From a virus: a stretch of 61,892 nucleotides of DNA. The notes under the pieces were generated by a model. That model had not been told where the DNA came from. It worked only from the letters and a program-made list of their open reading frames with translations, and made no database searches. The stretch lies in IMG/VR virus record IMGVR_UViG_3300036945_000312, positions 1 through 61,892 of that record; one strand, 5' to 3'. The position numbers were made by a program, and so were the translations under genes. Below are positions 1-61,892 of the stretch, one piece after another (position 1 is the stretch's first letter; every line of letters begins with the position of its first letter).

Positions 1-204
1 GGGTGTCGGCGTTGGCGTAGGCGTGGGCGTTGGCGTTGGCGTTGGCGTTGGCGTTGGCGTTGGCGTTGGCGTAGGTGTCGGCGTGGGCGTTGGCGTGGGC
101 GTTGGCGTGGGCGTTGGCGTTGGCGTTGGCGTTGGCGTTGGCGTTGGCGTTGGCGTTGGCGTTGGCGTTGGCGTTGGCGTTGGCGTTGGCGTAGGTGTCG
201 GCGT
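1..204 (-). repeat. GGCGTT-type hexanucleotide tandem repeat coding Thr-Pro repeats
   Basis: The first 204 bases are an imperfect tandem array of the hexamer GGCGTT, with GGCGTA, GGTGTC and GGCGTG variants. On the minus strand it is in frame with the large open frame that starts at 3699 and encodes 34 consecutive Thr-Pro dipeptides. The array runs to the first base of the window, so its true length is unknown and may be collapsed by assembly. The many plus-strand Gly-Val open frames over it are shadows. Confidence 0.9.
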
Positions 205-3200
205 TAGAGCATCTAGGTCTTTCTGGGTTACTGGATTACCATCTTCATCAATACCAATTACTGTGTCTGGTTTAGAAGTAGCGGGTACTACCGCTTTGTC
301 TGGAACTACGCCTGTTAACGCATCTAGTTCTTTTTGGGTTACTGGATTACCGTCAGCATCCGTACCCACTACAGTGTCTGGTGCAAGAACAGCAGGTACT
401 GCTGTTTTATCAACGGCTGGGGTTACACCTAGTAAGGTATTTAATTCTTGTTGTGTTACCGGATTACCATCAGCGTCTTTAAAAACAGGAACGGTACCCG
501 GTTCTGGCTGATCTACGAGATTGGATTCATTAGCAGCTTCAGATGTATCTGGAGTAGCCACAATTTCTGCTTCAGGAGCAGGAGTTAAATCTAACGCGGC
601 TTCTGTTTTTGCCTCAGTTTGAACTTGTGGTTTTAAGGCGGAAGTACCTGCAGTGGGGTAACTAACTACTTCATTAGGGGTATTTATTTGATCGGTAAGG
701 AATGTTGTATCATTAACCGCATCAGTTGCTGTACGGGTACCCACAGTCCCATTAGTGGAAGGTAACGTAGCGGGCGCAGTAGTTCCTACTATAGGCTGTT
801 CTGTTAAAGCTGACGCATCGTTAGCAGCGGTATCAATAAGCCCGGCATTTATAAGTTGAGTAATGTCAGGATCATTTGCGGCAATACCAACGTTTTGAGT
901 ACCTACCGTTCCAGCATTGGAAGTATCTATAGCAGGAGTAGTTGCCCCTGAGGGAGTAGTTGCCCCTGAGGGAGTAGTTGCCCCTGAGGGAGTAGTTGCC
1001 CCTGAGGGAGTAGTTGCCCCTGAGGGAGTGGTAACTATTGATGCAGCCTCAGGAGTTCCGCTTGAATGCGAGGCGGCGGTTAATAGGCCAGACCCCATAG
1101 CAGCTTGCACTGCTGACGCCCCTGCACCTGTTTCTAAGGGCTTATCGGTTGCGTAATTTACGGCAGTATTACTAGCTAGCTCATCTAAAGTCTCCCTAAT
1201 AACCTCTGAAGTAACAGCGGCAGGTAGGCTACCCGCTGGGAGGGTTAGTTGAGTAATCTGTGCCCGCTTCCACGAATCGGGCATTGGTAATAAGTTAATA
1301 GCAGCAGAAGCTACTGCTGCTGGAACACCTGCGACCCGTCCTGCGCGTATTGCTTTTTCATAGGCTTGCTCTGGGGGGTACCCATCTTCCATTGCACTTT
1401 TAGCTACTTCTTCATATGCTTGTTGTCCTGCAACACCACCAGTAGCTACAGAATTGAAAAGATTACCCGCCAAATAAGCGGTAGGTAGTGAAAACTCAGC
1501 AGCAAGTAGCGGTGCGGATACCGCTATAGAGGGTAGCGAGCTTCCTGCAGCCCGAAATACCGCCCCCATTAAATGAGCAGGATTCTCGTAATATTGCTTG
1601 AATTGTTCATATGCGGCAGACCCCTGCCCTTGTTTTTCGGCTTCTTTTATAGCCGCCTGCATCGTATTTTCTACTTGTTTATACCCTTCAGAGGTAAGCG
1701 TATCAAAGTTTTTAAGCACACTACCTAAGTACTGCGATACCATATCATCGGGTTTTCCTATAGCCAACCCATAGGCATCTTGGATACCTTTAGTAATTGC
1801 AACTGCCCCAGCCCCTGTCTGGAGAGCTACGTCTTTCATTGTGGTAAGCGTACGTAGAAAGTCATCTGCAGTTCCAAAGGATATGGTTCCCGCAGGGGTG
1901 TTATAGGCAGTAGTAAGAGTGCCTTTACCGGCCATGATATCGGCAAGGGACCCGCTTCCAGCCGTACTTGCTGGAGTAGTACTTGGGTACGTAGTCCCTT
2001 GGGTTGTCGTTATGGGTAGTCCTGCCTGCGTACCTGCACGACTGGGATCATAGGCCCCTAGTACCTGTTGAGGTACTTCGTTCGCGTAGTCGGTAGTGTA
2101 TGTTTGCTTTATCCCTGTAGCGGGGTTAGTCCACGGAAATGTTTTGCCGGGGCCAAGGTCTCTACGTGCGGCGGCAAAGGCTTCATCACGGGTAGCGTAA
2201 AAGTCATAGGGGTTTGTAGCGGGCGCGGTGGTTGTGGATGCTGCAGGGGCTAGAGTTCCTAAATCCGTACCAGTAGCGGAGCCGGGGATAATAGCGCCGC
2301 CAACCGTAACATCTGGGGTAGTCTCCGTTAAGCCTGCGTTTTGCAATCCTGTAATGGTATCGGTAGCGGTTCCTCCTACCGCAGTATCTTCGCCCATTGC
2401 AGCCCGTACGTCCGCATCAGTTGGGCCCCCCTCGTAGGTTCCAGTTCCGGCTCCGGCAACCGCTTTCTCCATATCGGTACGCATATCCGCACCACTAATG
2501 GCTGCTTTACCCGCTGCAAGGGCCTCATTTAATATTGCAGGGCCTAAGGGTTTACCCCGCAGAGTTGCGTATGCTGCCGCACTAGCAACACGTTGCGCCG
2601 CTTCTGGGAGGTCTGCAAAACCGGGAATTTCATTTAGAACTGTAGGTAGTGCTGAATGTATAGTACCGCCAACAAACCCTGCAAACGGGTCTGTACCTTT
2701 AAGCAATGCCCCCACCGCTCCTTTTGCTCCGCTAGTTAGCGCAGATGTTACTCCCTCGGGTAAACCCGTAGCGCCTAGGCTTGTTGGTAGTCCTGCGGCA
2801 CCCGCAACATCTTTTACAGACCCTACCGCTTCAGAAATAGCTTTTTCTATGGCTGGGGTAGCAAAGTTTAGGCCCGCAGTCATGCCCATAGATAGAAGGG
2901 TTGACTTTACGTCGCCTCCGTTAGCAAGAGTTTGCGCTATGCCTTGAGTCAAATACCCTGCGGCGCTTGCCGGTATCCCTGCGGATACTAAGCCTGCCGT
3001 TAAATCGGCTCCAAGAGGCCCGCCTAGCATCATCCCGCCGACTTGCATCAAAAAGTTACGGTCCCCGGCAAGTGGGTTAACCCATGTCCAATCCTGAATG
3101 CTTCGGGGGACGAGCTTATCACCCTGCCTAACGTACTCTATTGTTTTTTGGGCGTTGGAGTCTGGGGTACCCATAAGGGCGGACATGTCCCCACTAATAG

Positions 3201-3699
3201 TCCAGTAGTCCTCTGGGTTTACTACCTCTGGCGTTGTAGTCCATTCCCCACTTTCACCCCCAGAGTAGGAAGTAGTTTCAGGAGTAGTTCCGGCAGGGTG
3301 AAAGGTAATACCTCCAGACGCTCCGCTAGGATTCCAAATCTGGCCCCCACCTAACGTGAGCCCTCCAAAATCGGGGCGGCTTTCTAAGTTCCAGTTATAG
3401 GCCCCAGTGCTAGTATCTATACCCGCCTGCCCCAGCTTACTCATAAGCTCGTTGTAGTCAAGCTCAAACCCCGTACGTGGGGTAGCGGTAGAAGCCGCAG
3501 TTACAGGAGCCGCAGTTACAGGAGCCGCAGTTACAGGAGCCGCAGTTACAGGAGCCGTAGCAACGGCAGGGGCCATAATGGCCCCTAGGGTTTGGTCTCC
3601 TTGGGGAGTCTCGTTAAGGCCTGCATTTTGCAATTGCCCAAACAAGGGGTCAACGGTATAGTCACTGTCGTCTGCAGCGGGGTCAATAAACGATGCCAT
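1..3699 (-). CDS. Large virion-associated (ejection-type) protein, 3' end outside window
   Basis: I walked this frame from the ATG at 3699 (preceded by AAAAGG, nine bases upstream) to base 1 and found no stop, giving at least 1233 residues. The N-terminal half is rich in Ala and Gly with hydrophobic stretches, as in phage internal or ejection proteins. A unit like LQNAGLxET occurs near residue 22, again near codons at 2330, and as a related LINAGL unit near 860. Further along are four PVTAA, five TTPSGA and three DxDGNPVTQxxLxxL repeats, then 34 Thr-Pro pairs. It follows the 3711-4568 gene with a short gap, so it belongs to the late operon. No enzyme motif was recognised. It probably continues at 61891 if the genome is circular. 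Its role in the virion is inferred from context only. Confidence 0.8.
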   Translation of the reverse strand, partial: MASFIDPAADDSDYTVDPLFGQLQNAGLNETPQGDQTLGAIMAPAVATAPVTAAPVTAAPVTAAPVTAASTATPRTGFELDYNELMSKLGQAGIDTSTGAYNWNLESRPDFGGLTLGGGQIWNPSGASGGITFHPAGTTPETTSYSGGESGEWTTTPEVVNPEDYWTISGDMSALMGTPDSNAQKTIEYVRQGDKLVPRSIQDWTWVNPLAGDRNFLMQVGGMMLGGPLGADLTAGLVSAGIPASAAGYLTQGIAQTLANGGDVKSTLLSMGMTAGLNFATPAIEKAISEAVGSVKDVAGAAGLPTSLGATGLPEGVTSALTSGAKGAVGALLKGTDPFAGFVGGTIHSALPTVLNEIPGFADLPEAAQRVASAAAYATLRGKPLGPAILNEALAAGKAAISGADMRTDMEKAVAGAGTGTYEGGPTDADVRAAMGEDTAVGGTATDTITGLQNAGLTETTPDVTVGGAIIPGSATGTDLGTLAPAASTTTAPATNPYDFYATRDEAFAAARRDLGPGKTFPWTNPATGIKQTYTTDYANEVPQQVLGAYDPSRAGTQAGLPITTTQGTTYPSTTPASTAGSGSLADIMAGKGTLTTAYNTPAGTISFGTADDFLRTLTTMKDVALQTGAGAVAITKGIQDAYGLAIGKPDDMVSQYLGSVLKNFDTLTSEGYKQVENTMQAAIKEAEKQGQGSAAYEQFKQYYENPAHLMGAVFRAAGSSLPSIAVSAPLLAAEFSLPTAYLAGNLFNSVATGGVAGQQAYEEVAKSAMEDGYPPEQAYEKAIRAGRVAGVPAAVASAAINLLPMPDSWKRAQITQLTLPAGSLPAAVTSEVIRETLDELASNTAVNYATDKPLETGAGASAVQAAMGSGLLTAASHSSGTPEAASIVTTPSGATTPSGATTPSGATTPSGATTPSGATTPAIDTSNAGTVGTQNVGIAANDPDITQLINAGLIDTAANDASALTEQPIVGTTAPATLPSTNGTVGTRTATDAVNDTTFLTDQINTPNEVVSYPTAGTSALKPQVQTEAKTEAALDLTPAPEAEIVATPDTSEAANESNLVDQPEPGTVPVFKDADGNPVTQQELNTLLGVTPAVDKTAVPAVLAPDTVVGTDADGNPVTQKELDALTGVVPDKAVVPATSKPDTVIGIDEDGNPVTQKDLDALTPTPTPTPTPTPTPTPTPTPTPTPTPTPTPTPTPTPTPTPTPTPTPTPTPTPTPTPTPTPTPTPTPTP
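937..1032 (-). repeat. Five copies of an 18-bp repeat coding TTPSGA
   Basis: The unit TGCCCCTGAGGGAGTAGT occurs at 943, 961, 979, 997 and 1015, the last copy with one base changed. On the minus strand it encodes TTPSGA five times within the large open frame. The near-identity at the nucleotide level points to recent repeat expansion by slippage. Confidence 0.9.
3493..3552 (-). repeat. Four copies of a 15-bp repeat coding PVTAA
   Basis: AGCCGCAGTTACAGG is repeated four times without change. It encodes a Pro-Val-Thr-Ala-Ala linker near the N-terminus of the large minus-strand protein. Confidence 0.9.
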
Positions 3700-3710
3700 G
3701 CTAAGACCTT

Positions 3711-4568
3711 TTATATTGTTGCAGAGACGTATGACAACGTAACTACTGCGGAAGCTGTTGAGGGGCGCACTGGGGCTGTAGTCGCGGGATATGCAGGAAT
3801 CGTAACATCCACATTATCTACGGACCACCAGAGTTCTACGAATTCACCCGCTTCTAATTTTACAAAATAGTTCCACCCGGTAATACCGCCGCCATTGATA
3901 GCCCCGTGTTTGGGAGGAACTGTTACAGACCCACGAGACCCCGGGATATCAACACCGGGTCCGGGCCCATCTTGGCGAAGCCACAGGTCTAAGTCATAAG
4001 CTTGAGCAGATACATTTTTAGTCTGTACGCTAAACTGCAAGTTGTAGATGCCGCCATAGGTCACCACAAGCCTAGATGTTATAGAGCCAGTAATGGTAGT
4101 GCTGGCTACCGTAGCAGAAGTACTAACCGTATAGGTTCCTGTACCCCCAGTGCCGCCTAAGAAGGCAATGATTTTGGTACCCGGAACTACGCCTGTACCA
4201 GTTAGAGTCATGCCAAGATAGATAAGATCAACCGATACCGCTGTGACCGTAAGGGTTGTTAGTGTTTGCGAAGCGGTCATTATGGCTACATGGGACCCTA
4301 ATGCCACTTCGTTTGCGTAGTCTAGCGTATCAAAAGTCAACACTTGAGCGGTATTAGCGGGAGCCGTTTGCGTAACAGTAGACTGAAACGCCCCATAAGG
4401 ATGCTGTAAAAACCGGCCCCCAGTACCCCCAAGTACCTCTGATAACGCAGCGTCTAACTGATTAAAGTAGATACGCAGGATGTTGTTCTGCGACCTGAAC
4501 GGGTCCTGATCGTAGAGCGCCGGGGGAAGCTGAAGTGCCGGGGCTTTGGGTTTAAGCAGTAATGGCAT
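3711..4568 (-). CDS. Virion structural protein, tail or fibre type (285 aa)
   Basis: The protein has an N-terminal segment (residues 1-75) that looks like an attachment region. A central insertion (about 90-165) is rich in Gly, Thr and Val and carries the [10 protein letters not shown] and GGTGTYTVS motifs seen in many phage fibre and baseplate-like proteins. The C-terminal beta-rich part is WLRQDGPG...VPPKHG...[12 protein letters not shown]. It lies directly downstream of the 712-residue tail protein with two bases between them, and so is co-translated with it. The function is inferred from composition and position. The exact role (fibre, plug or capsid-bound) is unknown. Confidence 0.65.
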
Positions 4569-4570
4569 GG

Positions 4571-6709
4571 CTATCTCCGACCATCAGGCCGCGCATCGAA
4601 ACGAACAGACCCTAGCTGCCATGCGGTACCAATTTTGTTAGAAGACGCTTTTAGAATCATCTGCCGCCCACGAAGCCGGGTGTAAATCTGCCCGGTAAAT
4701 CCTTCAGTCACAGTGTACTCCGCACCTGTCAACTGACTAACAGACTGCGATACCAGCGGGCCCGTACCGGAACCCGAGTTCTTCATAGCGTACAAACCCA
4801 ACGTTACTTCGGCAGTCGTGCCTTCAGTAGACCCAGCAAACGACAAGTCCGGCAGCATACGGTAGACGAACATGAAGTGATCGCCATCGTCAATATCAAA
4901 CTCGGAAGAGGAGATATACGCATTGATTGGCATCGTAACCGCAGTCTCGTTATCGTCTACACCAAATTCATGGTTGACAATATTTTGGCTGTACGTGGCT
5001 GCAATAGGGTAGTTAATAAGCCCTGAATCCAGCCATGCAGTGCGGCCTATCGTACCGTAGTACCAGACCTTTTCTATGTAGTTGTAGATAACGTAGTTGC
5101 TAATAGCGGTGCTATCTTTGGCGCAGTAGAACCACCAGACTTCATTAAAGCCCTCATTGGTACCCGCAAAGACTTGGTAGTTCTGGGCCAGATTAATGTC
5201 TTGGTACACAAACTTCCGCAGATCACAGTCAAGCGTCCGCACAGTACCATCGTACATGTAGAACTTGTCAATACCCATCCAGTACACAACACCTGATGCC
5301 AACGCTGTGGCATTAGGCCCCATGAGGGAAATATTGTCCCCCACCAACTGTGTTTGCCACACTACAGGGGGCCCTACATACTGAAACGCATAGAGCGAGG
5401 AGTCCGTCCATACAAGGATTTCCTGCCGCGCCTGCAAGCAAGATACGATCCGGGACCCGTGAGATAGGCGAATACTTCCCGCCTGATTAGTGGCTGACGG
5501 AGCCCATTCAGTTACGGATTCTTGGTCCGACCATCGGACTACCATCGGGTCTTGCACCGTAGCGCCGTATTCATTAGCGCCCAAAGCAAAGACGAATCGA
5601 CTGGTATCCGAGATAAAAATAGCGTTCTGAACGACTGGAACACTGGAAGCCCCACCCAGTGCAGTAACTGCAATGCCCCTATTAGAGAGGATATGATCCC
5701 CTGATTGAGTCCCTGAGGTAGTTATAGCCGCGCCCCCGTATGTAGCCGACAGGTTACATGTAGTCACTCCCCCGACAGTTGCGGTGTTTATGACGTAGTA
5801 CACGACATAGGTTAGCAGGCCAGTAGGCAGGGCCCCTGTGGTCTCCAATGTGACCGCAGTACCGTTAAGCAGCAGGGGGCCCGTGGCAAAAGTTAGTACC
5901 GCAGACGCCCCGATAGTCACCGTAAAGGTAGCAGTACCCAGCCCTGCGCTTGCGTTCCAATAGTAAATCCCGCCATTAGAAGGCCCGAATACCAGACTCT
6001 CACCGAAGTTATTCTGTGTCCAGAGTTGCAGGGGAGTTCCAACAACGGCTCCTGTACCCCAACCCCCAGACCCCCAGCCGCCGCCACCCCAGCCCGTAAA
6101 CGGACTTTGAATCTCTAGGCCAGTATTAACTTGATAGGCCGCAACGACTGCTGCGCCACCACCCGGAGACCCCAACGCATCAGTTCCATTAGCCGTAGCT
6201 ACGGCTGTAAACGTATACAGATTGGCAGTGACTACATTGACTTGATGCTCACTATTAAGCACAGATGCAGTAATATTTCCGCCAAGCCCCACGGCTCCGC
6301 TAAAGGTCACAAAATCGTTAGAGTTGCAGCCATGCGCCGCATCGTAGACCGTGATAGTAGTTGATCCGGTTGTTGCTGTGAACGGGTTACCCGTACCAGT
6401 AAGCCCTAGCATAGGCCGCACAACTTTGCGAATAGGCGTCACATCATAGTAGACACCCCCCTTGTTAATGTAGAACTTTAAGTGCGTACCCACCCCTATA
6501 AGGGTTAACCCTGTTAAGGTAACCCATGCCCATAGAGAACGGCAAACGCCTAGGAACGTATCGACTGAATACCTAGCCCATCCCCCAAGCTTCTCAGGAG
6601 TGCCTTTACGGAACCGAACCTTATCGCTTTCGTACCACTTACCTTCGGAGGTGTATCGGGTATTTTCGCGGGTAACCCCACTCTGGATACCAATTTTCTT
6701 TATGGGCAT
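4571..6709 (-). CDS. Tail protein, packaged-DNA stabilisation (P22 gp10)-like or tail-tubular type (712 aa)
   Basis: The start ([19 protein letters not shown], then [18 protein letters not shown]) is the typical opening of a large podoviral tail protein that states a fixed offset and scale for a beta-propeller-like body. Repeated W-rich strands follow (residues 200-600). Two Gly/Thr-rich insertions near 110-180 and 250-350 resemble domains found in fibre proteins. It overlaps the lysozyme stop by about ten bases. Similarity to P22 gp10 or to tail tubular protein B is a judgement from the N-terminus and size, not an alignment. A tail-hub role below the adaptors is the most likely job. Confidence 0.6.
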
Positions 6710-7161
6710 ATAGACCTTAATAGTGCGGCTTCAGCAGTGCGGCGTTTGACCAATCCGGGGAGTATGCGACCCCCGCCACGTACCCATTTAGCCAATTCTA
6801 ACTGGGCAGCGTCCCAGTCTTCAGCATTGATTTTCTTACGAAGTGTGCTGCTATGCAAGTTACCAGAGCCTAGATTGAACGTGAAATCCAGTAAAGCCGC
6901 TAGTTTTCGGGGTTCTTGTAGCGCAGGGCAGGATCGTTTTACTGCAGGGATACAGACTTTATTCAACTCCCAGCGAAGTAGTTCTTCGGCTCTAGCGGGA
7001 GTAATAGCCGGATCGGCTAGAGTTACTTTGCGTCCATCCTCGTAGCGGGTCGCTCCGTAACCAATTGTGGGCACAAGGGCAGGGCATAGATACGGCTTCA
7101 GATACAGCCCTTCAAACTGGCGGCATAGGGATGCCGCTATGCCAACGGCTTCCGCGCTCAT
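6700..7161 (-). CDS. Endolysin, T4/P22-type lysozyme (GH24), 153 aa
   Basis: The enzyme cleaves the MurNAc-GlcNAc bond of peptidoglycan at lysis. The family catalytic signature is visible: E17 in FEG, then T32 in PTIGYGAT. Downstream are the NLGSGNLHSSTL segment that lines the groove and KWVRGGGRILPGLVKRR at the C-terminus. The residue that is Asp20 in T4 lysozyme is Cys26 here (E17 plus nine), so the triad is Glu-Cys-Thr. No signal peptide or SAR segment is evident, so export should depend on a holin. The start overlaps the stop of the membrane protein gene at 7158 (ATGA), placing both in one lysis pair. Confidence 0.92.
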   Translation of the reverse strand: MSAEAVGIAASLCRQFEGLYLKPYLCPALVPTIGYGATRYEDGRKVTLADPAITPARAEELLRWELNKVCIPAVKRSCPALQEPRKLAALLDFTFNLGSGNLHSSTLRKKINAEDWDAAQLELAKWVRGGGRILPGLVKRRTAEAALLRSICP

Positions 7162-7625
7162 TTACCGCGCTTGAATAGCGACCGATCTGCTAGATAGATG
7201 CCCAAGGCGGCTCCGCATAAACTCCAGCCGTTATCGTCCAACACCCAGCCTGTATTTGCGAAATGTAGCGTAACCATGATGACCGACCACGTAGCTACAA
7301 ACGGGCGAATGACTCCGTTCCATGCGTCAATGAACCAGATACCAATAACTTGGGTAGTCCCTTTAACAGCAGTTAGCCATCCATCCGCTTCAATTTGACC
7401 CACTACCGCCTCAGATTGCACCTGAATAAGCTTAATACCCAGATCAGCCTGTAATCGCAAGGCATCCTGATTACGCAAGAACTGCGACTGTTCTAGGTCC
7501 CCCTGCAACCGCATCCTATCCATCTCATGCGCGTGATCCTGCTTTTTGTTCATCCAAGAGCTTATCTCGCCAAACAACATGCGAAAGACCGACCCGCCAA
7601 GAAAAGATAAGAGCGCGGAGAACAT
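7158..7625 (-). CDS. Membrane protein, three-helix holin-like (155 aa)
   Basis: An N-terminal hydrophobic helix (residues 2-18) is followed by a long charged, probably coiled-coil segment (25-85). Two further hydrophobic stretches follow, around 90-125 (IGIWFIDAW...PFVATWSVIMVTLHF) and 133-147 (LCGAALGIYL), before a basic tail. Its immediate linkage to the lysozyme (ATGA overlap) and its membrane topology fit a holin that lets the endolysin reach the wall. Three-transmembrane holin-like proteins of this shape are common in phages of aquatic bacteria. A spanin function is less likely because there is no lipobox. Confidence 0.65.
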   Translation of the reverse strand: MFSALLSFLGGSVFRMLFGEISSWMNKKQDHAHEMDRMRLQGDLEQSQFLRNQDALRLQADLGIKLIQVQSEAVVGQIEADGWLTAVKGTTQVIGIWFIDAWNGVIRPFVATWSVIMVTLHFANTGWVLDDNGWSLCGAALGIYLADRSLFKRGK

Positions 7626-8059
7626 TAAGGAATAACCCAGATAGCAGCTTGAGCGGCACCCGCCAGCATTAGGGCTTCCGTCAGTTCAGCTTTAGTGGCG
7701 ACAAGCACACTATTGTCCGCGAGTACCCAGTTTACCGTGGTGCCCACAGGGGCCGCATCCAACGCAACAACAGCACGGACCAAGCGGCTTTGGCTCGTCT
7801 CATCCCCATTAAACGTATTGCCTGCACCTGTAGTCACTTGAATAGCAGCTACGGCATCGGCCCGCTGGGCTTTGAGTTCATCCCGAGTAGGCGGTATTAC
7901 GGGCGCAGGAGGCCACACAATCGTGTCAGCATCCACAATCTCGCCTTGCCCGACTACGCTGAAAGGCAAGTCGGTATCGTCGCAGTGGTAGCGGTCTGCC
8001 TCAGTTGTGATTGAGGTGTAAGGGCCGAAGTTACCGGAGGGGGTTGTTAGTGCTTTCAT
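7625..8059 (-). CDS. Tail fibre assembly / DUF4376-like protein (144 aa)
   Basis: The start is taken at ATG 8059, which overlaps the TGA of the tail fibre gene, rather than the longer frame from 8107. The middle reads RDELKAQRADAVAAIQVTT followed by GNTFNGDETSQSRL, which is the signature of the DUF4376-type domain found in proteins encoded just after phage tail fibres. Such proteins are thought to act in fibre assembly or as fibre tips. The tight coupling to the fibre gene supports the same role here. Confidence 0.75.
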   Translation of the reverse strand: MKALTTPSGNFGPYTSITTEADRYHCDDTDLPFSVVGQGEIVDADTIVWPPAPVIPPTRDELKAQRADAVAAIQVTTGAGNTFNGDETSQSRLVRAVVALDAAPVGTTVNWVLADNSVLVATKAELTEALMLAGAAQAAIWVIP

Positions 8060-10629
8060 TGGACGCACTCCAGTTTGGTTATAACTTTTGATCCATCGGC
8101 AAACCACCGTTCCGAGTCCGCTTTACCTCGGTAGAACATAGTGCTAGTGGCCCAAGTCGTTGACTCCTCGACTGAAGGCCCCAAACTTATATAAAAAGCA
8201 GGGGGCTTTAAGCGAACGCGTTGCGCTACAGCGGCGGAGGCAACTGCAAGACAATATAAATTCTGCCAAAAAGAGGTTGAGTAAACGCACAACGGGGATT
8301 TGCGTAATACTGAATTTGAGGGGCTAGAAATTAAGGGCACAGGTAGATTATTTGCTCCCGTAGCTAAGGAAAGAGTAGATAGTAGCGTTACTGCAGTACC
8401 AGAGGTCTCTACTTCTGCAATGCTAATTTGTGCGGTAGTATTTGCAGTGAATCCTATAAATACTCGACTTCCCGTTTGATAAAGAATCGCCATAAAAGGA
8501 TTCGAAAAGGCAGCAATACTAAGGGCAGTACCCGCACTTGCAGTTCCAGCGGTATCAATTAAAAGATTGACATTATTACTTGCCTGATTATTAACAATTA
8601 AAACTTTTGAGGTACTTACAACAATAGCATCAAACAAAGTACCCGGGGTTAATAGCGCTACAGTGCTAATTGTAGTAGTGCCATTTCCGGTTATATTTAG
8701 GGACACTATCCCACCCATGCAGGTAGTTCCCCCATCGTTATACCCAACATACCAGCGGGTCCCAAGGGCTGCAAGTTTATCAAGCGTCATTGTGCCACTG
8801 GTGGTCGTGGTCCCTGTTCCCGCCGTGAGCGTTGATCCACTGACAAGATAGGGTTTTGTATAAATGCTGGTTGTTGCAGTAGAAACCGCAATTGCATGAC
8901 TTGTAGACGCAGCAATCAATCCTGTAGCCGTACCATCGAGCACCGTTGCAGCCCCAATCGTTACCGTAGTTCCGCTGATACTCAGCGCCCGAATCTGCGC
9001 GGCTGGTGTAGCTACTGTGTAGCTGGTGACAAAACTAGACCCGACTGCAATCAGGCCGCAACCATCGGCAAAGGCACTAAAATTGGCGGAAAGTGTGGCC
9101 GTGGCTGCGATATTAACGGTAATTGTTGTTCCACTGATGGAAAGAACTACCGCTTCAAAAGCGGTAGTTGAGCTACAAGAGGTAAATAAAATTTGACCTA
9201 CCGCACTCAATACTGCTGTTTGTCGAGTACCAAGAGACACTGCTCGTATTAATACTGGGGTCCCAAACGTATTTGTAGAGCGGTCATATACTATTGCATA
9301 TGGGCTACTGTTACCGATAAGAACTTCCCGGTTTGATCCAATATCTATACAAGAGTAAACAGTTGGTATAAAGGTGGTACGCAATTGCGCCGAAGCCCCC
9401 ACCAACTCAATATTGGTCGCATCCCAAACCCCCGCAGCGGTTGACTTATCCACCAGTGATACATCGCTCGTCACACCCGCAAAGACGAAGCCAACCAGCG
9501 CACCCGTTGAATTGAGCAGCCTGACCGGATAAGCTCCGGCGTTGTAAATGCGATGCAGTGGCCCACCCAAAGGGCAGGTTGTGGCGGCAGGCAAGGTGAC
9601 TGCGATACCATAAGCTGTAGGGGTGATACTTAACAAAGTGGGGCTGTTGGTCAGCGTGGTCATGCCAGTGGCCGTGGTGACTGTGCTTATACCCACGCCT
9701 GCCCAAATAGGGGACCCGGTTCCTGCAGACTGTAAGAACTGCCCTGCGGTCCCTGCAGCCGTAAGGGCATACGCAGTTCCAGTACCATAGGCAATAGCCC
9801 CGGCTGTGGGGGTATCGGTAGAGTTAGTACCGCCACCCGAAATGCCTAGCGTTGCAAATTCCGGGGCCCCAGTACCGGTGGATACCAAAGGTTTACCCGA
9901 AACACCTGCAGCCGTAAAAGCTGTGGTACTTGGGGCAGACTGGTAAGGAATTACACCTGCGGTACCTCCTGCTAAGGAAACCGCGTTAACCGCTGCGGGA
10001 GCGACTACCCAAGTAAGATTAGTTCCATCCCAACCTAGCACGTAGCCCGGAATAGTAGGGGCTGTGATGAACGCGGTAGCCCCTGCTCCTGTTTGGTAGG
10101 GGATATTATTAGTAGCTCCAGCCGCTAAGTTAGTAGCTGTTGTTGCTGTGGTAGCGGTTGTTGCTGTAATAGCGGTTGTCGCAGTTACTGCCGAGGTAGC
10201 CACTCCATTGAGGTAAGTAATACCATCAATAACATCTGTGCCGTTGTTGTACACAAGCATCCGCTTGCCGTTAGGCACCACAACGCCTGTCAAGCCGGAG
10301 ACTTTAACAGTCAGGGCAAAGCCGCCTACGGTGTTGTTGAACACAATGTAGGGCTTCTGAACAGCGGGTACGTTAATGGTTCCTGCAGCCGATAGCGTAG
10401 CAGTTACATCCAGAACAAAGGCCCGGGCCGTTTGACTCTCATTGGTATCAGTCAGCGTCAGGGTAGCTACGTTAGCCGTGAAATCCCCGGTTACTAATGA
10501 AGCCTTGCCGACAATAGCTTGCTCAAGGGCGGTGCCTAGATTGGTGTTGGTTGTGCCGCCCCAGATACCTGTCTGATCGCCTGTCCCAATCAGTTCAAGT
10601 TTTAGGCTGGTGGAGTATAAACTTGACAT
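8056..10629 (-). CDS. Tail fibre protein (857 aa)
   Basis: The N-terminus (SLKLELIGTGDQTGIWGGTT) is a widespread phage fibre opening that docks on the virion. Residues about 60-150 form a conserved beta domain (PYIVFNNTVGG...VPNGKRMLVYNNGTDV). A low-complexity Ala/Thr stretch (about 145-165) acts as linker, and a long Gly/Thr/Val-rich repeat shaft continues to a distinct C-terminal tip. The fibre probably binds the host receptor. It is followed by the assembly-type gene and then the lysis pair. Confidence 0.85.
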   Translation of the reverse strand: MSSLYSTSLKLELIGTGDQTGIWGGTTNTNLGTALEQAIVGKASLVTGDFTANVATLTLTDTNESQTARAFVLDVTATLSAAGTINVPAVQKPYIVFNNTVGGFALTVKVSGLTGVVVPNGKRMLVYNNGTDVIDGITYLNGVATSAVTATTAITATTATTATTATNLAAGATNNIPYQTGAGATAFITAPTIPGYVLGWDGTNLTWVVAPAAVNAVSLAGGTAGVIPYQSAPSTTAFTAAGVSGKPLVSTGTGAPEFATLGISGGGTNSTDTPTAGAIAYGTGTAYALTAAGTAGQFLQSAGTGSPIWAGVGISTVTTATGMTTLTNSPTLLSITPTAYGIAVTLPAATTCPLGGPLHRIYNAGAYPVRLLNSTGALVGFVFAGVTSDVSLVDKSTAAGVWDATNIELVGASAQLRTTFIPTVYSCIDIGSNREVLIGNSSPYAIVYDRSTNTFGTPVLIRAVSLGTRQTAVLSAVGQILFTSCSSTTAFEAVVLSISGTTITVNIAATATLSANFSAFADGCGLIAVGSSFVTSYTVATPAAQIRALSISGTTVTIGAATVLDGTATGLIAASTSHAIAVSTATTSIYTKPYLVSGSTLTAGTGTTTTSGTMTLDKLAALGTRWYVGYNDGGTTCMGGIVSLNITGNGTTTISTVALLTPGTLFDAIVVSTSKVLIVNNQASNNVNLLIDTAGTASAGTALSIAAFSNPFMAILYQTGSRVFIGFTANTTAQISIAEVETSGTAVTLLSTLSLATGANNLPVPLISSPSNSVLRKSPLCVYSTSFWQNLYCLAVASAAVAQRVRLKPPAFYISLGPSVEESTTWATSTMFYRGKADSERWFADGSKVITKLECVQ

Positions 10630-10638
10630 ATTACCCTT

Positions 10639-11058
10639 TTAGGCTATCCGAAGTAGTGCGCTAGAAGCGACATTTGTCGGCATTTGAACAGTGAAACTTT
10701 GCACGGCTACAGTCTTATCGGCCCCAAAATCCAGAACCGCTACAGCCTTGTTAGCTTTGGAGCTATTATAAAGTAGCGCCCCACGAGCCGTAAAGGTAGC
10801 CGCAGGCCACACAGCATCATTAAAGTCTACGTAGGCTGTAGCGCCAGATAGCAGAACCGAAGCTCCGGTAAGCGCAATTCCACCTGCTGTGTACCCCGCA
10901 CCAACAACTTCAGCAGTGGTTACATAGACGGTAGTATCTGGACCGATATCAGAGACGCTGGTGTACAGAGCTATCTTAATTACATCCGTGCTTAGGTCAT
11001 GCTGGGCTAAAAACAATTGCTGTTTAAAGCTAGAACACATGGTTTGCTGAATACTCAT
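10639..11058 (-). CDS. Virion protein of unknown function (139 aa)
   Basis: The frame starts MSIQQTMCSSFKQQLFLAQHDL and continues with an amphipathic beta pattern (DVIKIALYTS...GYTAGGIALTGAS...VDFNDAVWPAATFTARGALLYN). This is a common small phage protein encoded between head-tail adaptors and tail fibres. It is probably a minor tail or fibre-connector protein. The gene is tightly packed with neighbours on both sides. No catalytic motif is visible. Confidence 0.65.
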   Translation of the reverse strand: MSIQQTMCSSFKQQLFLAQHDLSTDVIKIALYTSVSDIGPDTTVYVTTAEVVGAGYTAGGIALTGASVLLSGATAYVDFNDAVWPAATFTARGALLYNSSKANKAVAVLDFGADKTVAVQSFTVQMPTNVASSALLRIA

Positions 11059-11059
11059 A

Positions 11060-11719
11060 TCAACTTACCGCCGTTCTAGGCTGACCATTACGATACGTAT
11101 CTTGCCGCAGTTTACCGTCACCCAAGTTCTTGAGGAGCGTAATCGACTGCACATACATGTCTTGGTACAACTTGACCATATCGGCCTCGCCCTTCATAAA
11201 GCGAATCGCCTCAACAAGCGCCCCATTCAGCAATGCAGAGTCAAAATGCTCCCCCAGCCATGTAGTACCTGTAGTAACAATCGACTCCGGGTAGTAGAAA
11301 TAATTCAACTCTGCGGAGTAAATCTTGTCTGGAGTTGGGCCTAGGATGAACCGCAATGCGAGTTCTGTACCGGTCTGGTTGCCGTAAATGGCATAGTACT
11401 TCGGAGTCCCTGTAGCCGCTACAGTTGGATACGCTTCCCGAATAAAGTTAACATCCTTATCGAGCAGGTAGCTGTAGCTCAACGTAGTCGGGTCTACTAC
11501 CGCAATAGAAAACGCTGCCAAAAAGTCTGCGGGAATGTTCAGAAACTGATCCCCAACAATAGAGGCAATAGCGGTAGTTTTACGGAGTGACGGAAGCTGG
11601 ACAGTGTTGTATATACGCTGCTCAGTCTGCTGCGTAAACATCTTGTACTCCGCAACGGTGTACTCGTTCTGGGTAATGTCCGCGATATTCGCGCACAACT
11701 CCGTATAGGTCATAGCCAT
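11060..11719 (-). CDS. Head-to-tail adaptor, SU10-adaptor/gp4-like (219 aa)
   Basis: The pattern MTYTELCANIADITQNEY...FTQQTEQRIYNTVQLPSLRKT and later LGPTPDKIYSAELNYFYYPE matches the adaptor proteins that bind under the portal in podoviruses such as SU10. An alpha-helical N-terminus is followed by a beta core and the C-terminal helix that packs against the portal. Together with the second adaptor-like gene at 12321-13013 it argues for a short-tailed particle. Confidence 0.8.
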   Translation of the reverse strand: MAMTYTELCANIADITQNEYTVAEYKMFTQQTEQRIYNTVQLPSLRKTTAIASIVGDQFLNIPADFLAAFSIAVVDPTTLSYSYLLDKDVNFIREAYPTVAATGTPKYYAIYGNQTGTELALRFILGPTPDKIYSAELNYFYYPESIVTTGTTWLGEHFDSALLNGALVEAIRFMKGEADMVKLYQDMYVQSITLLKNLGDGKLRQDTYRNGQPRTAVS

Positions 11720-11720
11720 G

Positions 11721-11918
11721 TTAGGCCATTGGTCCCCGGGCGGTTACGCCCTTTGTGGCTGCGCCGTTACCCCGCGTTTTAATACCTGAGGTCTTAATCC
11801 CAGTCTGCGGATAGCCGCTATTGGTCAAGTCTACGCCCGCAGCCGCGCCCGTATGGGGCTTTGCATATACAGAAGCGGAACCCACTTCTTTACCCATCAT
11901 TTTCTTAGTGAATGCCAT
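11721..11918 (-). CDS. Small virion-module protein (65 aa)
   Basis: This is a short Gly/Thr/Lys-rich protein (MAFTKKMMGKEVG...) with repeated TSGIKTRGNG-type segments and no hydrophobic core. It sits between two adaptor-type genes with two-base and ten-base gaps, and GGAGC lies upstream. I do not recognise a family. It may be a small virion component like the other basic Gly-rich proteins of this block. Confidence 0.6.
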   Translation of the reverse strand: MAFTKKMMGKEVGSASVYAKPHTGAAAGVDLTNSGYPQTGIKTSGIKTRGNGAATKGVTARGPMA

Positions 11919-11928
11919 CGTAGGCTCC

Positions 11929-12318
11929 TTATGTAGTCACGATAGTGACTGTACCAACAAATCCTGTCGCCACCAAGCTATTTGGCGTTAGAACAGCATC
12001 AAAACTGCTAGAACCCCCTACAGGGTTCCAGCCCCACTGAAATACGCGACTACCTTCGCCATACGAACCATTTGCTAGTATCCCGGAAGTTACATAGCTC
12101 CGGTCTGGGCGGGGCTCCCGAAGACCTTGTGGGTCCGATACGGGGTACATACCAAGCTGCAATTGCGGCTGATCGGGAGTCCAGCAGGTAGGGCAAACCA
12201 GTAGATTATAGGTCTTGGTCTTTACTACCTCTTTCTTCAGCATCTTGAGCTTGTAGCGAAAACCACAACGGTCGCATTCCGCGATAGCCCGTTTGCCGTT
12301 GGCGAACCTATTTGCCAT
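11929..12318 (-). CDS. Zinc-ribbon virion protein (129 aa)
   Basis: Two CxxC pairs, CDRCGF at about residues 15-20 and CPTCW at about 42-46, form a zinc ribbon, followed by PDQPQLQLGMYPVSDPQ and an RPDRS segment. This arrangement is seen in many aquatic podovirus genomes next to the adaptor genes, usually unnamed. A structural role at the head-tail joint is inferred from position. A nucleic acid-binding role cannot be excluded. Confidence 0.7.
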   Translation of the reverse strand: MANRFANGKRAIAECDRCGFRYKLKMLKKEVVKTKTYNLLVCPTCWTPDQPQLQLGMYPVSDPQGLREPRPDRSYVTSGILANGSYGEGSRVFQWGWNPVGGSSSFDAVLTPNSLVATGFVGTVTIVTT

Positions 12319-12320
12319 GA

Positions 12321-13013
12321 TTAGCTAATGAACATCTGGCGTGGGACGAAACGAACCGCTGCCTTTTCCCGGTCCTCATCTGCGGCCAGTTGCCATGCCT
12401 CATCGTATTGAGCTTTCAATGGCTGCATACGATCTATAGCTCCGGGCACCTTCATGGACAGATAATAGGCAAGGCCCGCTACCATGCAGGGGAGGAACCG
12501 GAACGGTACCGCCATCGTATTAACCCCGCCGCCAGCATCTTGGATACGCTTAAGTCGCCAGTACACAAAGGTATAGGTCTGTGCGGCATCAGGAACCGGC
12601 CACATGGTCACCGTAGGGATCGGGGCTTGCCTATCTATGTAAACCTGAATAGGACGTGCCTGAGTCAGTTTATTAGGCAGTGTGGCATAGGTGGACACAC
12701 TAATACGGGTAATCGTCAGGTCAGCCTGCGTAGAGGCATTGCCTGCGCCCGTACGGATAACATGTTCCATCAGGTCTACGGTATTCTCGGGCAGGTTGTA
12801 GGTAGCTGTTCCAGCTACAAGAGGGATCGACCCTTGCTCCACAGTCCAGAGATTAATACCCCGATTAGCCCAATCAGCAAATAGCAGATTAAGACTACGC
12901 CTTGCAGTACGAAGATCGTAACCCGTACGCAACTCTGAGCCACAGCGTTCAAAGGCTTCCTCCACAATATCTGTAAGGTCCAGATTGAAATCTGTAGTGC
13001 CTGAGGTAGTCAT
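12321..13013 (-). CDS. Tail accessory / head completion protein, P22 gp4-like (230 aa)
   Basis: Residues 10-50 (LTDIVEEAFERCGSELRTGYDLRTARRSL, described here in two parts: an acidic helix then a basic helix) and the segment LFADWANRGINLWTVEQ are characteristic of proteins that complete the portal ring. It contains VTMWPVPDAAQTYTFVYW and the aromatic-rich helix LAYYLSMKVPGAIDR. It pairs with the adaptor at 11060-11719. Start and neighbour stops overlap by one base. Confidence 0.75.
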   Translation of the reverse strand: MTTSGTTDFNLDLTDIVEEAFERCGSELRTGYDLRTARRSLNLLFADWANRGINLWTVEQGSIPLVAGTATYNLPENTVDLMEHVIRTGAGNASTQADLTITRISVSTYATLPNKLTQARPIQVYIDRQAPIPTVTMWPVPDAAQTYTFVYWRLKRIQDAGGGVNTMAVPFRFLPCMVAGLAYYLSMKVPGAIDRMQPLKAQYDEAWQLAADEDREKAAVRFVPRQMFIS

Positions 13014-13234
13014 TATTTAGCCGAATCTTTAAAGGCTTTATTAGTGGGAGCGCCGGGGGACCCGGGTTTACGCATTGCGGCCCCGCGTTTTCGCTTGGCG
13101 TTAATGTTGTCCCACAACCCCACAGCGCCGCCCTTGGCAAAGGTCTCAAAGTCGGTATTGTCCCGGCGTTTCGTTCGCTTTGCCTTGGGCATTTTGGTAG
13201 GCGAAATATCGCCCATCCCCCGGCTGGGTCTCAT
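13013..13234 (-). CDS. Small basic FAKGG-motif protein (73 aa)
   Basis: The start at ATG 13234 overlaps the TGA of the preceding gene. The longer upstream frame is less likely. The protein opens MRPSRGMGDISPTKMPK and carries a KRTKRRDN basic patch, FAKGGAVGLWDNINAKRKR and KPGSPGAPTNKAF. Proteins with this order are common but unnamed in related phages. It is one of several neighbours with an FAKGG motif. The high Lys/Arg content suggests binding to DNA or to the capsid interior, which is inference. Confidence 0.7.
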   Translation of the reverse strand: MRPSRGMGDISPTKMPKAKRTKRRDNTDFETFAKGGAVGLWDNINAKRKRGAAMRKPGSPGAPTNKAFKDSAK

Positions 13235-13467
13235 ATAAATTTGCCGCGAGTCTTGCCCTTGGTGGCACAACCATCAGCCCGCCTAGAGGCGCTAACAGAC
13301 CCGCCTTTAGCAAAACGTTTAGGAGCCATAGGAGGCATGGGGGCTGAAGCTGGCCGCATTGGACGCGCAGGAGCCGCCTCTGTGGTTGTCATTGCATCGT
13401 TATAAGCAGCTTCAAGAGCAGCTTTTTTACGAATGTCATCAACTTCTTGTTTAGATGGGCGTGCCAT
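13231..13467 (-). CDS. Small basic FAKGG-motif protein (78 aa)
   Basis: ATG 13467 is chosen because GGAGGT lies nine bases upstream, while the in-frame ATG at 13473 is too close to it. Residues 1-25 form a charged helix (ARPSKQEVDDIRKKAA), followed by a Pro/Met-rich linker and the tail KRFAKGGSVSASRRADGCA then TKGKTRGKFI. This tail recurs in many phage genomes without an assigned function. Coupling by TAATG to the upstream gene shows co-expression. Confidence 0.75.
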   Translation of the reverse strand: MARPSKQEVDDIRKKAALEAAYNDAMTTTEAAPARPMRPASAPMPPMAPKRFAKGGSVSASRRADGCATKGKTRGKFI

Positions 13468-13820
13468 TAGCATTTACCTCCGTTAGCCATTTTAATCATG
13501 GTGCCTTTGGTTTTACCCTTGGACTCCACTCCACCGCCACGAGCCATCTTCGTAACGGCTCCACCCTCTTTCAGCCCTGCGTGGGCTTTGGATGCGGGTT
13601 TACTGGCGTGTTTTGCCAGCTCACTTTTATCCCCGAACAAGCCCTTAGGCATCGGTTTTTTTGTAGCCATAGTCTCACCACCTTTTGCAAATTTGCGACC
13701 CGTATCGGCCTTAATGAAATCAGCCCCTACGGACTGAGGGACGCCAGCTTTCTTTGCGAAAGCCGGATTCTTGGCGATTGCCGCCATGAAATTGTGTTGT
13801 TTTAAAGTTGAAGAAGGCAC
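13467..13820 (-). CDS. Small basic virion-module protein with PSSTLKQHNFM start (117 aa)
   Basis: The start is GTG 13820, which overlaps the TAG of the holin-like gene as TAGTG and has GGGAGA five bases upstream. This gives the familiar opening MPSSTLKQHNFMAAIAKNP, known from many short phage proteins. It is followed by FAKKAGVPQSVGADF and three Gly-rich FAKGG-type motifs (RKFAKGGE, KMARGGGV, KMANGGKC). It is very basic and lacks hydrophobic segments. The function is unknown. Confidence 0.75.
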   Translation of the reverse strand: MPSSTLKQHNFMAAIAKNPAFAKKAGVPQSVGADFIKADTGRKFAKGGETMATKKPMPKGLFGDKSELAKHASKPASKAHAGLKEGGAVTKMARGGGVESKGKTKGTMIKMANGGKC

Positions 13821-14005
13821 TATTCTCTCCCGGTCCACCGCTTTACAGTGTCCGTTTCCCAGATTCTAATTCCGGTCCAGATAATAGTAAATGCCGCAGC
13901 AACAGACGGAAGCATATCAGCCAATGTTCCTAATACGGTAGCTATGGATATTGCGTCCACAACGTGTTTTGCGGCATCGTCCATATGGATAAACGGGTCT
14001 TTCAT
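13820..14005 (-). CDS. Small single-span membrane protein, holin candidate (61 aa)
   Basis: One hydrophobic segment (about residues 18-46, ISIATVLGTLADMLPSVAAA onward to WTGIRIW) is followed by a charged tail ending TVKRWTGRE. This shape fits small phage holins or holin-like proteins found near head genes. It is far from the lysozyme gene (13 kb of map from 7161), where another holin-like gene lies, so the division of labour is unclear. The start is the ATG at 14005, and the gene overlaps the next by one base. Confidence 0.6.
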   Translation of the reverse strand: MKDPFIHMDDAAKHVVDAISIATVLGTLADMLPSVAAAFTIIWTGIRIWETDTVKRWTGRE

Positions 14006-14006
14006 G

Positions 14007-14258
14007 TCAGCATTTCCACCGAGCTAGTGAAGCAGCTTTACGAGTAGGCTTGCCTTTTTCATCTTTCATGGGCCCGGGCATACCGCTCATTCTTGCACAA
14101 AAAGAATCTTTTCGGGCTCCGCCTTGCGGCTGGGGAGCCTTCAGATTGCTACCAGTAGCTGCGTTGTACTTGGCGCGGCCCTTAGCGGTTAAACCGGCAC
14201 CTTTAGATACCGGGAGTTTTTCCCCGCGCCCGACTGCCAATGATGGATTTTTAGCCAT
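14007..14258 (-). CDS. Small conserved phage protein, DUF6321-like (83 aa)
   Basis: The sequence contains KGAGLTAKGRAKYNAATGSN, then LKAPQPQGG, RKDSFCARMSGMPGPMKDE and KPTRKAASLARWKC. I recognise this as a widespread short phage protein encoded in virion modules and believe it corresponds to DUF6321. It is basic, with two conserved Cys. The function is unknown. Abundance and location suggest a virion component or nucleic acid binding. Confidence 0.75.
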   Translation of the reverse strand: MAKNPSLAVGRGEKLPVSKGAGLTAKGRAKYNAATGSNLKAPQPQGGARKDSFCARMSGMPGPMKDEKGKPTRKAASLARWKC

Positions 14259-14281
14259 AGTTAGATTCTACGTGTATACCG

Positions 14282-15250
14282 TTAATCGTCAAAGACATAT
14301 ATTGTTTTCCGACCGCTAGCAGCATATGTACCTGTGTACATTCCACTTGGACCATAGACAACACCTATTCGCACATCTGCAGGGTCTGGGTATAGTGGCG
14401 CGTGTTCTGCAGTCCCTACAATAATAGCCCCGTTACCCGTAAGAGACCCTGAAGTGTAGTGCCTTGTTACTCGGTCTGCAACACCCGCAAGTATCGCGCC
14501 TTGCCCTACCAAAACCCCAGTAGAGGAAATAAATTTATCTCTGCGGGCGGCTCCCGTTAGTGTCGTACCGGGACCTACCAATACTCCGGAGGCTACGTGC
14601 GGTATTACGAGGGCTTCTCTATCCGCATCCCCAACAACTGTAGCCCCTTGGCCTGTAAGAACCCCGCTACTGCCAAATGCCCTAAAGTTAGTCGCCGCCC
14701 CAACAACAGCGGAACCGGGCCCAACTAAAGACCCGGAGGAAGTAAAAGTTCTAAACCGCCTAGCAGACCCAACAACCGTAGTGCCATTACCAACCAGTAC
14801 TCCAGTGGCCGTGTGGGCTACCGCGCCTGCCTGCCTATCCGCCGCGCCCACAAGGGCTGATCCGGGGCCGACTAACGCTCCTGTAGCTCCAAAGGTGCGG
14901 GACTGATTAGCCGCTCCGCTAACTAACGAGCCGGGGCCAACTAAAGCGCCTACCGTTGTGTGCGGAATTATTGCGGCTTCACGGTCTGCAGCGCCAGTTA
15001 GTACGGCTCCGGGACCTACTAAAACTCCAGTAGTCAGATGGTCCGCGTTGTACCTAGCTGCGCCGACAATAACGGCTCCGGGCCCAACTAGCGCACCAGA
15101 AGTGCCAAACGTCCTAAACTGTGCTGCGGCTCCTACAATAGAAGAGCCCGATCCCGCTAACGTTCCGGTTGTCGCATGAGTTACCGGCCCCGCCCCGCCA
15201 ACTTCAAAGGCGTCGTTTTGAAACGCATCACTTTGAAACGCAGCGGCCAT
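14282..15250 (-). CDS. Tandem-repeat fibre-like protein (322 aa)
   Basis: After a short head (AAAFQSDAFQNDAFEVGG) the protein is built of about 11 units of 21-26 residues with the consensus SGxLVGPGaxxxGaAxR, often alternating RTF and IPH ends. The final 40 residues (YPDPADVRIGVVYGPSGMY, then TGTYAAS) are a separate cap seen in other phage proteins. Regular Gly/Val spacing predicts a beta-solenoid or a beta-strand stack. It may be a head fibre or decoration. Nucleotide identity between units is only partial, so the duplication is not recent. Confidence 0.75.
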   Translation of the reverse strand: MAAAFQSDAFQNDAFEVGGAGPVTHATTGTLAGSGSSIVGAAAQFRTFGTSGALVGPGAVIVGAARYNADHLTTGVLVGPGAVLTGAADREAAIIPHTTVGALVGPGSLVSGAANQSRTFGATGALVGPGSALVGAADRQAGAVAHTATGVLVGNGTTVVGSARRFRTFTSSGSLVGPGSAVVGAATNFRAFGSSGVLTGQGATVVGDADREALVIPHVASGVLVGPGTTLTGAARRDKFISSTGVLVGQGAILAGVADRVTRHYTSGSLTGNGAIIVGTAEHAPLYPDPADVRIGVVYGPSGMYTGTYAASGRKTIYVFDD

Positions 15251-15254
15251 GCGG

Positions 15255-15401
15255 CTACTCCACTAGCGTAGGTTGATTGCCCGCATAAATCCAGTCAATG
15301 TACGCAATAAAGTCAGGGTCGTCAGCGGATTGGCAAGGCGCTACAACCTTGCCGTCACTTAGCCGAACGGCTTCCCCAGTAGACATGCTAAGTGAGTACA
15401 T
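15255..15401 (-). CDS. Small phage protein (48 aa)
   Basis: The ATG at 15401 overlaps the TGA of the upstream fibre-like gene (TGATG) and the frame ends at TAG 15255, just before the next gene. The product, MYSLSMSTGEAVRLSDGKVV followed by APCQSADDPDFIAYIDWIYAG, has an acidic, aromatic C-terminus. Short proteins of this type are often found beside tail or head fibre genes. A role as connector or chaperone is inferred from position only. Confidence 0.65.
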   Translation of the reverse strand: MYSLSMSTGEAVRLSDGKVVAPCQSADDPDFIAYIDWIYAGNQPTLVE

Positions 15402-16369
15402 CAATAGTCCGTTTCCGTGTATATATTGATGATATCCATACCTACTGCTAGCGCCGTAGCATTATTAGTACGATACATAAAAGTGTTCAGCATCGTAGTA
15501 TTAGCTGGCGTTTGAACACCGGGCGTAGTTGGCGTTATCGTACCTGCAGTAGACGCCCCACCTATACGTTCCAGTTGCCAGTTAATAACACCGTTGGAGT
15601 TTGGGGGGCACCAGATCATAAAGTCATAGGGAATGCCGTTGGCAATACCCGCAGTGGCTTGAATGCAGGGGAACCCTGTACCTAGGGGGATTGCAGTTTG
15701 AGCCGCGCTTCCGCCGTAAAACAAATATAGCTGCGTGTTATCTGTGGAAAGCTGCCCTACCCCAAAACAATTAAGCAATGTACTAGGCTCTACGTTAGTC
15801 GGGGCAGCGGTAGTAGACGACACCCCCAGAAACATTCGAGCCCCCGATACCACGGCAGCATCGGTTACTGCGAATCGAATAGACTGGAAAAACCCGCCAA
15901 GCCCGGAACCATTGCCGGTAGAAAACTGTGCCGCCGCATTACGGATCGAGAACAAAGCGCCCGCAGTGGCCGCTGTAGACGTGTACCCCAGTCGCCGCAT
16001 TCGGGTAAACAAGGATGTACTTGCCAAAGTCCGAACTGCTAGCGTACCGACAACCGTAAACGACGCTCCAAATACACCAGATACCGCAGCGGTAGATGGG
16101 TTAAACATACCCACTTTCTGCCGCCATTGTGCGGGTTGCAAGGTATAGTCCATACCGCTCGGGCCAATAGCCGCAGGCATGACCCGGGTATTGCCTAGCG
16201 TTCTGCCAAATAAACTAAAGTTACCCGCAGGGGGTGTTGCGGGGGCTGCAACAGCGGGAAAGGTAACCTCGCTATCTATAGTATGGTCTGCATTCCAGTT
16301 GCTAGGCCGCACAAGAGTGGCATCTGCTCCGTCAGCCTGTGCCGAAGCGAATGCGTGTTTAACGCCCAT
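15401..16369 (-). CDS. Fibre or receptor-binding structural protein (322 aa)
   Basis: The N-terminus contains SNWNADHTID, a motif typical of phage fibre and tip proteins near the virion-attachment end. The rest is a large Ser/Thr/Gly-rich beta domain with hydrophobic strands (RTLASTSLFTRMRRLGYTS, FQSIRFAVTDAAVVSGARM, YDFMIWCPPNSNGVINWQLE), like globular lectin-like tips. It is coupled to both neighbours. It may be a head fibre, given its position between capsid and adaptor genes. Confidence 0.7.
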   Translation of the reverse strand: MGVKHAFASAQADGADATLVRPSNWNADHTIDSEVTFPAVAAPATPPAGNFSLFGRTLGNTRVMPAAIGPSGMDYTLQPAQWRQKVGMFNPSTAAVSGVFGASFTVVGTLAVRTLASTSLFTRMRRLGYTSTAATAGALFSIRNAAAQFSTGNGSGLGGFFQSIRFAVTDAAVVSGARMFLGVSSTTAAPTNVEPSTLLNCFGVGQLSTDNTQLYLFYGGSAAQTAIPLGTGFPCIQATAGIANGIPYDFMIWCPPNSNGVINWQLERIGGASTAGTITPTTPGVQTPANTTMLNTFMYRTNNATALAVGMDIINIYTETDY

Positions 16370-16759
16370 TTACGCGCTCAGTGCGGTATAGGTTAGGGAC
16401 GAGCAGGAAACCGTGTCGCCTGCAGCTACTGTAAGCCCGTTAGTCATGTTGATATCTGACCCGGAGGCCGCAACAGCACAGTGGATAACCACGGTAGCTG
16501 CGGATGTTTGCAGCGTTGCTGTGGCTACTGGGCTTGCATTACCTGTGGCGTTGGTATCTGCAGTAATCGCATTAGCCGTAGCGGTGCCGGTACTTGAGGC
16601 TGCAAAAGCCGTGGTACTAAGCGATAGCAGAGCAACAACAGTGCCCGGGGCGCTGACGGTTCCAGAAAGCCGAAAGGCCAACTTCCCCGAAGTACTGATT
16701 AGCGCAGTTACTGCGTCTGTTGCAGCGTTACGTGCCGCTGTCGAGTGGGTCACTGCCAT
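16370..16759 (-). CDS. Small structural protein (129 aa)
   Basis: The start at ATG 16759 has AAAGGAGC upstream and overlaps the preceding small gene by 32 bases. The sequence is low in charge and rich in Ala, Thr and Val with alternating strands (LISTSGKLAFRLSGTVSAPG, VVIHCAVAASGSDINMTNG). It resembles a small decoration or fibre-domain protein. It has no catalytic motif, and the role is inferred from its block of small head proteins. Confidence 0.6.
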   Translation of the reverse strand: MAVTHSTAARNAATDAVTALISTSGKLAFRLSGTVSAPGTVVALLSLSTTAFAASSTGTATANAITADTNATGNASPVATATLQTSAATVVIHCAVAASGSDINMTNGLTVAAGDTVSCSSLTYTALSA

Positions 16760-16889
16760 TCTGAAGCTCCTTTAGTTTGTCTTCATCGAGGTACCCAACA
16801 AGCTGGTACTCTTCGACTATTCCAGTATCTTTACGGGTAATCTGAACTGTAAACGCTAGTTCGCCTACTTGGCCTTGCAGGGTAGTCAT
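16728..16889 (-). CDS. Small protein of head block (53 aa)
   Basis: This frame is too short for standard gene calling, but the evidence is good. The ATG at 16889 directly follows the TAA of the upstream gene, GGAGG lies eight bases upstream, and it ends TAA at 16728 inside the next gene. The product begins MTTLQGQVGELAFTVQITRK and continues DTGIVEEYQLVGYLDEDKLKE. It has a beta-rich start and an acidic helix. The family is not recognised. Confidence 0.65.
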   Translation of the reverse strand: MTTLQGQVGELAFTVQITRKDTGIVEEYQLVGYLDEDKLKELQNGSDPLDSGT

Positions 16890-17222
16890 TTACACTTCCT
16901 CCAACAAAACAGTTACGGCGACACTACCCGCTTCGCTAAGGGTAATAGACAGTTCTCCATCTACCGGACCCGTAGTTAGCTGGCGCTTGCTCAAGGCATA
17001 TACCCGGTATTTTTCTTCGGCCCCCAAGAAAACTTGGATTAGCGGGGAAGCAGTCAAAGCAGGATCATTGATTGCATATATCCACCTAAGCTGAAGCCGC
17101 TTATTGGCTACCGGAGTATAGATAACCGTCGATCCTGCATCCGTAACAGTGGCGACTACGTGCGTGTAGTTTTGCTCACCACTGTCCAGTCCTTCAACAT
17201 AGCTTACACCGCTAATAGCCAT
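16890..17222 (-). CDS. Small structural protein (110 aa)
   Basis: The sequence is beta-rich, with TVIYTPVANKRLQLRWIYAI, QVFLGAEEKYRVYALSKRQL and GSVAVTVLLEEV at the end, and no long hydrophobic segment. It lies in the run of small genes between the capsid gene and the fibre genes. It is likely a decoration or head-associated protein. The family is unknown. Confidence 0.6.
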   Translation of the reverse strand: MAISGVSYVEGLDSGEQNYTHVVATVTDAGSTVIYTPVANKRLQLRWIYAINDPALTASPLIQVFLGAEEKYRVYALSKRQLTTGPVDGELSITLSEAGSVAVTVLLEEV

Positions 17223-17225
17223 CTG

Positions 17226-17744
17226 TTACCCCAACTTAGCACGAAGCGCATCGAGGGCTTTTTCGGCCACAGCTTTGCGTCGTTCCAAGTCTTTGATCTC
17301 TGCTTCCATATTGGCAACTGCTACTGCGTGTGCGGTAGTAGCCGCCGCAAGGCGCTCATTGATCTGGGCATCAACAGTATCCAAGGTAGCCGTTTGAGCG
17401 GCAATTTTCTTGTCTATCGCAGCCAAGGTCGTTTGAGCTTTCGTCGCGGCTTCAGCAGCAGCTTTAGCCGCCTGTTGCCGTGCTGTGTCGATTCCCGCAA
17501 GAACTTCAGCTTTCTGGCTATTGGTAGCTACAAGCTGCTCATTTAGCGCGGTAAGCCGGACATTAGCCTCAGTGAACGCGGCTTCAATCTCGGTATCTGC
17601 TTTCTTAAGCTCCGAAGATTTTGCTTTGAGCGCCCGGTCTAAGTCCGCTTGCTGCTCCGCCATGTTTATAACAGCGGGGATAGCTTCAATAACAGCGGAC
17701 CATGTGGTCTGGAAAGCGCGTAGTGCGCCAATATCAATTGCCAT
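17226..17744 (-). CDS. Coiled-coil virion-module protein (172 aa)
   Basis: Residues 25-165 are almost entirely helical with heptad-like Ala, Leu and Glu spacing (DLDRALKAKSSELKKADTE, LEQLVATNSQKAEVLAG-type stretches), giving a long coiled coil. Its place between small head proteins suggests a fibre shaft or scaffold-like component. No enzymatic motif is present. Confidence 0.65.
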   Translation of the reverse strand: MAIDIGALRAFQTTWSAVIEAIPAVINMAEQQADLDRALKAKSSELKKADTEIEAAFTEANVRLTALNEQLVATNSQKAEVLAGIDTARQQAAKAAAEAATKAQTTLAAIDKKIAAQTATLDTVDAQINERLAAATTAHAVAVANMEAEIKDLERRKAVAEKALDALRAKLG

Positions 17745-17746
17745 AT

Positions 17747-18082
17747 TTACCTCCCGGGCATACCAGCTTGGATAACGGTAATCGTAGCAGTCCCGCTAGC
17801 GTACACGCCCACATTTAAGCGAGTGGCTACAACGGGAAACGAGAAGTTACCATCTGAAGATGCGGTTTTTGTAACTAATGTAGCGTGTGGAAACCACGTT
17901 GCAGTAGATGGGTCAAAGTTAGGGGCCCATATATCGTCAAAAGTATATTGAACGGTATACGTAAGGGACGCCCCAGCAGATAGCACTACTGCAAGACTCG
18001 CATTAAAGGGGTCTTGGTACGTGTCCATTGGGATAGGAGCCGACACATTCAGCCCTCCTACCGTAAGTCTAATTGGACGCAT
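17747..18082 (-). CDS. Small structural protein (111 aa)
   Basis: This is a beta-rich protein with aromatic residues (SLTYTVQYTFDDIWAPNFD, ATWFPHATLVTKT, LNVGVYASGTATITV). It resembles a small head decoration or tip domain. It precedes the coiled-coil gene by two bases. Function unknown. Confidence 0.6.
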   Translation of the reverse strand: MRPIRLTVGGLNVSAPIPMDTYQDPFNASLAVVLSAGASLTYTVQYTFDDIWAPNFDPSTATWFPHATLVTKTASSDGNFSFPVVATRLNVGVYASGTATITVIQAGMPGR

Positions 18083-18094
18083 ATTAGCCTCCTA

Positions 18095-18523
18095 TTAAGC
18101 GGAAGCTGGAACGCTAGAACCGTCCGAATTACGCACCACATACGTAACAGCCAGCGTACCAGCCGAAGCGGCGGTAGCCGTGTAACTAAGCACGGAATCA
18201 ACCGGGCCGATATTCAGCATGGTGCTAATATTACCCGCTGTAACCGCCAATCCATTAAGACCCGCCGCAGTAGACAAGGTGCCGATAATAACGCCGCCAA
18301 CGGTCACGTTAGGAGTGCCAACGGCCCCAGTTGACATATACGAGTAGACCGAATGGATCAGTGCGCCCGCAGGGAGCATCAGCGTAACAGCAACGCTAGG
18401 AACAAGGGGAACGGACTGGGTAACTGTAGTCGCGCCAGTATTGCGTACTGTACCGGGCGTAGTGCCCGTAGTGTCTTTTACGGTACCGAGTAGCCAAGGG
18501 CCAAGGTGTGTTGCAAATCCCAT
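18095..18523 (-). CDS. Small structural protein, decoration-like (142 aa)
   Basis: ATG 18523 is the start because AAGGAG lies seven bases upstream, while the longer frame from 18556 lacks a ribosome site. The opening MGFATHLGPWLLGTVKDTTG is followed by a Gly/Ala/Thr-rich beta body ending VVRNSDGSSVPASA. It lies just downstream of the capsid gene and a terminator, so it may be a decoration protein with its own promoter. Confidence 0.65.
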   Translation of the reverse strand: MGFATHLGPWLLGTVKDTTGTTPGTVRNTGATTVTQSVPLVPSVAVTLMLPAGALIHSVYSYMSTGAVGTPNVTVGGVIIGTLSTAAGLNGLAVTAGNISTMLNIGPVDSVLSYTATAASAGTLAVTYVVRNSDGSSVPASA

Positions 18524-18641
18524 TTGAGACTCCTTCATGCGTTTAAGATACATCAATCTTGCATGTCAGTCAGCCGGGACTGTTTGATGTACCGGATTCC
18601 CGGAATACTTGCAATATATCACGTTGGTTCTATTCGCGCAA

Positions 18642-18670
18642 TAAAAAAGGCCCCCGAAGGAGCCTTTAAG
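18642..18670 (-). terminator. Rho-independent terminator after the major capsid gene
   Basis: Read on the minus strand, AAAGGCTCC pairs with GGGGCCTTT (nine pairs, one G-T) around a TTCG loop, followed by further T residues. It lies just after the capsid stop at 18704 and before the small head genes. It probably sets high capsid transcript levels relative to downstream genes. Confidence 0.85.
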
Positions 18671-18703
18671 TAAGCGGCGGGGAACCCCCCACCCTAACTC
18701 ACT

Positions 18704-19615
18704 TTAAGACGAACCGGGGGAGCCGTAGATACCCAGCGGATCAGACACGCCGAACGAATAACGCTCACGAGCCTTGTAACGCACGTTACCGGTATCGAAG
18801 TCACCGTCCATAGAGTTCTGCAGGGGCGTACGCACAAAGTGCTTCAGACCGTTAGGAACATCAGTCAACAGGAACCAGCCGTTTGTATCAGTCAAGAAGT
18901 GGTTCACGGTGTAACCACCGGGGATAGAACCATTGTTCTTCAAGGCATTGATATCGTTGTCGGTAGTACCAACGCGCTGTTCAGTTTCCAGCAAACGAGT
19001 TGCCACGAACATCAAAGCGGGAGGAACAACCAACTTCTTGGGCTTGGCAGCGATCAGCAAACTACGCTCATCAGTCCATGCGGCGATCTGAATCACAGCA
19101 TTTTCCAAAGAAGTTTCGTTCAGGTCAGCAGCCACCGAAGGACGATTGCTGTTAGTACCGCCAGAGACCAGCGGGTGCAGCGTAGAACACAAAGCAACAC
19201 CGTCACCGTAAGTGACTGCGGAGCTAAAGGCATTGTTCAAGACCGTTGCAGCCTTGACTTGCTTTGTGTACGACATACCACGGGCCAGTGCTTTGGTGTA
19301 GCGGGCTGAGAGACTATCGTACAGATTGTCTTCAACGGCTTCTTCAGTGATACTGAAGCCCATTGCGATGGTTTCGTGGTTGTACCGGGCGGTCCAAGCT
19401 TCCTGCGCGTTGTCATAAGCAATCGCAGAACCCTCGTTCTTCACCGGAGCAGCGGAGAAACCAGACAGTTTGGTCTCTTCTTCAAAGGAACGCTCAGAAG
19501 ACTCAGTTTCATAAATCTCTTTATGCTCTTCGCCGTACTTCGCATATTCCAGACCGAACAAGGCGTTCAATCCGGGGAGCAGTTCTTTAAGTAGTTGTGC
19601 GCGTGAAATAGCCAT
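18704..19615 (-). CDS. Major capsid protein, HK97/Mu-gpT type (303 aa)
   Basis: The sequence starts MAISRAQLLKELLPGLNALF and contains the acidic N-arm (about residues 25-50), the AAWT-like central part and PKKLVVPPALMFVATRLLET, which matches the spine-helix and P-domain signature of HK97-fold capsids. NGWFLLTDVPNGLKHFVRTP and ARERYSFGVSDPLGIYGSPG form the A-domain and end. It lies between the scaffold-like and structural genes upstream and a strong terminator downstream, which is the expected place for the most abundant virion protein. There is no cleavable prohead protease gene nearby that I recognise. Confidence 0.92.
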   Translation of the reverse strand: MAISRAQLLKELLPGLNALFGLEYAKYGEEHKEIYETESSERSFEEETKLSGFSAAPVKNEGSAIAYDNAQEAWTARYNHETIAMGFSITEEAVEDNLYDSLSARYTKALARGMSYTKQVKAATVLNNAFSSAVTYGDGVALCSTLHPLVSGGTNSNRPSVAADLNETSLENAVIQIAAWTDERSLLIAAKPKKLVVPPALMFVATRLLETEQRVGTTDNDINALKNNGSIPGGYTVNHFLTDTNGWFLLTDVPNGLKHFVRTPLQNSMDGDFDTGNVRYKARERYSFGVSDPLGIYGSPGSS

Positions 19616-19629
19616 GATTTAGCTCCTTA

Positions 19630-20481
19630 TTAAGCGACAGCAGCGCCAATGTAATACTGGTGCTGGGCGAAGTTGATTTTCACCAAAATCTCCGAGTACT
19701 GAGTAAACACAATGGTTGAGCTTGCAGGGATTGCAACAATGCTGCCGGGAACAGCAACCGCCAAGTTGATATTGATGGTAGTCGAACCTGCAGCGTTATT
19801 AGCCTGCACATACGAACCAGTCTGTACCAGTTGACCATTAGCTGCGATGTACGCCACATCTGCACCCGCCAGAATCGCGCTTGGAAGGCCAGTGCCTGTC
19901 AGCGTAATTGCGGTAGTTGTAGAAGAGCCTACTGCCGACACTGAGGAGGAGGTCTCACGGACCATATCCACAACACGCAGGGGGAAGGTACCTGTGATAG
20001 CGGGAGCGCCAGCACCAGTAACCGAGGCAATAGCGTTTGCCGAATTGCCAGTGTTCAGATTAACAGCGTTGTTAATCATCTGGATATTCTGACCGATCAA
20101 CGCATTATTGGCAGAGCCGATAACGGTAGTAGCGGAGCAAACAGCGCCTTTGAACACGGTGTCAGGATCATCAGTAACAATAGCTACTGCGTCACCAGCC
20201 AACGTACCAGCGGGCCAATATTGCGAGAAGAACTTCTGCTTGGTCAATGGGTTCGTGTACGAACAGCCAAGGAAAATACCGACAAGACCACTAGCGCCCG
20301 CTGCAGTTACCTGCAGACGAACAGCGGTGCCGCGATTCAACGCAACAAAGTCGCCATAACCAATATCAGTGGCATAGCCATACTGAATTGGGTAATTACG
20401 GGTAGAACCCGAGAATACTTGTCCGCCGATCAGGTTGACCGGCTTTAGCCCGTAGGGGGCATCAACGGTGGGGTAAGCCAT
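19630..20481 (-). CDS. Head structural protein (283 aa)
   Basis: The sequence begins MAYPTVDAPYGLKPVNLIGG, a motif I know from aquatic podoviruses directly before the major capsid gene. Body strands include GYGDFVALNRGTAVRLQVTA and IFLGCSYTNPLTKQKFFSQY. It is Gly/Val/Thr-rich and contains a Thr-rich linker near residues 180-200. It could be a decoration or minor capsid protein. Position and expression link it to the capsid. Confidence 0.75.
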   Translation of the reverse strand: MAYPTVDAPYGLKPVNLIGGQVFSGSTRNYPIQYGYATDIGYGDFVALNRGTAVRLQVTAAGASGLVGIFLGCSYTNPLTKQKFFSQYWPAGTLAGDAVAIVTDDPDTVFKGAVCSATTVIGSANNALIGQNIQMINNAVNLNTGNSANAIASVTGAGAPAITGTFPLRVVDMVRETSSSVSAVGSSTTTAITLTGTGLPSAILAGADVAYIAANGQLVQTGSYVQANNAAGSTTININLAVAVPGSIVAIPASSTIVFTQYSEILVKINFAQHQYYIGAAVA

Positions 20482-20495
20482 CTTAGACTCCTAAA

Positions 20496-20948
20496 TTAAG
20501 TACCTTTACCGAAAGTGACTTGGGACTTACGTTCTTTGAACATAGGCATCCGTGGGTCATTTTCACGCATATAAGTGTTATCCACAGAACTCATTTGAGC
20601 GTCCGCTTGGTTGCGGTAATACGCATCACGTTGTTCCACGAACTCCACGGGTGTTTTGCATAACAACAAACCACCGATTTCAACTGAATCAGGGAATCGT
20701 GACGACTGCCCGGACATTAGCCGAATCTCAGGATGATCTGAAGCCTTTACAGGTTCCCAACCTTCACGAAGTTTTGAAGAGACGTTAAGCGGGTCAGCAT
20801 TATTCAACGTGCTAACTCGAATCCAACGAAATGCAAAGCCGGGTTCCGCATTAGGGTCCGGCAGTAGCTGGGGCGGGGTCCATTTTGTGGGGCGCTCCAT
20901 TTTCGCTCGGGTTTCAAGATCACGTGGTTGTCTAATAGTTTCAGCCAT
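20496..20948 (-). CDS. Conserved head-module protein (150 aa)
   Basis: The ATG at 20948 is preferred over 20954 because GAGG lies eight bases upstream. The protein contains RDLETRAKMERPTKWTPPQL, PGFAFRWIRVSTLNNADPLN, REGWEPVKASDHPEI and VEIGGLLLCKTPVEFVEQR. It ends with a helical acidic and basic segment. This arrangement is common between scaffold and capsid genes in similar phages but lacks a name. A role in capsid assembly is inferred. Confidence 0.7.
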   Translation of the reverse strand: MAETIRQPRDLETRAKMERPTKWTPPQLLPDPNAEPGFAFRWIRVSTLNNADPLNVSSKLREGWEPVKASDHPEIRLMSGQSSRFPDSVEIGGLLLCKTPVEFVEQRDAYYRNQADAQMSSVDNTYMRENDPRMPMFKERKSQVTFGKGT

Positions 20949-20950
20949 AA

Positions 20951-21889
20951 TCATTTCCTCATTTCGTCAGCAACCTTACGGGCATACAGTTCCAATGGAA
21001 CTCCAAGCCTTTTGGCGATAGACACTTGCGTTTGCGTTAGTACGACCTTTCGGGGAGCAGTACTTCGGGTTGCGGGTGCCACTACGTTCCTTTTTTGTGT
21101 GCGCTGAGAATTAGCATCAGCGGTTCCGTCTGACTCGAACTTGTCCGGGAACACTTGTCGCACACGAGAATTAACGCGATCATAGTAGGTATCAGATTGT
21201 GGATCAATACCTTCTTTGATTAACTTGTTGTGCAAGCCAAGAGCAAAGCTAGTCATCTCATCATCAGACCCAAACCAACTATTATCTTGCTGCCATTCTA
21301 CTGCTTTTCTATCTTCAGGAGGGCTAGCAGCATATTGTTGTGGTTGTACCACAGGTTTATCCGGTTGTACAGTAGCCGGTTTAAAGTTATTAACCCGCTC
21401 GGCTTTCATCTTCACCGTGGTCATATTCTCCTGAGCCGCTACAAGCGCATCAGAATCCCCGGCTTCATACGCATTCTTATAGGCCCGCTTGGCTTGCTCT
21501 AGCTCATTAGCGACTACTTTCTTGGCCTGCTCAAGCAGTGCGGTCTGCCCTTGGTTCAAGGAACCTTTAAGCTGCCGGTTCTCTTCGGCAATAGTCTGGG
21601 CAATCCGTACAGCCTCTTCGCGCTCCCGCAGAGCGGATTCTTTGGCCCGCCGCTCTTCGTGGTAGCCCTTAGTAAAGTGCTTAATGCGCTTCTTGGCACT
21701 ATCTGAATAGCTATCGAGTTCTTCGTCAGTAGGGTCTACCGGGGCCTCTGCCATAGGCTTGCGGTTACGGTCCCGCTCGGGAGTATCGTCTACGATCTCA
21801 ACTTCTGGGGCTACAACCCGCCCACCTACTCGGGGATTAGAAGTTTCAATTTCGTCAGGAAACTCAAATTCAGTTTTTTCGATAGTCAT
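20951..21889 (-). CDS. Scaffolding-like protein (312 aa)
   Basis: An acidic disordered N-terminus (residues 1-75) is followed by a long charged helical region (about 75-175, KRIKHFTKGYHEERRAKESA, then AQTIAEENRQLKGSLNQGQ) and a basic C-terminus (KVVLTQTQVSIAKRLGVPL). This acidic-coiled-coil-basic order, its position just before the capsid genes and the absence of catalytic motifs fit a scaffolding protein that leaves the prohead. The function is inferred from organisation. Confidence 0.75.
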   Translation of the reverse strand: MTIEKTEFEFPDEIETSNPRVGGRVVAPEVEIVDDTPERDRNRKPMAEAPVDPTDEELDSYSDSAKKRIKHFTKGYHEERRAKESALREREEAVRIAQTIAEENRQLKGSLNQGQTALLEQAKKVVANELEQAKRAYKNAYEAGDSDALVAAQENMTTVKMKAERVNNFKPATVQPDKPVVQPQQYAASPPEDRKAVEWQQDNSWFGSDDEMTSFALGLHNKLIKEGIDPQSDTYYDRVNSRVRQVFPDKFESDGTADANSQRTQKRNVVAPATRSTAPRKVVLTQTQVSIAKRLGVPLELYARKVADEMRK

Positions 21890-21898
21890 ACTAGCTCC

Positions 21899-22315
21899 TT
21901 AGGGACGTTGAATACCGCGAGGGTCTTGAACTACTGCTTCTACAGAATCATCGTTAATGATCCGCCATTCGGTATCGTGAATCTTCATACGAGTACCTGT
22001 ATTAGGGCGTACAAGAATAAAATCACCAACAGCGCAAGAAGGTCCTGAAGGAAACCGTTTTTCATCTTTGAAGGCATCGGGGCCAATTTTTGCTACGAAC
22101 AATACCGGAGATAACAACTCCTCATGGCGCTGTGCTTGGCTAGATTTCAAAATCCCACCGTCATACTCTTCCTTAGCCTCAGGGAGCATACAGAGAATAT
22201 GATACGTAACCGGATCAGGAATCTGTTTGGCTTTGGCTTCGCTAGTCCCCGCCAAAATAGATACGGGCCCCCTAGGGTCTGCCGTATGACTAATTAGGAA
22301 TTCATTCGTCTTCAT
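21899..22315 (-). CDS. GroES-like co-chaperonin (138 aa)
   Basis: ATG 22315 has GGAG upstream and gives MKTNEFLISHTADPRGPVS. The pattern SPVLFVAKIGPDAFKDEKRF, PSGPSCAVGDFILVRP, NTGTRMKIHDTEWRIINDD and VEAVVQDP matches the Cpn10 fold, including a mobile-loop-like insert (EEYDGGILKSSQAQ). In the host, GroES caps GroEL. Phage versions such as T4 gp31 help to fold the capsid protein. Its position among head genes fits that role. Confidence 0.7.
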   Translation of the reverse strand: MKTNEFLISHTADPRGPVSILAGTSEAKAKQIPDPVTYHILCMLPEAKEEYDGGILKSSQAQRHEELLSPVLFVAKIGPDAFKDEKRFPSGPSCAVGDFILVRPNTGTRMKIHDTEWRIINDDSVEAVVQDPRGIQRP

Positions 22316-22493
22316 ATCGCTCCAGTTTCTTACGCAGGTCTTGTAGATCAGTGAGTGCAAGGCCAAGACCGTAGATAACCCCGCACATTCTTTGGTACTC
22401 CCCAAAGTCTTTACAACTCCCTTTTGAGAGGGAGTCTGCCATGTAGTCCACATGGGCTTTAAATTTCTTATCGAGAACTTCTAGTTCGGTCAT
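22302..22493 (-). CDS. Small conserved phage protein (63 aa)
   Basis: The sequence reads MTELEVLDKKFKAHVDYMAD then KGSCKDFGEYQRMCGVIYGL, ending in a charged helix. I recognise this unnamed family from T7-like phages, where it lies near the head genes. It overlaps the glycosyltransferase stop with ATGA and precedes the GroES-like start by overlap. It has two Cys and one helical bundle at most. Function unknown. Confidence 0.75.
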   Translation of the reverse strand: MTELEVLDKKFKAHVDYMADSLSKGSCKDFGEYQRMCGVIYGLGLALTDLQDLRKKLERYEDE

Positions 22494-23224
22494 AGGGGCT
22501 CCATAGTGATATGGTTAATCTTATGCCCCGCAGCCCATATTCTTATATGATTGCATACAACACGTTCTGTACAGGTCCCACAAGACTTAACATGTCCTAA
22601 CTTTTGAGCATTATTGGGATGGGATCGGTGTGCATATAGAACTTTAGGTAAATGTGCAGTAGGGAATTTGTCTGCTATCTGTGCAAAAATGTCGGAATCT
22701 TCACACGCGCTAACTAGCTTATCGTTATACCCCTCTATATAGTCCATCACATTGCGACGAAACATACAAAAATGACGATGTGCGTATGTATAGGATTGCG
22801 ACTGGTCAAAAGAGCGTTCTGAAGCATAGTTCATAAACACTCCTTTTTCATCAATGTGTAAACGATCAGAGTACAACATTGATACTTTAGTCCGCTCAAA
22901 CTCCCGCAACATTTCCTCTATAGCCCAACGTTCTAACAAATCATCTTGATCGAAATGCGCTACATAGTCTCCTGTAGATGCCTCGTAAGTTCGTTTACGA
23001 TTTTTAGGAATACCTAAGGTTGTGCTATTACGAAACACTTTTATTCGTGTATCGTACTCTGCAAAATTAAGCGCAGTACCCCATGTAGTGTCCGTAGAGC
23101 AATCATCTACGATAACAAGTTCCCAGTTTTTATGGGTTTGGGCTTGTACGCTTTCTATAGCAAGAGCTAAATACGCGCCTGCATTGTAAGTAGGCATTAG
23201 TAACGAGACTAAATCCAAACTCAT
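22490..23224 (-). CDS. Family 2 glycosyltransferase (244 aa)
   Basis: The N-terminal nucleotide-sugar fold shows LVSLLMPTYNAGAYLALAI, then LVIVDDCSTD near residues 36-45. The metal-binding DQDD motif is at residues 92-95, and AHLPKVLYAHRSHPNNAQKL is at the acceptor end. It probably transfers a sugar from a nucleotide donor to a phage protein, or to a host surface polymer. It lies between a 2OG oxygenase gene (ATGA overlap) and the GroES-like gene. The combination suggests hydroxylation and then glycosylation of a virion protein, which is inference. Confidence 0.88.
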   Translation of the reverse strand: MSLDLVSLLMPTYNAGAYLALAIESVQAQTHKNWELVIVDDCSTDTTWGTALNFAEYDTRIKVFRNSTTLGIPKNRKRTYEASTGDYVAHFDQDDLLERWAIEEMLREFERTKVSMLYSDRLHIDEKGVFMNYASERSFDQSQSYTYAHRHFCMFRRNVMDYIEGYNDKLVSACEDSDIFAQIADKFPTAHLPKVLYAHRSHPNNAQKLGHVKSCGTCTERVVCNHIRIWAAGHKINHITMEPL

Positions 23225-23763
23225 TTTGTATATCTCCCAAATACTTGTATAGTGGTTCTAGGTTGAGCATCAGGGGTAGTACTAAATACTGAATGCTCTA
23301 AAGGAGTATGAATACGAACGGCATTGTTGAATTCAGGTTTAATACACTTTATTTCAGAAGCTACTTTGTATGCAAAATATCCGCCCCAATCAATATCCCA
23401 TTCAGGATTACAGTAAATAGTCATTGCAAAATCCCAAGCATGGTCCGCGTGCCACGGTATATAACTCCCCGGCATCCATTTATAGTACATTGCATATAGG
23501 TACTCAAATTTGGCTAAATCAGGAGCTAAAGTACGTACCGCAGTAAATATCTCTTGCATTAACTCGTCTGATAAATCGTACACAAGTACAGCGTTACTAC
23601 ACTTAACGATACCTTCATTCCAGCAGGAATGATTAGACCTACAACTGGTTTGCGATTTTGCAAAGGTCTCAATACGCTGAATCAATGCAAGGGGAAGCAT
23701 ATTTTTGTATACCATTATTCCTTGTGGAGCGGGGATAGGAGTAGGAATAGGAGTCGTGTTCAT
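23221..23763 (-). CDS. 2-oxoglutarate/Fe(II) oxygenase, second copy (180 aa)
   Basis: The start at ATG 23763 follows directly on the upstream TAA and lies ahead of a Pro-rich N-terminal stretch. Iron-ligand motifs are visible: HxD in WHADHAWDF (H105 and D107), distal H157 in PLEHSVFST, and an R169 that should bind 2-oxoglutarate in RTTIQVFGRY. The fold is shared with prolyl hydroxylases and other 2OG enzymes. The upstream gene is a second oxygenase of a different subfamily. The substrate is unknown. Confidence 0.85.
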   Translation of the reverse strand: MNTTPIPTPIPAPQGIMVYKNMLPLALIQRIETFAKSQTSCRSNHSCWNEGIVKCSNAVLVYDLSDELMQEIFTAVRTLAPDLAKFEYLYAMYYKWMPGSYIPWHADHAWDFAMTIYCNPEWDIDWGGYFAYKVASEIKCIKPEFNNAVRIHTPLEHSVFSTTPDAQPRTTIQVFGRYTK

Positions 23764-23765
23764 AA

Positions 23766-24644
23766 TTAAACGCTCTGGGTCCGTATCCATTTAGTAGCCA
23801 CCCATTTCTCCCCGGCTATTACCGGATTTCCCCCGTGTAGGGTACTAATATCAGTATCGTCGGGGTAGCTAAAAAATACCGCATTACCTGCTACGGGTTG
23901 AATGTCTAGTCCTAAATTTGGGAATGTAGTCGCCCCACCTGCGTCTGGGGTGTTCAAGTACATCAACAAAGTTCCAACCCGAGGACCCCCGGGCCGGGTA
24001 GCTTTAGCCTCGTCTATAAAATAGTCATAGTGCGGTAGATACTGCTGGCCTACATCATACTTAAGTACTTGCAGCCCCTCCCCATGAGTAACTGGAAAGT
24101 TAAGCACCTTAGAAATTCTGTCCTCGATACGGGTAACGGTATCATTCTCAGCACGATGAAAAAAGGTTCCGTGGCTAGTTCGGCTATTAGAAAGCTCACT
24201 AGCTCCTGTATCAAGCGCCATACCCATAGAAGGTGTTAGCTTAGGTGTAGATAAAGCTATTAAGGTAGCACATTCTGTAGGACTTAAAAAGTTTGAGAAC
24301 AATACAATATTAGGAGTTTTAAATATAGCCTGTATCGTAAATTGATGCCCCTCAATAATAAATGTACTTTTACTATCGGCTTTAATGCTAGGAATAGGGT
24401 TTACCGCAGAACCTACCTGCGCTTTCAGTGCGTCTATTTGAGCTTTAGCGTCATTATATTTTTGGGTCATGCGCTCTAAGGCTGTATACCCGGGAAGCTT
24501 TTTAATACGATCTAGTAGCTCTTGAACTTCTACAGCGTCCATACCCGCCTGAAGCATTTGCGCTTTAATAACCTCTGCGGGTACCCCTAGGGCTGTATTT
24601 TCCGCAGCCCAACTAGCCCATTCAATATTTAGTGAAGTTCCCAT
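23766..24644 (-). CDS. Prolyl 4-hydroxylase-like 2OG/Fe(II) oxygenase (292 aa)
   Basis: An N-terminal helical part (1-80) with a probable coiled coil precedes the catalytic domain (about 105-290). The HxD of LPHYDYF (H205 and D207), the distal H270 in STLHGGNP and K280 in EKWVATKW are in the correct order for a prolyl-4-hydroxylase type enzyme. It would hydroxylate Pro or a similar residue with O2, 2-oxoglutarate and iron. Its neighbours are portal, oxygenase and glycosyltransferase, so a virion or host protein is the likely target. Proline-rich tracts elsewhere in the virion block make them plausible substrates, an inference. Confidence 0.92.
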   Translation of the reverse strand: MGTSLNIEWASWAAENTALGVPAEVIKAQMLQAGMDAVEVQELLDRIKKLPGYTALERMTQKYNDAKAQIDALKAQVGSAVNPIPSIKADSKSTFIIEGHQFTIQAIFKTPNIVLFSNFLSPTECATLIALSTPKLTPSMGMALDTGASELSNSRTSHGTFFHRAENDTVTRIEDRISKVLNFPVTHGEGLQVLKYDVGQQYLPHYDYFIDEAKATRPGGPRVGTLLMYLNTPDAGGATTFPNLGLDIQPVAGNAVFFSYPDDTDISTLHGGNPVIAGEKWVATKWIRTQSV

Positions 24645-27143
24645 TTAGTATCTCCTAAGTTTCTGTGCCGCTTGTTGTGCGGCTAGCTGCTGCTTGAGTT
24701 GGTTCGCCTGCACTGCTGCAGCCATCTTCTGCTGCTGGACCTGCTGTGCGTGTGTAAGCTGTTGCTGGTGGGCTTGCTGGCCCTGCTGAAGCTCCTGCAT
24801 GTGCCGCTGCTGTGCCAAGGCCGGGTCTTCGCCGCGCTTGCTAGCCATCTCCTGCGTCTTAAGCTGCAACTCGGCCTGCTTGATCTGCAGGTCCCCCTGA
24901 ATCTTCTGGCCCTTAAGCTCAACCTCTTTGCCTTTAAGCTGCAACTCGGCTTGCTGAAGCTGCATCATCGGGTCTTGCGCCATCTGCTGATTCTGGGCTT
25001 GCTGGGCTTGGGACATATTCAACTGCAGCAACTGCGTAGCGGCTTGCGCGGTCAGGCGGGCTAGCTGAACTTCTACGTCCTCAGGCAAGTCCGAGTCTGG
25101 TGCAGGCATCAGGACGCCCATCTGCTCCTCGATCTTGCGGCGATACGCAAAGGCCAAATGCTCAGAAATATGCGCCATCGTCGCAGCCATCATCTGCTGC
25201 GCCATCGGATTCTGACCCATTGTCTGCCCGATCATCGGGTCTTTCATAAACGTTGTGTGTACAGCGATGTGAGCATCGTGATCTTGGTAAATAAACGCCT
25301 TAACGGGTTTGCCATTAAGGAACGCCATGTTCTCGCTAATCGGATCGCGGGGCTTCAGGTCATCGTCAATCGGAACCAATTTCTCTGCGTTCTTGATACC
25401 CAACACCTCAAGCATCTGGCGGTGCAACTGGGGCAAGTCGTAAATCTGCGGGGCTCCCTGCGCCAACTGGATTGCAGCTTGGTACTGCATGATCCGCTGG
25501 GCCATTGTGGTGCTGTTGGGATCGCTGACCGGGATAACCTCCACCAGTGAGTAGTCGCTGCGCTTGGCCTTACGGTCGCCTTTAGCGGGGTCATACTCGT
25601 AGTCGTCCGGAGCGTTGTCTCCAATGATCGCAGCTAGAAGCTTGAACTCCTGCTTCATGGACGCATGGACCCGGGCCTGCACAGCACTCATGGTCTTCAG
25701 CGTACGCTCCAGCAACGCCAGCGTAGTGCCCACAGGCGCATTACCCGACATGTCGGCAATCTTCATGTCACTGATAGCCCCCAGTCGGCGGGCCTCATCG
25801 GTAATCTGGTTCAGCAGCGCCAACAGCGTTTGGCTAGGCTCCTTGTACGGCAGGGGCATGATGTTGTCCCGGACTGTCCCGGAAGCGACATCTACGTCCC
25901 GGAACTCGCCCGGAGCGATGGGAGTGTCATCTCCCTTGATACGCAAGCCACGCGCCTTCAAGCCACCCGGCAGATTAGCTAGTGAGCCCGCATCAATCAA
26001 CTGACGAATCAGCGAGGTACCCGCCCGGGCGTAGCCGCCAATCAGGTTAATCAATCCAAAGCCATAGGCACCGAAGCCGGGGATATACGTGTACTGTACG
26101 AAGTGTTGCCGCTTCTGCTTGGTTACGTCATCCTCTTCCCAGTTCCTGCGGATAGCCAGCACGTTGCTAGTGCCGCGCTCAATAGTGACCACATACGGCA
26201 GGGCAATCCCATCGTCATCCTCGTACCCGGGCATATCCCAGTCAACGTGAATTTCCAGCAACTGAAACCGGTCATCGTCAGTGACGCTGTAGCCCTGCTC
26301 TTCAGCCTTTTTCTTCTCAACGTCCGTAGTGATGTGAACCGGATCGCCAAGGTCCACCTCACGATAAAACCCAGCTACCTGCAGCTTGCGAACCTCGTTC
26401 TCCGTCTTACGCATGACATGGGTAACCCGCTCTGCAGTCTGCGAACTAGACGCGCCATACGGGATGATGACATCTTCAGCAGGGACAAACAGCGACACTT
26501 GCCTACGCATCGACGGGTCGTAATACACCTTCTTGAACGCAGAACCGGACAATCCAAGGTTAAACAACATGCGCTCATGCTCTGGCCGATACTCAGGCAT
26601 CTTCTCCAGAATCTGATAATTCATGTCCTCCTGCACTCGCGCAGCGGCCTCTTCGGTATCTTTCGTAGCCGCCCCCACGATGGAAGTCCGCACTGGACCC
26701 GCAGCAGGGAACGTCTCTGTCGCCATCTCGGCCTGAAACCGAATCGCAGCTTCAGTCAGCACTGTGGAATATACGCCACAAGCCCCACTCCAAGGCTCTG
26801 TACGTTCGTCGTACTTCATGCCCAAGACCTCAAGGCCCTTCACATACGCATCAACCCAGTCCTTGCGGGAGTTAATGTCGGCATCCACCAAGGCTAGCAG
26901 GTCACCCGCAAGCTCAGTCAACTCGCCCTCATCCATGAATTCTGCAAGGTTGTCGCCAAAATCCTCACCTTGAGTGGGCTCAGGAATCAGCGTAATTTCC
27001 ACGCTACCATCGGCCAGCGTGACCCGATCCGGGTTTTCAATCTCGATCTCCAGATCAGGCTCTGTATTCGCAACAACATCCGTAATAGAGTCGAGCCCCA
27101 GCGGTGCAGGGTTCAGGGAAGAGAACATGTTTGAGGTAGCCAT
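24645..27143 (-). CDS. Portal protein, P22-type (832 aa)
   Basis: The core signatures are GACGVYSTVLTEAAIRFQAE, FNLGLSGSAFKKVYYDPSMR and VPAEDVIIPYGASS, as in large portal proteins of podoviruses of the P22 type. It forms the dodecameric ring for DNA entry and exit. The last about 140 residues are Gln- and Ala-rich helices, a likely long coiled-coil barrel like that of P22. Placement after the terminase is standard. The acidic first 100 residues are rich in DNE. Confidence 0.92.
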   Translation of the reverse strand: MATSNMFSSLNPAPLGLDSITDVVANTEPDLEIEIENPDRVTLADGSVEITLIPEPTQGEDFGDNLAEFMDEGELTELAGDLLALVDADINSRKDWVDAYVKGLEVLGMKYDERTEPWSGACGVYSTVLTEAAIRFQAEMATETFPAAGPVRTSIVGAATKDTEEAAARVQEDMNYQILEKMPEYRPEHERMLFNLGLSGSAFKKVYYDPSMRRQVSLFVPAEDVIIPYGASSSQTAERVTHVMRKTENEVRKLQVAGFYREVDLGDPVHITTDVEKKKAEEQGYSVTDDDRFQLLEIHVDWDMPGYEDDDGIALPYVVTIERGTSNVLAIRRNWEEDDVTKQKRQHFVQYTYIPGFGAYGFGLINLIGGYARAGTSLIRQLIDAGSLANLPGGLKARGLRIKGDDTPIAPGEFRDVDVASGTVRDNIMPLPYKEPSQTLLALLNQITDEARRLGAISDMKIADMSGNAPVGTTLALLERTLKTMSAVQARVHASMKQEFKLLAAIIGDNAPDDYEYDPAKGDRKAKRSDYSLVEVIPVSDPNSTTMAQRIMQYQAAIQLAQGAPQIYDLPQLHRQMLEVLGIKNAEKLVPIDDDLKPRDPISENMAFLNGKPVKAFIYQDHDAHIAVHTTFMKDPMIGQTMGQNPMAQQMMAATMAHISEHLAFAYRRKIEEQMGVLMPAPDSDLPEDVEVQLARLTAQAATQLLQLNMSQAQQAQNQQMAQDPMMQLQQAELQLKGKEVELKGQKIQGDLQIKQAELQLKTQEMASKRGEDPALAQQRHMQELQQGQQAHQQQLTHAQQVQQQKMAAAVQANQLKQQLAAQQAAQKLRRY

Positions 27144-27151
27144 AGGTATCC

Positions 27152-28714
27152 TTAGTAGTAAGCAGCTTTACGTGCCGCTTGGTAGTCCGCATTATCCCCG
27201 TGGTCAGAGGCTAACCGCAAGAGGCCCCCCTTCCGGATACGAATAAGTGCCAGTGTGCAGGTATCTACTTGGTCGTCATGCTCCCCGCTAGGGAATGCCA
27301 GCAGTTCTTCAACCACGCTAGTAGCCCATGCAGTCTCCGGGAACCACACTTGGCCGCTCAGGAACATATCACTAACCGAATTCAGCCGTGCAATCTTGTC
27401 TTGGCCCTTACCGGGGCTGTAATCCTGCACAAACAGCCCTGACCGGCGCATTTCATCAATCAGCGGTTGTCCGCTGGCCTTAGCCTCGACAATTATGCTA
27501 TCGGGCTCCCAATCTTTGGCCTGTTGCAGTGCCATTTGCTTCAATTCGGGAAATTCCCACTTGCCCCGCACACAATTCAGCAGAATAGCGTTGTCAATCT
27601 CTTCCTCGTTCTTCCAAACGCCCCATGTTTGGCACACAGAGTAGTCCGAACGGGTTTTCGTGGTCAGTGCAGTGTCAAAAGCCTGCACAATGTAGTCAAC
27701 AGCAGGAGGTTTCTCCTTGGGCCACCACTTAATATGGTCCCGTTTGACAATCGCAGCCTCTTGCGCCGTGGGATTTTGCTGATATTGAGCGTTCCACTGC
27801 CATGCAGGCATAGACGCCTTGGTCCGCAGGAGGGATTCCAAGCTCCACTGCTCCGGCCACAGAGACTTCTGGATGGTAGCGGGCGCATCCGGGTCAAAAT
27901 TAGCGTTTGCAGTGTCCGCCAGCGGGTTAGCTAGCTCCAAAATGGCCGGAAACTCGAACATATCGTACTGATCGCCATCTTCATTCAGCGTACTGTCCTT
28001 CAGCAAGCGTCCAATCAGATCGCGCTGGTGCCAGCGAGTGTGGAGAATGCAAATCTTGCCCCCGGGCATCAGTCGAGTCCGCAGGCCCGCACGGAACCAC
28101 TCGTAGATACCATCGAGGGAGGTCGTGTTTCCACTCTTAATATCCTGTTCGGAGATCGGATCGTCCACCACAACCAAGTTGGCCCCCCGGCCAGCCAACG
28201 CACCTCCAACACCTGTGGCGTAGACCTCCCCGCCTTTGGTCGTGTTCCACTTGCCCGCAGCCTTGGCATCAGCAGCGATAGCTACGCCCGGAAATATCCG
28301 TTTGTAGTCGGGAGTTTGCATAAGGTTACGCACCTTACGCGCCATGTCCACAGCCAAGTCAACCGTATGGGAGGCCACAATCATCTTGTGGTCGGGGTGT
28401 TTACCCAAGTACCACGCAGGGTAGTAGATGGATATCATCTGGCTTTTACCAAACCGGGGGGCCATTGACACGGCAATCCGATCCTTCTCGCCCGCCTCTA
28501 CCTGCGTCAGGAGCGCCCCTAGCCTCTTCAGGTGGGTTCCAAACTTGTAGGCGGGGTCCACAGCCGCAATAAACGCAAGGAAGTCCCCTTGCGCCAGCAT
28601 CGTACGCTTACGCTCTTCCAACTCATCCAGCAACGCTAGGGTGTTTGCCATGTCCAAGTGCGACATGTTCGGGATATTAGCCAGCAGCCGCTGGACATCA
28701 GTGAGGTCCGTCAT
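27152..28714 (-). CDS. Terminase large subunit (520 aa)
   Basis: The ATPase has MAPRFGKS at residues 84-91 (P-loop) and LVVVDDP at 180-186 (Walker B). HTRWHQRDLIGRLLKD is coupling motif-like. The C-terminal RNase H-like nuclease begins about residue 345 with VQAFDTALTTKTRSDYSV and continues to HDDQVDTCTLAL with its acidic residues. It packages DNA into the prohead with the small subunit and portal. The ATG follows the small-subunit stop by ATGA overlap. Confidence 0.95.
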   Translation of the reverse strand: MTDLTDVQRLLANIPNMSHLDMANTLALLDELEERKRTMLAQGDFLAFIAAVDPAYKFGTHLKRLGALLTQVEAGEKDRIAVSMAPRFGKSQMISIYYPAWYLGKHPDHKMIVASHTVDLAVDMARKVRNLMQTPDYKRIFPGVAIAADAKAAGKWNTTKGGEVYATGVGGALAGRGANLVVVDDPISEQDIKSGNTTSLDGIYEWFRAGLRTRLMPGGKICILHTRWHQRDLIGRLLKDSTLNEDGDQYDMFEFPAILELANPLADTANANFDPDAPATIQKSLWPEQWSLESLLRTKASMPAWQWNAQYQQNPTAQEAAIVKRDHIKWWPKEKPPAVDYIVQAFDTALTTKTRSDYSVCQTWGVWKNEEEIDNAILLNCVRGKWEFPELKQMALQQAKDWEPDSIIVEAKASGQPLIDEMRRSGLFVQDYSPGKGQDKIARLNSVSDMFLSGQVWFPETAWATSVVEELLAFPSGEHDDQVDTCTLALIRIRKGGLLRLASDHGDNADYQAARKAAYY

Positions 28715-29226
28715 TCGGCGGGAAGCTCAGGCGGGGTAATAGCAAACATATCAGAGTCGATAGTCTTCATCAAACGCTCCCGCAGTAGCTGTTCCAACTC
28801 TTCCGTTGGCCTGTGCCGCATGGTAATTTCCGTCTTGTCCGTGAACAGTCCAACGTCTGATATCTTGCCTAGCAGTTCGTAGCACTTGAGCCGGATGCGG
28901 GGATCGGGGTTAGCCGAATCCACAATCAACTTGTTCGTTACGTAGGTCCGCAGTTGAGCAGCCGATTGAATGACTACCTTGTCGTACTCGTCCAGCAGGG
29001 CCTTGATATGAATGATGGTGCCCGGGGAGGACAGCATAGTCTCCGTAGCCGCCTTGGTGCCCGTGAACACGGCGTGAGCCGCAGAGATATCGGCATCTGA
29101 TACTTCCACCCCATCGGCGATTTCCGCGAGGCTGTTGAACGCAGCAGCTATTCGAGCTTGCAGGTCCTCAAACGTAGGCGGGTATTCCGCATAGGGGATG
29201 TCAGTGTCGATAACTGGAAATTGCAT
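28711..29226 (-). CDS. Small terminase subunit (171 aa)
   Basis: The start is uncertain. ATG 29226 gives the usual MQFPVIDTDIPYAEYPPTF, while a TTG at 29268 would add 14 residues with a poor ribosome site. The core LRTYVTNKLIVDSANPDPRI then RLKCYELLGKISDVGLFTDKT is typical of unnamed terminase small subunits in this phage group. Position directly before the large subunit supports it. DNA-recognition (pac or cos) residues cannot be assigned. Confidence 0.8.
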   Translation of the reverse strand: MQFPVIDTDIPYAEYPPTFEDLQARIAAAFNSLAEIADGVEVSDADISAAHAVFTGTKAATETMLSSPGTIIHIKALLDEYDKVVIQSAAQLRTYVTNKLIVDSANPDPRIRLKCYELLGKISDVGLFTDKTEITMRHRPTEELEQLLRERLMKTIDSDMFAITPPELPAE

Positions 29227-29465
29227 AAGTTGTCCGCAGCCGTGAGGCGATATGAAATTATTACACAAAAATTTGGCAGGGGCATTTTATTTAGCTAGGG
29301 GGGTCTTTCCGTGGGGCCGATACCGGAATTCCGATAACGGAAAAATATTTACCTATGTCTAGTTAAGAGGTGGTGAAGTAGCCGTGGGAGTTGCGCTCAG
29401 TGTAATTGCAGGCGGGACTCCAAACGCCAGAAACGGGTCCGGGGTACCGGTGGGGTCAGGCTTCC

Positions 29466-29479
29466 AACTAATATTAGTT
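29466..29479. promoter_or_regulatory. Operator-like palindrome copy 1
   Basis: Perfect AACTAATATTAGTT, 21 bases upstream of the TTGACA hexamer of the early promoter, so a bound protein could control early transcription at the fork between both blocks. Confidence 0.8.
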
Positions 29480-29500
29480 TCAGTTCGTCGCCTAGGGTAC

Positions 29501-29529
29501 TTGACAATGTATAAGAACTGGGTTACATT
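29501..29529 (+). promoter_or_regulatory. Early rightward promoter, sigma70-type
   Basis: TTGACA at 29501-29506 is separated by 17 bases from TACATT at 29524-29529, an imperfect -10. It drives the first early gene at 29588. The 14-bp palindrome lies just upstream. Confidence 0.65.
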
Positions 29530-29587
29530 ATAGGTGTTGGTTGTTTAAGGGTTGTTTCATACCTACGACTGACTTGGAGTATTTCAC

Positions 29588-30175
29588 ATGGCTAAGTCTA
29601 CACAGATGGTTTCCTTCAATACCACTGCAACAGTGGTTATCAAGTCAATGAAGGCCCAAGAGGCCGCATCAATAAAAGGCGGCGAGGTCATCGAGGCGGC
29701 GTTCATCCAATACCTTGACGCTTGCACTATTGCAGGTATTCCCCGCGATCAAGAGGGCGTTGATGCTATCGGGAAAGAGATATTGGAATGTCAAGTGATG
29801 TTAGACGCTATTGCGATACTTGGGCCTGTGTTTAAGAATACGGTGTCGTCATATTCAGGGGGCGCAAAACGCGCTTATTTCTTGAATGTTCAATGGTACG
29901 CATCAGCGCATCTGCACCCCCTCAAAGGCGGCTTGGCTTTCCTGCCGTGGGGTAAGGGCGCGAAGGCCGAAGCGGCACGTTTGGCGGCACTGGCTGCAGG
30001 TGGCGAAGCCCCCGCGACAAAAGCTCGGACAGGCAATGTCACCACGACCGATAACAAAGCTTTGTTAGATACCCTTAGGAAAGCAATAGAACAAGCTATG
30101 ATTTTGAATCGCCTTGAAATGAAGGGTAGTCTAATTGACCTTGCTTGTGAGATTGACCCTGACTTCAAGGTGTAA
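29588..30175 (+). CDS. Early protein of unknown function (195 aa)
   Basis: The first gene of the plus-strand block begins MAKSTQMVSFNTTATVVIKS after GGAG at eight bases. Residues 30-110 are helical and acidic, then VQWYASAHLHPLKGGLAFLP forms a conserved-looking patch, and the C-terminus is charged and helical (LLDTLRKAIEQAMILNRLEM). I recognise no family. Position right after the early promoter suggests immediate-early expression and possibly a host takeover role. Confidence 0.7.
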   Translation: MAKSTQMVSFNTTATVVIKSMKAQEAASIKGGEVIEAAFIQYLDACTIAGIPRDQEGVDAIGKEILECQVMLDAIAILGPVFKNTVSSYSGGAKRAYFLNVQWYASAHLHPLKGGLAFLPWGKGAKAEAARLAALAAGGEAPATKARTGNVTTTDNKALLDTLRKAIEQAMILNRLEMKGSLIDLACEIDPDFKV

Positions 30176-30241
30176 GGGCATACCATGAACTCCTGAGGGC
30201 AGGGGTTTGTAGTGCGTCTTTGCACTTAACGGAGAAATAGT

Positions 30242-30496
30242 ATGACAAGTACCGCAGCATTTTTGGCCCAGCAGATCAATGCGAACGGTTTCGTTCGCGG
30301 CTGGAATCAGTCGCACCGCTTCGGCGTGCGCGTACAGGACGGCGAAGTGACTTCGCTATTCCCAGTCAATGCGGACTGGGATGGCTACAGATTCCATGGA
30401 TATGACCGGGCAACTCGTGCCGAGGTGCTGGAATACTACGGCAGCAAAGGTGCCGCGATGGCTGCATGGACCAAACGGTTTGGAGGTGCAGAATGA
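30242..30496 (+). CDS. Small early protein (84 aa)
   Basis: MTSTAAFLAQQINANGFVRG is followed by WNQSHRFGVRVQDGEVTSLF and a YRFHGYDRATRAEVLEYYG segment. GGAG lies eight bases before the start. It is mixed alpha/beta with many aromatics and overlaps the next gene by four bases (ATGA). No known family is recognised. Confidence 0.65.
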   Translation: MTSTAAFLAQQINANGFVRGWNQSHRFGVRVQDGEVTSLFPVNADWDGYRFHGYDRATRAEVLEYYGSKGAAMAAWTKRFGGAE

Positions 30497-30672
30497 ATGC
30501 CGTGATTCAAGCCCTTGATGGGCAATGTAAGCCCATCGGAGAGCCAAAGGACTTGACTACTGTGGCTGGGATGGCTTGGGGTGTTCGGGAAGATATCCAA
30601 AATGGAAAACGGGGAATGATCCCCAACTGGTGTTCTAGTCCTGCAGTGTGGTGGCTAGTGACGGAAGCCTGA
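30493..30672 (+). CDS. Small early protein (59 aa)
   Basis: The ATG at 30493 is coupled to the upstream stop (ATGA) and has GGAGGT six bases upstream. The longer frame that starts at 30466 is not chosen. The product begins MNAVIQALDGQCKPIGEPKD and contains GMAWGVREDIQNGKRGMIPN. It is small and mixed, and precedes the first early terminator. Function unknown. Confidence 0.65.
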   Translation: MNAVIQALDGQCKPIGEPKDLTTVAGMAWGVREDIQNGKRGMIPNWCSSPAVWWLVTEA

Positions 30673-30689
30673 CCAGCGCCTACCCAACG

Positions 30690-30712
30690 AACCGCCGAAA
30701 GGCGGTTTTTTT
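30690..30712 (+). terminator. Rho-independent terminator closing the first early operon
   Basis: AACCGCC pairs with GGCGGTT around GAAA and is followed by a run of T. A second seven-pair hairpin without a T run follows at 30714-30733. Together they end the 29588-30672 transcript. Confidence 0.9.
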
Positions 30713-30748
30713 ACGCCCGGATTTTCCCGGGCGTTGCATGATAGTAAG

Positions 30749-30786
30749 GCAAGTGAGCAAGTGAGCAGGCGAGCAGGCGAGCGGGA
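30749..30786 (+). repeat. Tandem octamer direct repeats (iteron-like)
   Basis: GCAAGTGA occurs twice, then GCAGGCGA twice, then GCGGGA. The 8-base phasing is exact for four units. They precede the AT-rich stretch, an arrangement seen at iteron-type origins, but the short array is not proof. Confidence 0.6.
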
Positions 30787-30814
30787 GCGCCATACAAGAA
30801 TACACCTTACTCTT

Positions 30815-30828
30815 AACTAATATTAGTT
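30815..30828. promoter_or_regulatory. Operator-like palindrome copy 2
   Basis: Perfect AACTAATATTAGTT, about 29 bases after the octamer repeats and before the AT-rich zone. Confidence 0.75.
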
Positions 30829-31490
30829 GGGCTCTTACACTGAGTAAGTGTAGGCTCGTATTGTAAGAGGTTCAATGCGTCAGCCTTTTGGGCCCTAAAG
30901 TATGGTGTATATAGAAGAAGTAACGGTAACAAGTGGTATTCGGGTTTCTACATTACGTTTGAATAGTATTCTGGCATACAGGCACTACGAAGGGGCCAAA
31001 ACGGCAGTGGCGGACGTAACGAAAAGCAAGAAAACCTCTAATAATAATACTTTATAAGATTGTATTGTTACCTTGTACTGCCCGTAACGCGCTAAAAAAA
31101 CCGTAGGATTTGCACGGAATCCGAATTTGTGAGTTCTCAAAGAACAAGTTATTTGTATCTTTTTAAAAAAGTCCGGGGGCGCTCTCAGGAGCTCTCTCCG
31201 GCCAAAAACATCGCATCATCGCCTTCTCTTGATACCCTACACTACTTCCCGCCCCGTTCCGCCCAACCTGTTGATTTCAGAGGGTTTTCCCCTGTAAGAC
31301 TGCTGTGGTACGCGGCTACGCCCTTACATAAAGATTCCCGTAACCTATACAGACAAGAGGGTACAAGCCTACACTATAACGTTCAAAAAACTATACAGAC
31401 TCAACTCAAAATAAATCGTACCAAACACTTTTCCCGCCCCCTTTTTCCGTGGTACACTCTGCTCCTCTTCAACTTAATAGACTCTTAAAT

Positions 31491-32294
31491 ATGCTTTACT
31501 CTTACAACGATCTTGCCCTGCAGCCCCAAACGCAGGCTGTTCAGTTCTCTCCTTCTGCAGATATGCCATTTACTAGCCTGCGGGTCTGCCATGACAAGGC
31601 GGTAAAACTGTTCGTGATCGGCACCCCAGAGGCCCCAGTGTTCTACGGGGCGGAAGCTATCCTGAACGGGCTCCTGCATGGTGCGGCTGATATGGAGTTG
31701 CCTTTGCCTGACCCCTTGCCAGTGCCAGAGGCGTTCGCGGTGCTGGATGCACAGGAGCAACTAATATTAGTTACGGCTGCTCTGGGGGCGCACATGGACA
31801 GCCTCACGCTGCTGGCAGGGTCAAAGGCGGCACTATCGCTGCTCATGGGCAAGGCTACTGCTCTGGGGTTTGTGGTGGCTAGGTCTAGCGATGCTCTGGG
31901 CTTGGGCGACAAGGTACGGGCCGACACTACTGCGGCTATACGGAGCCGACTGCTGAATGAGCAGGTATCTAACGATATAGAAGACGCCACGACTAAGATA
32001 CCGAATGCGGTGATGGACGCGCCCCTGATGCAGATCGTACCGGGTGGGGCTGCGATGCTGGAGCGGCTGGAGCGTATGCGTCCGGACACTAAGAGCCTTG
32101 CTACGCGCATGAAGTGGCCCTTCAGGGAGATGGAGGTGGGCGATGTGGTGCGTATCCCTGCGGTGCTAGCCAAACGGGCGCAAACGGCAGTCCACGTATA
32201 TGGTGCGCGGATGGGTAAGCGGTTTGCTAGCACCGGGGAGCGGGGCACGGGGATTCTCACGGTAACCCGCCTGCGGGACAAAGCCCCCACCTGA
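31491..32294 (+). CDS. Early protein of unknown function (267 aa)
   Basis: The ATG at 31491 gives MLYSYNDLALQPQTQAVQFS. A GTG at 31449 would extend it but with a poor leader. The N-terminal half is acidic and helical, the middle contains a long helical segment, and the end (residues about 215-260, MKWPFREMEVGDVVRIPAVL then GARMGKRFASTGERG) resembles small phage domains with the WPFxxMxVGD motif found alone or as C-terminal modules. The palindrome at 31759 lies inside its frame. It is followed by a strong terminator. Confidence 0.65.
   Translation: MLYSYNDLALQPQTQAVQFSPSADMPFTSLRVCHDKAVKLFVIGTPEAPVFYGAEAILNGLLHGAADMELPLPDPLPVPEAFAVLDAQEQLILVTAALGAHMDSLTLLAGSKAALSLLMGKATALGFVVARSSDALGLGDKVRADTTAAIRSRLLNEQVSNDIEDATTKIPNAVMDAPLMQIVPGGAAMLERLERMRPDTKSLATRMKWPFREMEVGDVVRIPAVLAKRAQTAVHVYGARMGKRFASTGERGTGILTVTRLRDKAPT
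31759..31772. promoter_or_regulatory. Operator-like palindrome copy 3, inside coding sequence
   Basis: Perfect AACTAATATTAGTT in the frame of the 31491 gene (coding Gln-Leu-Ile-Leu-Val). The codons CTA, ATA and TTA are unusual next to the CTG-rich surrounding sequence, which suggests selection at the DNA level. Confidence 0.75.
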
Positions 32295-32317
32295 ACTGCA
32301 ACTACTGTCATCGCAGG

Positions 32318-32339
32318 GCCCCAGAAGTGGGGCTTTTTT
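32318..32339 (+). terminator. Rho-independent terminator
   Basis: GCCCCA pairs with TGGGGC around GAAG, followed by six T. It closes the 31491 transcript and separates it from the promoter at 32375. Confidence 0.92.
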
Positions 32340-32374
32340 ACGCCTAAATACGGCCCCAACTACCCGCCAAACAC

Positions 32375-32403
32375 TTGACATACTAGACAATGTATGGTAC
32401 AAT
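32375..32403 (+). promoter_or_regulatory. Strong sigma70-type promoter
   Basis: TTGACA (32375-32380), a 17-base spacer and TACAAT (32398-32403) make a near-consensus promoter, directly after the terminator. It starts transcription of the hairpin-rich segment and the 32900 gene set. Confidence 0.88.
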
Positions 32404-32860
32404 AGACCCATCGACTTGAGGATCGCTTCAAGTTAGCAGGCACCATACACATCACGGGCCACATCATTAACAATCTGACGTAAGTCTAACCAACTAATAT
32501 TAGTTGGGAGGGCAAGCAAGCCGCTGCTGGTATACCCAGAAGCCTAAAGGTTCGCCTAGTGCGAATCTCCCTTGGCGAGTAAGCGTAGGGTACAGCCCCT
32601 GCATATGTGTGGTAACAGCACTGTGCAATGCAAACCGATACTACTTAAATGAGTGCTGCTCCTCTCGGGGAAACCCTGCATGAGCCCTTGGGACGTGGAA
32701 CCAGCATAGCTGGGATAAGCCACGCCGACAAACTCTATCGTAGTTACAAGCCAATACAAAGCATACAAAGCCAATGAATTCTGACGGGCATAACTGCCCG
32801 TGCTAGAGCGCCTAGCATATAGGGCACATCACTGTGCCTTATGTAGTGGATGCTCCCACT
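32404..32860 (+). ncRNA. Candidate structured non-coding RNA or long leader
   Basis: About 460 bases without a convincing gene follow the promoter. Helices seen by eye: 414-419/428-433; 18-base palindrome 490-507; 542-549/571-576 enclosing 551-555/561-565; 658-661/682-685 enclosing a GGG-GAAA-CCC hairpin; 694-698/720-724 enclosing 701-705/709-713; 784-790/795-801; 801-806/812-817; 821-827/834-840 (add 32000). The density and the nested, stacked shape are more than expected from a plain spacer. The limits are set by the promoter and the next palindrome. A coding explanation is poor in all frames. Confidence 0.5.
32492..32505. promoter_or_regulatory. Operator-like palindrome copy 4
   Basis: AACTAATATTAGTT, extended to an 18-bp palindrome (32490-32507). 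It lies about 90 bases downstream of the promoter, where a bound protein would act as a roadblock. Confidence 0.8.
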
Positions 32861-32864
32861 GCGT

Positions 32865-32878
32865 AACTAATATTAGTT
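32865..32878. promoter_or_regulatory. Operator-like palindrome copy 5
   Basis: AACTAATATTAGTT, extended to a perfect 22-bp palindrome at 32861-32882, the longest copy. It lies 17 bases before the start codon region of the 32900 gene, ahead of AAGGAAA. Confidence 0.85.
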
Positions 32879-32899
32879 ACGCTAACTTAAGGAAACGAT

Positions 32900-33655
32900 A
32901 TGAATACGTACACAAAATTAAGCCTGCACTTGACCAAGCACATTTACGCCAAAGGCAAGAACCAAGGCGATGCGCCGCTGGATGGTAGTCGTAGAGGGCG
33001 AGCTACGGAGCGGGTTATCTCCCGGCCCGGTTACATGGCGGTAATCATGCACCACACCTGCATACTGCGGGCTTATGAGGACGGGTCGTTTATGCTGGAC
33101 ACACAGGGCTGGCACGACAGCCCCACGACACGAGAGGCACTGCGGGTGGCGTTGAGGTTCACACCGCTGACAGGGCACAGGGTGTATAAGCGCAAGCAGT
33201 TTGGCGTCTCCCAAGCGTGTATGACGCTCAAGGATGGCCGGGTCGTGGCGTTCTACGATGGCATGAGGTTCAACGCTGACGGTGACCTGACTACGGACTT
33301 GATACCGTTTCAGCAACGCCGGATTAACCCAAAGGAATCGAAAGAATTCGCACAAGGGCTCAAGGACTCCGGGTTCACGGCTATGTATCCCCTGCTGTAT
33401 GCCACCTGCACCGCCCCGGAGATGCTACCGTTACCGGATACGCGGCACATGGCGGACATACTGACGACAGACTACAGGGCACCCGCATGGCCAGAGATTA
33501 TCCAGTACTACAAGTTCGAGATGCTATACGACTACAAGTCGCAGACTCGGTTCTTCCAAGAGCGGGGCGATGCCAAGTCCTGCTGGTCTGTGATGATGGC
33601 GCTGTGCAAGGCCAATATGTATGAGACCGTTGCGTCTTCTGTCAGTGCAGTGTAA
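32900..33655 (+). CDS. Early protein of unknown function (251 aa)
   Basis: AAGGAAA lies before the ATG. MNTYTKLSLHLTKHIYAKGK precedes a mixed alpha/beta core (RPGYMAVIMHHTCILRAYED, TREALRVALRFTPL) and a helical, aromatic C-terminus (PEIIQYYKFEMLYDYKSQTR). In some phages a protein of this shape is found upstream of the MoxR and VWA genes. Palindrome copies lie on both sides of the gene. The function is unknown; linkage implies the same pathway. Confidence 0.7.
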   Translation: MNTYTKLSLHLTKHIYAKGKNQGDAPLDGSRRGRATERVISRPGYMAVIMHHTCILRAYEDGSFMLDTQGWHDSPTTREALRVALRFTPLTGHRVYKRKQFGVSQACMTLKDGRVVAFYDGMRFNADGDLTTDLIPFQQRRINPKESKEFAQGLKDSGFTAMYPLLYATCTAPEMLPLPDTRHMADILTTDYRAPAWPEIIQYYKFEMLYDYKSQTRFFQERGDAKSCWSVMMALCKANMYETVASSVSAV

Positions 33656-33663
33656 GCAACCCC

Positions 33664-33677
33664 AACTAATATTAGTT
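33664..33677. promoter_or_regulatory. Operator-like palindrome copy 6
   Basis: AACTAATATTAGTT, nine bases after the stop of the 32900 gene and 25 before the ATG of the AAA+ gene. Confidence 0.85.
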
Positions 33678-33702
33678 CAAACCAAACCAACCAAGGAATA
33701 TC

Positions 33703-34758
33703 ATGCAAGTAACTCTCAACCAAGCCGCCACCCTTATCCGTACCTGCGGCACTACGAATACATTCCTCCTGCAGGGTCAGCCCGGTGTAGGCAAGTCGGC
33801 CATCCTGCGTATGCTGGCTGCAGAACTACCAGATTATCAGGCGTGCTACATTGACGTAGCTAACCTTGACCTCGGTGACTTGGGTATGCCGGTCATTGAC
33901 CGTGACCAGATGGTTACCAACTACGCACCGAATAGCAGGTTCGGTATCGGCAAGGGGCAAGATCGGCCTGTGCTGCTGATGCTGGACGAGTTGGGCAAGG
34001 GTGCCCGTCCCATTATTAATATGCTGCTGCCTGTGATTCTTGAGCGTAGGCTTGGTGACGTTGTGCTGCCAGTGGGTAGCATCGTGTTCGGTACGACTAA
34101 CCTTGCGACTGACGGGGTAGGCGACAACATACCGGCTCATGCCCACAACAGGATGACGGTGCTGGACGTAGCTAACCCTGCGGTTGACGACTGGCTTGGT
34201 TGGGCTGCTAACAATGACATTGCCCCGGAGTTGATGGCGTTTGCCCGTGACTTCCCCCAAGTGTTCGAGCGGTACGACCTGATCGACAAGGTAGAGAAGA
34301 ACCCGTACATCTTCAGCCCATTGACGGGTAATACCAAGGCGTTCTGTTCGCCTAGGTCTATGGAGAAGGCAAGCAACATCATCAAGCAACGTGCGGCCCT
34401 TGGCTCTGCGTTACTGCCCGCACTGATCGGCACACTGGGCGAGGCTGCAGCCCGTGACTTGGATGCACTGGTCAATCTGGCTGACGGTATGACTAGCTTC
34501 GTTAGCATCATCGCAGACCCCGCTAAGGCACGGTTACCTGACGGTGCGGGTGCGTACTTCCTGATGGCCTTCAGCCTTGCGGCCCGTGCCAATGCAGAGA
34601 ACCTGACGCAGATCATCACGTATGTCAATCGGTTCGAGTCGTTCGAGGCCAAGACGCTGTTCGCCACCACACTGGCAAGCAACAAGGCTAAGGTAGGCAT
34701 GGCGTGTAGCAATCGTACCTTTACGGTAATGGCCGCTGCTCTCGGTAAGTTCTTCTAA
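33703..34758 (+). CDS. MoxR-type AAA+ ATPase (351 aa)
   Basis: Walker A GQPGVGKS is at residues 25-32 and Walker B LLMLDELGKG at 91-100. The Asn of the sensor 1 loop is in GSIVFGTTNLATD, followed by an arginine-rich lid. This is the MoxR-like or dynein-related branch of AAA+ ATPases, which remodel partner proteins, often through a VWA partner. The partner lies two genes downstream at 35475. AAGGAATATC precedes the ATG. It probably acts in the cytoplasm with the VWA protein as chaperone or remodeller. Confidence 0.9.
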   Translation: MQVTLNQAATLIRTCGTTNTFLLQGQPGVGKSAILRMLAAELPDYQACYIDVANLDLGDLGMPVIDRDQMVTNYAPNSRFGIGKGQDRPVLLMLDELGKGARPIINMLLPVILERRLGDVVLPVGSIVFGTTNLATDGVGDNIPAHAHNRMTVLDVANPAVDDWLGWAANNDIAPELMAFARDFPQVFERYDLIDKVEKNPYIFSPLTGNTKAFCSPRSMEKASNIIKQRAALGSALLPALIGTLGEAAARDLDALVNLADGMTSFVSIIADPAKARLPDGAGAYFLMAFSLAARANAENLTQIITYVNRFESFEAKTLFATTLASNKAKVGMACSNRTFTVMAAALGKFF

Positions 34759-34770
34759 CTAATATTAGTT
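34757..34770. promoter_or_regulatory. Operator-like palindrome copy 7
   Basis: AACTAATATTAGTT. Its first two bases are the last two of the TAA stop of the AAA+ gene. Confidence 0.85.
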
Positions 34771-34775
34771 CCATC

Positions 34776-34940
34776 ATGTTAATCACAGAACGCACAAGCA
34801 ACGGTCAGGTCGTAGTCACATTGCACAAAGACTGGTCACCTGACCGGATAGGCAAGGCATACGTCCCGCGCTTCCAGAACAACATCCCATCACGGGATGC
34901 CTACAAACTGCAGACATTACTCCTAAGGAAAACGAAATGA
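34776..34940 (+). CDS. Small protein (54 aa)
   Basis: The ATG lies only five bases after the palindrome, without a ribosome site. The stop overlaps the next ATG (ATGA), which supports translation. The product is MLITERTSNGQVVVTLHKDW then SPDRIGKAYVPRFQNNIPSR and is basic. I know no family. The leaderless or palindrome-close start is unusual. Confidence 0.5.
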   Translation: MLITERTSNGQVVVTLHKDWSPDRIGKAYVPRFQNNIPSRDAYKLQTLLLRKTK

Positions 34941-35179
34941 AAACACCAACAACCACAACAGTCGTACCCGACTGGGCTGCTATCTGGGCGCGGCTTGAGA
35001 CGGGGGAGATTCTGACTTTAGAGGACATGACCCTGCCCATGACCCGTGCGTTCAATATGTGGGCGCGGGTACATAAGACCATGGGCCTTAAGACCCGGGG
35101 ACTACTCACTGGCGGGTATCAGGTGCAGATAGGCAACCCTGTGCCAACAGAGAAACGCCGGTATACCAAGAGGAACTGA
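34937..35179 (+). CDS. Small protein (80 aa)
   Basis: AAGGAAAACGAA precedes the ATG. The product begins MKTPTTTTVVPDWAAIWARL and contains LTLEDMTLPMTRAFNMWARV and a basic C-terminus. It is mostly helical and may be a small binding partner of the MoxR-VWA set. The family is unknown. Confidence 0.6.
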   Translation: MKTPTTTTVVPDWAAIWARLETGEILTLEDMTLPMTRAFNMWARVHKTMGLKTRGLLTGGYQVQIGNPVPTEKRRYTKRN

Positions 35180-35180
35180 T

Positions 35181-35360
35181 ATGAAGACCACTATCATTAC
35201 CGACGATGCTATTAGCCTTACGACTCTACGTAAGTTTCAGACAGAGATTGCGATTCGGGATAGGCAGATTGCCTTCCTGATGGAAGCATTGCAGAACACG
35301 GCGTCCCATGCACAGATGGTGCTGGCGGCTATCGTTGAGACAACCCCAACGGATAAGTAA
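35181..35360 (+). CDS. Small helical protein (59 aa)
   Basis: GAGGAACTGAT gives a good ribosome site. The sequence MKTTIITDDAISLTTLRKFQ then EIAIRDRQIAFLMEALQNT is helical with a heptad-like pattern. It overlaps the next small gene as TAATG. It was too short for standard calling but is well supported by its context. Confidence 0.6.
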   Translation: MKTTIITDDAISLTTLRKFQTEIAIRDRQIAFLMEALQNTASHAQMVLAAIVETTPTDK

Positions 35361-35449
35361 TGGACTACCTCTACGACTTCCTCGTGTCGTTCGTAGTGGT
35401 CATAGGACTGCTACTTATGAGTCTATTTAAATACGTGCTACCCAACTAA
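35360..35449 (+). CDS. Tiny single-span membrane protein (29 aa)
   Basis: The ATG overlaps the stop of the upstream gene (TAATG) and TAA lies inside the palindrome at 35444. The product begins MDYLYDFLVSFVVVIGLLLM, one membrane helix, followed by SLFKYVLPN. It is shorter than most known phage holins. A membrane anchor for the downstream MoxR-VWA system or an early membrane effector is inference. Confidence 0.45.
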   Translation: MDYLYDFLVSFVVVIGLLLMSLFKYVLPN

Positions 35450-35457
35450 TATTAGTT
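35444..35457. promoter_or_regulatory. Operator-like palindrome copy 8
   Basis: AACTAATATTAGTT. The stop codon of the tiny membrane protein is formed by its own TAA. AAGGAAACAAA follows before the VWA gene ATG. Confidence 0.85.
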
Positions 35458-35474
35458 ACAACTAAGGAAACAAA

Positions 35475-36635
35475 ATGAACAGTTCAGATCGTATCAAGAA
35501 GGCCCACGTTGCCATCATGCAGCACAAGAAGCTGTGTGTATTCTCCGGCCTGCTGGCCTGCGGTAAGGTGACCGTGACTGAGGACATCCCCACTGCGTGT
35601 ACTAATGGCTGGGACGTGCAGTACAACCCCGAGTTTGTCGCGGAGCTTAAGGACCCTGAGTTGCGGTTCCTTGTGTTGCATGAGGCGTTGCACAAAGCGT
35701 ATCGTCACCTCCATGTGTGGAAAAGCCTGTGGGATATTGACCCTCAGTTGGCAAACATTGCGGCTGACCACTTCAACAACCTGTCGCTGGTTGACTTGGA
35801 TGCAGGCGAGGGGTTCCTTGCCATGCCTAAGGTAGGTGTGCAGCCTGACCCGCAGTACCGGGGTAACTCTGTGTCGATGATCTTCGACAAGCTTCGGCAG
35901 AACCCCCCACCCAAAGACCCGCAAGGTGGCGGCGGTGACGGTATGGACGACCACGACTGGAAGTCAGGCAATGCAGCAAGCCTCACAGAGCAAGAGATGC
36001 AGGGCAAGGAGATCGACCGGGCTATGCGTCAGGGCGAGATCATGCGTAGCAAGATGCAAGGCAAGGGTAGTAAGGGTCAGTCTGGGGTGTTCGGTGACTT
36101 GCTGACACCTGTGATTGACTGGCGCAAGGTATTGCGCGACTTCATCACTGAGACCTGCGCTGGCCGCGACGAGTCAACGTGGCGTAGACCTAACCGTAGG
36201 TTTATCGGTGACGATGTGTATATGCCTAGCATGATGAGTACGACGATGAACGAATTAGTTATCGGGTTCGATACCTCAGGCTCGTGCTTCGGTGGTGCAG
36301 ACATGGCGCGGTTCGTATCCGAGATCAAGGTAATCATCGAGGACGTAAAGCCTAGCAAGTGCCGGGTGATCTACTGGGATACATCAGTTCGTGGTGAGCA
36401 AGTGTTCGAGGACGGACAGTTTGCTGTGCAGAACCTCAAGCCTCAGGGTGGTGGCGGTACGGATGGCTCGGTGCTGTTCGACTACCTGCGCGACAAGCAG
36501 ATATCCCCTGATGCCATCATCCAGTTCAGCGATGGGTACGTAGGTAGCTGGGGCAATAGCTCATGGCCTACGCTGTGGGCACTGACAACTAATATTAGTT
36601 CGCCTTACGGTACGACTATTCACTTAGGAGAATGA
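35475..36635 (+). CDS. VWA-like protein with metallopeptidase-like N-terminus (386 aa)
   Basis: HEALH at residues 69-73 in the N-terminal domain fits a metallopeptidase-like zinc site (DUF2201_N-type). A Gly/Pro-rich linker (about 145-165) and a helical middle follow. The MIDAS DTSGS at 266-270 and the GGGGTDGS and FSDGYVG loops complete a VWA domain (DUF2201-type). Such proteins pair with MoxR ATPases and bind metal at the MIDAS. The combination with the 33703 ATPase is a known phage gene pair with unknown function. A palindrome copy lies near its 3' end. Confidence 0.88.
   Translation: MNSSDRIKKAHVAIMQHKKLCVFSGLLACGKVTVTEDIPTACTNGWDVQYNPEFVAELKDPELRFLVLHEALHKAYRHLHVWKSLWDIDPQLANIAADHFNNLSLVDLDAGEGFLAMPKVGVQPDPQYRGNSVSMIFDKLRQNPPPKDPQGGGGDGMDDHDWKSGNAASLTEQEMQGKEIDRAMRQGEIMRSKMQGKGSKGQSGVFGDLLTPVIDWRKVLRDFITETCAGRDESTWRRPNRRFIGDDVYMPSMMSTTMNELVIGFDTSGSCFGGADMARFVSEIKVIIEDVKPSKCRVIYWDTSVRGEQVFEDGQFAVQNLKPQGGGGTDGSVLFDYLRDKQISPDAIIQFSDGYVGSWGNSSWPTLWALTTNISSPYGTTIHLGE
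36587..36600. promoter_or_regulatory. Operator-like palindrome copy 9, inside the VWA gene
   Basis: AACTAATATTAGTT near the end of the VWA gene, coding Thr-Asn-Ile-Ser-Ser, in a different frame from the copy at 31759, which argues for DNA-level selection. Confidence 0.8.
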
Positions 36636-36636
36636 T

Positions 36637-36897
36637 ATGAAATTCGTTATGGAAATCAACAACGTCAAGATCGTGCTGACCACTGAGCAATTGGAAGCCA
36701 TCACTACGGCACTGGATGGCTGCGAGTATCTGGAGAACAAGTACTTAGGCAACAACCTAGGGGTCAACGGGTCGAACTACTTGGAACTACTGAGCCCCGT
36801 GGTCATGCGAGACCTGCTCAAGGTAGGCGTTATGAGTGACGTAGATCACGAAGCCAAGACGTTTGTTACCAAGCAATACAACAAGGATAAGGCATGA
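36637..36897 (+). CDS. Small protein (86 aa)
   Basis: AGGAGAATGAT precedes the ATG. MKFVMEINNVKIVLTTEQLE leads a helical protein (LEAITTALDGCEYLENKYLG) with a basic end. It overlaps the next gene by four bases. The family is not recognised. Confidence 0.6.
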   Translation: MKFVMEINNVKIVLTTEQLEAITTALDGCEYLENKYLGNNLGVNGSNYLELLSPVVMRDLLKVGVMSDVDHEAKTFVTKQYNKDKA

Positions 36898-37307
36898 CAA
36901 CCGCATGGGCACACTTGCCTAACGCCGCGCACATCGACCGGGTACTGGCCTCACTGAAGGCTAACCCGAAGGTATGGGTCGCTGCTCGGACCGCTGCTTG
37001 GGGCGCTGCTCGGGGCGCTGCTCGGGACGCTGTTTGGGACGCTGCTCGGGACGCTGCTCGGGACGCTGCTCGGACCGCTGCTTGGGACGCTGCTTGGGGC
37101 GCTGCTTGGGACGCTGCTCGGGGCGCTGCTCGGGACGCTGCTTGGGGCGCTATAGCTGCGCTCATAGCATGGGACGACTGCGGGGGGTTCTTGGATATGC
37201 CACCCGATGCCGTTCGGCTAGTTGCCGCTGTTGGGAACCACTCTGCCATTCTGGTGCTACCCGCAGCTATCGTATTCAGTAAGTCATCTGTAAGTTTCGC
37301 CAACTAA
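36894..37307 (+). CDS. Alanine-rich tandem repeat protein (137 aa)
   Basis: Residues 30-85 are 14 tetrapeptide units of the type AARD, AAWD, AARG and AAWG, predicted as a long amphipathic helix with Arg/Asp and Trp faces. The N- and C-terminal parts are unique, with a hydrophobic end. It overlaps the upstream gene (ATGA), and its own TAA stop lies within the palindrome at 37302. Similar Ala-repeat proteins occur in other phages, without a known role. Confidence 0.65.
   Translation: MTTAWAHLPNAAHIDRVLASLKANPKVWVAARTAAWGAARGAARDAVWDAARDAARDAARTAAWDAAWGAAWDAARGAARDAAWGAIAALIAWDDCGGFLDMPPDAVRLVAAVGNHSAILVLPAAIVFSKSSVSFAN
36981..37148 (+). repeat. Fourteen 12-bp repeats coding AARD/AAWD units
   Basis: GCTGCTCGGGAC and close variants (with TTGG or GGGC) are repeated in frame about 14 times. 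The low divergence shows slippage or recombination in this gene. Confidence 0.85.
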
Positions 37308-37315
37308 TATTAGTT
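37302..37315. promoter_or_regulatory. Operator-like palindrome copy 10
   Basis: AACTAATATTAGTT containing the stop of the Ala-repeat gene. AAGGAAATAAA follows before the 37335 ATG. Confidence 0.85.
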
Positions 37316-37334
37316 CACCAACCAAGGAAATAAA

Positions 37335-38225
37335 ATGAGCATCACAACAATCGCCGGAGTCGCACGGGCCGCTATGTTAGTAGACCTGAACATCAAGGTC
37401 TACTCGGGTCGTAAGCAAGATCGCAAGACGCAGGAGGAAGTCACCACGGCCAAGGGCTCCGGCTCCAAGCGTGCCGCCTCTGTGTACAAGTCGCTGTTCG
37501 CAGACTGTAAGGAACTGGACGACATCACCAAGTACCAAGCCCGTGTCCGTGCAGAGCATTACCGCCTGACTAAGCCGTGGTCAGATAACGGCCAGCGCCT
37601 GCTGCCTACCAAGCTGCTGCTTGAGTACCAAGGGGCTATGGCTAAGTGCAAGACGGAGTTCGAGTTCCTTGTGGACAAGTTCGTGGTCAAGTACGACACC
37701 CTCGTGGCGGCGGCTGCGTTTCAGTTGGGCACCTTGTTTGACCGCGACGAGTACCTGCCCGGTAGCCAGATCGCTCGTAAGTTCGCCATCGAGACATCGT
37801 TCAGCCCACTGCCCACTGCGGGAGACTTCCGGGTAGACATCGAGAGTGAGGTACAGCAGCAACTGATTACGCAGTACGAGGCTAAGGCACAGCAGTTGCT
37901 GGCTGACGCCAATCAAGACTCATGGTCTCGCCTGCATAAGGTACTGACTAACCTGAGTGATCGGTTAGTTGTTGAGGAGGACGGTACCAAGCGCAAGTTC
38001 CACGATACCTTGGTCACCAATGCCGAAGAACTGTGCGAGTTGCTGGACGCTCTGAATGTTACGGCTGACCCTGATCTGGAGCGGGCACGGCGCAAGCTGT
38101 TAGATGCCATGACGGGCGTTACTCCCAAAGAACTACGCACAGAGGACAGCACTCGCCTTGAGACTAAGCGCAAGGTAGACGCTATCTTGGATGCCTTCGA
38201 CTGGGGTATCTCTGATGGAGCCTAA
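37335..38225 (+). CDS. DUF3150-like protein (296 aa)
   Basis: The start MSITTIAGVARAAMLVDLNI then VYSGRKQDRKTQ matches the opening of DUF3150-type phage proteins, which neighbour MoxR and VWA genes. The rest is helical and charged, with long central helices (LEYQGAMAKCKTEFEFLVDK). The family is recognised by its opening and neighbours, not by a search. It would be a third part of the MoxR-VWA set, of unknown role. Confidence 0.65.
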   Translation: MSITTIAGVARAAMLVDLNIKVYSGRKQDRKTQEEVTTAKGSGSKRAASVYKSLFADCKELDDITKYQARVRAEHYRLTKPWSDNGQRLLPTKLLLEYQGAMAKCKTEFEFLVDKFVVKYDTLVAAAAFQLGTLFDRDEYLPGSQIARKFAIETSFSPLPTAGDFRVDIESEVQQQLITQYEAKAQQLLADANQDSWSRLHKVLTNLSDRLVVEEDGTKRKFHDTLVTNAEELCELLDALNVTADPDLERARRKLLDAMTGVTPKELRTEDSTRLETKRKVDAILDAFDWGISDGA

Positions 38226-38547
38226 GGAGTGGGATAAAGTAAAACGGCTCGACGCACTGCATCAAATAAAAACTTTCTATATGACCCCTGATGACCCTTA
38301 CCACTCGCACCGCTACGAAGAGCGGGCAGAGATGTATTCCCTGCGTTCATGGAATGAAGCCACCCGAGAGACTACGGATGAGCGTCTCATAATCGACCGC
38401 CCTGCATGGCTATCGGATATCATAAATGTAGCCGCTGTTGGGGGGCACTTACAACGCCCTCCGATATACCCGCCCACTTGCATTGTCTGGTTCCGCACTG
38501 ATGCGGACCACAAGCTTGTGGATTTTATTGACTTTACGAAAGCATAA
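38215..38547 (+). CDS. Unknown protein (110 aa)
   Basis: ATG 38215 overlaps the stop of the previous gene by 11 bases and is preferred over 38191. The sequence includes KEWDKVKRLDALHQIKTFY, RSWNEATRETTDERLIIDRP and IYPPTCIVWFRTDADHKL. It is mixed alpha/beta. I do not recognise it. Confidence 0.6.
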   Translation: MEPKEWDKVKRLDALHQIKTFYMTPDDPYHSHRYEERAEMYSLRSWNEATRETTDERLIIDRPAWLSDIINVAAVGGHLQRPPIYPPTCIVWFRTDADHKLVDFIDFTKA

Positions 38548-38549
38548 CG

Positions 38550-39044
38550 ATGATCTACGACAACCTATCCGACGCGGAGCTTATCCGCGAGGCTGACAAC
38601 CAGAATGTACAGGGCCTTACCAAAGCCCTAGCCGAAAGGCTTGAGATGCGGCAGCAGCCTCCGGGCTCTGTATTCCACGACCAAGCCACGTTCATGCGGG
38701 CTTGCGGACAAAGTACTGTGGAGAGTAACGAGGTGCAGGCCAAGTTGTATTTCAACCTACTGTACGAAGAGTTGGATGAGCTAATGGAAGCGCGGGTAGA
38801 CCGTAATGAAGTTGAAGCCTTTGATGCAGTGCTGGACTGCATCGTTGTGTTGATCGGCTTAGGACTATCATTTGGCTGGCCTATGGAAGAGGGTTGGAAA
38901 GAAGTTGTTCGGTCTAACTTCGACAAGATAGATTCAGCTACCGGCAAGGTAACGCGCCGCGACGATGGCAAGATTCTGAAGCCCGAGGGCTGGACCCCTC
39001 CTAACCTCGAACTAATATTAGATGAACATGGAGCGTTGAAATGA
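38550..39044 (+). CDS. MazG-like NTP pyrophosphohydrolase (164 aa)
   Basis: EELDE (about residues 73-77) and the acidic pair D92...D96 form the EExxE...DxxxD metal site of all-alpha NTP pyrophosphatases. The flanks are VQAKLYFNLLYEELDELMEA and LDCIVVLIGLGLSFGWPME. It hydrolyses non-canonical or excess dNTPs to the monophosphate, or acts on a stress nucleotide. It may therefore adjust host nucleotide pools. The end contains a palindrome variant. Confidence 0.78.
   Translation: MIYDNLSDAELIREADNQNVQGLTKALAERLEMRQQPPGSVFHDQATFMRACGQSTVESNEVQAKLYFNLLYEELDELMEARVDRNEVEAFDAVLDCIVVLIGLGLSFGWPMEEGWKEVVRSNFDKIDSATGKVTRRDDGKILKPEGWTPPNLELILDEHGALK
39010..39023. promoter_or_regulatory. Operator-like palindrome, one-arm variant
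   Basis: AACTAATATTAGAT inside the MazG-like gene (coding Glu-Leu-Ile-Leu-Asp). Twelve of 14 positions match the consensus, with the same rare CTA/ATA/TTA codons as the copies at 31759 and 42200. Confidence 0.5.
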
Positions 39045-39214
39045 CAACCGCTAAACCTGCAGCACCTGCGCCCCGCATCAAGCAACCCAACGAAGCGTTG
39101 CCCCAGCAGAACAGCTACAAAACATCTGTCTACAAGATAGGTGACGGAGATAGGTTTGCCCCAGTGCGCCCCGGTGCATTGGACTTCCTCAAGTACAAGT
39201 CGAAAGGATTTTGA
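39041..39214 (+). CDS. Small protein (57 aa)
   Basis: The ATG overlaps the MazG-like stop (ATGA) and GGAG lies eight bases upstream. MTTAKPAAPAPRIKQPNEAL is basic and Pro-rich, then DRFAPVRPGALDFLKYKSKG. It is too short for standard calling. The role is unknown. Confidence 0.6.
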   Translation: MTTAKPAAPAPRIKQPNEALPQQNSYKTSVYKIGDGDRFAPVRPGALDFLKYKSKGF

Positions 39215-39215
39215 T

Positions 39216-39473
39216 ATGAGCCCGGATATTGCACAGCAAATTATCGACACACTACACGCCCGGATTGACGATCTTATGGCAGAGCGTGACCGGCTGCTCT
39301 ACGAAGTGGGCGCAATCCCCGCGATCAAAGCAGAGCGTGATGCACTGATGGCGGCTGGGAAACTGGCCTTGGATTTTGTCGAGTGGGTATGGCGTGACGT
39401 GACGCTGAATGAGTTTGGCGAAGATATGCGTCTGAATGTTGAGATTGCACTACGTCAGGCGGGTGTGCAATGA
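39216..39473 (+). CDS. Small helical protein (85 aa)
   Basis: ATG 39216 follows AAAGGA. The product MSPDIAQQIIDTLHARIDDL then AERDRLLYEVGAIPAIKAERD is mostly coiled coil. The longer upstream frame is rejected. Function unknown. Confidence 0.65.
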   Translation: MSPDIAQQIIDTLHARIDDLMAERDRLLYEVGAIPAIKAERDALMAAGKLALDFVEWVWRDVTLNEFGEDMRLNVEIALRQAGVQ

Positions 39474-39721
39474 GCTTGCTACCCCTACCAAAGAAAATCA
39501 TCCTGCACACGCAACTACCTGACCACTATTGGTACGGTGATGTTGTCGGGCATACCGACGCAGCCATGCAAGCATACGGCCAGCAATGCCGAGATGCTGC
39601 GTTAAAGGAATCTGCACAGATTTGTGACGCCTACCACGGCACCGCGCTCACGCCATCTGATTGTGCGAACGAAATCAGGAGAATGACAGGCACAAGCCAA
39701 AAGACGAGGCAACAAAAATGA
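39470..39721 (+). CDS. Small protein (83 aa)
   Basis: It overlaps the previous stop (ATGA). MSLLPLPKKIILHTQLPDHY is followed by WYGDVVGHTDAAMQAYGQQC and helical Cys-containing segments. Composition and neighbours suggest an accessory gene. No family is recognised. Confidence 0.6.
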   Translation: MSLLPLPKKIILHTQLPDHYWYGDVVGHTDAAMQAYGQQCRDAALKESAQICDAYHGTALTPSDCANEIRRMTGTSQKTRQQK

Positions 39722-39864
39722 TTCGCAAAACACAAAGCGTATTCAAACGGTTTATCCGCACGAAAAACGGAAGCCATGCAGAGACTGTGCTGCGAGAAAC
39801 GTGGCTCTTGCTGTGGCTGGTGCCGATCTATACACGAGATTCGGTTTTGAGTCACACCCTGTGA
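39718..39864 (+). CDS. Small protein (48 aa)
   Basis: ATGA overlap and GAGG nine bases upstream support this start. MIRKTQSVFKRFIRTKNGSH is basic, followed by a hydrophobic run ETWLLLWLVPIY. It may associate with membrane or nucleic acid. The calling is uncertain. Confidence 0.45.
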   Translation: MIRKTQSVFKRFIRTKNGSHAETVLRETWLLLWLVPIYTRDSVLSHTL

Positions 39865-39890
39865 TGGTTAACGCAAAAAAAGGAAATGAA

Positions 39891-40301
39891 ATGACAGACA
39901 CAAGCCGAGAGGCATTTGAAGCGTGGGCATTGCCAATCCGCGGGGATAACGCAACATGGAAAGAAAGTGGTGAGTGTGAATTAGCTTGGCGGGCTTGGGA
40001 CGCATCAAGGAAGCAAGCGCAGTCGGTGGAGCCAGTGGCTTGGGTATTTTTGCCAAACCGTGAGTTGCTTTGGCCCGATGAAGTAGAAGCAACGAACCCG
40101 ATAGCTATTGACGAGTACAAGCCCCTCTACGCTCACCCAGTCCCACCAGTGCAGCAAGTAGCAGTGCCTGCAACGGATAGTGAAATCTACACGGCATACA
40201 TCGCAGCCACAAATCAAACACTGAGACCTCAAGATGAAAGGCTCGCCCTCAAGTTTGCCCGAGCAATTGAAGCCCATCACAAAATAGGAGCAAAGCCATG
40301 A
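39891..40301 (+). CDS. Eaa-like accessory protein (136 aa)
   Basis: AAGGAAATGAA precedes the ATG. MTDTSREAFEAWALPIRGDN and PVAWVFLPNRELLWPDEVEA then YKPLYAHPVP resemble the Eaa-type phage accessory proteins of unknown function. The start upstream at 39801 is rejected for lack of a ribosome site. Confidence 0.65.
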   Translation: MTDTSREAFEAWALPIRGDNATWKESGECELAWRAWDASRKQAQSVEPVAWVFLPNRELLWPDEVEATNPIAIDEYKPLYAHPVPPVQQVAVPATDSEIYTAYIAATNQTLRPQDERLALKFARAIEAHHKIGAKP

Positions 40302-40534
40302 TGCCACCACTACCCGAGCCATTCCCTGCTGGCTACATCGCGCAGACAGAGTATTTCTTTACGGCAGACCAGATCAAAGAGTACGGCAAAGCATGTGCAG
40401 CGGCAGAGCGAGAGCGCCTTTTACAGATCGTCTACGAGCAAGCAACTCCGTTCGGTACATCGGGCGAATGCATTTGGATCGCTGTTAAGTCGCAAGTGCG
40501 ACACGTACCCAAAACAGACTGGTCGGCAGCATGA
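40298..40534 (+). CDS. Small protein (78 aa)
   Basis: ATGA overlap, with AGGAG seven bases upstream. MMPPLPEPFPAGYIAQTEYF is followed by a helical AERERLLQIVYEQATPF. It is a familiar unnamed accessory type in phages of Proteobacteria. Function unknown. Confidence 0.6.
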   Translation: MMPPLPEPFPAGYIAQTEYFFTADQIKEYGKACAAAERERLLQIVYEQATPFGTSGECIWIAVKSQVRHVPKTDWSAA

Positions 40535-40884
40535 CCGCATCAGATCAGATTAAGCTGGCGCTGGACGATATCGGCCCTATGTCGTCATTAGAACTACGCA
40601 GGCTGCTAGGGTTCAAACAAACGAAGGCCCAAAAATACATCAGGGAACTGCGTGAGGCAAAGCAGATTCACATCTTGCGAAACGATCATCAGCCTGACGG
40701 GACGCGAGGTAGATTTGTGCCCGTCTATGCGATTGGTGAGGGAGCGGCACCCCCGCAGGTCCGACCAGTGACAAATGCGATACGCAACCGGCGATACCGT
40801 CAGCGGCACGCAGCCATTCTGTCGGCTCGTAGATACCCCCATGTCCGGCAAGCGGCGGGTGTGTGGGCGGGGTTGATGCAGTGA
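40531..40884 (+). CDS. Winged helix-turn-helix DNA-binding protein (117 aa)
   Basis: Residues 1-65 (SDQIKLALDDIGPMSSLELR, RLLGFKQTKAQKYIRELREA) form a helix-turn-helix with a wing around GRFVPVYAIGEG. The basic C-terminus follows. It is a candidate regulator for the 14-bp palindrome, together with the protein at 48458. The gene is coupled to both neighbours. Confidence 0.72.
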   Translation: MTASDQIKLALDDIGPMSSLELRRLLGFKQTKAQKYIRELREAKQIHILRNDHQPDGTRGRFVPVYAIGEGAAPPQVRPVTNAIRNRRYRQRHAAILSARRYPHVRQAAGVWAGLMQ

Positions 40885-41069
40885 TGCCAAGACCTAAACC
40901 CCCCGAGCCTTGGAACGCAGGGCACTACTCTATGAGGCTAACAACCCCACAAAGAATAGCACTTGCCCATCTGGGCGGTGCTAGCTGGATTCGAGAACAG
41001 ATTGACAAAGCAATAAAGGAACGTGGCGATGACTTACATTCGCGTAGTAACCAAAAACGCTGCGACTAA
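40884..41069 (+). CDS. Small protein, ribbon-helix-helix-like (61 aa)
   Basis: TGATG overlap with the winged-helix gene. MPRPKPPEPWNAGHYSMRLT then TPQRIALAHLGGASWIREQI contains a short strand followed by helices, as in ribbon-helix-helix proteins. This assignment is tentative. Confidence 0.55.
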   Translation: MPRPKPPEPWNAGHYSMRLTTPQRIALAHLGGASWIREQIDKAIKERGDDLHSRSNQKRCD

Positions 41070-41427
41070 CCCCATAGCCCGGGCAGTTGCAAGGCAGCAG
41101 TTGAAGAAGTATCTGCTTGGTACGAAGATTGCCCTGTTCATGATAGTGCCGGGTGAAGAATATAAGGAGCGGCTAGAGGGTATAGTGAGTACGTTAGAGC
41201 CTATGATTATGGCTTCGTGTATCGAGGTTTCGGAACGGTTCGCTGATCTGAAGGCCCCGATACTTAGCATGAGAGCAGGGCGAGACGTATGCGTAAAACT
41301 ACTTACAGAGGGAACCTACGATCCTACGCAGGCCCCAGTAATCTGTAACGCATTAGATGCCGCTGAAGAAGTGAACCCTAAAGTTAGCCCCTTGTCCATG
41401 CAGAAAGCCCTCTATGAGTTGTCCTGA
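41029..41427 (+). CDS. Unknown protein (132 aa)
   Basis: ATG 41029 follows AAGGAACGTGGCG, which is better than the GTG at 41023. The protein is helical, with RAVARQQLKKYLLGTKIAL and LEPMIMASCIEVSERF. It overlaps the previous gene by 41 bases, and the next start lies within its end. The family is not recognised. Confidence 0.6.
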   Translation: MTYIRVVTKNAATNPIARAVARQQLKKYLLGTKIALFMIVPGEEYKERLEGIVSTLEPMIMASCIEVSERFADLKAPILSMRAGRDVCVKLLTEGTYDPTQAPVICNALDAAEEVNPKVSPLSMQKALYELS

Positions 41428-41629
41428 TCCCGCACTGAACACAACGCGCACCGCTGCCATTGATCGGAACTACCACTGGATACCGGTCAGTGAGCATACC
41501 CCCCGAGGGGTGAAGCTGCAGCTAATCAACAAGGCGTCAGGCGTAGCCCACATGGGGCTGTACTTCAGGTCCGAGAGCTATTACACCCACTGGGCACCTC
41601 TGCCCACCTTTAAGAAGGATGTTGAATGA
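41414..41629 (+). CDS. DUF551-like protein (71 aa)
   Basis: HWIPVSEHTPRGVKLQLINK and YYTHWAPLPTFKKD match the DUF551 pattern (WIPVSE...HWxPLP). Members are common in prophages, with unknown function. It overlaps the previous gene by 14 bases. Confidence 0.75.
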   Translation: MSCPDPALNTTRTAAIDRNYHWIPVSEHTPRGVKLQLINKASGVAHMGLYFRSESYYTHWAPLPTFKKDVE

Positions 41630-41859
41630 GAAATGAAAAGGGCCAATTTGTAAAGCGTACCGAGGTTGAAGAGGTTCCCTGTACCTGCCCACCTGACTCT
41701 CCGTTCCTCTGGTACCAGAACCGCCACAAGCATTCAGGTTTAGCGGAACCTGCGTGGGTACACAAGGTATCGCAGAAGGCTACGGATGCGCTTGCCAAGC
41801 GCAGGGCTGCAGGTACGGAGGATGCGTTTACGTTGCGAGGAAGCTTGCAAAATGGATGA
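41626..41859 (+). CDS. Small protein (77 aa)
   Basis: ATGA overlap. MRNEKGQFVKRTEVEEVPCT is followed by CPPDSPFLWYQNRHKHSGLA and a basic helical end. Two Cys and the His-rich part could bind metal, but no family is recognised. Confidence 0.55.
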   Translation: MRNEKGQFVKRTEVEEVPCTCPPDSPFLWYQNRHKHSGLAEPAWVHKVSQKATDALAKRRAAGTEDAFTLRGSLQNG

Positions 41860-42025
41860 CTCCAACACCCCCGCATTTGAAACGTGGACTCGCAAAGACC
41901 TTGATGAGTTTGCCCATACGGTACACGCCCGAGTCATCGAGCTTGTGATGCAGAACCTGCAGCTACGGATTGATTTGAAGCGGGCCAACCAAGAACTAAG
42001 TAACTATAAGGACGACTGGAAATGA
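41852..42025 (+). CDS. Small helical protein (57 aa)
   Basis: The ATG lies inside the end of the previous gene, with GAGGAAGC upstream. MDDSNTPAFETWTRKDLDEF then HARVIELVMQNLQLRIDLKR is a coiled coil. The family is unknown. The start at 41786 is rejected. Confidence 0.6.
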   Translation: MDDSNTPAFETWTRKDLDEFAHTVHARVIELVMQNLQLRIDLKRANQELSNYKDDWK

Positions 42026-42258
42026 GCGCATTAGACAAACAAGAAGGTGGCGATCACTACAAGAATTTGATGATTCAACCCATCACATACATCCATGCCA
42101 ACGACCTAGATTTCCTGCAGGGCAACGTGGTTAAGTACATCACCCGCCACAAGGACAAGAACGGTGCTGCCGATGTTCGTAAGGCGTTGCACTACTGCCA
42201 ACTAATATTAGAACTACAGTACGAGGAGACCCCAGATGGCAACTACACCCGAGAGTAA
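42022..42258 (+). CDS. DUF3310 protein, T7 gp1.7-like (78 aa)
   Basis: KQEGGDHYKNLMIQPITYI and NVVKYITRHKDKNG are the signature of the DUF3310 domain, seen in T7 gp1.7, a nucleotide kinase-linked protein. It may affect dTMP metabolism or phage sensitivity to dideoxythymidine as in T7. A palindrome variant is in its coding region. Confidence 0.85.
   Translation: MSALDKQEGGDHYKNLMIQPITYIHANDLDFLQGNVVKYITRHKDKNGAADVRKALHYCQLILELQYEETPDGNYTRE
42200..42213. promoter_or_regulatory. Operator-like palindrome, one-arm variant
   Basis: AACTAATATTAGAA in the DUF3310 gene, coding Gln-Leu-Ile-Leu-Glu. Twelve of 14 positions match. Confidence 0.5.
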
Positions 42259-42529
42259 AATTAAAGCGGCGGTTAAGAAGATACTTAACGCCCATGATGT
42301 GTATTACTTCCCCCCTGCTACGGCAGGGTACGGACGCTCCGGGGTTCCGGATATCGTCTGCTGCATCATGGGACGGTTCCTCGCTATCGAATGCAAGGCA
42401 GGCAAGGGCAAGACTACGGCATTGCAAGACCGGGAGATAGAGGCTATTAGGGATGCAGGCGGTATTGCTATTGTGGTTAACGAGGACAACCTTGACGCGC
42501 TAGTCAAAGTTCTCAAGGGGCTTGTATGA
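42236..42529 (+). CDS. VRR-NUC nuclease (97 aa)
   Basis: The PD-(D/E)xK-type site is visible: G36-V-P-D39, E52 and K54 in FLAIECKAGKGK, with a following TALQDREIEAIRDAGG helix. VRR-NUC domains resolve branched DNA or trim ends. It overlaps the DNA polymerase start (ATGA). It probably acts in replication or recombination. Confidence 0.85.
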   Translation: MATTPESKIKAAVKKILNAHDVYYFPPATAGYGRSGVPDIVCCIMGRFLAIECKAGKGKTTALQDREIEAIRDAGGIAIVVNEDNLDALVKVLKGLV

Positions 42530-44427
42530 GTACGTTAGTCACGTTGGACTTCGAGACGTTCTACGACCGAGAGTTCAGCCTATCTAAAATCAGCACCGAA
42601 GAGTATGTGCGTAGCCCCAAGTTCGAGACTATCGGCTTGTCCGTCAAGCTAGGGGATGGGGCTACTACATGGTATCCGCAGCCTGAAGTAGCAGGGTACT
42701 TGGCCTCTGTAGACTGGGCGGACAAGTTCATCATTGCACAGAACACAGCGTTCGACGGGGCCATACTGAAGTGGCGCTATGGGGTTAACCCTAAGGGCTG
42801 GATGGACACGCTGGGTATGTCCCGTGCGTTGTTCCCGCATGACAAGTCGCATAGCCTGAAGGCACAAGCAGAACGGCATGATATCGGCGTCAAGGGTAGT
42901 GAGGTTATCAACGCGCTGGGTAAGCGTTATGCAGACTTTACACCTATTGAGCTAGACCGCTACGGTGAGTACTGCTGCAACGACACCGAGTTAACCTATA
43001 AGTTATTCCACACCTACATGGGTATGGGGTTCCCCCGCATTGAGCTAGAGTTGATCGACCTCACCCTGCGTATGTTCCTCGACCCCGTGCTGCTGCTCGA
43101 CAAGCCAGTGCTGCAGGCCCACCTAGCGGAGGTTAAGGAGATCAAGGAAAACTTGCTTGATACAGTGCGGGACATGATGCTGACAGATGGTGACCCGGAG
43201 TTCACGCATCAGGTGTTCACAGAAGGTACGGTAGGCATCAAGAAGCTGCTGATGAGCAACGACAAGTTTGCTGCGGTACTGCGTAAGTTTGATGTGGAGC
43301 CGCCAACTAAGATTAGTCCGACCACAGGCAAGGAAGCCTACGCGTTTGCCAAGACCGACGAGGCGTTCAAGGCGTTGGAAGAACACCCTAGCGTAGAAGT
43401 TCAGGGACTTGTGGCTGCACGGTTAGGTAACAAGAGTACGTTGGAAGAGACCCGCACAGAGCGGTTCATTGGCATGGCGGATCGTGGGGAGTTCCCTGTG
43501 CCCCTGCGGTACTACGGGGCACACTCAGGCCGTTGGAGTGGGCAGGACTTTGTGAACCTCCAGAACCTGCCCTCACGAGGAGCCAACGCAGGGAAGATCA
43601 AGAAGGCTATCATCGCGCCCCCCGGCCATGTAGTTATTGACTGCGATTCCTCGCAGATCGAAGCCCGTACGCTGGCGTGGCTGGCAGGGCAGGATGACCT
43701 AGTGCAAGCCTTCGAGAACAAAGAGGATGTGTACAAGATCATGGCTAGCCGTATCTACAACATACCCGTATCGGAGATTACCCCGGGGCAGCGTCAGGTA
43801 GGCAAGGTAGTTATTCTGGGTGCAGGCTACGGAGTTGGGCACGTTAAGCTGCAGGCGTTTCTTAAGCAGCAAGCCAAGGTAGAGGTTACCTTGGACGAAG
43901 CCAAGCGCATCATCGACGCATACCGGGCGACATACTTCCGCATCCCTATGTTGTGGAAGTCTGCGGGTAACGCACTCAAAGCATTGGCGTTGGGCCAGTC
44001 CATGCCAGTGGATGTACCGGGCGTGGTCAAGGTAGTAGCAGGCGAGGGGTTCAGCCTTCCGAACGGCTTGTTCATCCAGTACCCAGACCTTAGGCGCGTG
44101 GTTATGCGGACCCCACAGGGCGAAGAGAAGCAGCAGTGGTCATACCGATCCAAGGGACTTCCTGTGTACGTCTACGGGGGGAAGGTAGTGGAGAATTTCT
44201 GTCAGGCTGTAGCCCGCTGCGTTGTAGCAGAGCAGATGCTGCGTATCGCCAAGCGGTACAAGGTGGTGCTGACTGTGCATGACGCTGTAGCCGTGGTGGT
44301 CAAGCAGGAGGAAGCCGCAGAAGCCCGGGCCTATGTAGAAGCGTGTATGTCGTGGCGTCCCAAGTGGGCTCCGGGTTTACCCTTAGCGTGTGAGTCAGGT
44401 ATGGGAGCTTCGTATGGAGACTGTTAA
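42526..44427 (+). CDS. Family A DNA polymerase with 3'-5' exonuclease (633 aa)
   Basis: Proofreading motifs are DFE (8-10), N73/D77 and YCCND (149-153). Polymerase motif A is D374 and E379 in DSSQIEAR, motif B is R423...K427...L431...Y435 (RQVGKVVILGAGYG), and motif C is VHDA (H585, D586, A587). There is no 5'-nuclease domain. Motif C has Ala where Glu is usual, and the residue at the E. coli 762 position is Leu. Both changes are notable in an otherwise intact enzyme. It replicates the phage genome. Confidence 0.95.
   Translation: MSTLVTLDFETFYDREFSLSKISTEEYVRSPKFETIGLSVKLGDGATTWYPQPEVAGYLASVDWADKFIIAQNTAFDGAILKWRYGVNPKGWMDTLGMSRALFPHDKSHSLKAQAERHDIGVKGSEVINALGKRYADFTPIELDRYGEYCCNDTELTYKLFHTYMGMGFPRIELELIDLTLRMFLDPVLLLDKPVLQAHLAEVKEIKENLLDTVRDMMLTDGDPEFTHQVFTEGTVGIKKLLMSNDKFAAVLRKFDVEPPTKISPTTGKEAYAFAKTDEAFKALEEHPSVEVQGLVAARLGNKSTLEETRTERFIGMADRGEFPVPLRYYGAHSGRWSGQDFVNLQNLPSRGANAGKIKKAIIAPPGHVVIDCDSSQIEARTLAWLAGQDDLVQAFENKEDVYKIMASRIYNIPVSEITPGQRQVGKVVILGAGYGVGHVKLQAFLKQQAKVEVTLDEAKRIIDAYRATYFRIPMLWKSAGNALKALALGQSMPVDVPGVVKVVAGEGFSLPNGLFIQYPDLRRVVMRTPQGEEKQQWSYRSKGLPVYVYGGKVVENFCQAVARCVVAEQMLRIAKRYKVVLTVHDAVAVVVKQEEAAEARAYVEACMSWRPKWAPGLPLACESGMGASYGDC
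43305..43318. promoter_or_regulatory. Weak palindrome variant in polymerase gene
   Basis: AACTAAGATTAGTC differs at two positions from the consensus and is in the polymerase coding sequence. It may be chance. Confidence 0.3.
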
Positions 44428-44461
44428 AATACCGCCTCAATCAACTGAATAAAGAACACTC

Positions 44462-45121
44462 ATGGCACTCGCATTTTCTTATAGCGCGATCAAGGACTTT
44501 CAAAATTGTGCCCGCAAGTACCATGTGGTTCGTATCCTAAAGCAGTACAAACAGACGGACACCACGGCTACCCTGTATGGGACTGCTGTGCATACCGCAT
44601 TCGAGAATTATGTAAAAGATGGCACCCCATTACCTGAAGCTTTTCAACACTACCTGCCTTTCGTGGAACCTCTTGCCAAAATTGGGGGAGAGATCAAATG
44701 CGAACTCAAGCTTGGGATTCGCAAAGACTTTACACCATGCGAATTCTTCGCCCCGGATGTATGGTTCCGGGGGTTGCCCGACTACCTTGCGCTCAACCAT
44801 GAAAAGGGAATTGCAAGAGTCGTAGATTACAAGACAGGCAAGTCCAGTCGGTACGCAGATACAGATCAGTTAGAGCTTATGGCCGCAATGGTCATGGCGC
44901 ACTACCCCAAGATTAATACCGTCAAGGGGGTGCTTCTATTTGTCGTTGCCAAGGACGCTGTTAAAGCGGAATATACCCGTGCCCAACTCCCCGAGATTTT
45001 CTCCAAGTGGGCGGGCCATGCAAGTATGATCGAGGCTGCACTGGAAGCGGGTGTATGGAATGCCCGACCAAGCGGACTCTGCGGGTTCTGTCCTGTAGAG
45101 TCCTGTGAGCATCACAGATAG
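44462..45121 (+). CDS. Cas4/RecB-like PD-(D/E)xK nuclease with Cys cluster (219 aa)
   Basis: The fold shows SYSAIKDFQNCARKYH, GTAVHTAFE with H44, RGLPDYL with D107, VVDYKTGK with D122 and K124, and QLELMA with Q136. Cys16 and the C-terminal C207, C210 and C215 are placed as in iron-sulphur Cas4 and AddB nucleases. It probably acts as an exonuclease in recombination or degradation of DNA. It follows the polymerase, and a palindrome copy is not nearby. Confidence 0.88.
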   Translation: MALAFSYSAIKDFQNCARKYHVVRILKQYKQTDTTATLYGTAVHTAFENYVKDGTPLPEAFQHYLPFVEPLAKIGGEIKCELKLGIRKDFTPCEFFAPDVWFRGLPDYLALNHEKGIARVVDYKTGKSSRYADTDQLELMAAMVMAHYPKINTVKGVLLFVVAKDAVKAEYTRAQLPEIFSKWAGHASMIEAALEAGVWNARPSGLCGFCPVESCEHHR

Positions 45122-45127
45122 GAATAT

Positions 45128-45415
45128 ATGGCTACCAAACCACGTAACTATGCCGCCGAGTACGCTGCATACCAAGGCACCCCCGCACAGATCAAGAACC
45201 GTGCTGAACGGAACAAGGCCCGTAGGGACTATGAGAAAGCAAACGGCAACCTGCCTAGTGACATGGACGTAGACCACAAGAAGGCTATGTCCAAAGGTGG
45301 GGCTACCAAGCTGGGTAACCTTCGAGCGGTTACCGATAACGCCAACCGTAGTTTTTCCCGCACCAAGACAGGTGCAATGAAGTCTCAAACAAGCAAGCGG
45401 GAATCCGCTAAGTAA
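45128..45415 (+). CDS. HNH endonuclease (95 aa)
   Basis: DVDHKKAMSKGGATKLGNL gives D49, H50 and N64, followed by N73 in ANRSF. The N-terminus is basic and helical. It is a single small HNH domain, possibly a homing or packaging nuclease. It lies immediately after the Cas4-like gene. Confidence 0.82.
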   Translation: MATKPRNYAAEYAAYQGTPAQIKNRAERNKARRDYEKANGNLPSDMDVDHKKAMSKGGATKLGNLRAVTDNANRSFSRTKTGAMKSQTSKRESAK

Positions 45416-45426
45416 AGTAGTATTCC

Positions 45427-45495
45427 AGAGACGCTTGCCATTTGGCGTCTCTCCTAGTTGGTTTTGCACGGTAGCTCCCCCTACCGTGCTTTTTT
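45427..45495 (+). terminator. Double hairpin, second with terminator T run
   Basis: AGAGACGC (45427-45434) pairs with GCGTCTCT (45445-45452). GCACGGTAG (45466-45474) pairs with CTACCGTGC (45481-45489), followed by TTTTTT. The second is a classical terminator, only 20 bases before the GTG of the helicase gene. It either ends the upstream transcript or works as an attenuator. Confidence 0.85.
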
Positions 45496-45515
45496 CGTCC
45501 GTGAAAGGATATCCC

Positions 45516-47066
45516 GTGCAGATATTAGAGAACCGGGCACTACAGTTTGTAACCCGCAAGGCAGACCAGATCATTGCCTTGATCCCAAAAAGTAAGATCA
45601 TCGCCCGCAAGGGTGACCAAGCCAAGATCATTGTTAACTGGGGTCATGTGGAGGCGAAGCTTCTACGCAACCTGCAGATCAAAGACGTACCGCATCCCAT
45701 AACGGGACGCTACAAGTGGCCCGGGGTGTACACCCCATTCGACCACCAACGTACTACCGCTGCGTTTCTCGCTACCCACCCACGGTGCCTAGTACTCTCT
45801 GAGGCAGGCACAGGCAAGACCAGTGCGGCTGCATGGGCTGCGGACTACCTGATGCTGCAGGGGGAAATCAAACGAGTGCTTATCATTTGCCCCGTGTCCA
45901 TCATGGATACCGCATGGCGGGCTGACTTGTTCCGTACGCTTATGCACAGAACTGTGGCGATTGCTACCGGCAGTAAAGCCAAGCGGCAGCAGCTAATCAG
46001 CGGGGACTACGAGTTCATCATCATCAACTTCGACGGGGTGAAGGTAGTACGCGAAGAGCTTGCAGCAGGTGGGTTTGATCTTGTTATTGTGGACGAGGCA
46101 ACTGCCCTAAAGACGACCACAACGGATCGTTGGAAAGCTGTGCATAGCTTGCTGAAACCTGACACCCGGCTCTGGCTTATGACCGGTACCCCTGCATCGC
46201 AGTCCCCTACGGATGCCTACGGCCTTGCCAAGTTAGTTAGCCCTAGCTCTGTTCCGAAGTTCTTCGGAGCGTTCCGCGACTTGGTTATGTACAAGGTGAC
46301 AAACTTCAAATGGTCTCCCAAGATTAGTGCCCAAGATACGGTGTTCAAAGTGCTGCAGCCAGCGATCCGGTTCACCAAGGAAGAATGCCTAGACCTTCCC
46401 GACCTGCTGTACACCACTCGGGACATACCGCTAACCGTACAGCAAATGAAGTACTACGAGGAGGTTCGCAAGTCTATGGTGGCTGTAGCTGCAGGGGCGG
46501 AGATCACTGCGGTCAACGCGGCGGGGCTGTTGAATAAACTTTTGCAAATCAGCCAAGGCGTTGCCTATACAACGGATCGGGAAGTCATTGAGTTCGATGT
46601 AAGCAACCGAGTAAACGAGTTGCTGGATGTAATCAATCAGACTACCCACAAGGTCATCGTGTTCGTGCCGTTCCGCCATGCACTAGAAATGCTGGAGCAA
46701 GCCCTTGCTAAGGAAGGCATCTTCACGGAGTCTATCCACGGGGGCGTATCTGCAGGGCAACGCTCTGAGTCCATCAAACGCTTCCAGACCGAAGAGCGCC
46801 CCAAGGTGTTACTGCTAATCCCCCAAGCTGCAGCCCACGGGCTAACCCTTACGAAAGCCGACACGGTAGTCTGGTGGGGCCCGGTCCCCTCTGCGGAACT
46901 GTATATACAAGGCAATGCCCGGGCGCACAGGGCAGGGCAAGTCAACAAGGTAACGGTCGTTCGACTGCAAGGTAGCCCCGTAGAACGCAGGGTGTACGCC
47001 ATGCTGGACGGGAAAGTTGACCTTCATCAGGGCCTAGTTGATCTGTATCGACAAGAGATAGCTTGA
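45516..47066 (+). CDS. SNF2-family / superfamily 2 helicase (516 aa)
   Basis: The start is GTG 45516, with GAAAGGAT before it. The apparent ATG at 45435 lies inside the double hairpin. Motifs: FDHQRT (Q/I-like), SEAGTGKTS (GTGKT at residues 98-102), DEAT (193-196), LMTGTPASQSP, VFVPFR and QGNARAHRAGQ. It is an ATP-dependent DNA translocase or helicase, likely for replication or recombination. It ends just at a strong promoter. Confidence 0.9.
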   Translation: MQILENRALQFVTRKADQIIALIPKSKIIARKGDQAKIIVNWGHVEAKLLRNLQIKDVPHPITGRYKWPGVYTPFDHQRTTAAFLATHPRCLVLSEAGTGKTSAAAWAADYLMLQGEIKRVLIICPVSIMDTAWRADLFRTLMHRTVAIATGSKAKRQQLISGDYEFIIINFDGVKVVREELAAGGFDLVIVDEATALKTTTTDRWKAVHSLLKPDTRLWLMTGTPASQSPTDAYGLAKLVSPSSVPKFFGAFRDLVMYKVTNFKWSPKISAQDTVFKVLQPAIRFTKEECLDLPDLLYTTRDIPLTVQQMKYYEEVRKSMVAVAAGAEITAVNAAGLLNKLLQISQGVAYTTDREVIEFDVSNRVNELLDVINQTTHKVIVFVPFRHALEMLEQALAKEGIFTESIHGGVSAGQRSESIKRFQTEERPKVLLLIPQAAAHGLTLTKADTVVWWGPVPSAELYIQGNARAHRAGQVNKVTVVRLQGSPVERRVYAMLDGKVDLHQGLVDLYRQEIA

Positions 47067-47090
47067 CACTTAGGCTAGACTGTGTATAAT
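47063..47090 (+). promoter_or_regulatory. Strong promoter, sigma70-type
   Basis: TTGACA (47063-47068), a 16-base spacer and TATAAT (47085-47090). It overlaps the end of the helicase gene and drives the 47116 gene set (SSB-like, HTH, primase). Confidence 0.9.
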
Positions 47091-47115
47091 AAAGACTCCC
47101 AACCAAGGAAACAAA

Positions 47116-47523
47116 ATGACTGCTCCAATTAAGTACGATGCCGACAAGTTAGTGCGTGTGTATATCAAAATGCGTGATGCCAAGGCTGCGATGGTGGCCG
47201 AGCATGAGACCCAAGTACAGGGGCTCGATACGCAGATGGAAGCCATAGAGGCAGAGCTTCTTAACATCTGCAAGACTACCGGCCAAGATGGCGGCAAGAC
47301 TTCCCACGGTTCGTTTACCCGTACCGTAAAGACCCGGTACTGGACTGGCGACTGGGGTGCTATGCACTCCTTCATTCGTGAACATGATGCCGTAGAGCTT
47401 TTGGAGCGCCGTGTGGCGCAGACCAACATGAAACAGTTCCTGCTGGACAATCCCGGCTTGATGCCTGAAGGACTCAATGTCGATTCCAAGTATTCCATTA
47501 CCGTAAGGAGAGCAACTAAGTAA
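47116..47523 (+). CDS. Replication-module protein of unknown function (135 aa)
   Basis: AAGGAAACAAA precedes the ATG. An N-terminal coiled coil (RVYIKMRDAKAAMVAEHETQ, then TQMEAIEAEL) is followed by SHGSFTRTVKTRYWTGDWGA and LLERRVAQTNMKQFLLD. Adjacent to the ssDNA-binding-like gene, it might be a Gam-like or recombination partner, but I cannot confirm that. Both genes belong to the 47063 transcript. Confidence 0.6.
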   Translation: MTAPIKYDADKLVRVYIKMRDAKAAMVAEHETQVQGLDTQMEAIEAELLNICKTTGQDGGKTSHGSFTRTVKTRYWTGDWGAMHSFIREHDAVELLERRVAQTNMKQFLLDNPGLMPEGLNVDSKYSITVRRATK

Positions 47524-47565
47524 AGTACCCCGTGTCTTCCTGTGTTACCCGTGTCAATCCTATCC

Positions 47566-47579
47566 AACTAATATTAGTT
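47566..47579. promoter_or_regulatory. Operator-like palindrome copy 11
   Basis: AACTAATATTAGTT, seven bases before the ATG of the 47587 gene, without a ribosome site between them. This is the only perfect copy after 37.3 kb. Confidence 0.8.
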
Positions 47580-47586
47580 ACCTATC

Positions 47587-48465
47587 ATGTCTGAACTCAC
47601 ATTATTTAAATCCGGCGCTTCCCTCCCTGACTACCTCCGTGCTGACCCTGACGAGTTTACAAAACGCCTTGCTGGCGGCTCGACTGGCAAGACCATCTCC
47701 ATCAAAGGCGGCGTGTGGCGCATGATCGTCGGCGGCGAAGAGATTGCCAAGAACGAAGACCGCGCTATGAATCTGGTGGTGGTTAACGCTGCCCCCGCAG
47801 TGGCCCGTACTTACTACGAAGGTGTTTATGAAGAAGGTGCCGTTACCAGTCCTGCCTGCTTCTCTGCTGATGGCAAGATGCCAGATGCCACGATTAAAGC
47901 CCCGCAAGGTTCTTCCTGCGCTACCTGCAAACAGAACATCGCAGGTTCTGGACAGGGTGATTCTCGCGCTTGCCGCTTTAGTCAACGGTTCGCGGTAGCC
48001 CTTGAGGGCGATATTGGTGGTAACGTGTATCGCTTGCAACTCCCAGCCAAGTCTTTGTTTGGCCGCGCTGAAGGCGACAAGATGCCACTGCAAGCGTACG
48101 CTAAGTTCCTGTCCGGCCACGGGGTTCCTATGTCTGGTGTTGTGACGGAGGCGCGGTTCGATACTTCTGAAGCAGTTCCAGTTCTGAAGTTCCGGGCTAT
48201 CCGTCCGTTGACTCGGGAAGAGCTTACGATTGCCCGGGCACAAGGCGGCTCTGAGGATGCCGCACAAGCTATCGAGAGCAAGATGGTTATCAAGGATGCT
48301 CCGGTCCTTGCAGCCCTCCCCGCTACGTTTAGCAAGCCTGCGGCCCTGCCGGTTGCAGAGGAACCTGCGGCTCCCAAGAAGGTTTCCAAGAAGCCTGAGG
48401 TAGTTGCTACTCCTGCCAAAGATGTTAGCGCCATGTTGGACGAGTGGGGCTCTGACGATGAGTGA
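47587..48465 (+). CDS. Putative ssDNA-binding protein (292 aa)
   Basis: The body shows KGGVWRMIVGGEEIAKNEDR and a Cys-rich segment ASSCATCKQNIAG-type (Cys pairs, residues about 118-135), then beta-rich parts. The end is an Ala/Lys/Pro linker closing with MLDEWGSDDE, an acidic tail like those of ssDNA-binding proteins that recruit polymerase. The position between a helicase promoter and the primase supports it. The function is inferred. Confidence 0.5.
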   Translation: MSELTLFKSGASLPDYLRADPDEFTKRLAGGSTGKTISIKGGVWRMIVGGEEIAKNEDRAMNLVVVNAAPAVARTYYEGVYEEGAVTSPACFSADGKMPDATIKAPQGSSCATCKQNIAGSGQGDSRACRFSQRFAVALEGDIGGNVYRLQLPAKSLFGRAEGDKMPLQAYAKFLSGHGVPMSGVVTEARFDTSEAVPVLKFRAIRPLTREELTIARAQGGSEDAAQAIESKMVIKDAPVLAALPATFSKPAALPVAEEPAAPKKVSKKPEVVATPAKDVSAMLDEWGSDDE

Positions 48466-48706
48466 TGCCCGGGGTTATTCGTACTCGCTTGTGAAAGCGA
48501 TTCAAGCGGCTGACCCCGCCCTCTTGGGGGTCCAGCTTGCCGACTACTGCCTGCATCATGGGATTTCTGTAAGCACCGTAGCCCGTACCTTGGGGGTAAC
48601 CCGACAGACTGTGTACTCATGGTTCACCGGTACTTTCCGCCCAAGGGGTGTTGCCATAGAAAAAATTAACTCTTTTATGGCGGGTGAGCCGAAAGCACAG
48701 GCATAA
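48458..48706 (+). CDS. Small helix-turn-helix DNA-binding protein (82 aa)
   Basis: ATG 48458 overlaps the previous stop. Residues about 36-57 (ISVSTVARTLGVTRQTVYSW) form a clear helix-turn-helix, and FRPRGVAIEKINSF continues with a basic helix. It may regulate replication genes, and it is one of two candidates for a protein that binds the 14-bp palindrome. It is smaller than classical repressors. Confidence 0.8.
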   Translation: MSDARGYSYSLVKAIQAADPALLGVQLADYCLHHGISVSTVARTLGVTRQTVYSWFTGTFRPRGVAIEKINSFMAGEPKAQA

Positions 48707-48805
48707 TCCCGTCCCGGGGCTAGGAGAAGCTGATCCCTTCTCGACAAAGCGGAACACGGGCCGCTGCCCCACCTTTTACCCAAGAAATCCAGACCGTGAG
48801 GATGT

Positions 48806-51691
48806 GTGAATAATTCCTTCTATCAAGCTGTGCTGCCTCCTGAAGGTTTGTACTGTGCCCTGAGTATCAACAACGGCATAGTAATCCCAAGCTTTCACCC
48901 TACTATTCAAGACCTCTGCGACAGGGGCACCGTGCTACACGCACAGAACACCAACGTATTTTTTGCCCTAGCATCCTACATAGATGCTGCTGAAGGGCGT
49001 AAGGCTTCCAACGCAAATGCTCTCAGGTGTTTCTTCGTTGACATAGATTGCGGTGAGGGTAAACCCTATGCCGATCAAGCGGAAGGTGCGACCGCACTCC
49101 GGGCCTTCATTGCAACTACCGGGCTACCTACCCCGTATATAGTTAACTCAGGTCGGGGGCTTCATGTCTACTGGCCGTTCCATGAAGTACTTACGGTAGC
49201 TAAGTGGAAACCCTTAGCCAAGGCATTCAAACATCTCTGCGTTGAGCATAGGCTGGCGATTGACCTGACCGTAACTGCAGACCCTGCGCGGGTGCTTCGC
49301 ATGGTAGATACTTCTAACCATAAGGTTAGCCCACCAGTTCCCGTTTTGATTATGGTGGAGGGTGTAGTCAGCGATCTGGACACGCTTAAAGGACTGATGC
49401 CCCCAGTGATTGAAGAGATTGACTGGTCGGCTGCGAAGGGTGATGGCGTGGATGCTATGACCCGGGCACTGGCAGGGGGAGACTACCCAGCCTCTGAGTT
49501 CTCTAGGGTCGTGCGCCGTAGCCTACGAGGTACGGGCTGCGCTCAGATTGCCAATGCCGTACAGAACAGTGCCACCTTGGAGGAACCCCTGTGGCGGGCT
49601 GCGTTGTCTGTTGCATGGCGATGTACTGATGCGGAGACTGCGATCCATATTCTGTCTCGGGGCCATCCGGGATACTCCGCAGAGAACACCTTGCGGAAGG
49701 CTGAGAGTACGCAGGGGCCCATGACCTGTGAGTGGTACCGCTCGAACTACAGTGCAGCCTGCGCTGGGTGTACGCAACAAGTTACTAGCCCTATATCCCT
49801 TGGCCGGAAGGTTGAGGCAGCGGAAGCAGTCAACGATGTGTACCTTGTTGAACAGCAGTTGAACCCAGATAACGCAGAGATTGGGGCAACCACAAAGGTC
49901 CAAGTTGAAATCCCTGCCTATCCGTTCCCGTACTTCCGGGGCTTGCATGGTGGGGTCTACCTTAAGAGCAAGGACAAAGAATCTGGCGATCCTATTGAGA
50001 TAGAAATTTACAAGTATGACCTCTATCTAACCTCTAGGTTTTACGATTCCTCAGAGCAGGGGGATGGTGAAGGGGAGCTTGTGGGGGTTAACCTGCATAC
50101 GCCCCATGATGGCATTCGGAGATTCATAGCTCCGGTAACTCAACTACTGACTAAAGAGAAAATGCGCGACCTCTTGCTTAAGCACGGAGTAGTGGCGATC
50201 AATAAAGAACTGGATAACCTCATGGCATACCTTGCAGCATCAATTCGCAACCTGCAGAAATCATTTGCTTCTGACCGTACCCGGAACCAGATGGGATGGA
50301 CACCTGATGATAGTGGCTTCGTTGTTGGTGAGCTAGAGTACACAGCGCATGGGGTTCGCCTAGCACCTGCAGCTAGTGCCACTAAAGCAATGGCCCCCAA
50401 GCTGATGGCAAAGGGTACGCTTACTGCATGGTCAGCCGTGGCTAACTTCTACGACCGTCCGGGCATGGAGGCCCACGCACTCGCATTGTTCTTTGGCTTT
50501 GGCGCTCCCCTCCTGCGGCTTATCGGCGGCATGGAAGTACGTGGGGCTGCGATCAACCTCATGTCCAACAAGTCAGGCACGGGTAAGACTACGGCACAGA
50601 TGGTAATCAACTCCATCTTTGGGCACCCCAGCGAGTTGCTGATGAAGAAGACCGATACCGGCGTGTCCAAGATGCAGTGGCTGGGTACCCTGAATAGCAT
50701 AGCGGCGACGATGGATGAGGTCACCAACTACGGGGATGAGGAGCTATCCGAGTTGATCTACGACATTCCACAGGGACGGGGCAAGAACCGTATGGAGTCG
50801 CAGACTAACAAACTGCGGGTGAACAATACCTCATGGATGACATTCGTTATCATGTCCAGTAACTCCTCGCTGTATGACAAGTTGACCCGCCTTAAGAACA
50901 CATCAGACGGGGAGTTGCGTAGGCTTATCGAGCTTCGGGTTAGCCGCCCTACCGAGATTAGCAAGCAGGAGTCGGACATTATATTTGGGGCCTTGGCAGA
51001 GAACTACGGCGTTGCCGGACCTGTGTTTATGCAGTATGTCTTGAAGAACCGCGAGAAGGTAATGGCACAGCTTAAGAAGATTCAAGCGCGGGTAGACAAT
51101 GACCTGAACCTTACGCAAGCAGACCGGTTCTACTCTATCGTGCTAGCCTGTGCGTTTACCGGAGCTAGCATTTCCATGAAGTTGGGGTTGCACAAGATTG
51201 ATATCTCCCGTGTGTATGCCTATGCGCTACAAGTTGTTGGACAGATTCGGTCAGACATCATCGCCCCCGCAGCCGACAACACACTGGCTGCACAGGAAAC
51301 CCTGACTACCTATATCAACGAGAACCTGAACAACGCACTGGTTATCAACGGTGCGCGTATCCCGGGCATTGTTAACGCCCCCACACAGGCTCCACGGGGC
51401 CCCTTGCGTATTCGGTATGAGCCAGATACCCGAGAGCTATGGATTCCCGCTGCGGCACTCAAGGACTATTTCGTATCCCGGCAGGTGGACTTTCAGCAAG
51501 CTATCAAGGAGTTGGCCGAACGGCACATCCTTAAAAATGGCGGCGCAGCTATGACCAAGCGGATTGGGTCCGGGGCTATCGGTAGCTTTGACGCTATGGG
51601 TATCCGCTGCTACTGCATCGACGGTATTGCTGTAGGGCTGAATGAGGACACCTTTGCCGCAGATCATGGCGCGACCCTATCTAATACCTGA
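48806..51691 (+). CDS. PrimPol (AEP primase)-helicase, DUF927-type (961 aa)
   Basis: The start is GTG 48806 with GAGGAT before it. The N-terminal primase shows FVDIDCG (D79, D81), SGRGLH (115-120) and DLTVTADPARVLRM. A Cys pattern (C308, C319, C322) probably binds zinc. The C-terminal helicase has SNKSGTGKTTA (588-596) and an IAATMDEVTNY Walker B-like segment near 630. It makes primers and unwinds DNA at the fork. It replaces the bacterial DnaG/DnaB pair in this phage. Confidence 0.88.
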   Translation: MNNSFYQAVLPPEGLYCALSINNGIVIPSFHPTIQDLCDRGTVLHAQNTNVFFALASYIDAAEGRKASNANALRCFFVDIDCGEGKPYADQAEGATALRAFIATTGLPTPYIVNSGRGLHVYWPFHEVLTVAKWKPLAKAFKHLCVEHRLAIDLTVTADPARVLRMVDTSNHKVSPPVPVLIMVEGVVSDLDTLKGLMPPVIEEIDWSAAKGDGVDAMTRALAGGDYPASEFSRVVRRSLRGTGCAQIANAVQNSATLEEPLWRAALSVAWRCTDAETAIHILSRGHPGYSAENTLRKAESTQGPMTCEWYRSNYSAACAGCTQQVTSPISLGRKVEAAEAVNDVYLVEQQLNPDNAEIGATTKVQVEIPAYPFPYFRGLHGGVYLKSKDKESGDPIEIEIYKYDLYLTSRFYDSSEQGDGEGELVGVNLHTPHDGIRRFIAPVTQLLTKEKMRDLLLKHGVVAINKELDNLMAYLAASIRNLQKSFASDRTRNQMGWTPDDSGFVVGELEYTAHGVRLAPAASATKAMAPKLMAKGTLTAWSAVANFYDRPGMEAHALALFFGFGAPLLRLIGGMEVRGAAINLMSNKSGTGKTTAQMVINSIFGHPSELLMKKTDTGVSKMQWLGTLNSIAATMDEVTNYGDEELSELIYDIPQGRGKNRMESQTNKLRVNNTSWMTFVIMSSNSSLYDKLTRLKNTSDGELRRLIELRVSRPTEISKQESDIIFGALAENYGVAGPVFMQYVLKNREKVMAQLKKIQARVDNDLNLTQADRFYSIVLACAFTGASISMKLGLHKIDISRVYAYALQVVGQIRSDIIAPAADNTLAAQETLTTYINENLNNALVINGARIPGIVNAPTQAPRGPLRIRYEPDTRELWIPAAALKDYFVSRQVDFQQAIKELAERHILKNGGAAMTKRIGSGAIGSFDAMGIRCYCIDGIAVGLNEDTFAADHGATLSNT

Positions 51692-51905
51692 CAAGGTTCG
51701 GTTCATCCATGTGTACGGAGTGCCGTACTACATCCCGTGGGAGGGCCTACTCCCCGGGTACTCTGTATTTCTTAAGACTACGGCAAATGCAAGTGAGGTC
51801 CGCAAGCTGCTAAAGCCCGCAGAGCGACACTTCCGGATACTATTGAAAGCGCACAACCGGGTAGAGTTTGGCTACTACGGTGTGCGTATCTGGCGACTAG
51901 CCTAA
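51666..51905 (+). CDS. Small basic protein (79 aa)
   Basis: ATG 51666 overlaps the primase end. MARPYLIPDKVRFIHVYGVP, then YSVFLKTTANASEVRKLLKP and GYYGVRIWRLA form a beta-rich basic domain. It ends against the convergent polyvalent gene, whose stop it overlaps by nine bases. It may bind DNA. Confidence 0.6.
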   Translation: MARPYLIPDKVRFIHVYGVPYYIPWEGLLPGYSVFLKTTANASEVRKLLKPAERHFRILLKAHNRVEFGYYGVRIWRLA

Positions 51906-54900
51906 GGCTTTAGTTCGCATCATCTTGATATTGGCTTCCTGTCGTTGCAGGAACTGCCGCTCTATTATCTTAAGGCGACGTACTTCAGCTTCTTTCTTTG
52001 CCTTGTCCCAATCAGTACGTGAACTGGTTGTGGATATCGCCGTTCGCACTTCACCCAGTTGCCTTTGAATGTCTCCTACGGCTTCGCGGTATTGCAGCAG
52101 CTTAGTATTTTTTGTGAAGTACTCTTTAGCTTCTGGAATGCGCCCAAGACTTTCTAGTTTACGTACAGTAACTACAGCGGTATCAACTTGTTTAGCTAGA
52201 TCATAGAAATCATTTTTGATCTGCGAATCAAACTCTTTAACGGCAATCCTACCCATACCGGGCACAGCGGCTACCGTATCCCGTATGGACTCGGAAGGCT
52301 TGTTACCTACTAAACTATTGGACATTAGCATTACGGCCCCGCCGTACATACCCAGCATACCCCTGAGGAAGTAATCGAGCTTAACGGGAGATATACCTTG
52401 CGACTCTATGCCAGCAGACTCTAGCAACCGCTTGGAAGTCTCACCAATAAATTTAGACGCCTCACTGGTAGAAGCCGCAGCCTGCAGATAACTCTCTTGC
52501 TTTTCCAGACCCTGCCCGACGATAGGACGTTGGGTAAAGAAACTGTAGTTTGTAGCCAGTTCTGTAGCTACCTTAATGGGCTGGGCTACAGGCATAGGCC
52601 CTGAAATCAACGAGTTAATTACTACGTCTCTAACAGTCTTACTGAGCTTTGCGGGATCATCTGCGTACTTGCTAGCGTATTGACGGAACAGGGTTTCCGC
52701 AAAGAACTTGGGTAGGGTAAAGATATCGGGCCGCATGGGGATTCCCCACCCGTGCATACCGGGGAGGGTCAGCTTAGAAGCCTGTTCAGCCCGTGACATT
52801 TTCTCGTAGTCCTCGTCACCTACATTAGCCGCAGCCATTAGGAACGATATACCTGCCAACCACGCCATGTTGCTAAGTAGGGACTTCTTAGCCTGCGTTC
52901 TATCTCCCGGCGAAATACCTTCAGAGCTAATTACTTTTAGGGCAGCGCGGGTAGCCGCTAAGAATGAGTTAAAGAACACCACATTCCGGGCAACTTGAGT
53001 TAACCCCTCATTGCCTAAACGAGTACGGAAATTAATAATCTCAAACGCTTTCTCAATAGCTTCAGCTTCGGTAAGTCCCGCATCTCTAGCCGCGAGATAC
53101 ACAGCTTGGCGAACCGAGTTATCCGCTCCCATGTTTATGTCTTGCATGAGGTTCTGGTACTTACCCCATGTAGATAACTTCCGAAGCCCTGCCTCTACCT
53201 CCGCATTAGTGCGATGCGTCATAGCGTTGTAGTCGCTAACTCCCACAGCGCCGTATTCCCGCAAGGTCTCTCGTGCTTGGCTCTTACCCGTCATAGTACG
53301 TACCGCCTCTGCCATTGCAGTTAGTGGTATTTTGAATGCGTACTTAGGTTTTAGCCCTGCTATAAACACGGCACTGATGGAGTCCATTGCAACCTGATAT
53401 ACCGGAAACAATGGGAAGTTTGTAATGGAGGCTCTAAATATATTGTTAGTCGCATCCAGCATACCGCCAATAAACGGAATAGTAGCGCGACCAAAAGCTT
53501 CCATTCCCCGGAATACGCCCGCCTTAGCAGCACTCTCAAACTCCAGATACTTAGTCGTACCGTTCTCCAGATAGGACACGGTACGGTCTGCGGCTCCCTT
53601 TGCGGGAGTATCTACTCGACGTACTTCCGTATCTGGCAGGAACTCTAGGGACGCTTGTGCAAGCTCTTGAGCTTTTTGATTAGCAACCGCACTACGAATA
53701 CTATACGCAGCCCAATTACTGAAGTTGTCTACTACATCATGCACATCTCGCAGGGACCCCTTGAACGCTTGTTCTTTAGCCTTTACCTGCAAGCCTTTTA
53801 CAAACTTGTTGAACCCAGACGCAATAGTTTCGCTCTCTGCAAACTCCCGGTTAAACGGTACCCACTCTGCGTTGTCCAGCATCCACTGTCCATGCTCTTC
53901 AGACCAGACCCCGGTTTTCTGCAACAGGTCTCGAATCCAGCTACGCATCTCTTGCTTAATGTCGTCAATCTTTTGAATCTCCGGCATTGTTTGAAATAGC
54001 TTCAACCCCTCGGTAATCTGATCGGGCTCCATGTGGAACACAAGAGCTTCCGCTTTATCTTGGAGCTTCTTAGCTCCCTCTTTTTTACCCGCAGCCTCTA
54101 GCGTAGCTGCGTCAGCCAACATCTTGTCACGGGCTTTGTACAACGCTTCCATACGCTTAGACTCTAGGGCGGTACTAGCGTAGTACCGGGCCTCCGGCAA
54201 CGTAAGGCCGTACGCCTCCATCATCTTCCCGTATTCAGCGTTTATAGCCTTCAGGTTAGCATCAGACTTTGTAGTCTGGAACTTATACGTAGCTTCGTTG
54301 TACTTGAGCCCGCCTGTTTGCAGAGCTTCATCTGCTACGGCTCCTGCATGGGATGCCTGCGACAAACTCAACTGCAGCAGCAGATCGGTAGCTTCGCCTT
54401 CCGGCATAGTGGCACGCGCTTCCTCACGCACAGCCCGCTTCAAAGGTTCGCTAGCGTCAAGGGCATCAGCCGCACGATCCGCAAAAGTTTTAACCCACGA
54501 CTCACCTTGCTTACGCTTAGGAACGAAACCCGCAATGGTTTCTTTGACTCGTTCAGGGAAGCTACGGCTATCCTCTTCCGGCAAGGTGCGCCCCATTGCA
54601 GTCAGCGTATCTTCGGCGTCTTGTGCAGCCTGTGATTTAACAGGAGGAGCCTTTGGGGCCCCGAAAAATACTTTTCCAGCCTGCTTCTTCGCTTGCGGGA
54701 ATTCTTTCTTACCGGTAGCCTTGGCCTGTTTGGCTTCCGCTTTAGCTTGTTTAGCGGCTTCTGCAGCGTCCCGTTTGGCTAGGGCATCCGCCTGACGTTT
54801 AGCTTGTTCAGCCTTAATACGAGTAGTCTTAGCAGCTTTTAATGCCGATAGTTCTTCTTCGGTTTGCAGTCCCCGTCCGATAGACGGGCCTGATATATCC

Positions 54901-57900
54901 CACGGGCCCTTTGCAACTTTTGGGGCTTTTGCAGGAGCTTCCTCTTGCACAATATCTGGGGCTCCGGGTTTGACCAGAGCGCCAAACATTCCTCCTGTAG
55001 GTGCTAGTGCAGCGGGAGTTGGTCTTTTAGGCGCTACAGTAGCGGGCTTGACAGGTTCTGGCTTGACAGGTTCTGGCTTGACGGATGCCGCAGGTTTTGC
55101 GGGCGCTTTTGCTTCGGCTGTAGGCTGTGTAGTCCACGTAATCGGCAGGGTTCCTGTAGGCGTAGTACCTCTCCGTACATACTGCACAGAGCCATCAGGC
55201 AGCGTAGTCTTGGTGAACTCCGAATTTAGAATACGTCGCGTAGCCGGTAACGGAGTAAACTTTGCAGGGTTTTTAACAGTTACAGAATTTACTGCTTTAG
55301 GAGCAACTACGTCCGTACGAAACTCTTGCCCCGTAGCTTCTGAAGTACCGGGTTTGCTATGGAGTTTACCGCTAATTGAGTTAGGTCGAAATTCAATAAA
55401 AACACCCGCGTTCCCTTGCTGTCCTAGTGCTAAGTCAGCGTTGTCCGAAACGAATACTTGATTTAGCTCAAACCGTTTGTCATGGCTCAGCAAGCTTTCT
55501 AGGCCTTGCGTATTTGTTTCATGGTATGTGGACTTGTCCCGCGCAACAACTTTTGGGGTAATACCGCCCGGGCCTACAGAAAACCGTTTTATCGAATCTA
55601 CATCCGGCGCAGTAGTTTCAGGTTTCAGTGCAGGGGTAGCTGATCCTTCAACTCCAGTTCCTGTGCTAGCAGGTGGTTCAACAGGTGCCAGTCCGAGTCC
55701 GACAGTTTCCGTAGGCTGCGCGGGGGCAACGGCTGCGGCGGGCTGAACGGGTGCTGGTTGGGCAGGTGCGACAGGTTGAACAGGTGCAGCCACGCTAGGC
55801 TGACCTCCTCCGGGCTCAACGGCTTGGTTAACTGCAGTCGGCGGGGCACTCGGGGGTTGAACATTGGTAGGCTCCGGAGGGATAGCTTTGAACTCGGGAC
55901 GAGCTAAATACCTGTCAATATTAGCCTGAATTCCGGGGCTTTTACCCGGGCGATACAACTCCAAGTCCCGCTTTATCTGCACGGCGCTGGCAGGGTCCGC
56001 GATATCCATCCCCGCAATGGGAGCCTTGCGGATAACCGCAGTAGGGCCAATACCCAAAGCTTTAAACGTATCAGGGCCTAGGACCGCAGGGGCAGTTTCA
56101 GGAGTGTAGACCGTAGGCGCAGGGCGCAGGATGGGTTCTGGAACAGGAGGAGCGACAGTTTTTGTCGCCTCGGGTACTAGGAGTTGCCGTTGACTCGCAT
56201 ACTCAGCCGGAAGTTCAAAATTCTGCGAAGGCAGTACGCCAAATTCGGCATCCTTAGCTACTAAAGGATGGGTAGCTGGAAGATCAACATAAAAAACATT
56301 TCCATTTGCCTTACTTGCCCATCCTTTAGCATTTTGTAAATCGCTAGTAAACCACAAGGGCCCAGTTTGCCCCGCGTCAACCCCCCCATGATAGACCCGT
56401 ACAGTATTTGCAGGGGGCGGAGGAGTTACTACGGGAGCGACAGTTTTTGTCGCCTCGGGGGTAGTTGTTGGCTTTCCTTCAGGAGTACGGCGCAACGGTA
56501 GTCGTTGCTGACCCATAGCCTCAAGCTCCTGTGGAGTGCGAGTAAGACCCGCATCCTGCATATTCTCGGTGGTTAAGTCAACTCCGCCGATCAGGTCTCC
56601 GACTGTGGGGGCCGCTTCATCGGGAGCAGGAGCAAGGGGCTTGCCAAACAAGTCAAGCTGTGGGGCCAGTTCGCCCTCGGGCATAGCGGCCCGCATCTCT
56701 ACTTGCTGCATTTCAGTGGTAGGCGGGGTACTTGGAACTTCGGGGGCTTCGGTTACTTTTGCCGCCGCCGCCGCTGCAGCAGCGTCCTCACGCTGCTTGG
56801 TAAGGTACGCTATATTTTGGGTTTTTAGCTCTGCCTGAATAGCTTGTTGTTGCGCTCGTATTTCTGGCGTCTGCGGAGCTTTCTTAAGGGTTTCCCCTAG
56901 TATCGTTAGCTCTCCGTAGCCTAAGGTTGATAGGTCTGGTAATGGCGCAGGAGCCACGGGCGCAGGAGGAGACGCTGCGGAATATCTAGGGCCTGTAGGC
57001 GCACGAGGTTGGGTAGGCGCAGCCGCAGCAGGACCCCCACGTTCTGTATATGCACTAACAGGGCCCGCAGCTAGGGCTCCGGATAGGGCTCCCGTAGTCG
57101 TCTCGCCCACTACACCCTGCATTGTGGGCGTTGGTACTCCTGCTTCAGTCAACGCAATGTTTGTAGCCGCTCGTCCTTGCCCGCCTTGAATCGCCTCGGG
57201 AATAGCTTCTTTACCGACTGCGGTAGCTACTCGGGTTCCATACCCACTAGCAGCTTTACGAGCGGTGTCCTCTGCAATTTTACTGGCGGTCTGCTTGCCA
57301 AACAGGCTAGTCAGATTCTTCTCTAATCCGGTACCTCCGGCAATTGCCCCAATACCCCCCGCAGCCAAAATACCGCCCCAGTTCTTCCCCAAATATTCTT
57401 GGGATTGCAGTGCCTGTTGCTTGGCGATCTTTTCTGGGACGCCCCTATCGGTCAATTCCTTTTGAACTTCTTCATAGATATTGCCTTTGACCTCACCCGC
57501 ACCTTGCAGCGCACCTAAGGCATATTTAGCTCCAATACCCACTGCAGCAGCCAATGCTAGCGGAGCGCCTAGGGAAGCCCCAAGAGCCGCAGCCCCTAAG
57601 CCTGCAGCTACCGGAAGGATCGAAGAGCCTAGGCCCTGTGCAGCCGTAAGCACGGGGGCCGCTGCAACATTCTTACCTGCCGTAAGTATTTCTTGCCCTA
57701 CGTTACCAGACTTAGCCGCAGCTTTGGTTTGCTCTGCTTGACGTTTAATCTCTGCTTGCCGCTCGGGTGTTAGCTTTGTACCAAGCCACTTCTGCAGTTC
57801 ACCCAGAGATTCCGCAGGTGCAACTTCCGCACCAAAGCCCTGTAGCGTTGACCTGCCCGCTCCCACTAAACCTTGTAAAGCTGTTAGGGCCGTATCCGAT

Positions 57901-58001
57901 ATAGAGCTTGGCGCAGCCCCAGTGGAGGGGGCGTTTAATTCAGGGGCAGATGCCCATGCAGGGGTTTCACTAGAAACTTCCGGGGCATCATTCCAACTCA
58001 T
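51897..58001 (-). CDS. Large polyvalent virion protein (2034 aa)
   Basis: N-terminal Gly/Ala-rich hydrophobic helices (about 110-240) are followed by a Pro-rich middle. Two ADP-ribosyltransferase-like segments lie near residues 533 (VRVYHGGVDAG, LWFTSDLQNA) and 823 (TYHETNTQGL, VFVSDNADLA). A very long helical part has a conserved-looking end (about 1280-1800, LMQDINMGADNSVRQAVYLA and VFFNSFLAATRAA) of the LPD38 type. Such proteins are injected with the DNA and act on host targets or the ejection channel. It overlaps the convergent primase-side gene by nine bases and continues the late operon (TAATG). Confidence 0.75.
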   Translation of the reverse strand: MSWNDAPEVSSETPAWASAPELNAPSTGAAPSSISDTALTALQGLVGAGRSTLQGFGAEVAPAESLGELQKWLGTKLTPERQAEIKRQAEQTKAAAKSGNVGQEILTAGKNVAAAPVLTAAQGLGSSILPVAAGLGAAALGASLGAPLALAAAVGIGAKYALGALQGAGEVKGNIYEEVQKELTDRGVPEKIAKQQALQSQEYLGKNWGGILAAGGIGAIAGGTGLEKNLTSLFGKQTASKIAEDTARKAASGYGTRVATAVGKEAIPEAIQGGQGRAATNIALTEAGVPTPTMQGVVGETTTGALSGALAAGPVSAYTERGGPAAAAPTQPRAPTGPRYSAASPPAPVAPAPLPDLSTLGYGELTILGETLKKAPQTPEIRAQQQAIQAELKTQNIAYLTKQREDAAAAAAAAKVTEAPEVPSTPPTTEMQQVEMRAAMPEGELAPQLDLFGKPLAPAPDEAAPTVGDLIGGVDLTTENMQDAGLTRTPQELEAMGQQRLPLRRTPEGKPTTTPEATKTVAPVVTPPPPANTVRVYHGGVDAGQTGPLWFTSDLQNAKGWASKANGNVFYVDLPATHPLVAKDAEFGVLPSQNFELPAEYASQRQLLVPEATKTVAPPVPEPILRPAPTVYTPETAPAVLGPDTFKALGIGPTAVIRKAPIAGMDIADPASAVQIKRDLELYRPGKSPGIQANIDRYLARPEFKAIPPEPTNVQPPSAPPTAVNQAVEPGGGQPSVAAPVQPVAPAQPAPVQPAAAVAPAQPTETVGLGLAPVEPPASTGTGVEGSATPALKPETTAPDVDSIKRFSVGPGGITPKVVARDKSTYHETNTQGLESLLSHDKRFELNQVFVSDNADLALGQQGNAGVFIEFRPNSISGKLHSKPGTSEATGQEFRTDVVAPKAVNSVTVKNPAKFTPLPATRRILNSEFTKTTLPDGSVQYVRRGTTPTGTLPITWTTQPTAEAKAPAKPAASVKPEPVKPEPVKPATVAPKRPTPAALAPTGGMFGALVKPGAPDIVQEEAPAKAPKVAKGPWDISGPSIGRGLQTEEELSALKAAKTTRIKAEQAKRQADALAKRDAAEAAKQAKAEAKQAKATGKKEFPQAKKQAGKVFFGAPKAPPVKSQAAQDAEDTLTAMGRTLPEEDSRSFPERVKETIAGFVPKRKQGESWVKTFADRAADALDASEPLKRAVREEARATMPEGEATDLLLQLSLSQASHAGAVADEALQTGGLKYNEATYKFQTTKSDANLKAINAEYGKMMEAYGLTLPEARYYASTALESKRMEALYKARDKMLADAATLEAAGKKEGAKKLQDKAEALVFHMEPDQITEGLKLFQTMPEIQKIDDIKQEMRSWIRDLLQKTGVWSEEHGQWMLDNAEWVPFNREFAESETIASGFNKFVKGLQVKAKEQAFKGSLRDVHDVVDNFSNWAAYSIRSAVANQKAQELAQASLEFLPDTEVRRVDTPAKGAADRTVSYLENGTTKYLEFESAAKAGVFRGMEAFGRATIPFIGGMLDATNNIFRASITNFPLFPVYQVAMDSISAVFIAGLKPKYAFKIPLTAMAEAVRTMTGKSQARETLREYGAVGVSDYNAMTHRTNAEVEAGLRKLSTWGKYQNLMQDINMGADNSVRQAVYLAARDAGLTEAEAIEKAFEIINFRTRLGNEGLTQVARNVVFFNSFLAATRAALKVISSEGISPGDRTQAKKSLLSNMAWLAGISFLMAAANVGDEDYEKMSRAEQASKLTLPGMHGWGIPMRPDIFTLPKFFAETLFRQYASKYADDPAKLSKTVRDVVINSLISGPMPVAQPIKVATELATNYSFFTQRPIVGQGLEKQESYLQAAASTSEASKFIGETSKRLLESAGIESQGISPVKLDYFLRGMLGMYGGAVMLMSNSLVGNKPSESIRDTVAAVPGMGRIAVKEFDSQIKNDFYDLAKQVDTAVVTVRKLESLGRIPEAKEYFTKNTKLLQYREAVGDIQRQLGEVRTAISTTSSRTDWDKAKKEAEVRRLKIIERQFLQRQEANIKMMRTKALG

Positions 58002-59644
58002 TAGGGTTTTCTCCGAGTTTTACCGTCAGGTCCGATAAAGGTTGTTCCGCTTGCTAACGCATTGTACTCAGCATCATTAGCTATTTTTACAGGCCCGGTT
58101 GCAGCAGGGGCAGGTTCTTCCGTGCTACGTTTACCAGTAGTTCCGAACTCTTTTAGCTGGCGTTCAATTTCGTTAACACGCTGCTGCTTTTCCGCAAGAT
58201 CGGCTTTATCGGCTACCAAGCTAGGCTTGGCTAGGGCTTTCACTAGCGCATCCCGCTCCTTTATTAACGATACCATGTCTACCGGAGTTGGTGGAGCTTT
58301 TCCGGCCCCGCGCAACCCGGCTATCCCGGCTCGGGAAGCGGCATTTATCTTTGACGACTCAAGGCGTTGAGCCGCAGCAGTTTGAGCCGCTGCTTTAGCA
58401 GCTTCTCCAGACAAATATCGACCGGCTACGTTGCCCGAAGCGCCAACTGCCCGACCCATAGCTCCCAATTCAGCTTTCTTCGCTTCATTTTCCAGCTTTG
58501 CCAAGTTTTGCTGGTGCATAGTAGCGGCTTTAATATCGCCTTCAGCACGGGCTCTCTGCAGTCCTTGCATTTCAAACTGGGCTTTAGCCATAATCTCTTG
58601 GCGTTTAAGCGGCAGGTCCCGTAACGCAGCTTCTTCTGCCATACGTTCGGCAGATGAATGACCTAACGACTTACCCATACCGGCCATAAGACCGCCGATA
58701 CCTTGCCCACGGGAACCTTCGCCCGCAGCAATGAGAGACTGCCAAAGGTCCATACGGCGGCGACTCTGGATATCTTCTTTGGATTGCGTATCGCTCTCGC
58801 CCTGCTTGGCCTGCAAGTCAGTCAAGCGTTTAAGGTATTCTCCTTCAACATCCCGATTTACCATAGCGGCTTTTTCGGGGTCTGTTCTTGCAAGGTCGGC
58901 CAGTATCTCGGCCCGGGATTTAGGCGCGGGGCCTCGTTTTCCCATTTGCGCCATAAGCGCGGCTCTATCTGCGGAGTATGCCGCCATCGGATTTTCAGTA
59001 CCGGCACGGGCAAGCATTACAGGACTAGGAACTCCTCCCGTAGTATCGTCTTCTTCGTCATCATAGCCATCGTCTTCTTCATCTACACCCCCACCTCCGG
59101 CGTACCCGACAATACCGCCATCCCTATAACTAGCCATTCGAGAGTGAAGCGGGACTGAAGCCAAGCCACCTCGGGCCATCATTACAGGGGGTTCAGCTTG
59201 AGGCTGGGGCTGGGGTACCCCGCCCGGTACGGCACCGGGAGAACTCATAGCTTGTTGGGCTTGCTGCTGGCCCATCTGCTGCTGGCGCATATTGCCAAGG
59301 GAGGCAATACCCGCAGTCTGTTTGATCTGGTTTTCCAGATTGTCTTTGACCGTACCTTGTGGGGGTTGCCCTGTCTCTGCGTTTTTAGCAGCACGAGTGC
59401 GGCGCTCTATCTCACCTAAGGCAATATACGGGGGCACCATGCCGGGATTAGACCCGTTGGCGTACGCCATAACCGCTTGCTGCGGCATATCTTTTAGTTG
59501 TTCCTGAACTTTGAACAGGTTGATACCTGCTGCAGGGGCACTAAACCCTTGAGGCCCACCTTGCGGAGCCCCTTGAGGAGCCCCTTGAGGGGGACCGCCC
59601 ATTGGCTGACCCATAGGCATAGGTTGAGATTGCATTTGGTTCAT
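58001..59644 (-). CDS. Virion protein, Gln/Gly-rich start (547 aa)
   Basis: The gene overlaps its neighbours by ATGA and TAATG. The N-terminus is MNQMQSQPMPMGQPMGGPPQ with short GAPQ repeats. Residues about 170-200 include MARGGLA and a DGGIVGYAGGGG run, then an acidic stretch, followed by a long helical coiled-coil half. It probably is an internal or ejection protein with the polyvalent protein. The family is not recognised. Confidence 0.65.
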   Translation of the reverse strand: MNQMQSQPMPMGQPMGGPPQGAPQGAPQGGPQGFSAPAAGINLFKVQEQLKDMPQQAVMAYANGSNPGMVPPYIALGEIERRTRAAKNAETGQPPQGTVKDNLENQIKQTAGIASLGNMRQQQMGQQQAQQAMSSPGAVPGGVPQPQPQAEPPVMMARGGLASVPLHSRMASYRDGGIVGYAGGGGVDEEDDGYDDEEDDTTGGVPSPVMLARAGTENPMAAYSADRAALMAQMGKRGPAPKSRAEILADLARTDPEKAAMVNRDVEGEYLKRLTDLQAKQGESDTQSKEDIQSRRRMDLWQSLIAAGEGSRGQGIGGLMAGMGKSLGHSSAERMAEEAALRDLPLKRQEIMAKAQFEMQGLQRARAEGDIKAATMHQQNLAKLENEAKKAELGAMGRAVGASGNVAGRYLSGEAAKAAAQTAAAQRLESSKINAASRAGIAGLRGAGKAPPTPVDMVSLIKERDALVKALAKPSLVADKADLAEKQQRVNEIERQLKEFGTTGKRSTEEPAPAATGPVKIANDAEYNALASGTTFIGPDGKTRRKP

Positions 59645-60597
59645 GGTAACGTTACTCCCAATTTCTTAAGCGACTCTAGCAAGGCACCCATATTACCTAT
59701 AGTAGAGGTAGCTTGTCCGATCCCTGTTTGCTGGGGGGCCGTGTTTGTCGTTGTAGAGATTGGCAACCCCTGAAGCATAGACTGCAGGAACTGAACTTGC
59801 GATTTAGGGTAGTCACGTTGTGCAAGGAATTCGTTGTAGTCGGCAGTGATACCTTCTTGCTCAATACCTCGTTGCGCGGCACCTTGTTGCGATAGCAATC
59901 CCGCAAGACCCATACCTTGAGTTTGCTCAGTATTGAATTGATTGGTACCCTTATCAAAAGCAGTTGCGTAGCCTTGGCCTACCGTTTTGTTCATCTCTTG
60001 CATGAGATTACGCTGGGTTTCGGCATCCATAATACCCTGTCGGGCACCCCCAAAAGCGCCTGCGCCTGTCATTTTGGCAGCGTTACCCATTTGGGTAATT
60101 TGAGACTGGCGGCGTAGTTCCGCAAGCTGTGGGTCAAGCACAGACTGCAGATAGGGGTTCATGTATGACTGCGCCATACTTGAGGGTTGCCCGGTGCCCG
60201 TAGCCCCAGCAGTACCCGTAGCGGTTCCCAAGTTCTGCCCCGCGAGTCCCGGTTGCATAACGCCTCCAGTAGCATCTGTAGGAGGAGCCCCACCTACCGT
60301 ACCGCCTCCAGTACCTGCAGCCCCATACTGCGGGAAGAACGACCCGCCTTGTTGCGAAAAGGTACCTCCTAAGTTTTGGGGGAACGTCAGGTTGCCTAGT
60401 CCTTGGAACACTTTAGACTGTAGCCCGGACTCTCCGGCAGTCATAGGGCCTTGGTATGTCTGGTATGGCGTAGCAGCTATAGCTTGCGCCTGCCCCATCA
60501 TGTCAGTTACATAGGGCCCCGCCCAACTAGATAGTGAAGAAGAAGAGGTCCCCCCTGCGGCGGGGAGTGCGGAACCGGCTGTACCAGTAGTTGCCAT
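59641..60597 (-). CDS. Virion protein, internal type (318 aa)
   Basis: The opening GTSSSSLSSWAGPYVTDMMG and YQTYQGPMTAGESGLQ are followed by Gly/Thr-rich low complexity and helical AELRRQSQITQMGNAAKMTG, GAFGGARQGIMDAETQRN. It resembles unnamed podoviral internal proteins found just before the giant ejection protein. The overlap with its neighbours supports one operon. Confidence 0.65.
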   Translation of the reverse strand: MATTGTAGSALPAAGGTSSSSLSSWAGPYVTDMMGQAQAIAATPYQTYQGPMTAGESGLQSKVFQGLGNLTFPQNLGGTFSQQGGSFFPQYGAAGTGGGTVGGAPPTDATGGVMQPGLAGQNLGTATGTAGATGTGQPSSMAQSYMNPYLQSVLDPQLAELRRQSQITQMGNAAKMTGAGAFGGARQGIMDAETQRNLMQEMNKTVGQGYATAFDKGTNQFNTEQTQGMGLAGLLSQQGAAQRGIEQEGITADYNEFLAQRDYPKSQVQFLQSMLQGLPISTTTNTAPQQTGIGQATSTIGNMGALLESLKKLGVTLP

Positions 60598-60606
60598 AAT
60601 AGGTCC

Positions 60607-61452
60607 TTATGCGGGAAGATGTTTATCGGCGCGAGTATTAGCGGCAATATCGGTGGCTTTGCGTCTCGCAGTTTGAATGCGTTTCATCATGGCATCGAGC
60701 CGTTGGGCCCCTGCTTTGGTAGACCCGTTGCCTAGTTCTGACACAATTCGCGCTGGAATAACGTACTCGCCATCGGCCAAAGCAGCGGGTTGGTGCCCAT
60801 CAATAGAGGCAGAAATCGAGTCCGATACGCCATCTCCCGGACCATCCAGTAAACGCCCCTTGGCTAGCGAAGCAATACCGCCTTGGGCAAACCCATTTTC
60901 AGGGAACCCCCCTGCAGGAGGTGCCGCAGGTGTTGGTACGGGCGTGGGCGCTACTGCTGGCGGCATAATTCCCGGGTTGCTGGTTCCTCGGGTATACGTC
61001 ATAGGGCTGAAGTACGTAACACCACCTGACCCGGGCCTACGTGGGGCTACAGGAGGAACTACGGCACCTGCAGCATTTGTAACTGGGGGTGGAGCTACAT
61101 ACCCGGTAGTAGACGGAGGAATAGGCAACATTTCGCGGTTTGCTGTGAGGTATGGGATACCTCCTTTGTAGCCTGTATCGGGAGTAGAGCCCCCCATAAG
61201 AGCGGAAAGTCCTAAGCCCCCCGCAAGTACGCCCGCAGAAGTGGGGGTTAGCCCTAGGGCCTTTATGATTTCTCGCCATGCCGGGGTATTGCTATAGCTT
61301 GAGACGTCTTCCGGAGTTAGCCCAAGGTCTGCAGTGGCTTGATCGCTATCGGCCCTAGGGTTAAACACAAATGGAGTGGTCGTATCCCCACCACCCGTGT
61401 AAGCGTCATACCAATTAAACAAGTCTGAATAGTCGTCAGTAGTATCTGCCAT
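60607..61452 (-). CDS. Virion protein with GDGxSDS motif (281 aa)
   Basis: ATG 61452 has GGAAAG upstream and follows the TGA of the previous gene. Residues about 195-255, FAQGGIASLAKGRLLDGPGD, GVSDSISASIDGHQPAALAD and GEYVIPARIVSELGNGS, are a conserved signature that I know from aquatic podovirus virion proteins. The N-terminal half is Gly/Pro-rich. It ends with a basic helix. The role is unknown. Confidence 0.7.
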   Translation of the reverse strand: MADTTDDYSDLFNWYDAYTGGGDTTTPFVFNPRADSDQATADLGLTPEDVSSYSNTPAWREIIKALGLTPTSAGVLAGGLGLSALMGGSTPDTGYKGGIPYLTANREMLPIPPSTTGYVAPPPVTNAAGAVVPPVAPRRPGSGGVTYFSPMTYTRGTSNPGIMPPAVAPTPVPTPAAPPAGGFPENGFAQGGIASLAKGRLLDGPGDGVSDSISASIDGHQPAALADGEYVIPARIVSELGNGSTKAGAQRLDAMMKRIQTARRKATDIAANTRADKHLPA

Positions 61453-61453
61453 A

Positions 61454-61891
<438 letters not shown>

Positions 61892-61892
61892 T

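Follow-up and report, generated by a model that had tools for sequence, protein, structure and literature searches.

The window, a 61,892-base IMG/VR virus record from a freshwater bacterial virus, contained two 2OG/Fe(II) oxygenases and a glycosyltransferase in an exchangeable slot behind the portal gene, and in related phages the repeat composition of a long tail protein followed the enzymes that were present. The three genes are predicted to form a virion-protein modification cassette, whose enzymes would be made together with the late structural proteins. The prolyl-4-hydroxylase-like enzyme (P4H) would hydroxylate prolines of a (Thr-Pro)n and poly-Pro tract in this tail-block protein, the second oxygenase (OXY2) would hydroxylate another site on it or on a nearby protein, and the family 2 glycosyltransferase (GT2) would add a sugar to the new hydroxyl and/or to Thr/Ser of the tract. 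The probability that the cassette modifies the tail protein as proposed was put at roughly 0.5. It is rather probable that enzymes of the slot modify this tract in some way, and a route through glycosylated hydroxyproline is suggested more tentatively, at somewhat less than even odds. The exchangeable slot and the covarying tail protein make the finding wider than the original prediction.

On the minus strand, the order of genes was portal, P4H, OXY2, GT2, and a gene for a 63-aa protein (Table 1). The P4H gene started at the base right after the portal stop, with no gap, and overlaps of 25, 4, and 4 nt were found between P4H and OXY2, OXY2 and GT2, and GT2 and the 63-aa gene, respectively. The predicted adjacency of these enzymes with overlaps was borne out in coordinates, families, and catalytic residues, and the three-gene block is not due to chance. 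The term head block was also correct as a position, with terminase, portal, GroES-like, and capsid genes around the cassette. No match to the 63-aa border protein was found in Pfam or PHROG. A promoter and terminator scan of the window was uninformative, with fewer promoter-like sites than in shuffled sequence.

Table 1. Features of the cassette, its borders, and the candidate substrate in the window
Feature	Position	Strand	Evidence or remarks
Portal protein, upstream slot border	24645..27143	-	PHROG portal 6e-26; also the border in relatives
P4H-like 2OG/Fe(II) oxygenase, 292 aa	23766..24644	-	N-terminal domain of ~75 aa and P4H catalytic domain
Second 2OG/Fe(II) oxygenase (OXY2), 189 aa	23221..23790	-	H114, D116, H161/H166, R178
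GT2 glycosyltransferase, 244 aa	22490..23224	-	Conserved C-terminal Cys motif C215, C218, C224
Conserved 63-aa gene, downstream slot border	22302..22493	-	Conserved in relatives
GroES-like protein, conserved next gene	21899..22453	-	PHROG GroES 2.3e-8; Pfam Cpn10 5e-4, below its cut-off
Virion structural protein (anchor tail712), upstream of the tract gene	4571..6709	-	PHROG virion structural protein 5e-61
Tail-fibre-like protein immediately upstream of the tract gene	3711..4568	-	PHROG tail fiber 5.5e-12
Candidate substrate, N-terminal part (at least 1233 aa), running off the contig start	1..3699	-	Weak homologues in G010, G014, G028, G030
34 Thr-Pro pairs inside the 1..3699 ORF, at the contig end	1..204	-	
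Run of 41 prolines at the opposite contig end	61769..61891	-	10 of 41 codons not CCA, changes all synonymous
Conserved C-terminal domain, same kind of tail-block protein	61454..61768	-	Homologous to C-termini in G001, G015, G017, G019, G023, G025, G034

The first oxygenase matched PF13640 in Pfam (1.3e-15), and a phmmer search of the PDB placed it with 3itq (B. anthracis P4H, 6.6e-44), 2jig (prolyl-4 hydroxylase, 1.5e-38), and 7zsc (human-type P4H subunit alpha-2, 2.7e-25). The iron triad H205, D207, and H270 and the 2OG-binding K280 were all present and were invariant across 11 aligned sequences. By its sequence, the enzyme is a true relative of the collagen-type P4Hs, and prolyl 4-hydroxylation is its predicted activity. 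OXY2 matched PF13640 near the Pfam cut-off (2.1e-5 and 25.9 bits, just under it; 27.7 bits, just over it, in another scan). Its residues listed in Table 1 were present and all kept in one close relative. As the sole query, OXY2 retrieved no relative among viral contigs; its relatives came from the L189 and G084 records described below. GT2 matched PF00535 (7.1e-31 in Pfam), possessed the acidic D92/D94/D95 (D-x-D motif), and resembled enzymes that build polysaccharides, including chondroitin synthase and TuaG, a likeness that counts against a role in modifying the tail tract.

The portal was used as the query to retrieve 80 loci of related phages, a sample that was not selected by slot content. 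The junction between the portal and the 63-aa gene/GroES was readable in 74 of these and unreadable in six. The slot was empty in 63 of the 74 loci and filled in 11, two of which were visible only in part; in this portal-sampled set, all 11 filled slots, which do not represent 11 independent events, contained oxygenase and/or glycosyltransferase genes. Four of them carried a GT2 gene (L029, L051, L060, L065), and five near-copies (L063, L064, L071-L073) carried a JmjC/Cupin_8 protein with a 280-aa protein. L081 carried a PF11397 protein, and L095 a 2OG-like protein whose name derives from the homologous N-terminal half of L008, its Pfam match being below the cut-off. Searches with the slot enzymes as queries yielded further combinations: P4H, GT2, and PF11397 each occurred as the only enzyme, and a 2OG-P4H fusion was present in some loci next to a GT-like gene and in others without one. 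Glycosyltransferases frequently occupied the slot without an oxygenase. In L189, the portal was followed by a P4H (51% identical to that of the window over its length), OXY2 (56%), and a PF11397 transferase (9.6e-44) that replaced GT2, and G084 harbored OXY2 and a GT60 (PF11397-type) protein without P4H. The portal junction is thus a slot with swapping modules. PF11397 is presumably the family of the Skp1 hydroxyproline GlcNAc-transferase; the glycosyltransferase of the window belongs to PF00535 and not to PF11397, so that the Skp1-type pairing of P4H with a PF11397 transferase occurs in the relative L189 and not in the window.

A profile of the N-terminal domain, built from residues 1-80 of the window and L189 P4Hs, matched JmjC proteins of the slot (1.3e-9 to 6e-7, among 19,383 ORFs) and the OXY2 fusion of G084 (6e-20, among 21,903 ORFs). 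These matches indicate a non-catalytic domain that is common to three classes of slot oxygenases (P4H, JmjC, and OXY2), and this domain may dock them to a common target. Bacterial host P4Hs aligned across most of the length of the P4H and four ORFs from 80 host loci reached an E-value of 0.01 with the profile; therefore, the domain is not confined to viruses. The 280-aa slot partner (GTx280) had no convincing family match and no sequence match in the PDB. Its structural model was of middling quality (pLDDT 73.8, pTM 0.78) and was compared with GT-A glycosyltransferases, giving LgtC at 2e-4 in Foldseek with modest TM-scores (mostly 0.4-0.5) and glycogenin with the highest VIA Z (12.6; rmsd 3.6 over 194 residues). 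GTx280 is predicted from this fold to be a GT-A glycosyltransferase. For another slot protein of 233 aa, described as GT9-like, neither PHROG nor the PDB gave a match, the only Pfam match was below the cut-off and looks unrelated, and the model was poor (pLDDT 37.6); the term GT-like comes from its look and from a different phage protein that matched GT9 weakly (0.0017).

The original prediction had also named proline-rich virion tracts as possible substrates. The evidence points to one tail protein with (Thr-Pro)34 and 41 prolines, whose modification stays a prediction. Both contig ends lie inside proline repeats on the same strand, and the tail-block protein is cut at either end, so that the tract gene could be read only in part within the window. 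Exact head-to-tail joining of the ends is one base out of frame, which indicates that sequence is missing or wrong there, and the ends were left unjoined. The 104 aa after the poly-Pro form the conserved C-terminal domain (C-domain), and most of the seven homologous records contained repeat tracts directly before it. Codon variation in the Thr-Pro tract was synonymous throughout, as in the poly-Pro tract, a pattern that points to selection at the protein level. No collagen-like GXY repeats of note were found in the window.

The association between P4H and proline content was formed as a hypothesis on 27 other records and the window, and a second batch of records served as the test. In that batch, the P4H records G032, G054, and G035 contained long tracts, that of G031 was truncated where its contig stops, and G037, G038, G051, and G053, which are partial and lack the tail anchors, contained none; the new records without P4H had a score of 5 or less. 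Among records with tail anchors, the maximum number of prolines per 100 aa, taken from the best stretch in any ORF of a record and thus not always from the tail gene (e.g., G040), was 30-54 in nine records with P4H vs. 12-35 in 23 records without it (p = 3e-5). With one record per lineage, seven vs. 18 records gave p = 4e-4, and the addition of 17 records without P4H gave p = 2e-5 (nine vs. 40), the P4H records being richer in proline. At least 43 prolines per 100 aa were reached by seven of nine records with P4H vs. two of 40 without it; cut-offs were chosen partly after the first batch, some of the testing was post hoc, and the lineages are not all independent, some being near-copies. From values entered by hand, proline content was higher in P4H records than in those with only a glycosyltransferase (p = 0.002), and higher in the latter than in records with no enzyme (p = 0.001). 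The P4H gene was located in the slot of some genomes and outside it, on the strand opposite to the tail genes, in G028, G032, and G036; the tract kept to one and the same tail gene, and this arrangement argues against simple hitch-hiking. Exceptions occurred on both sides: the P4H record G030 had only 30 prolines per 100 aa, and the proline-rich G058 with (SP)n, G092 (both with GT2), and G093 (37 prolines), partial contigs of 39-44 kb, showed no detected P4H. All virus records may be fragments. The claim that long proline tracts are nearly exclusive to P4H records was dropped, and the claim on proline tracts was narrowed, because the C-domain set added G058, G092, and G093.

This set was obtained by using the C-domain alignment as the query, which gave 80 loci. 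Fifty loci, on records of at least 25 kb, were searched, and the remaining 30 came from shorter contigs. A readable portal junction allowed 24 of the 50 records to be classed; the portal had no match in a further 25, and G095 was dropped since its slot lay beyond the end of the contig. Five of the 24 (G015, G017, G019, G023, G025) and both P4H records had already been in the first set. The 24 records comprised two with P4H (G001, G034), 13 that had a glycosyltransferase but not P4H, and nine with no enzyme detected. Up to 200 residues preceding the C-domain were taken as the tract, and a Ser+Thr+Pro fraction of at least 0.5 was found in 13 of 13 glycosyltransferase records vs. two of nine enzyme-free records (Fisher 2e-4), although the nine are not all independent, as the identical tracts of G064 and G066 indicate. 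The Mann-Whitney value was 0.004 on 12 vs. nine records, before G072 joined the former; its unrecognised slot gene is a PF00535 protein, and its tract is Thr/Pro-rich. Most enzyme-free tracts consisted of A/K/D/E repeats, for example (ADTK)n in G015 and G075, and that of G097 was nearly devoid of proline. G001, with P4H only, carried (APAPAPDK)n, almost without Ser/Thr, and G034, with P4H and GTx280, carried Thr-Pro-Glu repeats. G015, with its empty slot, and G017/G019, which have GT2 and Ser/Thr-Pro repeats, are close relatives on the tail-protein tree. An exception was G094 (58 kb): its slot was empty and PF00535, PF13640, and GT60 gave no match, yet its tract was rich in Thr and Pro. The closest relative of the window, G056 (portal 91-96% identical, in two pieces), combined an empty slot with a T/P/K tract, albeit a short one, which suggests that a tract can exist without the enzymes and may lengthen once they arrive.

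The predicted sequence of proline hydroxylation and sugar transfer on a virion protein is therefore supported in part: the enzyme families, the confinement of the slot to oxygenase and glycosyltransferase genes among the portal-sampled loci, the pairing in L189, and the tail tract composition are in its favor, whereas glycosyltransferases without an oxygenase, P4H without a detected glycosyltransferase, and proline-rich tracts without a detected P4H are not. Alternatively, the enzymes may be directed at the host, with the oxygenases acting on host proteins or the 2-oxoglutarate balance and GT2 changing the surface glycans of the host (serotype conversion or superinfection exclusion). PHROGs place GT2 nearest to GtrB-like O-antigen conversion (1.6e-11) and P4H as a moron/AMG; a Pfam scan of 10 block proteins gave no GtrA flippase or serotype enzyme. 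The 2OG oxygenases of cyanophages are mostly interpreted as a means to reprogram the metabolism of the host (PMC9602691), and the P4H of Pseudomonas acts on EF-Tu (PMC4543633). Full-length P4H homologues also occur in freshwater betaproteobacteria: the best 80 of 560 confirmed P4H relatives from one-per-species genomes were nearly all betaproteobacteria/Burkholderiales by record titles (including Rubrivivax, Roseateles, Sphaerotilus, and Ideonella), and the host of the phage is presumably a freshwater member of the Burkholderiales. However, none of these best 80 host loci contained homologues of the slot glycosyltransferases, OXY2, or JmjC at 1e-4 within the fetched flanks. Together with the overlaps that wedge these genes into a head operon, the slot that admits only one class of enzymes in the portal-sampled set, and the tract that follows them, this makes a host-directed function unlikely.

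A glycosyltransferase that acts directly on Ser/Thr, with the oxygenases serving another purpose such as 4-hydroxylation that stiffens polyproline helices without sugar, was considered slightly less probable than that. It would fit the Ser/Thr-Pro tracts of records with only a glycosyltransferase, the nearly Ser/Thr-free tract of G001, and the P4H records G028, G032, G054, and G001, in which neither a slot-type glycosyltransferase nor PF00535 was found, but not the single cassette that oxygenases and glycosyltransferase share in L189 and the window. That the junction is just a tolerated insertion point and the link to the tract a phylogenetic or compositional coincidence is improbable, despite G093, G094, G058, G092, the two S/T/P-rich enzyme-free records, and the near-copies in some lineages. 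The GC content (mean of 0.493 with P4H and 0.506 without) showed no difference in the direction needed, tract codons were mixed, and P4H required five changes on the 29-record tail-protein tree, at least three of them by well-supported branches; the difference between G015 and G017/G019 was also in line with their enzymes. There are known pairs of an oxygenase and a glycosyltransferase that act on phage DNA, and some PHROG neighbours were labelled DNA endonuclease, a label taken as carried over. Here, DNA hypermodification, in which the oxygenases oxidise a base methyl group that is then glucosylated, is very improbable: at E-values up to 0.1, the two window oxygenases matched only PF13640 and PF13661 in Pfam and no TET/JBP model, P4Hs are the best solved relatives of the first, and the slot sits in a structural operon.

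Modification of the tail protein by the cassette, the preferred reading, would resemble several known systems. Skp1 of Dictyostelium and Toxoplasma is likewise modified by a P4H (PhyA) and then a sugar transferase (Gnt1 GlcNAc-transferase; PMC9485057), a pair that recalls the P4H and PF11397 of L189. However, it concerns one proline of a ubiquitin-ligase subunit and O2 sensing in eukaryotes, whereas the phages contain long repeat tracts and the window a GT2. In plants, hydroxylation and glycosylation are frequent at the prolines of X-Pro-X-Pro (X = Ser, Thr, Ala), and contiguous hydroxyprolines (Hyp) are arabinosylated (PMC6523594). These motifs of extensins and arabinogalactan-proteins (AGPs) resemble the phage tracts, although the plant pathway is secretory and the likeness rests on motifs. 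The L230 lysyl hydroxylase-glycosyltransferase of mimivirus also joins a virus-coded oxygenase and glycosyltransferase on a repetitive viral protein, a collagen (PMC9614988); it is bifunctional, acts on lysine of collagen-like repeats, and belongs to an amoebal giant virus, unlike the separate genes and proline of the phage cassette. Glycans occur on capsid and tail-tube proteins of mycobacteriophage virions, and the passages of the paper that cites this work mention no oxygenase step (cited in PMC12619734). The B. anthracis P4H shares sequence and active-site residues with that of the window, but bacterial P4Hs are host enzymes, and the substrate of Pseudomonas PPHD is EF-Tu (PMC4543633). One cyanophage encodes 24 2OG oxygenases with functions that were not investigated (PMC9602691), and P4H is listed in a lake virome (PMC9611531). 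In the literature searched, which had most subscription journals outside its reach, no paper on hydroxyproline or Hyp-glycans on phage virions was found.

As a tentative model for this phage family, the slot may build plant AGP-like or mucin-like glycans on the repetitive tail protein, in some members through prolyl hydroxylation and subsequent glycosylation of Hyp, with the N-terminal domain docking P4H, JmjC, or OXY2 and the repeats evolving with the enzyme present. Hyp-linked sugars are, to our knowledge, a eukaryotic trait, and phage-coded Hyp-linked sugars, if true, would extend it to bacterial viruses.

Each end of the window contig terminates inside a Pro-coding repeat of a tail-block gene, and the contigs of the related virus records G001, G031 and G034 were likewise broken within Pro-coding tracts. 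Assemblies of these phages therefore seem to fail at such tracts. In G014, a record without detected slot-type oxygenase or glycosyltransferase, an ORF with long (NPNV)n repeats showed weak homology to the tract gene of the window.

Coordinates of repeats, slot-associated genes and enzyme regions
Feature	Sequence	Position
Pro-coding repeats of tail-block gene, contig ends	Window	1-205; 61768-61892
12/48-nt tandem array	Window	36976-37151
GroES-like gene	Window	21899-22453
GT2	Window	22490-23224
ORF with (NPNV)n repeats	G014 (L291)	2-4753
PF11397-like transferase fusion	L191	5998-7635
P4H, TPR-protein and GT-like genes	L224	3049-8696
P4H, TPR-protein and GT-like genes	L250	5643-11491

The GT2 slot proteins share a conserved C-x2-C-x5-C motif near the C-terminus (C215, C218, and C224 in the window), which is possibly a metal site. 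Other enzyme arrangements were also observed, including a 545-aa protein of L191 (PHROG matches) that fuses a PF11397-like transferase to a methyltransferase-like domain, and P4H regions of two other phages (L224 and L250) that look like early regions; the GT-like genes of L224 include GT60. The portal gene of the L011 and L094 contigs occupied two separate ORFs, maybe due to sequencing error. The GroES-like gene adjoins the slot at a position that is conserved in relatives, and it also holds this position in the named phages Pag-Yong1, HTVC023P, HTVC027P, and DSL-LC04.

Follow-up and report, generated by a model that had tools for sequence, protein, structure and literature searches.

A candidate new class of large phage RNA behind a boxA-type leader

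What is the long untranslated segment at the head of one operon in an uncultured virus? The window (by which we mean the whole stretch of DNA that was analysed, an IMG/VR virus record of 61,892 nt) contains an untranslated, structured segment at 32404-32882, flanked on one side by a terminator and a promoter and on the other by the operon's first gene. Large phage RNAs are already known as a kind, GOLLD and ROOL being examples; to our knowledge, large structured phage RNAs are not numerous, and for none of them has the function been settled. The original prediction, made from the sequence alone, had described a near-consensus promoter, a strong terminator upstream of it and about 460 bases without a good gene, rich in hairpins, and had read these as either a large phage RNA of a new kind or an elaborate leader of the genes that follow. 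It had left the matter to folding, to a covariation test and to comparison with ROOL and GOLLD, to which it claimed no similarity, and had named a lack of compensatory changes and a conserved reading frame among the findings that would refute it.

The borders of the segment were confirmed. Promoter and terminator are both where they had been placed (Table 1), and no convincing gene was found between 32294 and 32900. The conserved unit extends from the transcription start, inferred from the promoter to lie at about 32410, to a last hairpin at 32845-32860 and the palindrome that follows it, and nearly coincides with the interval 32404-32860 that had been picked. The first gene after it, which encodes a 251-aa protein, begins at an ATG. 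The virus has distant kin in Pelagibacter phage HTVC023P and lake phage DSL-LC04, against which its terminase scores about 40%.

Table 1. Features of the RNA locus, in window coordinates (MFE, minimum free energy)
Feature	Position	Strand	Basis or remark
Intrinsic terminator that ends the upstream gene and insulates the unit	32318-32339	+	Stem GCCCCAGAAGTGGGGC, then TTTTTT
Sigma-70 promoter, TTGACA-17-TACAAT, extended -10 TG	32375-32403	+	Matches the consensus at 11 of 12 bases; equally placed in nearly all homologues
HP1, hairpin at the transcript 5′ end, loop GAUCGC	32413-32434	+	Compensatory changes in 7 of 8 pairs, 21 leaders
HP2, hairpin with a bulged A	32439-32460	+	Forms in nearly every leader when each is folded singly; a few without
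boxA position, CATCATTAACA	32462-32472	+	Window copy mismatched at 3 of 11 positions against GYTCTTTAANA
Left palindrome, CCAACTAATATTAGTTGG	32490-32507		One of 11 exact AACTAATATTAGTT copies
Body, 5′ portion: AAGCCGC(C/T)GCTG hairpin (conserved), then second hairpin GGTTCGC/GCGAATC	32508-32581	+	MFE helices; arms variable but complementary in relatives
Body core (model R1), nine helices	32582-32745	+	cmsearch 154 bits; covariation
3′ domain: hairpins 32784-32801, 32802-32816, 32817-32844 (12 bp) and 32845-32860	32784-32860	+	Fold in the window
Right palindrome, GCGTAACTAATATTAGTTACGC	32861-32882		At the right edge of the RNA
First gene after the RNA, 251 aa	32900-33655	+	No Pfam or PHROG match; unrelated genes here in many relatives
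MoxR-type AAA ATPase, conserved neighbour	33703-34758	+	Used for finding relatives

Homologues occupy the same place in many IMG/VR phage contigs, and the RNA is common to dozens of uncultured phages. Because the 251-aa protein gave no relatives, the terminase and the MoxR-type ATPase served to retrieve related contigs. When the segment was compared with these loci by BLAST, clear DNA homologues emerged, with identities between 84% and about 70%, and a motif search added others. With a covariance model built from 14 sequences (R1, whose E-values are rough), copies were detected in most contigs that have enough DNA upstream of the MoxR gene. There are 59 distinct core sequences, which form 47 clusters below 90% identity and 37 below 80%. 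Several MoxR-sharing contigs have no detectable RNA copy; in one of them (L229), a promoter, a boxA-like GTTCTTTCACAA, a palindrome and a GCAAGCCGCTG motif are all kept at the equivalent place, so that this locus looks like a diverged version. In seven loci (L097, L102, L103, L112, L115, L130 and L137), the leader part of the profile (positions 2-180) is matched separately from the remainder, and the two matches overlap in profile coordinates, a pattern that would be expected if there were a duplication of the left hairpin region or an insertion in it.

No homologue was found by BLAST among 50,697 named phages; since the covariance model was not used there, a strongly diverged copy could have been missed. 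R1 gave no match in those parts of the HTVC023P, DSL-LC04 and MinM2 genomes that were searched. Plasmids yielded no DNA homologue, only 36-base AT-rich matches (E 0.5), and sequenced prokaryote genomes yielded no copies when searched by one RNA motif or by the terminase. No report of this RNA was found in the literature.

Throughout the family the elements come in one order: a sigma-70 promoter, a 5′ hairpin, a second hairpin with a bulged A, an rrn-type boxA and a multi-branched body. In the core of the body, a helix ACUAC/GUAGU (32640-32644/32740-32744) is followed by an internal loop YUAAAUG/UAUC, which is almost invariant, and then by a helix GAGU/ACUC (32651-32654/32732-32735), which varies yet stays complementary in relatives (GGGU/ACCC, GCGG/CCGC, GUGC/GCAC). 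This helix encloses a GAAA-capped hairpin and the nested hairpin that had been singled out in the original prediction. Nearer the 3′ end, the long hairpin at 32817-32844 and the last short hairpin have equivalents in most relatives. The structure of the 3′ domain and of 32508-32581 was judged from folds or by eye, without formal counting.

Could such a fold be a chance product, a decayed region or an unrecognised gene? The region 32404-32880 folds at -163.1 kcal/mol, compared with -138.9 +/- 7.2 for shuffled sequences (z -3.4), and none of 100 shuffles is equally stable. A single-sequence z of this size is only modest evidence by itself, which leaves room for chance folding. However, compensatory changes speak directly against it. 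In a first MAFFT alignment, made before there was any model, 90% of cells pair and 24 of the 40 pairs show compensatory changes; on this same structure-free alignment the covariation score is 0.391, versus 0.055-0.079 when partners are slid. RNAalifold alone recovered nearly identical core helices. (Alignments A2 and A5 were fitted to the structure; A1 and A3 were not.) Once the alignment is fitted to the model, double changes are seen in 33 of the 40 pairs among 39 sequences. By parsimony, on a tree built from unpaired columns only in order to allow for relatedness, there were about 153 double canonical-to-canonical compensatory events, as against 6-15 in slid controls. The lack of compensatory changes that would have refuted the original prediction is thus ruled out. 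Most members, furthermore, are without a full-length open frame, and no conserved reading frame was found. Chance folding, decay or a missed gene is thus refuted by the covariation, and we regard it as scarcely credible.

The individual helices of the original prediction fared equally well: 32694-32698/32720-32724 and 32701-32705/32709-32713 are both present and covary across relatives, as does the GGG-GAAA-CCC hairpin at 32667-32676, which has the least support (pairing in 51% of A1 cells and 69% of A2 cells). The earlier observation holds and is stronger than was claimed. When the model-fitted alignment was scanned for mutual information, every one of the ten top-scoring column pairs fell within the structure. 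The next-strongest, 32699-32719, covaries without Watson-Crick pairing, A-G being swapped with G-A. The bases 32699-32700/32714-32719 make up an asymmetric internal loop near the GAAA-capped hairpin. The non-canonical covariation fits a structured internal loop, possibly a tetraloop-receptor or other tertiary motif.

The boxA-type leader, like the palindromes described below, had been overlooked in the original prediction, whose reading is otherwise supported. A TTGACA-17-TATAAT-type promoter opens nearly all members that have upstream DNA, and the HP1 loop is mostly AUCGY across the family. The published boxA consensus is GYTCTTTAANA (PMC5725501). It is matched exactly in 23 of 40 leaders and with at most one mismatch in 34 of 40, at a near-constant distance from the promoter; random 130-mers contain an exact match in 0.16% of cases and one with at most one mismatch in 0.62%. 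The same motif was confirmed in E. coli, whose rrn leader carries it 85 bases before 16S. As the site is degenerate in the window (CATCATTAACA, shared with its two closest relatives), the boxA claim rests on the family and not on the window copy. A boxC (UCUGUGUGGG) just 3′ of boxA is not conserved: the best matches have 3-6 mismatches, and 10 of 34 reach 3 mismatches, compared with 11% of random sequences. The leader is absent at the other two promoters read in the window.

This arrangement can be set beside three known antitermination systems. Like the rrn leader (boxB-boxA-boxC, acting with NusB/S10/SuhB), the phage element has a strong promoter, a hairpin, a boxA and a long untranslated structured RNA; unlike it, the phage element has two covarying hairpins in place of one boxB and no conserved boxC, its body is unrelated to rRNA, and the window's boxA is degenerate. 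The put site of phage HK022 consists of two adjacent stem-loops, spans only about 70 nt and lies near the transcription start of an early phage operon (PMC9378689). HP1 and HP2 are likewise two stem-loops within about 70 nt at an operon head, but their stems are shorter and they are followed by a boxA and a structured body of about 350 nt; there are no polymerase-binding data for them. Lambda nut sites likewise combine a boxA with a hairpin where an early phage operon begins, although the order in the new leader is hairpin(s), then boxA.

We consider it most likely that this RNA, which is absent from RNA databases, represents a new class of large phage RNA. Our preferred explanation, to which we give a probability of about 0.5, is that it is expressed in the manner of ribosomal RNA through an antitermination leader and that its body acts in trans. 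A strong host-type promoter would start the transcript, and the first approximately 65 nt, comprising the two hairpins and the boxA-like site, would be an antitermination signal that loads NusB/S10 onto the polymerase. The leader would keep Rho away, so that the polymerase could cross about 400 nt of untranslated RNA and continue into the operon. The body may fold co-transcriptionally into its multi-branched structure and work as RNA, probably after being cut free from the operon mRNA, and it would act in trans, alone or with a protein.

Some of this rests on earlier work. boxA brings in NusB/S10 and shields long untranslated transcripts from Rho (PMC4807359, PMC10250234). It is therefore reasonable that a boxA leader should precede about 350 nt of structure that is conserved but untranslated, since full transcription of this stretch would be secured in this way. 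boxA alone is enough for rrn-type antitermination (PMC10250234), so some other role has to be sought for the body, and a trans-acting RNA, alone or with a protein, is the most likely, though unproved, candidate. Comparison of sequences shows a conserved promoter, the hairpins, a family-wide boxA, a conserved and covarying body, no conserved gene linked to it and no attenuator after the RNA. Transcription, boxA activity (NusB/S10 binding and Rho resistance), release of the body and its action in trans are all inferred, there being no transcript data.

Several other explanations have to be weighed against a new trans-acting RNA. The segment could be a distant member of one of the large RNA families already described (GOLLD, ROOL, OLE, HEARO, an intron, tmRNA or RNase P RNA), which it resembles in size, complexity and phage location. 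GOLLD and ROOL are often, though not always, near tRNA genes, and they form a homo-oligomeric RNA cage. Both are several hundred nucleotides long, multi-branched, conserved through compensatory changes, carried by phages and of unknown function (PMC12286853), traits that the window RNA shares. Neither the window RNA nor any of 18 relatives, however, matched these or any other Rfam 15 family at curated thresholds, and in three members searched up to E = 10 nothing plausible appeared, the best sub-threshold matches being implausible. ARAGORN found no tRNA gene in the 61.9-kb window. The new RNA also differs from GOLLD and ROOL in heading a protein operon behind a boxA-type leader and in being unseen, as far as searched, in sequenced prokaryote genomes or named phages. 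Membership of a known family is already contradicted at the level of sequence plus structure, and we hold it to be very improbable. Control of the operon's first gene by a riboswitch, an attenuator or a translational leader would account for a long 5′ untranslated region whose final hairpin lies 20-40 bases before the start codon. Nevertheless, the first gene downstream belongs to 30 families in 44 loci (a rough count, small ORFs having been picked by rule) while the RNA stays, and the RNA is therefore not serving one gene. Furthermore, the hairpins at its 3′ end are not followed by a U-run, so that none has the form of a terminator, and the ribosome site is mostly unpaired in predicted folds. 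Control of the first gene is thus improbable, though less firmly so than a known family.

The main rival to a trans-acting RNA is a purely cis role, in which the whole element would be a leader, an RNA-based processive antitermination module (nut- or put-like) of an early operon, with no separate RNA and with a body that modifies the polymerase or stays tethered to it. We see this as a real, if lesser, possibility. The element always lies directly after the promoter and before the operon, on the same strand, and its two 5′ hairpins and boxA resemble nut and put sites (PMC9378689). In the window, a strong 9-bp intrinsic terminator (45466-45489) stands between two genes, about 25 bases before a likely GTG start at 45516; a promoter would not fit in between, and expression of the second gene thus seems to depend on read-through. 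(By its sequence motifs, this gene encodes an SNF2-type helicase.) On the other hand, a cis role leaves the conserved body unexplained, given that boxA alone suffices and that put is so short, and the downstream stretches of the other loci yielded no intrinsic terminators. The idea that many operon terminators serve as antitermination targets was accordingly dropped, with one in the window only and none downstream in relatives. Some observations also count against a trans-acting RNA: its constant place at the operon head without a terminator after it, as a cis element would also show, the three mismatches in the window boxA, the unconserved boxC, the lack of any known partner or processing site and the few MoxR-sharing relatives without a detectable copy. 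The pair of readings first proposed, an RNA in its own right or a leader, is thus supported by covariation, but there is no terminator between the RNA and the gene that follows, which leaves the choice between them undecided.

A bolder form of the trans-acting RNA is that of a phage ‘rRNA-like’ RNA gene, which would hijack the host's ribosomal antitermination/RNA-folding complex through boxA and then form the core of an RNA or RNA-protein particle early in infection; this we regard as speculative and rather doubtful. The survey from which the boxA consensus comes states that non-coding RNAs were not considered (PMC5725501), and a phage structured RNA of the kind proposed would extend boxA antitermination beyond rRNA, mRNA leaders and lambdoid phages. 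Given the deep alignment, some 150 compensatory events, a defined 5′ end with an antitermination signal and the compact size, its biochemistry, structure and expression are directly testable.

The RNA is bordered by copies of a perfect palindrome, which are not needed for the conclusion about the RNA. The palindrome AACTAATATTAGTT occurs in 11 exact copies in the window (0 by chance), mostly between genes or just before gene starts (29466, 30815, 31759, 32492, 32865, 33664, 34757, 35444, 36587, 37302 and 47566), one of them at each edge of the RNA. A repeated palindrome of its own was found in 38 of 41 RNA-carrying loci, with 17 different half-sites and a common CTAA/TTAG theme; a copy lies at the left edge of the RNA in 32 of these 38 loci and at the right edge in 20. 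By analogy with stoperators and immunity repressors, this suggests a DNA operator whose specificity may have diverged between phages. A closing helix formed by pairing of the two edge palindromes, as drawn in the MFE fold, was rejected in favour of self-hairpins in the window, because each palindrome there extends into its own hairpin (CC..GG, GCGT..ACGC). In L202 (2546-2704) the phage-specific palindrome is inside an RNA hairpin loop, and in L022 it is inside HP2.

Two further observations concern other parts of the window. A repetitive ORF at 36894-37307, rich in Ala, Arg, Trp and Asp (AARDAAWDAAWG), is similar to PHROG 8332 (function unknown), and other frames are also open over much of its length. 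At the contig end (23-511), a long repeat reads as poly Gly-Val, possibly as an effect of assembly or of a terminal repeat.
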